27,018 nucleotides of DNA from Saccoglossus kowalevskii (Eukaryota > Hemichordata > Enteropneusta > Harrimaniidae), in the NCBI RefSeq assembly GCF_000003605.2, contig NW_003150763.1, forward strand, positions 59,800 through 86,817, written 5' to 3'. The position numbers and the translations under genes were made by a program. This document shows, piece by piece, positions 1 through 27,018 of the stretch. The stretch's first letter is position 1. The number at the start of each line of letters is the position of its first letter. The notes below the pieces were generated by a model. It had not been told where the DNA came from. It ran no database searches and was given only the letters and a program-made list of their open reading frames with translations.

Positions 1-156
1 TCATAAGTCTTGAAATATATGAAGAACTACGAATACCAATCATTTTCTATATATCTGATAATATCAATGACGTAACACAATTCGTAAAATATGCACATAA
101 CACTATTTTTATTGTATTGTATGCCATATTCATTTCAACTGTCTGTATTTACGCAG

Positions 157-2007
157 ATGACTATGATACCACATTGGAAAGTGCGATGTTTGGCCACTTT
201 TGTTATTGTCTGTTTTATAAGTATGCTCAGTTGGTCGTTCCGTAAACCATCAACACGTAAGTTGTACCTATCAAAATTACATTCTCCTCCAATTTGAACG
301 TAGTGTATGGATATAATTGAATTCATTGTGTGTCTACGTATTCTAGTTGGTTCTTTGAACGCCTTAAAATTAATTGTTCCAACCAAGCTTTCGGTGAAAC
401 ATTGTTCATAATTGTATGTATCTAATCGTCCAATCGTCGGTTTCGTATTCGCTCGGAAATTTCACTTTCCAGAACGAGGCAGTTAGATGGAACATTATAC
501 CTTGGAAATTCAAGATGATTTATCTGTGATGTTTTTGTCAATTTGGAACAATTGGACATAATATAGTTTCAGATAGTGATCAAAATTTTATATATTATTT
601 CAAATATTATGCAGATTTATTTTATGAACGTGAAAAAATGACTTTTCGCATTCAAAAGAACCATACGTGCGGTTGTTCAATAACTCACAGTTATCGGGGC
701 TGAGTTAGAAACGGTGAAACAAAAGAACACCGTAATGTACAGATCGTAACTGAACCAAACATTTAATATATGTCTTCGCCGATAAACACATCTATACAAA
801 CGTGGCCAGTTTTTTCAGGTAATATTGTCTACCATGTGGTGTACATTGTCCAGGTTCCCAGCATAAAGTGTTAAATTAATACATACTCCAACCACGTGTG
901 TTACACAAGCATGATATATAATTAATTTGCATATAATTTGCATATCATTATGTCAACAGCTACTTATACTGAATTGAAAATTATACGTAGACCGATGACG
1001 TCATACAAGGTAAGCACTTTAATTTAATAAGCTGACGACATAGTTTTATTCAGCAGTCTGTATTCATAAATCAGTTATTATTTGCTTAACGCGAATTTTA
1101 TTTTCAGAAGTATTACTTAAACTCTGCCACTGCTGCTATGGGGACAATCGACACTGACACACAGTATCGGAGGTTGACACGACTGCGTACAGAATGTCAA
1201 AAGAGAATCGCATCGGGCAAGAAGCTCTCTAATCTGGGTACACGTGACTTTGTTATCAGCAAGCACTATCGTTTTCTGTACTGTCCTGTTGCCAAGGTAG
1301 CGGAGGCTAATTGGAAGCGGGTGATAATGGTCCTCGAAGGAACAGCAAACACAACTCAAGAATTGCATCATTCGCGTGTTCTCGGAAAAGACGGTAGATT
1401 TTACCAAACGATTAAAGACGCTGGCAAAGAGTTTGACGACTTCGTTAAATTTCTTTTTGTCAGACATCCTTTTAAGCGCCTGCTATCAGCTTACAGAAAC
1501 AAATTTGAAAATCCCGATGAATGGGGACTGATTTACCCTAAAAACTATGGAAGGTCCATCATCAAAAAATATCGTCCAAAAGCGACCAATTCTTCGTTAC
1601 AGACCGGAAATGACGTCACTTTCTCGGAATTCGTCAAGTATGTTCTTGATGAGTCTGATAGAGAGCCTGAAGGTTTAAACATGCACTGGCTCCCCATGTA
1701 TCTAAGTTGTGACGTATGTAGCAGGAGATTCAACTTCATCGGAAAATTTGAAACTCTGCACAATGATGCTAAGCATCTTCTTCAAAAAATCCACGCCACC
1801 AACGTCGTAGAGTTCCCGGAATCGGAGTCATGTGCCACTCACGTGACCAACAGTTCAAAAGAAGAAACTTATCATAGTTATTTCAAAGAGCTGACACAGG
1901 GAGAGATAAGGAAATTATACAAACTTTATCGGCCTGATTTTAAAATGTTTGGATACAACTTTCCATACGAATTACTCGACAACAAAAACAACTCATCAGC
2001 ATCGTGA
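157..2007 (+). CDS. Carbohydrate sulfotransferase, CHST8-14/HNK-1ST family (three exons)
   Basis: Golgi type II membrane enzyme that transfers sulfate from PAPS to a glycan; the exact acceptor cannot be read from the sequence. Exons 157-256, 960-1009 and 1108-2007 join in phase (donors gtaagt and gtaagc, acceptors aacag and ttcag) to 349 residues, normal for the family. Residues 10-28 form a signal anchor after a short basic tail. The 5'-phosphosulfate motif is at 108-121 (YCPVAKVAEANWKR) and the 3'-phosphate motif at 168-183 (VRHPFKRLLSAYRNKF). The family HW pair is at 243-244, a CxxC at 251-254, and the C-terminal block ends KLYRPDFKMFGYNFP. N-glycosylation sequons lie at N131, N211, N298 and N345. 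I chose the ATG at 157 because it directly follows a good acceptor (tttacgcag) and gives the usual short cytoplasmic tail. An in-frame ATG at 91 would add 22 residues. Odd: the 5' motif usually reads PKVAC(T/S)NWK but here AKVAEANWK. Family call is firm; the individual CHST orthologue is not. Confidence 0.9.
257..959 (+). other. Intron 1 of the sulfotransferase gene
   Basis: AT-rich intron with a strong donor (gtaagt at 257) and an acceptor ending tgtcaacag at 959. It separates the exon with the membrane anchor from a 50-nt stem-region exon. I see no RNA gene, repeat array or other coding segment in it. Confidence 0.7.
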
Positions 2008-2267
2008 AGTCTTGGCCGTCTAAAGAATCTTTCAGAATATATATTTATCTATATTTAATACATCTTTGTGCGAGTGACAAACAAGTGCTATTTAACATTT
2101 TAACATATTTTCAACTTTCTTGGTAATATGGGACAATATGCAACTGGGGCCACGTGTGTGTACATGCGTATAACTTATCAACTCAAAGTTGTATTCACAC
2201 TTTGCAAATCTGTCTGGTAGTATCATGTAATACAGAGACGCTATGACGGAGACCAAAAAGTATCGTG

Positions 2268-2290
2268 GATCTCTCGCGATCGGAGAGATC
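2268..2290. repeat. Short perfect hairpin downstream of the sulfotransferase
   Basis: Arms GATCTCTC (2268-2275) and GAGAGATC (2283-2290) are perfectly complementary around a 7-base loop. It lies 260 nt after the sulfotransferase stop, so it may be in the 3' UTR. No known element is recognised. Confidence 0.5.
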
Positions 2291-2329
2291 TTGGATGCCT
2301 CTCGGGTTTAACATCAGTTGAAATATATA

Positions 2330-2412
2330 GACATCGAGTTACGAAAACATTGAGTTACAAAAATGATCACGACAACATTTCAGAAACCACACTTAAATTG
2401 TAACTCGATGTC
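2330..2412. repeat. 83-bp inverted repeat with 13-bp arms
   Basis: GACATCGAGTTAC (2330-2342) and its exact complement GTAACTCGATGTC (2400-2412) enclose 57 bases, which include a further direct copy ATTGAGTTAC at 2349-2358. It looks like a miniature inverted-repeat remnant. No target duplication could be assigned. Confidence 0.6.
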
Positions 2413-2558
2413 CAACTGTTACCATACCAATTTTACCGCATATATCCCTATTTTCTAAGGTCCATGTTTTCACACTAATACAAAACACGGACATCATAAT
2501 AATTCCACCTTGACAAATACACACTGACAACTGTTTATAATGTTGGCACGTAATTTAA

Positions 2559-2574
2559 AATAAAAATAAATAAA
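2559..2574 (+). terminator. Cluster of AATAAA signals, candidate polyadenylation site of the sulfotransferase
   Basis: Three overlapping AATAAA hexamers begin at 2559, 2565 and 2569, about 550 nt past the stop codon. Further AATAAA copies lie at 2761 and 2811, so the 3' end could be longer. In DNA this AT-rich the hexamers are weak evidence. Confidence 0.35.
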
Positions 2575-3426
2575 AATAATCTACATGTATAACGTTTTTT
2601 TCTTGAATAACGACCACGAGGGTCAGTCGAACAAGACCAATATAATTTATAAACACTATGTGCCAAGTTGGCAACATTGGTAAGTAATTGGTCAACATAA
2701 TAATTCGCGATTCGTGATTGGCCAAATATTCTAGCAATAATAGTGAATCATTGCCATGTAAATAAATTCATTTGAATCGTATCATCAGTGAGTTCTTGGT
2801 TTGACAATGCAATAAAGTATATAACACTACAAATGAATATATGGTTCCAAAGAGTGCATTTATATTACTTTCTTTGTTCTCTAGAAAAGGAAAGTGAATA
2901 GTACGATACAATTAGTAGAAAGATTATAATATAATTACAATACACGTGAATACATATAATATGCAAACAATAAAAAGATGTTATGAGACAGCTGATAATG
3001 CTAATTTTTTTTAGTCTTACCATAACACTCAATGTTCATAAATAAGAATTCCGTATAGAAAAATATACATTTAGAATAATATATATATGTATATTTTATT
3101 TATTAGTATTTATTATTTTGCCGGTATAGTTGATTAAAATATCTAGGTTTCGAATTCCAGTCTTGTCGTTATTTTTTTGTTCGCAACAATTTCCGTTTAA
3201 TAGAAAAAGACGTTTACAGAATGTACTTGTACTTGCGTGTTCCATGTGCAGAGTACAACGCCTCCCTCACAATTTAAAGATTGAGCACTCTGGATTAAAA
3301 CCAACTAACTTTATTTACATCCGAGCCCCCGTAAGTTCAATAGTGAACAAAACTGAAATGCGTCAGCCGTTTTGAAATGAAATAAATGACATAATGAATA
3401 ATGTAATGAAAATATGTGATTTTGTA
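2575..3426. other. Intergenic AT-rich DNA
   Basis: No coding potential beyond short chance ORFs. Apart from the AATAAA hexamers at 2761 and 2811 I see nothing distinctive. Confidence 0.5.
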
Positions 3427-3600
3427 ACATTAAAATGGCCGCCATTCGGCCATCTTGAATCTGATCATGTAACGAAGGGACGTGCATGTGTATCCCAGAA
3501 TATTTACAGTATTTGTGAAGTTTGAATTCGATCGGCCTAGGCATGTCCAAGATACAGATAAGTACGAACGGACAGATGGACGGACGGACTCATATATGTC
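3427..3600. repeat. Dispersed repeat copy with ATGGCCGCC...GGCCATCTT palindrome and ACGGAC-rich tail
   Basis: A near-palindromic core (aaaatggccgccattcggc, then catcttgaa) is followed by a cluster containing tgtatcccag, tttgaattcgatcgg, catgtccaagatacag and a tail of gacggacggact. The same order of motifs recurs in the block at 11040-12030 in XRCC4 intron 2, so both belong to one interspersed repeat family. Confidence 0.7.
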
Positions 3601-4108
3601 ACCCACAACTCACTCTTCATTATGATTGCGTCCAATAAAAAAGCTTAGGATTTTATAAAAAGGGCTTCGGTCATGCTAAATAGACATGGCTAGAATATGC
3701 GGTAAAGACTGGTACGAAATTTTAAGTGACTGTCGTAAAACAGGAATTTGGTCATATTGCTATAATTTGTTGGTTGGATAGCATGTTTAACAAATGTAAC
3801 ATAAAACAATTTGACCATGGTCAATTAGACTACTGCCTTTTGATAATAACGTTCTTTCAAACGTGAAATCACCACAAGGACCCCAAACCATTTTATTCAA
3901 TTCAGATACAAGTATGTATATGTATATGTATAAATATCAAGTTCAGTAATCTGTAACATTACAGACAACGATCAATACTAAATTAAATGTAAACTAGTGA
4001 CGACCATGACAACAGATTGTCCTGATTTGTTTAACATTAATGTGGACGTAATTTTTGTCTTGGCAGTGATGAAATTTGGGCGTGGCAAACTTTTCTTTCT
4101 TATGTTGA
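3601..4108. other. Intergenic, nothing recognised
   Basis: AT-rich sequence with no convincing ORF, splice structure or repeat. Confidence 0.5.
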
Positions 4109-4227
4109 TAGCCTGACAAGGTAGCGCGAGTTTCGCCCTCCGCAGTGCTCCAATTGCAAATCCAACACAGTGGGGTATGATGCCATTCGACCGGCGAGGG
4201 CGCCACTCACGCCTACATGTCAGGCTA
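4109..4227. mobile_element. Tiny MITE-like element (119 bp) with imperfect ~33-bp terminal inverted repeats
   Basis: The left end reads TAGCCTGACAAGGTAGCGCG and continues to CGCCCTC. The complement of the right end reads TAGCCTGACATGTAGGCGTG and continues to GCGCCCTC. The arms match over about 33 positions with a few mismatches and indels. It cannot encode a transposase. GTTGA lies directly left of the element and again four bases to the right, so no clean target duplication can be claimed. Confidence 0.65.
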
Positions 4228-4732
4228 CTACGTTGACAGTAATCCGAGCTTCTTGTTCTGCAATTTAATGAGTCTTTAAAGAGTGATGGGTAAGAAAACT
4301 GACGTGTTTACGAAACAGTCAAATGTTAATGAGCAGTTCACAATTCAACATTCACATGATAACTGTCAGCAGTGACAGGCTCGTGGATGCATGGCCATGT
4401 GATAGTCCTTCTGTTCCAAAAATTGTTAGTTTTATCTGATTAATAAAGCGCCAATTTGTTGACTGTCTGCGACGTCCATGAATTTATAGAAAATATCGAG
4501 TTGTGAAGTTATGGTACTAGACACAATGCCCCTGCATGGGTTTAAACTTGCAACTCTATCTTGTCTACCACGAATTGGATATTGGAGCCTTAGTGTTGGT
4601 CAAATATGTGAACGAATGCACCAGACTCGTGCATTATCCTTTAAATATATTCTAATCATAATTAAAAAGAATAGTTATTCTGGTATTCTATTTAATGAAC
4701 CAGCTTGAAAGATTTTGTTCAAAATATAATTG
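4228..4732. other. Intergenic, nothing recognised
   Basis: A 65-codon ORF at 4511-4708 on the plus strand has no recognisable motif and looks like chance. Confidence 0.45.
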
Positions 4733-5032
4733 AAGGGCGGTAGTCGTTGTGCCACGCATGCGCGAGATATATGGGTCTCATATAAACAAAGATGGCGACT
4801 TTGACTGTTGCGCAGATCAACGTGTACAGACTGAAACATTACCAAGCTTTAATTAGGTATTTTTTATGTGATTTGAAGGTATCGAAAATTCACCATTGGT
4901 AATTAGTGCAAGTCGCGCCCAGATCAAACCTTATACTTGTAATTTCTATTAGAATAGCAAATTGGATTGTGGGAAAAACAATGTTTATCAACACAAATGT
5001 CGTACATGCGCAGCGCGACGACCACTGCCCTT
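4733..5032. mobile_element. MITE-like element, ~300 bp, with ~36-bp imperfect terminal inverted repeats
   Basis: The left end AAGGGCGGTAGTCGTTGTGC pairs with the complement of the right end, AAGGGCAGTGGTCGTCGCGC. Similarity continues through GCATG(C/T)(G/A)CG. About three quarters of 36 positions agree. The interior is non-coding and carries an aagatggcgac motif. It is bordered by TTGAA on the left and TTTAA on the right, too degraded to assign a superfamily. Confidence 0.65.
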
Positions 5033-5766
5033 TAAAGCACCCAAACTTCACTGATTTAAATAGATTGTATCAATTTGATTTAGACTAAAACAAAAGCAGC
5101 ACAGCAGGTGAATATAGAGGGCGGTATGATAAGTATTATACCCAAGTGTACATTATTTGAAAGACATGCTTTGGACCAGCAATTGTCGATGAAATACACC
5201 AGTTTTATAAGATTATGGAACTCTTTCTTTAACAAAAAATGAAGTATAAACATGGGTTTGTTGACTTCAGTGTATTAGAACACAATAATTTATTGTTGCT
5301 GTGTGTCACTGGGGCTGAGGATAGAGTCCTTGCTTTAATAGGGAATATGTCACAAGCTGGCAAGCCCTAGTCCATATCCCAATGGTTTTTAAGGAAATAT
5401 ACATTGTAATAGAGCTGCACTATCGAATACTAATTTAAATAAAAATATATCAATGTATACAACATCATGAATGATAGTAAACATACAAATTATTTAATAA
5501 AAAAAAGTTTATTTTAATTTTAAAAAGGATATACAATTTTTAAATTTTTTACTCACAATTTGGTGCACAAATAAAAATATTCAATTCTATTAGGAGATTA
5601 CATCATTTCCAAAAAAATTAATTTAATATTGACAGTATAGTTATAAATTTCTGAGCAAAGTGTAAAATCCATGTTGTAAACAAATGACATGTTGACAATT
5701 ATATTACTTACACACAAGAAAGCCATCAGAGATGGCAGATCCCCTAGTAACAGTGTTCCAGATATA
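5033..5766. other. Intergenic AT-rich DNA
   Basis: Contains one TAGAGGGC word (5115-5122) and poly-A/poly-T rich sequence around 5490-5640. No gene seen. Confidence 0.5.
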
Positions 5767-6094
5767 ATCCTCGGGGGCGGAGCTACGTCACAGATGTTCC
5801 ACGTTGCTAGGACGCGCACCACTGTACCACGTATTTCTATGGGCTTTGTGCGCGCTGCTGTGGAACGCAGGTGGAGCAGTTGAAAATTTGAGAAAACAAC
5901 ACAAACTCAACTTTGAAGTAATCCTGAACAACCAAATTCTCATATGTTACATACGTAGGGCTAATCTTGTTACACTGTTCAGGAGACTCTCAACAATCAT
6001 CCCAAAGTACCGTTTTCTGTGAGTTTTTGGTCTTTGTTTTCACTGCGAGGGTTGCCAGGCGGTAGAAAATGCCCGGATGTCCGCCCCCGAGGAT
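5767..6094. mobile_element. MITE-like element (328 bp) with perfect 15-bp GC-rich terminal inverted repeats
   Basis: ATCCTCGGGGGCGGA (5767-5781) is exactly complementary to TCCGCCCCCGAGGAT (6080-6094). The GC-rich ends stand out in this AT-rich region. Internal ORFs (for example 5804-6022, 72 codons) match no transposase motif I know, so the element is non-autonomous. Confidence 0.75.
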
Positions 6095-6100
6095 AGCTTG

Positions 6101-6625
6101 GATTTTTAATGAGGTCTCATGACCATATATGGTTATTGCATATATTCATCAGATCTTGTATGTAATGTCTTAAAAAAAAAATCACTGATTGAATTACTCT
6201 ATCTTAAATAGTGCTGCAGATATGATAGATTAGCATTTCTAATGAAGTCACATGATCAAATTAGTTATTAAATGTTGACCGGATTGTGTGTTCAATGTCT
6301 TCAATAAAGCACAGGTCCTTGGTTGAATGTCTACCGAGTATATCTGAAATAGTGCCCCTAATATGACAGTTATGTACTTTTAATGAGGTCACATGACTAT
6401 GTTATATATGTCAATCAGATCATGAGCTCAGTCTTAAATAAAGCACTGGTTGAATGTCTATCTGCAATACTGCTCCAATACTGACCCTATTTTCATTGAG
6501 GTCACATGACCATATCCAATGTGCAATTTCTACAACATAACACTGTGTGAATGTATCCACCTGCATTAGTACTTCTGATATGACTCTGCAAGAGTGTACA
6601 CAGTTGGATGCTGGTAACCACTTCA
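6101..6625. repeat. Degenerate tandem repeat, four units of ~113-141 bp
   Basis: Each unit carries the anchor (T)AATGAGGTCACATGACCAT, at 6111, 6244, 6385 and 6498. Between anchors, motifs such as CAGATC, AATAAAGCACTGGTTGAATG and AATA(G/C)TGC recur in the same order. Spacings of 133, 141 and 113 bp show drift and indels. It lies just beyond the 3' end of XRCC4. Confidence 0.75.
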
Positions 6626-6847
6626 TCCCTCACTCAAGAAAATAACAGATTTGTAAATATACTTTGATAATGATTCATAATTTCTGTGTGATTTGCACAG
6701 TTACAAAGTTGTTACCAGCAACACATTTAACAATAGAATACGTGATAATCAAATCGAGGCAGATTAGATACCAGTCACTACACTGATTGGCTAACAGTAC
6801 TGTCATTTAAAATATCCTTAATGGAATAAAATATTCATATCCTATAT

Positions 6848-9800
6848 TCAAAGTTCATCAAAGAGATCATCCACATTTTGTGATTTGGATTTTCTGATAG
6901 AACGTCTGCGCCCATTGGAGCTCGATTCACTGAAATTACAAAAAAATTGAATTTCAGTTGACAATATTGACATTGAAACGGGTCAGAGAAGCAAAAAAAT
7001 AGATGATATGATCTGAACTGGAATAATCTTACCTTGCTGTAGATGATTTTTTTGAAGGCACTTTTGGAATGGATGGTTTTGAAGGAGTTTGCTTTTTCTG
7101 ACTGGGCTGTCTAATTCTTCTCCTGTTTACAAAAAAACAAAATGGTTTAATTCCATGTTACTGACCCTATTTAACACTAGAGGGCAGTACACCAGTCTAA
7201 ATGGTGCTACAGTGACCCTGAAAAGGCAGTCAAATTTGATTTATAAAAAATATGTGTCATTCAATTAACAATGTACATGGCAGCAAGTCTCAAAATTGAA
7301 AAACAAATGTTGAAAAATGATTGTCACAAAAAATCGTAGCAAGAACATTTTTGCTAGCAGGGTATGATCACACATGATGTCAAATAGCGCCCCCACAGTT
7401 CAATCACAAACACACTGAAAACTTACAGACATTATCATGAAAAAAAATAGTTTTAAAGTTTTTTTTTCAGCGAAAATATAGGTTATATATTAAAAATGAA
7501 AAATCTATTTTATTTTATTAAAGATTTCAATTACGCATGTTATAACAAATGGATTTTCATATCATCAAATGGAACCCACCTTTTTGTAGCATGTGTACTG
7601 TCCCCATCTCCTTCATCGCCTAAAACTAAACCATCTGTCTCCATCATTTGAGGTGCTATGGGCTTCTTTCTAACTTTACTTAATCTTTCCTGTTGAAGAA
7701 GGTCAATGATAAGATAACATCATATATTTATGTAGTAAGTCATGATCCTCCACCCTACTTTTGTTCGAAAATTATTATTTTTTTAATAATTCACACTTGT
7801 AAAAATATTTTCAGTATAAGCTTGTTCTAATATAATAAAGAGAGGCTACATATGCTTATCTTTAGGTTACTGTAAAATACTTTATCTTTTCTTGGAATTT
7901 ATTTTCACTATTTTAGGGATGATTCAGTGAAAATAAAATCTGGCGAATATAACTTTTTCCCATACCGGTATTTTATATTCACACTATATCAAAAATCAGT
8001 GAAAATAAACTCCATTACAAAACACCTAAAAAGATTTTTCAGAGAAAATTTATTGATTCCTGCTAAATTTAAGTAAATTACAGTATTGTTATAACAACTC
8101 AAATGCTGACTATTAATAGACCACTTTCCCGGAAGTAGCAAAACTGGGGTGCAAAAATAGACTTGCTTTGTCATGGCGGATAATACAAACATGTCAGTTT
8201 ACTGATAGTCGATAGAAAATAATTTTATTTTTGTTACGTCAATTGGTACACCCAGAAGCACAATATCATACGTGCAAGTTGACGTTACACCCCAATTTCG
8301 CATGTGCGCGCATGCGAAAAGCCGTATCTTCGACTTTCGGGAAAGTAGTCTATGAAATCATTGATGAGAAAACATCACATTACCCTTTCTTCATCATCTG
8401 TCGTCTCCTCATCTGTCTCATCTTCATGTTTATCGTTATCTGAGTCAGCTCCAACCTCCATATCATGTGACGTAGACGCTACGAACAAAGAGAAATTTTA
8501 AATATTCACATGTGTGTTATAAATTAGTGTGGAGAATTTGGTCGTAGAGGGCAGTGTGCATCATGCAGTGTGCATTAAAATTACATGTAAACATATATAT
8601 ATCAACCCTGAAATCTGCTTCCTAGTAATAGAAGTAAGCTACCATTTGTGATAAATTGTAACAGAATAAATTATGAATTCCTCAGAACTTTATCATTGGA
8701 ACTCACGACAAAAATATGTGAAAGCAACTTGAGTGAAAAAGAATGAATACATAGAAAATTACAATGAACATTTGCCTCAAGGTGAAATTCAGACAAAATT
8801 TTTTCTAAAAAGCTAAATTCATAAAGATCTTTCATGAAATTAAAGCAATTTATCTTGAATGCAATTGGCAGCAAGAGTTCCATTTTCTCTTGTTAGCTCA
8901 TCCACTGTTTCCCTGATCCATGGTAACCATAGTAACATGATATTTGAACAGTAAAAACACATTTTGAAAATCTCTCGGTCTCTGCAAAATCTCAGCTGCA
9001 ATTTGCAAGTACATTTCATTTCTCAACCAAGTCTATCTCTACTCTACAAGATTGTGAATAGCATGTTGATTTGTTCACCTACCTCTTTGTGATGATGAGG
9101 TCACAGCTAGCCTTTTAACCTTGTCAACTGAAAATAACATTGTAAGACAAAACTATAATTTAATGTTGCCAAATATGTGTACATGTAAATATACAACTAT
9201 GATTGAACATAAACATTGAAAATTTCTCCCTGTACCGAGGTGAATAATTGACACATCAAGTAGACAAATGTTCATATCCCCGGCTACTGTAAAATCTCTA
9301 TTAGAAGCGGCTTCTATTAAAATGGTACAGAGGGGATATAGTTTCTATGAGAGTATCTACACATATGACAAATTTTTGGTTCTCAATTGTCCATTAAAAA
9401 AAATGGGTGTGGCTTCTATTCGGGATGCGGCTTCTAATACTACCATTTTTTGGTTATAATTGTCTTGCCACCTCAAATTTAAAAGATTCTTTGTCACAAT
9501 CGTGCAGTGATTTGAATGTCTGTAGTCTTAGTGACAAGTGCAGCAGCGATTTTTATGTTATTTTGGATGTCATATATAGTCATATGCTGATCCGGCTGCT
9601 GACCTGGATATGTTTGCGTACATATTCAATGTTGTGTTGTGTTGTTTTGTGTTGTGTTGGCAAAATTACTACAAAGACATTGGTTATATGGTACATATTA
9701 CCGGAACCTGGTTATAAGTAAACATTTCAAAAAAAAAAAATGTATAATTTGAAATATAAAAAAAAGTCGTTGTTTTGTTTCAAATGCATTCTGTAACTGA

Positions 9801-12338
9801 ACTAAACTGAACAATGAAAATTACTTCAAATCAGATGATAGAAACTAAAATATTTGGATACTTACGTTCACTTGTAAGGTGTCTAATTTTAGCTTTTTTG
9901 TCATTTATTGTCACCTGAAACTAATTCAGTTTAAAAATTGAAAAAAAGATAATGTTAAAAGTTGAATAAACTAAAGACGAGGAGAGCTTTAGAATGCATC
10001 ATGTTGTTGTCACAGTAATTAAAAATAATTAATACTGCTGATTTCACTAGTGAAGTACCAAAATTGTTGCACCTACATCGTGTTCGGCATGGGTCCCATG
10101 TGACGTATACATGTGTAAAACACATTGTCTATTTATGCAAATGCACATTTCAAATGTGATCAAATGTGATGCTTTGAGAGTAAAATCAGCAGTGGTGATT
10201 TCTTTTAATTCCAGTGACACAAAAACAACTTAACCATGCACTGAAATAAACTTCAGTCACAGATATTTACTTACTTTTCCATACAGATCATTTTCCATCG
10301 CTTCTTTTTGTTCAACACACTTTTCTAGTCTCTGTAAGTTAACAATAAATATACTTGATTTTGACACTGAATATCGCCCTCAACTAGAATATTTGTCAGG
10401 GCATTTTTGGTACTTTCTGGTAATATTCGTACCAGTTTTGGTACTGTCTGGCCAATCTGACTACCTCATGGGCATAAGTGGGTGTATACCAATTTCTGCC
10501 TTTGACTCTGTAATGCTCTTGGAAGAACTTTGTTTGAGAAATGCAATGGAAACTCCATTAAGAAGTTTGAATTTGTTCCACAAATCCGTGTTAAACCAAA
10601 CCTACTGTTCATGAAGTGAAATAATCAGCAAAAATACCTTTAATGCACTTGCTCTTTCTTTCGATAACCTGTCATTATTCGTCTGTAACGTTGATATTGA
10701 GTTTTTCAGTTCTTTCATGGTTTCAATAGCATTATCATAAACACTGGTGGTAGTTTTAACTGGATCTTTAATGGCATCCAGCACTACAGACCCAAGTTGG
10801 TACTGAAAGATAGATACACAGCATATTCAATGGCTACAAGAACAGAATAATGAACAATAAGTCATTGAAAATGACACAGTTCCCATTAAATTTTTGAAAG
10901 TTCTCTTTGTGCTCGTCATATTAAAGCGGAGGGGTTGTGGCGAGTGTGTCCTTGAAACATGAGTTCCAAGTGGCGTATACAACAGATTGTTTATTTACAT
11001 CAAAACACATGTTCCGTGTAGTAGTAATATGGCCAAAAATAAAAACAGCCGTTATTCGGCCATCTTTGATTTGATTATGAAACACACTAATATGTATGAT
11101 ATATAAGCCAAATACGAATGAAAATGGTACATAAATTGTGGAAATATAGTAGTAAGGCCAAAAAGTCAGATGGCTGTCAATCAGCCATCCTTGACCAGAT
11201 TTTGAAACAAATTGGCATGGACATGCATGCTAACATGTATAAAGTACATGTATGTGCCAAATTTGAATGAAAACTGACAGAGCACGTCCAAGATACCGCA
11301 TAAAAAAACAAAAACAAGATGCCTGTCAGTCGACCATCTTTGATCCAATTGCGAAATAAATCGTCATGGACATGTATCCTAACATGTATAATCTATGTAC
11401 CAAGTTTGAATGACAACTGACAAAGCATGTCCGAAATACAACATTTTCAAAAAACAAGATGGCTGCCAGTCGGCCATTTTAAATCAAATCGCTAAACCAT
11501 TGCATGTGCATATGTCCCACATAAGGTACTAGGCACATGCAAAGAATGAACAGAATCGATCCACAGGATTCTGAAATATTACTCTGGACAGACTGACGCA
11601 CAGACGGACACACGGACGGACACACGAACAGACGGACGAACAGACTCAGGAACTCACGGACGGTCCGGACATGTATCCTAACATGTATGATCTATGTACT
11701 AAATTTGAATGAAAACTGACAAAGCATGTCCATAATACGACATTTTCAAAAACCAAGATGGTTGCCAGTCGGCCATCTTTAATCCAATTGTAAAATAAAT
11801 CGTCATGGACATGTATCCTAACATGTATAATCTATGTACCAAGTTTGAATGAAAACTGACAAAGCATGTCCAAAAAACAACATTTTCAAAAACCAAATTG
11901 GCTGCCAGTCGGCCATTTTGAATTGAATCGCTACACCACTGCATGTGCATATGTCCCACATAAAGTACTAGGCACATGCAAAGAATGAACGGAATCAGTC
12001 CAAGGGATTCTGAGATATGACTCCGGACGGAAGCATGGACAGAGACCGAATTATAATAATTATATAATAAGCAGAGTTGATGCTAGTCTTGTTAACACAA
12101 GTCAAGGACTAACAGGAAATACAGAAACAGAATTTCTAAGCAACTCAAATATTAATCACCATGGCCAGAAATCAATAAACATCCATCTTGAAGGTATCAT
12201 TATTTACTATTTGGAACAATGAATTATTGTAAAAAATACATTGTAATTTCCATGAGAACATATGAAATGAAATAAAAATTTTTTTCACCAAAAACAGAGG
12301 TAGAAATTGCACAGGCAGTAAATAAATAAATAAATAAG

Positions 12339-12374
<36 letters not shown>

Positions 12375-15300
12375 GAATTCTACTTAGAGAACTGTCCTTT
12401 TATTGGTGGGGATTACAAATATAGTTCATCAGAACTAGTCGAGTCCGTAACCCCTGTATATTCAATTTCATAGTTTAATCACACAAATGGTAGTGTCCAT
12501 ATCTTATATAACGTAATGCTGGTCATGTGACACAAGGTCATGTCAGCGATATTGCTCTCTTCACACCTTGGTTGCTGACCAACAAACTAATATTTATATT
12601 CCAAACCACAATTATGTGAACATTTTTATTTTTACAGATTTTTGACTCACTGCCATGAACATCAAAACAAAAATTTCAACATTACAAAATTTTGCTATTT
12701 TTCTCTCTGAAAATAAAGAATTACAATACAGCAGGTATCCAGTGAGTCAATGCAAGGTTGATGATTTTAGGCTATGACGTTTAGTTTAGTTATTTGCATA
12801 ATGATATTGATACATTGTATGGAACATCTCCTGAATATTTAGACTCAGTTCCAGGCCTAGCAGTTGAGCAATAAACATCTTAGTTACAAGTGCTCCTCTC
12901 CAGTACATTATTCTCCCCCGGATTTGGTGACCAATACTCACTTAGTTCACTCTACCTTGAGAAGTCTGTTCTCAGTTTACGGCAAGTTTTCAGACATTAC
13001 CTTTATTTTATCAGCCTCCATTACTTTCTTCCATGAAAATTCAATACTTTGTCCTTTATATTTTTTAACATGGTACTCAAACTTGGTGACACCCAGGTTT
13101 TCCCTCGTGAAGGCTTGCTTTATTTCCACAATATAGTCTTCAAGCTCCATTCCACATGTCTTAGCTAATCCTTCCACAGTATCTAAATCAACTGAAAAAA
13201 AAAATATTTGTAGAATTCTGAAATCTGGTATTGCTCATTTTTTCTTGTTTGACACTTTGTGCTACCTATACATTTAATTACTATCTAATAGTCTAATTAG
13301 TCTTAGTTTAGGATTAGTGAAAAACTGTGGTAGCATTTATAATGTATTGTTACAATATGAAACTTAATGGATTTGTATAAACTATTATTTTCTTTTATTT
13401 TAGTATCGGTAGTGCATAAATAATTATTACATCAATAATTAAGATTAATTTAACCTTTTCACCACCAGTTCCCTCTTTTCATCACAAATTCACAAAATAG
13501 TCCTGCTTATATTCTGAACTTTCCTTCAGAAGATTGGGGGGTAGAACCTGAAAATTTACTCAAATTTTGTCTGTTGACTCCAAAATTAGGGTTCATTTCC
13601 AGAAATATTGAAGAATATGAGAAATGTGCAGAAAAATTTGGGTGAGAATGTCTGATGGTGAAAAGGCTAAGGTTAAAATGTGACATATTTTAATAGTCTA
13701 GTACCCGGTATGTTAAACTTGGTTTATGTGCCCTACTATTGGTAACGTGCTTATACTAGTTACTATACCGGTAGTATTATAAGAAGACTAAGAAAAACAA
13801 CAGAGAATAAGCTATGCAAAAATTGGAAATTTACAATGAATGCAGTAAAAGACAGAAAGCTGTATCCTACTTTATAACTTATTTGTAACAAATTTAAAAA
13901 AAAAACTTAGCTTTTATTCAAATTCATGTGAAATTATTCAAAATGAGGCACTTGTTGATTGGATAATGATAAACTTTGATAACTCATTAATATTAATTAG
14001 GATGGTGGATGGTATCACATTTCCATTTCAGGATTGGTCAATTTTAATTCTAACACCTAATTTGATATACACCCATAAAGTCTATTCAGCGAAAATTAAT
14101 TCCAGCTAAAATAAAGTATTTTACAGTATTAAAAAAGCATTTTGCCCTTCACTATAATGAACAGCCATACTCTTGGCACAACAAAACTGTTTCATTCATC
14201 TTTATAAATACTTATGAATATCACAATTTAAATGGAATCGAGAGCTTCTATTGGTTGTTTGAATAACATCACAATGTTTTCAAATAACATTGTGATGTTA
14301 TGCATTGTGCAGTTGATTGGCTGGCTGGATTAAACTGACATTGAAATTTATAAATATTCATCAAGATGAAGGGAACAGGTTTGTTGCACCGAAAGTAATA
14401 CTCTCAGTGCCAAGGCATTCCTTTCATTATAATAAAGATATATAAATTTCACAATTTAACTCGAAACAAAAGGTTTCTATTGGCTGATTAAATAACATTC
14501 ACTTGTTGATTGGCTAGTTGGATCAACTGCCATTGAAATATTCACAAAATAATATTTCAGTATATGTGTTAATGAAAATAAAAAGTTTGGCTAAAATATT
14601 TCTAATTAAGTTTTTCTCAAAACAAATAAAATCACATTGGTTTTATTTTCAAAGGGTAACTGTCTCAAGACAGTATGTTTGCAATATTGTAAATTATTAT
14701 CTCCAGGACATATGTTTTGATTTGCATCAGAATACATAAAATGAAACACCTATTTTCAAGATTTAGACCCATCTTTTACCCAAGGGATCCATATGGGTCA
14801 TTCCTAGTCTGAAAACTGAATTTTAATTATTACGATAAATGTCCATCACATTCCAGTGATGGGTTCAGAGCAATGACACAGCCCACTACCCTAAAACCAA
14901 CTTTACTCATACAAATGTATCCCAGAATGCAATGCACAAATAACATCATTGTAATGGTGCCCACCCCAAACCACCTGCAAGTTTGATTGATACGTGTGTG
15001 AATTTCACTCAGAAACAGTACAGGTACATATAAAATTGGAAGGTTTATATGCATGGTGTTTATACTACACTGAATCACAAATACCATGTTTGAACTTGAT
15101 GGTGAACCATAGAGGTTACTGCTACTGGAATTAGTTTTATTGTATTTAAATAATATGCAAATTAGACATTAGTATGCAAATTACCCACCGCCCTTAGGCC
15201 ATTAGCAGGGAAATATGAATCCCAAAATATCTCACAAACTTGAAAGTGTACATCATGGGATGACAACGAGATCTTCTCTGCGTTCATGAAAATTGCATAC

Positions 15301-15691
15301 CCTCATTTTGTATCTAAACCTTTGCTGCTGCATGCCCTTATTTGTTGCATTTACCCTTGGCTGCATAATTTTGAGAACATACATTTTGAAAAGGTGATTT
15401 CTGTGAAAGTAAGGCACCTTTACATTTTAATTTTTGCAAACTTTAAACACATTCATTGACTCTTATATAACAAGTTTACAACTCTCAAAAAGTTGTTTTT
15501 GTGATAAAATATACATGATCTTTAATTTGAGACTCACTGTCAACCTGCCAAGCGTCTTTGCCATTTGTTAATCGCAATCGGAAACCATCGTTGCCTTCAT
15601 TCAGTAGCATTGTCTCCATGTATAACTCGCCGCCTAGACCACCAACTTCAATTTGACTTAGTGTGTATCGCTCACTGTCGATATCCATCAT
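6848..15691 (-). CDS. XRCC4: XRCC4, LIG4-binding non-homologous end-joining factor (ten coding exons)
   Basis: Nuclear scaffold that binds and stabilises DNA ligase IV during double-strand break repair. Exons, in transcript order: 15691-15538, 13191-13001, 10802-10638, 10331-10275, 9920-9866, 9127-9083, 8478-8384, 7689-7580, 7122-7033, 6929-6848. All junctions are GT-AG and phases agree, giving 347 residues (human 336). Residues 1-115 form the globular head, with GFRLRLTNGKDAW at 36-48 matching human GFVITLTDGHSAW. A coiled-coil stalk follows (about 130-207). RLEKCVEQKEAMENDLYGK (171-189) and NDKKAKIR (195-202) match the human LIG4-binding segment. An acidic patch has T244 in EDETDEE, equivalent to the CK2-phosphorylated Thr bound by the PNKP FHA domain in human. 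Basic stretch KRRRIR (290-295) is a likely nuclear signal. The tail ends DDLFDEL (human EDLFDEI). An in-frame TGA precedes M1. A possible acceptor (ttgacag) at 15704 suggests a non-coding first exon. Introns range from 103 to about 2350 nt. Confidence 0.95.
7868..8086. mobile_element. MITE-like element of a TACTGTAAAATA family in XRCC4 intron 7
   Basis: The left end TACTGTAAAATACTTTATCT and the complement of the right end TACTGTAATTTACTTAAATT are diverged inverted repeats, followed on both sides by GGAAT(T/C) and ATTTTC(A/T)C-like sequence. A second, single-ended copy lies at about 14075-14130 in inverted orientation. Non-coding. Confidence 0.6.
8116..8353. mobile_element. MITE-like element (238 bp) in XRCC4 intron 7, next to the exon 7 donor
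   Basis: The left end ATAGACCACTTTCCCGGAAG pairs with the complement of the right end ATAGACTACTTTCCCGAAAG, with two mismatches in about 21 positions. The inner GGGGTG / CACCCC motifs also pair. The element ends only about 30 bp from the exon 7 boundary at 8384, so it lies close to the splice donor. Confidence 0.7.
8479..9082 (-). other. XRCC4 intron 6
   Basis: AT-rich intron with one TAGAGGGC word (8545-8552) followed by gcagtgtgcatcatgcagtg, which contains a tandem GCAGTGTGCAT. No gene or larger element seen. Confidence 0.5.
9285..9445. repeat. Repeat remnant with recurrent GCGGCTTCTA motifs in XRCC4 intron 5
   Basis: A TACTGTAAAATCTCTATTAG start is followed by AGAAGCGGCTTCTATTAAAA near 9300 and by GGCTTCTATTCGG and GCGGCTTCTAATACT at 9410-9440. 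The start resembles the TACTGTAAAAT element ends elsewhere in this gene. Weakly bounded. Confidence 0.45.
9629..9660. repeat. (GTTGT)n microsatellite
   Basis: About six imperfect copies of a GTTGT pentamer (tgttgtgttgtgttgttttg, continuing to tgttgg) lie in XRCC4 intron 5. Confidence 0.7.
9915..9923 (-). promoter_or_regulatory. Tandem splice acceptor of XRCC4 exon 5, six bases apart
   Basis: On the minus strand a T-rich tract leads to ttag (AG ending at 9921), then TTTCAG (second AG ending at 9915), then GTGACA. Both acceptors keep the reading frame. The first adds Phe-Gln (190-191), and with them the helix aligns without a gap to human DLYKRFILVLNEKK. I therefore take the upstream site as the main one. 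The downstream site would remove two residues from the LIG4-binding coiled coil. Confidence 0.6.
11040..12035. repeat. Block of ~140-bp dispersed/tandem repeats with ACGGAC-rich tails in XRCC4 intron 2
   Basis: The core AAGATGGCTGCCAGTCGGCC, followed by ATTTT or ATCTT, recurs in diverged form at about 11047, 11170, 11318, 11458, 11757 and 11897. Each is followed by GGACATGTATCCTAACATGT or a relative, tttgaatgaaaactgacaaa and gcatgtcc. Typical spacing is 140-148 bp. A tail of cagacggacacacggacgga (11595-11650) splits the block, so the 11320-11640 and 11660-12035 segments look like a duplicated composite. Same family as 3427-3600. Confidence 0.8.
12319..12374. repeat. (AAAT)n microsatellite
   Basis: About fourteen tandem AAAT/TAAA tetramers with a single interruption (aagt), in XRCC4 intron 2. 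Confidence 0.9.
12375..13000 (-). other. Remainder of XRCC4 intron 2
   Basis: Holds one GGTCATGTGAC word (12531-12541). Otherwise plain AT-rich intron leading to the exon 2 donor (gtaatg on the minus strand at 13000). Confidence 0.5.
13450..13670. mobile_element. piggyBac-like MITE in XRCC4 intron 1
   Basis: CCTTTTCACCACCAG (13454-13468) and the complement of 13652-13666, CCTTTTCACCATCAG, are 14/15 identical terminal inverted repeats. They are bordered by TTAA on the left (13450-13453) and CTAA on the right (13667-13670). TTAA duplication with CC-starting ends is the signature of piggyBac-type transposons. The 213-bp interior is non-coding, so it would need a transposase in trans. One base of the right duplication has changed. 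Confidence 0.7.
14075..14132. repeat. Single-ended copy of the TACTGTAAAATA element end
   Basis: The complement reads AATACTGTAAAATACTTTAT, then TTTAGCTGGAATTAATTTTC. It closely matches the left end of the element at 7868 in inverted orientation. No partner end is seen nearby. Confidence 0.6.
14215..14552. repeat. Diverged direct duplication, ~130-bp units, in XRCC4 intron 1
   Basis: A segment around 14215-14352 (TCACAATTTAA, CTTCTATTGGTTG, AATAACAT, TTGATTGGCTGGCTGGAT, CATTGAAAT, ATATTCA) recurs in the same order at about 14447-14552 (TCACAATTTAA, TTTCTATTGGCTG, AATAACAT, TTGATTGGCTAGTTGGAT, CATTGAAAT). The first copy carries an extra perfect hairpin. Confidence 0.65.
14263..14301. repeat. 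Perfect 16-bp stem hairpin
   Basis: ATAACATCACAATGTT (14263-14278) and its exact complement AACATTGTGATGTTAT (14286-14301) flank a 7-base loop. It sits inside the first copy of the duplicated unit and is absent from the second, so it is a later insertion or fold-back expansion. Confidence 0.8.
14553..15537 (-). other. 5' part of XRCC4 intron 1
   Basis: No transposon ends or RNA gene recognised. An 85-codon minus-strand ORF at 14830-15087 shows no domain and has no splice context. The intron starts at 15537 with a consensus gtgagt donor on the minus strand. Confidence 0.5.
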
Positions 15692-15703
15692 GAATCGAAC
15701 TGC

Positions 15704-15942
15704 CTGTCAAAGCGAAAGTAATCAAACCCACTCTCTCAGCGTCCTTAGCTGCTACCCTATGACCTCAAAAAATCCACTTCCTGTTTCCCGTGATTCATTT
15801 CTGCAACATGGCCGGCTAGTGTATTGTTAGGTTTCGTGGCACACATTTCAGACGTTTTTACATAGTTTGTGTCTTATTGGCGGAATCTGAGAGAATCAGA
15901 AGTCCGTTTTTGATGTAGACATTCCATTAAGAGGCAAACAAA
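15704..15942. promoter_or_regulatory. Shared bidirectional promoter of XRCC4 and TMEM167A
   Basis: Fewer than 250 bases separate the two divergent start codons (15691 minus, 15943 plus). Visible sites are CCACTTCCTG (15774-15783, ETS/GABPA consensus), CAACATGGCC (15804-15813, a YY1-type CCATGTT on the other strand) and ATTGGCGG (15876-15883, inverted CCAAT box overlapping an E2F-like GGCGG). No TATA box is seen. ETS, CCAAT and YY1 sites without TATA are typical of divergent housekeeping promoters. Transcription start sites cannot be read directly. Confidence 0.7.
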
Positions 15943-18576
15943 ATGGTGAGTATTTCGTGAAGACAAATCTGAACTACATTACATTGTATGACATCGAGTG
16001 ACATACGGCTGTACATGAAGTTGTTCCAGTTTATCGATTTGAGGTGGTCCTGTACNNNNNNNNNNNNNNNNNNNNNNNNNNNNNNNNNNNNNNNNNNNNN
16101 NNNNNNNNNNNNNNNNNNNNNNNNNNNNNNNNNNNNNNNNNNNNNNNNNNNNNNNNNNNNNNNNNNNNNNNNNNNNNNNNNNNNNNNNNNNNNNNNNNNN
16201 NNNNNNNNNNNNNNNNNNNNNNNNNNNNNNNNNNNNNNNNNNNNNNNNNNNNNNNNNNNNNNNNNNNNNNNNNNNNNNNNNNNNNNNNNNNNNNNNNNNN
16301 NNNNNNNNNNNNNNNNNNNNNNNNNNNNNNNNNNNNNNNNNNNNNNNNNNNNNNNNNNNNNNNNNNNNNNNNNNNNNNNNNNNNNNNNNNNNNNNNNNNN
16401 NNNNNNNNNNNNNNNNNNNNNNNNNNNNNNNNNNNNNNNNNNNNNNNNNNNNNNNNNNNNNNNNNNNNNNNNNNNNNNNNNNNNNNNNNNNNNNNNNNNN
16501 NNNNNNNNNNNNNNNNNNNNNNNNNNNNNNNNNNNNNNNNNNNNNNNNNNNNNNNNNNNNNNNNNNNNNCAGCTCCACCCATGCGCAGTTTCAAACATTT
16601 ACATTTCGAGTTATTATATGAGTAGTGGGGGAATTTACCGGCGACTGACTAACTATGCCGATCCCACTTTAGGTCATCTTTTATTAGCCAAGAAACGTTC
16701 CGAGCGCCTGTGGTCCTGTATTAAATCCAACTGCCAATGAACGCCGACAGGCCAATTGGAGCTACTCCACAAATCGACTTAATTGGAGGGTAATAGTTCT
16801 TTATCGCCCTTCGCCCAATAACACTAAACCTGCCCCTCTAGTGCCTCGCATAACAAATTACATAGGGAGGCTGATGTGTTAGGGATCGGGTGAGGGGTGT
16901 GTGTGGGGAGCAATTTCCCAGGTCATTCTTGGGTGTACCTGGAATAGATGGTTGCCAAATTTACATCTAAAGACTCGTACATACGTACCTGAAACAGTCG
17001 TTATTTGTACACTTGCATGGTTATGGAAATGCATGTACAAAATTGCGTGTAAATTGATTAAAAATCAAAGCTTTTGAAATACTATGATGTTTTTTCAAGT
17101 GCTAAATTATGTCATGACACAGTGATTATGCATTATTATATACTTAATTAAACTTGTTTCATTTGTTGGTCCAATCTTCCAGGCCATAGTTTTTAAAAAC
17201 ACTCTAGACTATGAAAGTCATTGAACCCAGAGCTTGACAAAACCGTACTATACTGCATTGTGAGTTATGCCATCATGAATTGTCAACCAATGTGTACAAA
17301 TGGTTATTGAACATCTTAAATGAAGTGTGTCAGTGGTGCTGGTGTGTGACCTTAACATAAGGTCATAAAGTAACCCTGCCAGCCTGGATTCATGTACGAA
17401 TATTTACATTTTTTCTGCGATTTTTTTTAAAATAAATTATCATGATAAATTTAACAGCATTTTGAAGGTCCTCCAGCATGTAATGATAACATTATTACCC
17501 TACTAAAATATCAGAGGATACAGTATAATAATAAAAAGACATTAGCATAACAAAAAAGTGAGGTACAAGGCCATCCCATCCCTGGTAAATTTATTTAGGA
17601 CTTTTTGCAATAACAGTACACCAATACAGATAAGCATGCATCTTCTATTGCATTGGTGATTTGTATATTGTATTATTGAAATATTTTGAAAATTGAATGT
17701 TGTAAACAATTTTACTGAAAATCAATTCTTGATTGTGGTTATATATAATTTATTCCACATTATAATGCTAAATAAATTAAGTCAGGCTAAAAGCAATGTC
17801 AACATGGTTCTTATTTATATTCCATGTACCGGTACATTTAATGCCTATTTTGCTGGAATTACTGGTTGTGAAATCAATATTGGAATTTGTGTTGTACATG
17901 TCATTAAATGCATTGTTTATTTTTTATTTCAGTCGGCATTATTTAATTTCCAGAGTTTATTAACAGTTATAATACTTCTAATTTGTACATGTACCTATAT
18001 TAGAGCACTAGCTCCAAGAATGTTGGATAAAAACAAAGAAGGGTAAGTTGGATTTTCTCCCTCAGTTCAACTTTATTTTTTTCAGTTTTGATTTTTGACT
18101 AATTTTTTGTATTGAGTTTAAGTGACTGAACGTTTTTTTTTTCATAAACATTTTCAAAAACATCTTGAATAATTCTAATATTAATTAATTTTTAGCACTC
18201 ACAAAATTTAATAGTAGTGTCATCTATAACAAAGGTGCCGGTCCAAATGCAATTTCAACTTTGTTACTGAAATAGATTACTGAATTTGGCTTTTTGACAG
18301 AACAGAGCCTCAGTTTTGTTTATTTTGTAACAATTCTCTGTTTTTAGTGAATAATATTTTCAACATTCATGGTGAAAACACTGCTGTACATCATGTGTGT
18401 TGCTTTCTCCTGATTTTCTGAAACTGTGTTTTCCCATTTAACACCCATGGTGTTTGTTTTCCTTCTGTAGATTACTGGGAATATTTTGGAAGTGTGCCAG
18501 GATAGGAGAACGGAAAAGTGAATATGTAGCTGTATGTTGTATTGCTATGGCAGTCAGCATTTTATTCTGGCAGTGA
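15943..18576 (+). CDS. TMEM167A: TMEM167A / Kish-A, early secretory pathway membrane protein (three coding exons)
   Basis: Small Golgi/ER membrane protein; the Drosophila homologue kish is required for constitutive secretion. Exons: 15943-15945 (ATG only, then consensus gtgagt), 17933-18042 and 18471-18576. They join in phase to exactly 72 residues, the usual length. The protein starts [20 protein letters not shown] and ends AVSILFWQ. Two hydrophobic segments (about 8-26 and 55-71) flank a conserved middle, including [12 protein letters not shown] (27-38) and [17 protein letters not shown] (44-60). Nearly every position agrees with the vertebrate protein as I know it. The upstream in-frame ORF from 17693 runs through intron sequence and is not the start. 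It is divergent from XRCC4. Intron 1 (about 2 kb) contains the assembly gap. Confidence 0.95.
16056..16569. other. Assembly gap (514 N) inside TMEM167A intron 1
   Basis: A run of N bases. The flanks GGTGGTCCTGTAC (ending 16055) and TGTGGTCCTGTATT (from about 16708) share GTGGTCCTGTA, so the missing part may be repetitive. No coding exon of TMEM167A is missing, because the ATG exon joins exon 2 in phase. Confidence 0.95.
16570..17932 (+). other. 3' part of TMEM167A intron 1
   Basis: Starts relatively GC-richer (16570-16930, including ggagggtaatagttctttat and cccctctagtgcctcgc) and becomes strongly AT-rich. One TACCGGTA palindrome lies at 17827-17834. No snoRNA with clear C/D or H/ACA boxes could be identified by eye. 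Confidence 0.5.
18043..18470 (+). other. TMEM167A intron 2
   Basis: GT-AG intron of 428 nt with donor gtaagt and a pyrimidine-rich acceptor ccttctgtag. No embedded element seen. Confidence 0.7.
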
Positions 18577-18788
18577 TGGTTTTTTTTTTTTTACGGAAAG
18601 ACTCGAGTCCACATGTTATAATAAGAAATTGTATTCTGTTCGTATCAACTAAAGAGGGCGCTGTTCATTGAGTATTCAGACTATAGAGGGCAACAATCGT
18701 CTCTGTTCATGGAATGTTAAATGCACTATGACAGAATCTCTTATATACTGGTTGAAGACGAGATGCATGGGAAGTATGGGACTATCAT

Positions 18789-18794
18789 AATAAA
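18789..18794 (+). terminator. Candidate polyadenylation signal of TMEM167A
   Basis: AATAAA lies 213 nt past the stop codon. A second AATAAA is at about 19365, so a longer 3' UTR is possible. Confidence 0.45.
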
Positions 18795-18799
18795 TAACT

Positions 18800-19526
18800 A
18801 TATCACTGAGTTTTCTTTTTTTAAATTATCTTGTACTTTCAATACTGAATGCAATTTTCTTATGTACCGGTAAGCTGTATAGTATACTAGCTATTAATCA
18901 TAGATCTGTATTGTTAACATAAAATGACCAAATTTCTTGTCATCTGATCACTTTAATGTATGCCAATGTTGGTGATAGAATTCACCTTTTTGCAACCATT
19001 CATTGCTTTTAATGTTCTGACATTTCTGTGTTTTTTTTTGTACAAGCACATTCCCTCAACAACTGAGAGACTGTGGTTCAAACAATCAATATGTACAGAA
19101 CCACATATTTTACCATTCTATCAGTTCTACCAGAAATATCAAAGCTGCATGACACATAAGATGGATGAAATGTGAATGGCGTCTATTTCTGACCAGCCAT
19201 TCAAATAGTTTGTTTTAGATAAAGAAAGGGTAGAGTACAGGGTGCAGTGATTTGAGGGTTGATACAAAAACATTTACCGTTAAGACATTGTGAGTTAACA
19301 GAAATATCAAATGAAAGATGCAAATTACTGTAATATTCAGAAAGTTTTATTTCATATTTCAATAAATTAAATATAAGATTTACTGGAGCTATAGATACAA
19401 TCCAGTACTTGTAAACATGCGTCTTTTGAGTATAAATTGACTTGTGCCAATATTGGTCATGTGACTCACTGTATAAGTCACTTTGTTTATTTTCTCTTCG
19501 TTTATAAAGATTGCCATATTTCTACT
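18800..19526. other. Intergenic or extended 3' UTR of TMEM167A
   Basis: AT-rich, with TACCGGTA at 18865-18872 and GGTCATGTGAC at 19455-19465. A 71-codon ORF (18960-19175) is not recognisable. Confidence 0.45.
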
Positions 19527-20120
19527 AGACTTGCGCAGTCAGGGCGATTAATTTTTGTTGTAGTTATAGTTATAAATAAAAAAAATCGCGAAATGGGGGT
19601 GTTAGCGCGAAATCACCCCGACTGGTTTATTCTGCAGGAAATTCATTGCTATTAAATATTCATGAATGCACATATTATAATGAGATGGGCGTGGAAATAC
19701 GTGCATAATGAGATCAACATAGTGAATGTCACACTACAGACCCAACATGGCGGCGTGTTGAAATTCGAGTTTGTCGAAGTCGTCGTAAATAGACTTAGAA
19801 TGTAGCATAAAAACTGTAAAACGTAGGTTTTAATAAAGTTTCTAGATGTAGTGACATTTTCTTTTCATTTCTTCTTGGTCAAAGGTCAGTTGAAGAGACG
19901 TTGTGATTGGCTTAGATGATTGTCAATTAGAACACTCATTAACATAATTACCCAATGAAAAATCGACTGGCTCCTGCAGTGTCGATATAAGGCCATGCAG
20001 AATAAACCAGTCGGGGGGGATTTCGCAGTTGCAGAGTATTTCGCGCTAACACCTTCATTTCGCGATTTTTTTTATTTTATTTAAACTACAAAAACAAATT
20101 AATCTTGACTGCGGTAGTCT
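19527..20120. mobile_element. Non-autonomous DNA transposon (594 bp) with arms of 110-126 bp
   Basis: The left arm 19527-19636 runs AGACTTGCGCAGTC ... ATCGCGAAATGGGGGTGTTA ... CCGACTGGTTTATTCTGCA. The complement of the right arm 19995-20120 repeats it: AGACTACCGCAGTC ... ATCGCGAAATGAAGGTGTTA ... CCGACTGGTTTATTCTGCA. The right arm has about 18 extra bases (an ACTCTGCAACTGCGAAAT insertion). ATATTTCT follows the right end directly (20121-20128) and also lies three bases outside the left end (19516-19523), a plausible 8-bp target duplication. The interior is non-coding and includes caacatggcggcgtgttg. Confidence 0.85.
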
Positions 20121-20128
20121 ATATTTCT

Positions 20129-20863
20129 CCATGTAACAACCCAAAGATCGTAAATGCCACACTTTAATACAAATAAGCCTGGTATGTAAATTTATTAAAC
20201 TTTTGCAACTTGGCCAAGTGATACATTTGTATTCCAGCTGGCACCTCCAGTTTAGAATTTGTGTTTTTAATATTGTCGTTCAAATGCTGTTCAGAACACA
20301 AGCGAATCTGTCAACTGCTTCCTTCAGAACTTGTGTTTATTAAGTTGCATGTTTTTTTGGATGAAGTCTGCAAAACTTTGTGCCTAGAAGTACTTGATTT
20401 TGTAGGATATATCAGCTAACTGGTGTACCCAGTATGATTTGTGTTCGTACAAATGTGTCACTAAAAGCTATAAACACAAGTACTTGCATTTGTAATGTGT
20501 GTTTCCTGCTCCACTTGAGAACACGCATCAACAATTTGTCATCTTTCCAAGTTGATTAAAATTGACTTGCACAGTGCTGAGAAATTATTTACTAATTACA
20601 CACTCAACCACCGTCACAACTCATTCCACTAGCCCTCCTGTTTGGGCTATGCCTGACACAGAAATCGTCAGAATCACACTGTTTCGCTAAAGCCGGCCTT
20701 TCGTAAGCGGCCCATGAACCCGTGCGTGATCGTGTTAGAGAAAGCTGCATTTCACTGCAGTTAAATTGAGTCATTTGATTGGGCGCGCCAAGAAGCTGGC
20801 GCTACCAATCAACACTGCTGTATCATAAATTAGAAGATCCGGAGGTCATCACAGATTAAACCA
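20129..20863. other. Intergenic, nothing firm
   Basis: Becomes locally CpG-rich from about 20690 (aagccggcctttcgtaagcg, gggcgcgccaagaagc), which together with the ATG context at 20864 is promoter-like. No gene can be proven. Confidence 0.4.
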
Positions 20864-21100
20864 ATGGCGGCGTGCAGGCTCTGCGCTGATTTACCGGGAG
20901 TCAAGAACAGAAGGTCTATGTTAGTTTCCAATTTTTGTTATTCCAACGTTGAAAATTGTTTGTGGACTGAAGACTATGGAATGTTTAAATATCTTGGCAA
21001 ACTGTCGAAACAGATAACATGTCGACTTGTCCAATCCATTCTTCGTTGCAACTATCGCATCATTTCCCTCAGAAACAGCACTAAGTTGTTGTTTTTTTGA
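20864..21100 (+). CDS. Unconfirmed ORF, possible first exon of an unknown gene
   Basis: The ATG sits in a good context (ccaATGG) after a locally CpG-rich stretch. The ORF codes for 78 residues beginning MAACRLCADLPGVKNRRS. The CRLC start recalls the first cysteine pair of ZAD-type zinc fingers, but the expected second pair is not in place. No clear splice donor is seen inside. It could be a first exon, a repeat fragment or chance. Confidence 0.2.
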   Translation: MAACRLCADLPGVKNRRSMLVSNFCYSNVENCLWTEDYGMFKYLGKLSKQITCRLVQSILRCNYRIISLRNSTKLLFF

Positions 21101-22150
21101 TGGTCAGTAAGGTTGTTCAGAGAGAAAGGGTTAGCAACACGTTGATTTCAACCGAGCTAGCGCCATGATTTTACCAAGTAATATGTCGTTTCTATCGTGA
21201 GTTCTGATTGGGTAAATCAAATGAGCCCAAGTGAATCTTATAATTGTTTGAGGGCGTGCGACATACAACAAATCCTGGTGAAATCTGCCAAGGGTTAATG
21301 TTGAGGCTTCTGCTGAATAAATGGTCCTTGGCTGGCGAAGATGCAGAAATCAATGCACACAGGGCTGCCACTACCCATTTGCCAAAAAAACTACATTCAT
21401 TGGAAAAAGGTGTTTTACTGAATCATTCCTATATGATAGGGCTGAAATCCAATACAAAACAGCGACTTGAACAGTTTGATTAAAAGTTTTTTCAACTCTG
21501 ATGCATGTACCAACATAATATGCATAGTCAATAAAGCGTATTCTGGTGTACAAACTCAAAAACAACTGACAAATAATTCACAGTAAGTCAAATGAGTAAG
21601 AGAAAGATCATGGGAAACAAAGTACCGGTATGAGCATTTGGCATCCGCCATATATTAAATGCTTTTTCAGAAACCCAGGGTGCCGTCTGATATTATCTGT
21701 GTAGTTGTGTTGTATGTGTAAAAAAAAATTATGAATATTAGGGAAAATCGTTCCCTACAAAATCCCTGTGAAAAAAAAAAACGTCTATAAAAAATATACT
21801 ACATGGCCTTGCTTGTATCATATTACGTGTGGCCGGAAATGTATACCCAGGAAAGAATAGGATGTTAATGTGGGAACTGCTGGGCACCGTCTCCGGCATG
21901 GAACTTTTGTTTCTTCAATTCTCCATTTTTCATGAATATTTTGTGTAATTTTTGACCAAAAATGTTACCTTCCACTTCTTTTTGAAAACTTCTAATCCGA
22001 TTGGTTTTATACTTAATATACAAGTAACTTTGGTGGACCTCTATTAGATTTAAACATTTAGTGAAGATATTTTTTCTAATTTTATTTTCAACTTTTTGAA
22101 GCAGTTACTGATAACTATTTTATATTTGTTGTATACCCCGGTATCTTTCT
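21101..22150. other. Intergenic, no firm gene
   Basis: A 79-codon ORF at 21244-21483 (containing HRAATTHLPKKLHSLEKG) matches nothing I know. TACCGGTA at 21623-21630 is followed by TGAGCATT, a combination repeated at 24052. Confidence 0.4.
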
Positions 22151-22151
22151 T

Positions 22152-24070
22152 AGGTTTATTACAAAAGGCATACATGGTAGTATTTTGAGGGTTCTTCGCT
22201 CAATGTACTCCCAACTAAAGTCTTGCGCTCGTTTTAATGGTTCCCTTACTGAATATTTTAGTTGTACTGTGGGAACAAGGCAAGGATGTATTTTAAGCCC
22301 CTTTATTTTCTCAGTTTTTGTTAACGAGTTGGCTAATTATATGGATTTTGAACCAGGGGAAGGAATTTATGTTACCGAGAACTGTCAATCAATCAGTATA
22401 CTTTTATATGCAGATGACGTAGCAGATGGAGCCGACATGCCAATTTTTTTACAACGTAAATTGAACAAGTTAGTTATTCTGTCAACACTGGGATATGCAG
22501 GTGAACCTTGATAAGGGACGACGTCAAAAGATCGATGTTGAATAAAAAACTTAATTCCTTTAGTTTTTTTCCAAACCCCCCACTGAAACTTAATTGATAA
22601 ATATTGGTCATGGCGTCAGACTACATTCACCTTTAAATACAAATTGATAATCGGACAGTAGTATTGCATAGCAGTTGGCTGTCGGGTGGGTGTAAAAAGA
22701 TTTTACAAATGCACCTCATTTGACGCACATATTTACATTCGAACCAAACCATTTTTCTGTTATTTCTGTCCATGATTGGATAGAAAAAAAACGAACTACA
22801 AATACTCCAAGATTTTTTTGACTTCATTAAAAAATAAAATCGTTTTTGTCGGATGGAAACTTTGAGGTCAAACCCCCCCCCCCCCCCCACCCCCAAACTA
22901 AAGGAAATAAGTTTTTTATCAGACATTGATTTTTTGAAGTCGTCCCCAAGACAAAAATAATATTTTGTAATGGCGGGTTCCTCAGGAATTATGAAAAGTG
23001 GCTTTATGGCTGGTAAAAGTTTAGATACAGTAAAACATTACAACTATTTAGGATTAACCACTTCTTCTCGACTGGTATGGACTCCAGCTTAACAAAATCT
23101 AGCTGTGCAGGGTGGCAGTTCATGCTTTCGGGTTCAGACAGTAATTAGAAAGTTGGGTGGTATTTCTGTATCTGCTGCTTTCAAACTTTTTGATGCGATG
23201 ATTGTACCCACCTGTTATGGGAGTGAGATCTAGGGTTAGGAATATAGTGAAATTATTGAACGTGTTCACGTAAAATTTTGTAGTTTTTTCCTAGGGGTCA
23301 ATTGCAGTGTTAATAATGTAGCAGGGTGAATGTGGACGAGTGCCATTATGTTGTATTTAATTTAGGTGATGCATTGCCTATTGGTTGAAACTTTTAAAAT
23401 TAGATTTAAAAATAGATACTCAAGAGCATTTTACACAATGCTCAAACGTTTGGATGAAGCTCGTAGAAATACCTGGGCTTCTCACATCAAAAATCTTTTA
23501 AGTATGGTTTTGGTATCAATTCGACGGAGCATCAAGTTGGGGATACTGACAATTTTCTAAATTTATTTTCCCAACAAATTAAAGATTGTTGCCAGCAGGA
23601 ATGGCACAGCGAGGTCACACAATCGTCTAGACTTGCCACTTATAGGAAAATAAAAACAGCACTTGCACCCGAAATGTATTTAAATGACATGTAATCATAG
23701 ATTAAATTACATACTTTCGTTGCTATGGGTATAAACTCAACATTGAAACGGCTAGACATCTGAAGCTGTCAGTTGAACATAGAATATGTAATTTTTGTAG
23801 TAACTCTGGAGTTGTGGTTGTAGAAAATGAATTGTGAATAGTGGAACATACTCAAAAAACGATTTTAAAATATAAACAGGTGCAAACATTATCTCTTTTG
23901 AATGCTTAGCAAGATTTAGCAAGGCTGTACATAAATAATAAAAAAAACATGGTGAAAAAAAGAAATGACGGGATCTCCATATTAAAGCTGTATTTAACTT
24001 TTCACAAAACGATAATACATTTAAATTTGAAACTATAACAGCCACTTTAATTACCGGTATGAGCATTAGG
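22152..24070 (+). mobile_element. 5'-truncated, decayed non-LTR retrotransposon (CR1/L2-like reverse transcriptase relic)
   Basis: Coding similarity begins inside the reverse transcriptase. GTRQGCILSPFIFSVFVNEL (22269-22328) and YADD (22407-22418) are the catalytic-core motifs. Downstream pieces in shifting frames fit the family C-terminus: NYLGL near 23040, KLFDAMIVPT near 23190, YGSEI near 23217, NTWASHIKNLL near 23470 and EWHS near 23605. Later fragments at about 23750-23970 (EHRICNFC, DLARLYINNKK) resemble the family's last cysteine/basic region. Frameshifts, stops and an inserted MITE show it is dead. The 5' truncation is normal for this class. The exact 3' end is uncertain. Confidence 0.85.
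22516..22947. mobile_element. 432-bp MITE inserted in the retrotransposon relic
   Basis: The left end GGACGACGTCAAAAGATCGA continues to AATAAAAAACTTAATTCCTT. The complement of the right end gives GGACGACTTCAAAAAATCAA and then GATAAAAAACTTATTTCCTT. Arms match at about 46 of 52 positions. AAG lies immediately outside each end (22513-22515 and 22948-22950). Removing the element and one AAG restores reading across the retrotransposon (VNLDK then TKIIF), which fixes the borders. A C16 run (22873-22888) lies just inside the right arm. The 97-codon minus-strand ORF within is not a transposase. Confidence 0.85.
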
Positions 24071-25166
24071 GAACTTCTTACTGAGTGAATTGTTATGCAA
24101 ATTAGCAATTATCTCAGCTCCTTTTTAGTGCACATTCCAGAACATTAAAAAAAATAGCTCCGAGACACTTTGACCTTTTGTTTTGAAATGTTCACAAATG
24201 ATTGACAATGTGTTTATCTTCAAAACACCGTCGGGGCATTGTTTTTAGTTGAATAGTGTTACAGAAATCGTACAGACAACTAGCCTGGGTGTTAATTTAT
24301 GCATAAACGTGAAGTAGTGAAATTTGAGCTGCTGCCCTACAAAATTGACAACTGGTAGACAGTTTTCAAGACGGCACTTTCTTCATAGTAAACAGATGTA
24401 CCCGTAAACCAATTTTTACAGGAAACAGAAGCATGGTTTAGAAGCTATTTTTTTTAAAATCACTTTTGACCAAAAAAGCACATTTTTGTGCATATTCAAA
24501 CTACAGTGTCCATAAAAATAAAATACTAACAAAACTTTAAAATTCATACAATAAGCTTTCCGAAAATATATAGTTTTGTGGACAAGGGAGGTCAATAATT
24601 AACTAATAATTAACCTTAGTAATTAACTACCGTAATTAAAATACCTGTCAGGTAAACTGCATCTCTGCCGATTTATTGCCAATTTCTCTGTGTACTTATC
24701 CCAATATTGAAAAACTAGTTTCTTTTCTCTCAACATCTCAACCTTGTATTATTCATATATAGCTATATGCTTGTTTCAATCATTCAAAAGACGAGATAAT
24801 TATGAAACAAGTTAAATGTAATATTTTAGTGATTTACCGGAGGGTATTCATTCTTTACATATAAATTGATTTATCAATATTTTGTTTTTGGGGTGTTGTA
24901 ATTAGTAGTACGAGTTTCTTTTTCCCTGTAAAAACATCTCTACCTATGTATTATTAATATTGTACAAAGTGTCTTGACCCAGTACTGAATTAAGATTGAT
25001 TGATTGATTGAACTCTGAGATTTGATTATTTTGTAACAATATCAAACAATCTATTTGACTTCTTTCGTGATGACTGCTGGTTTGATTGAATTGATACTTG
25101 GTATATCTGTACATGTACCTTGGTTGGACATATTAGATTAAATGTAACCAACTTGTTATAGCTAGA
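24071..25166. other. Intergenic, nothing recognised
   Basis: AT-rich with short chance ORFs only. A small (ATTG)n run lies near 24995-25010. Confidence 0.5.
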
Positions 25167-25355
25167 CTAGACTCTGCTATGCTGAAACAGCAGAGCTATT
25201 TTGACCATCATTTGTTTGTACCCAGCAGCATGCATCTTTGGAATCGATACAAAGCTACTTGTTCCTGATTGGCCAGTCAACACCTGAGCAGCTGTTTGAT
25301 GTTTTTTCATTTTATCAAATTCTGCCTTGTATACATTATCCATGTTACCTGGCAT
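25167..25355 (-). CDS. Unconfirmed minus-strand ORF, possible exon
   Basis: 62 codons reading MPGNMDNVYKAEFDKMKKHQ, then TAAQVLTGQSGTSSFVSIPK. Composition is protein-like (Lys-rich helix, then Ser/Thr/Gly) and better than the neighbouring ORFs. A possible acceptor (tttcaaacag) lies upstream on the minus strand, but an in-frame TGA follows it. No family recognised; could be an exon, a fossil or chance. Confidence 0.2.
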   Translation of the reverse strand: MPGNMDNVYKAEFDKMKKHQTAAQVLTGQSGTSSFVSIPKMHAAGYKQMMVKIALLFQHSRV

Positions 25356-25785
25356 GGAGAGTGTCTCTTGTCAGACCTGTTTGAAACAATATGTTGAAAA
25401 CGTATCTGTACCATAAATCATCCCAACATACTAGTGCCTATGATTGCAAGACGTCAACTAACTTTGGTTAGATCCATTGTGAAATGACGAACGCAATCTG
25501 AGATTCTTATAAACCAAATTTATTTAAGGGAAAACAAAATCAAAATACAACTCAGTTTAAAAGAAATACTAAATCTGTAAAAAATTGCATAGAGTATCAA
25601 TGCATGGTTAATGTACATACAACAGATACAAGGTTTTAAGTTGAACAAAAACTCACAATCTCCATTTATAAAAAATCTTATTAAAAGAACACTATTGCAG
25701 TCCCGGTGAATAAAAACGCCCCTTGCCCCATTTTTAGATTAATTAACCCCCCCCCCCCATCATTGTTCCCATTTCATCATTCCCA
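25356..25785. other. Intergenic spacer before the satellite array
   Basis: Contains a run of about 12 C (25747-25758) shortly before the array. No gene seen. Confidence 0.5.
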
Positions 25786-27018
25786 TTAGTATATACAAAT
25801 ATATTTATTGTTCACAATACATCACTGAGATAGTATACACTATATTTATCATGCAATACATCACATTGTTTAAAATACATCATTGAGTTAGTATACACTA
25901 CATTTATCATGCAATACATCACATTGTTCACAATACATCATTGAGTTATTTTACACTACACTTATCATGCAATACATCACATTGTTCACAATACATCACT
26001 GAGTTAGTATACACTATATTTATCATGCAATAAATCCCATTGTTCACATTACATCATTGAGTTAGTATACACTATATTTATCATGCAATACATCACATTG
26101 TTCACAATACATCACTGAGTTAGTATACACTACATTTATCATGCAATACATCACATTGTTCACAATACATCACTGAGTTAGTACACACTATATTTATCAT
26201 GCAATACATCACATTGTTCACAATACATCATGAGTTAGTACACATATATTTAGCATGCAATACATCACATTGTTCACAATACATCACTGAGTTATTTTAC
26301 ACTACATTTATCATGCAATACATCACATTGTTCAAAATACATCATTGAGTTAGTATACACTATATTTAGCATGCAATACATCACATTGTTCTCAATACAT
26401 CAGAGTTATTTTACACTACATTTATTATGCAATACATCACATTGTTCACAATACATCACTGAGTTAGTATAAACTATATTTATCATGCAATATATCACAT
26501 TGTTCACAATACATAACTCATTGTTCACAATACATCACTGAGTTAGTATAAACTATATTTATCATGCAATATATCACATTGTTCACAATACATCACTGAG
26601 TTATTTTACACTACATTTATCATGCAATACATCATATTGTTCAAAATACATCATTGAGTTAGTTTACACTATATTTAGCATGCAATACATCACATTGTTC
26701 ACAGTACATCACCGAGTTAGTTTACACTATATTTATCATGCAATACATCAAATTGTTCACAATACATCACTGAGTTATTTTACACTACATTTATCATGCA
26801 ATACATCACATTGTTCACAATACATCAAGTTATTATACACTATATTTATCATGCAATACATCACATTGTTCACAATACATCACTGAGTTAGTTTACACTA
26901 CACTTATCATGCAATACATCACATTGTTCACAATACATCACTGAGTTAGTTTACACTACATTTAGCATGCAATACATCACATTGTTCACAATACATCACT
27001 GAATTAGTACCACATATA
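25786..27018. repeat. 58-bp satellite array, ~21 units, open at the right edge
   Basis: The unit runs CATGCAATACATCACATTG, TTCACAATACATCACTGAG, TTAGTATACACTATATTTAT (58 bp; for example, starts at 25850 and 25908 are exactly 58 apart). Units vary at a few sites: TTAGTATAC versus TTATTTTAC, CTATAT versus CTACAT, TTATCATG versus TTAGCATG. Each unit holds two CAATACATCAC copies 19 bases apart, so the unit derives from sub-repeats of 19-20 bp. One unit near 26490-26540 has an extra sub-repeat. The first unit is truncated. The 68-codon ORF at 26680-26886 is a by-product of the repeat. Confidence 0.95.

Follow-up and report, generated by a model that had tools for sequence, protein, structure and literature searches.

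The window, the 27,018-bp stretch of Saccoglossus kowalevskii DNA analysed here, contains XRCC4 on the minus strand and TMEM167A (Kish-A) on the plus strand. The two genes are adjacent, lie on opposite strands and are arranged 5' to 5', as in a divergent gene pair. The start codon of XRCC4 is at 15691 and that of TMEM167A at 15943–15945, and the interval between them is 251 bp long (15692–15942). Both genes are intact; XRCC4 has 10 coding exons and encodes 345 amino acids, and TMEM167A has three exons and encodes 72. The original prediction, which described head-to-head genes with start codons about 250 bp apart, is correct in this respect.

The coding span of XRCC4 runs from 15691 down to 6848 on the minus strand, and its exon junctions all have GT donors and AG acceptors. 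Coding exon 1 (15538–15691), which carries the start codon and ends at a GTGAGT donor, encodes head domain sequence matched by the Pfam XRCC4 profile (PF06632, 7.3e-23), and exon 2 (13001–13191) is bordered by a TCAG acceptor and a GTAATG donor. The coiled coil, matched by XRCC4_CC (PF21924, 8.4e-13), begins in exon 3 (10638–10802), and exon 4 (10275–10331) encodes its well-conserved stretch RLEKCVEQKEAMENDLYGK. Exons 5 (9866–9914) and 6 (9083–9127) are followed by exon 7 (8384–8478) with an acidic stretch, exons 8 (7580–7689) and 9 (7033–7122), and exon 10 (6848–6929), which ends with DLFDEL and the stop codon. A dispersed repeat family (D2–D6) is represented within coding intron 2 of XRCC4 (11036–12043) and past the 3' end of the gene (3426–3560). 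Also beyond the 3' end, a single open frame on the plus strand (1090–2007) encodes a sulfotransferase with a full-profile match to Sulfotransfer_2 (4.6e-58), for which no relative with a solved structure was found at 0.001.

The best match of the XRCC4 protein in the PDB is chain 7lsy_F ('DNA repair protein XRCC4', 336 residues, 3.1e-18), which we take to be human XRCC4. The alignment covers residues 35–345 of 345 and reaches the C-terminus, where DLFDEL is aligned with DLFDEI, and its score of 69 bits over 311 residues indicates a strongly diverged protein. The coiled-coil stretch EKCV..KEA.E.DLY is conserved between the two proteins, and the present XRCC4 may bind DNA ligase IV. Identification of the repair gene as PAXX was rejected, since the PAXX profile reached only 0.0086, below its cut-off.

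TMEM167A begins with a coding exon 1 that consists of the ATG alone (15943–15945, plus strand), followed directly by GTGAGT. Exon 2 (17933–18042) is 110 nt long and spans c.4 to c.113, and the coding part of exon 3 (18471–18576) runs to the stop codon. The protein contains a DUF1242 domain (PF06842, 2.4e-19), and 60 of its 72 residues are identical to human Kish-A versus 26 of 72 to human Kish-B, which excludes Kish-B as the identity of the plus-strand gene. No relative with a solved structure was found at 0.01, and none was confirmed in viral and prokaryotic contigs. To the right of the gene, the window carries a 40-nt inverted repeat (19574–20077) whose arms are 95% complementary and 424 nt apart with ATGGCGGC between them, possibly a small transposon-like element. 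A reverse-transcriptase fragment on the plus strand (22080–22511, RVT_1 1.9e-08) is adjoined by a 52-nt inverted repeat with arms at 22515–22566 and 22895–22946, and a tandem array with a 58-bp unit (25661–27018, 18 register copies of a 300-nt reference) reaches the end of the window.

The genome of the animal was searched for both domains in six frames with introns disregarded (572 Mb, 4,830 contigs). The single match to the XRCC4 domain is exon 2 of the present gene. DUF1242 gave two matches, TMEM167A itself and an exon on the minus strand of another contig (L016, G000:C4656:542649-542759), which shares 30 identical residues with human Kish-B versus 18 with human Kish-A and belongs to a Kish-B-like gene. 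Since XRCC4 is matched once and the second DUF1242 match is Kish-B-like, XRCC4 and TMEM167A both look like single orthologues.

A run of 514 N (16056–16569), either an assembly gap or a withheld stretch, begins in intron 1 of TMEM167A, 110 bp downstream of exon 1. With a first exon of three bases so close to this run, the start coordinate of TMEM167A could have been wrong. However, the ATG|GTGAGT at 15943 has a donor score of 10.5, a value that no second ATG|GT attains anywhere in the readable window, whichever strand is read; splice sites were scored throughout with generic matrices. Between 15700 and 17933 there are four further ATG|GT sites, none scoring above 0.7, and a start of TMEM167A elsewhere in the readable sequence was therefore rejected. 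Taken alone, these scores would still allow a start within the N run. The exon structure of the human gene points to the same position. In a clinical report of human TMEM167A variants, c.113G>A changes the final nucleotide of exon 2, and skipping of this exon leads to p.Ser2Ilefs*13 (PMC12618065). The protein change and the exon end at c.113 together imply that the ATG is the whole coding content of human exon 1, with exon 2 spanning c.4–c.113 (PMC12618065). Skipping exon 2 of the present gene would likewise place Ile at residue 2. The human gene, with the first intron deduced from p.Ser2Ilefs, thus resembles the present one in having introns after the ATG and after c.113, and differs in having four exons, as judged from the primers (PMC12618065), instead of three. 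The unique strong ATG|GTGAGT and the human exon structure both support the start at 15943, and through this shared structure the observation of the gene pair is better supported than could be known when it was first made. Next to the N run, an 11-mer at its left edge (16044–16054) recurs at 16710–16720, about 140 bp past its right edge, so that a local duplication may be concealed in the N run.

The 5' end of XRCC4 seems to extend beyond the exon that carries its start codon. A predicted splice acceptor, ACTTTCGCTTTGACAG|G (15704–15719, minus strand), scores 10.0; the minus strand of the window has five acceptors of such strength, this one included. The ATG-bearing exon would then begin 12 nt upstream of the ATG, at 15703. 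Within the interval or at its edge there are also four weaker acceptor-like sites, including one that scores 9.7 (exon start 15886). In human XRCC4, the patient variant c.-10-1G>T is described as disturbing splicing, which places the human acceptor 10 nt before the ATG (PMC12229645). The predicted acceptor therefore resembles the human one in lying about 10 bases upstream of the ATG, and, like the human gene, XRCC4 here probably starts with a noncoding exon. If so, the distance between the start codons is not the distance between the promoters.

Where this noncoding exon would end bears directly on the position of the XRCC4 promoter. Seven minus-strand donors between 15707 and 17932 score above 4, and the best of them (16989, CAG|GTACGT, score 10.4) lies beyond both exon 1 of TMEM167A and the N gap. 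Were this donor used, the 5' ends of the two genes would overlap, and XRCC4 would start outside the 251-bp interval. The pair might then be ancestral with two separate promoters, the noncoding exon of XRCC4 being located in intron 1 of TMEM167A and spliced to 15703. Besides the strong acceptor and the rank of donor 16989 among the seven, this arrangement would fit the CpG observed/expected ratio of 0.85–1.04 at 16571–16870. On the other hand, donor 16989 is separated from the acceptor by the N gap, which may contain further XRCC4 donors, and weaker donors are found nearer, at 15845 (score 4.8), 15732 (5.3) and 16639 (6.8, also beyond exon 1 of TMEM167A), although 15732 would give an intron of only 28 nt. 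Moreover, donors as strong as 16989 occur three times on the minus strand of the 27-kb window in any case. We consider separate promoters possible but rather unlikely.

The interval itself (15692–15942) is a candidate bidirectional promoter. Its GC content of 0.43, compared with 0.34 for the window, is reached by 75 of 1041 overlapping tiles, and the interval is thus somewhat GC-rich. Its CpG content is unremarkable, with as many CpG in 191 of the 1041 tiles and a ratio as high in 304. Seventeen patterns were compared with 300 dinucleotide shuffles of the interval and with 103 window tiles, which include the interval's own. No TATAWAW occurs in the interval, whereas 41 of the 103 tiles have one; since only 6% of the interval shuffles contain it, the missing TATA box means little. 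An ETS-like site, CAGGAAGT (15776–15783, minus strand), conforms to VMGGAAGT, which is found in 6.3% of the shuffles and in two of the 103 tiles (one of them the interval's own), and the strict form SCGGAAGT is absent from the interval. A YY1-like site, CAACATGGCCGG (15804–15815, plus strand), has two mismatches, at which level 4% of the shuffles and six of the 103 tiles contain one; the strict consensus AANATGGCSGC is likewise absent from the interval. Since 17 patterns were tried, these two sites are suggestive at most and not convincing. The bare CCAAT pentamer (15876–15880, minus strand) is at chance level, being present in 42.7% of the shuffles and in 51 of the 103 tiles, and was rejected as a core element.

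The original prediction had proposed the ETS, YY1-like and CCAAT sites as a conserved promoter core. At these frequencies they do not stand clearly above background, and this part of the interpretation was not upheld, whereas the gene identities, their orientation and their spacing were. The ETS-like site stays a lead, since the ETS factor GABP has been described at head-to-head promoters in human (PMC4089025).

The lack of a convincing motif in the interval would also suit a passive history, in which the adjacency is ancestral but the two genes were simply never separated and have no shared regulation to keep. The surroundings of the pair speak weakly against this explanation. In addition to the sulfotransferase gene on the XRCC4 side, the same contig contains, to the right of the window, MYG1 exonuclease exons (L011:7856-8137 and L012:4090-4326, plus strand) and C2H2 zinc-finger exons (L013:3491-5747, minus strand). 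None of these three is known as a neighbour of the pair at human 5q14. Conversely, none of the human neighbours, such as VCAN, was recognised here among the 10 of 116 flank frames and eight further window frames that were scanned. The pair may therefore have outlasted its surroundings, a weak point since the scan covered 10 of the 116 flank frames (at least 60 residues) and 84,344 of the 121,953 bases around the window are N, including 79,312 of 80,000 in L002–L009. A passive history is, in our estimate, unlikely. The same flank contains a 437-residue open frame (L013:7204-8514, minus strand), which ranks first there by codon use and has no Pfam match at 0.01.

The age of the arrangement depends on the comparison with human. 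Like the original prediction, we take human XRCC4 and TMEM167A at 5q14 to be oriented head to head; the human pair would then consist of the same two orthologues as neighbours in the same orientation. That the two genes are neighbours in human agrees with papers that place TMEM167A, XRCC4 and VCAN together (PMC9158790, PMC10651736). The passages found that name both human genes give at most a shared neighbourhood and no orientation, and among the literature matches listed there is no statement of a shared human XRCC4/TMEM167A promoter. The expected number of human divergent pairs that would recur by chance was calculated for random gene order from 864–1447 human divergent pairs, as given in two surveys (PMC3815023, PMC3024869), and an assumed 20,000–30,000 genes. 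It amounts to only about 0.014–0.036 pairs. If the human pair is indeed head to head, shared descent is the better reading, and a separate origin of the arrangement here and in human, which such a low expectation speaks against, is very improbable. A common origin with the human pair is thus likely. Deep conservation is plausible in view of the human neighbourhood, the two intron positions that TMEM167A has in common with its human orthologue, the predicted XRCC4 acceptor placed as in human and the low chance expectation.

We favour, with a probability of about 0.55, an old divergent pair whose arrangement is orthologous to that of human XRCC4/TMEM167A and which has one shared promoter region. 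Both transcription units would start from this region, located within or beside the 251-bp interval. Polymerases would load in both directions there, and factors bound to the region would influence XRCC4 and TMEM167A alike. Since both genes are broadly needed, rearrangements that broke the pair and deprived one gene of promoter sequence would be selected against. The pair would accordingly have been kept because its promoter is indivisible, and not for joint control of end-joining and secretion.

A bolder version of the shared-promoter explanation seems improbable to us. It supposes that the promoter unit predates the split from vertebrates and that the whole 5' architecture became fixed along with the gene order. 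This architecture would comprise the ATG-only exon of TMEM167A and the noncoding exon of XRCC4 spliced about 10 bases before the ATG, and it would hold the coding regions apart from an indivisible two-way promoter. If this were true, locked bidirectional promoters would in general be recognisable by introns placed next to the start codons. The exon structure itself already carries a warning that the distance between start codons is a poor proxy for the distance between promoters.

A shared promoter region would also matter for disease, since variants or promoter perturbations at XRCC4 or TMEM167A could affect both genes. XRCC4 is linked to microcephalic dwarfism (PMC12229645) and TMEM167A to neonatal diabetes with microcephaly (PMC12618065).

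Old divergent gene pairs are already a known class. In amphioxus, 25% of neighbouring protein-coding genes (3,950 of 15,884) are arranged 5' to 5', and 372 bidirectional promoters are putatively ancestral (PMC6292497). The present pair resembles these chordate promoters in its short interval and 5' to 5' arrangement and differs in that the amphioxus set was defined by CAGE or microsynteny (PMC6292497), whereas our pair is known from sequence alone. Pairing of a repair gene with a gene of another process is likewise seen among human divergent pairs, and the divergent partners of human repair genes are enriched in protein localization, among other processes (PMC2670823, PMC3815023). There is thus nothing unusual in a repair gene that adjoins a gene of the secretory pathway, and the pairing can be explained without a joint function.

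Conservation outside vertebrates is where the present pair would depart from earlier accounts. Deep conservation was found to be rare in one survey, with full conservation of 12 of 1427 human divergent pairs in fly and of 9 in worm, and its authors describe conservation of human divergent pairs as confined to vertebrates (PMC2670823). If the human genes are indeed head to head, XRCC4/TMEM167A would be an exception to this rule. Should its apparent age be correct, the pair provides a countable counterexample to the statement 'only among vertebrates' (PMC2670823) and fits the putatively ancestral set of bidirectional promoters described in amphioxus (PMC6292497).
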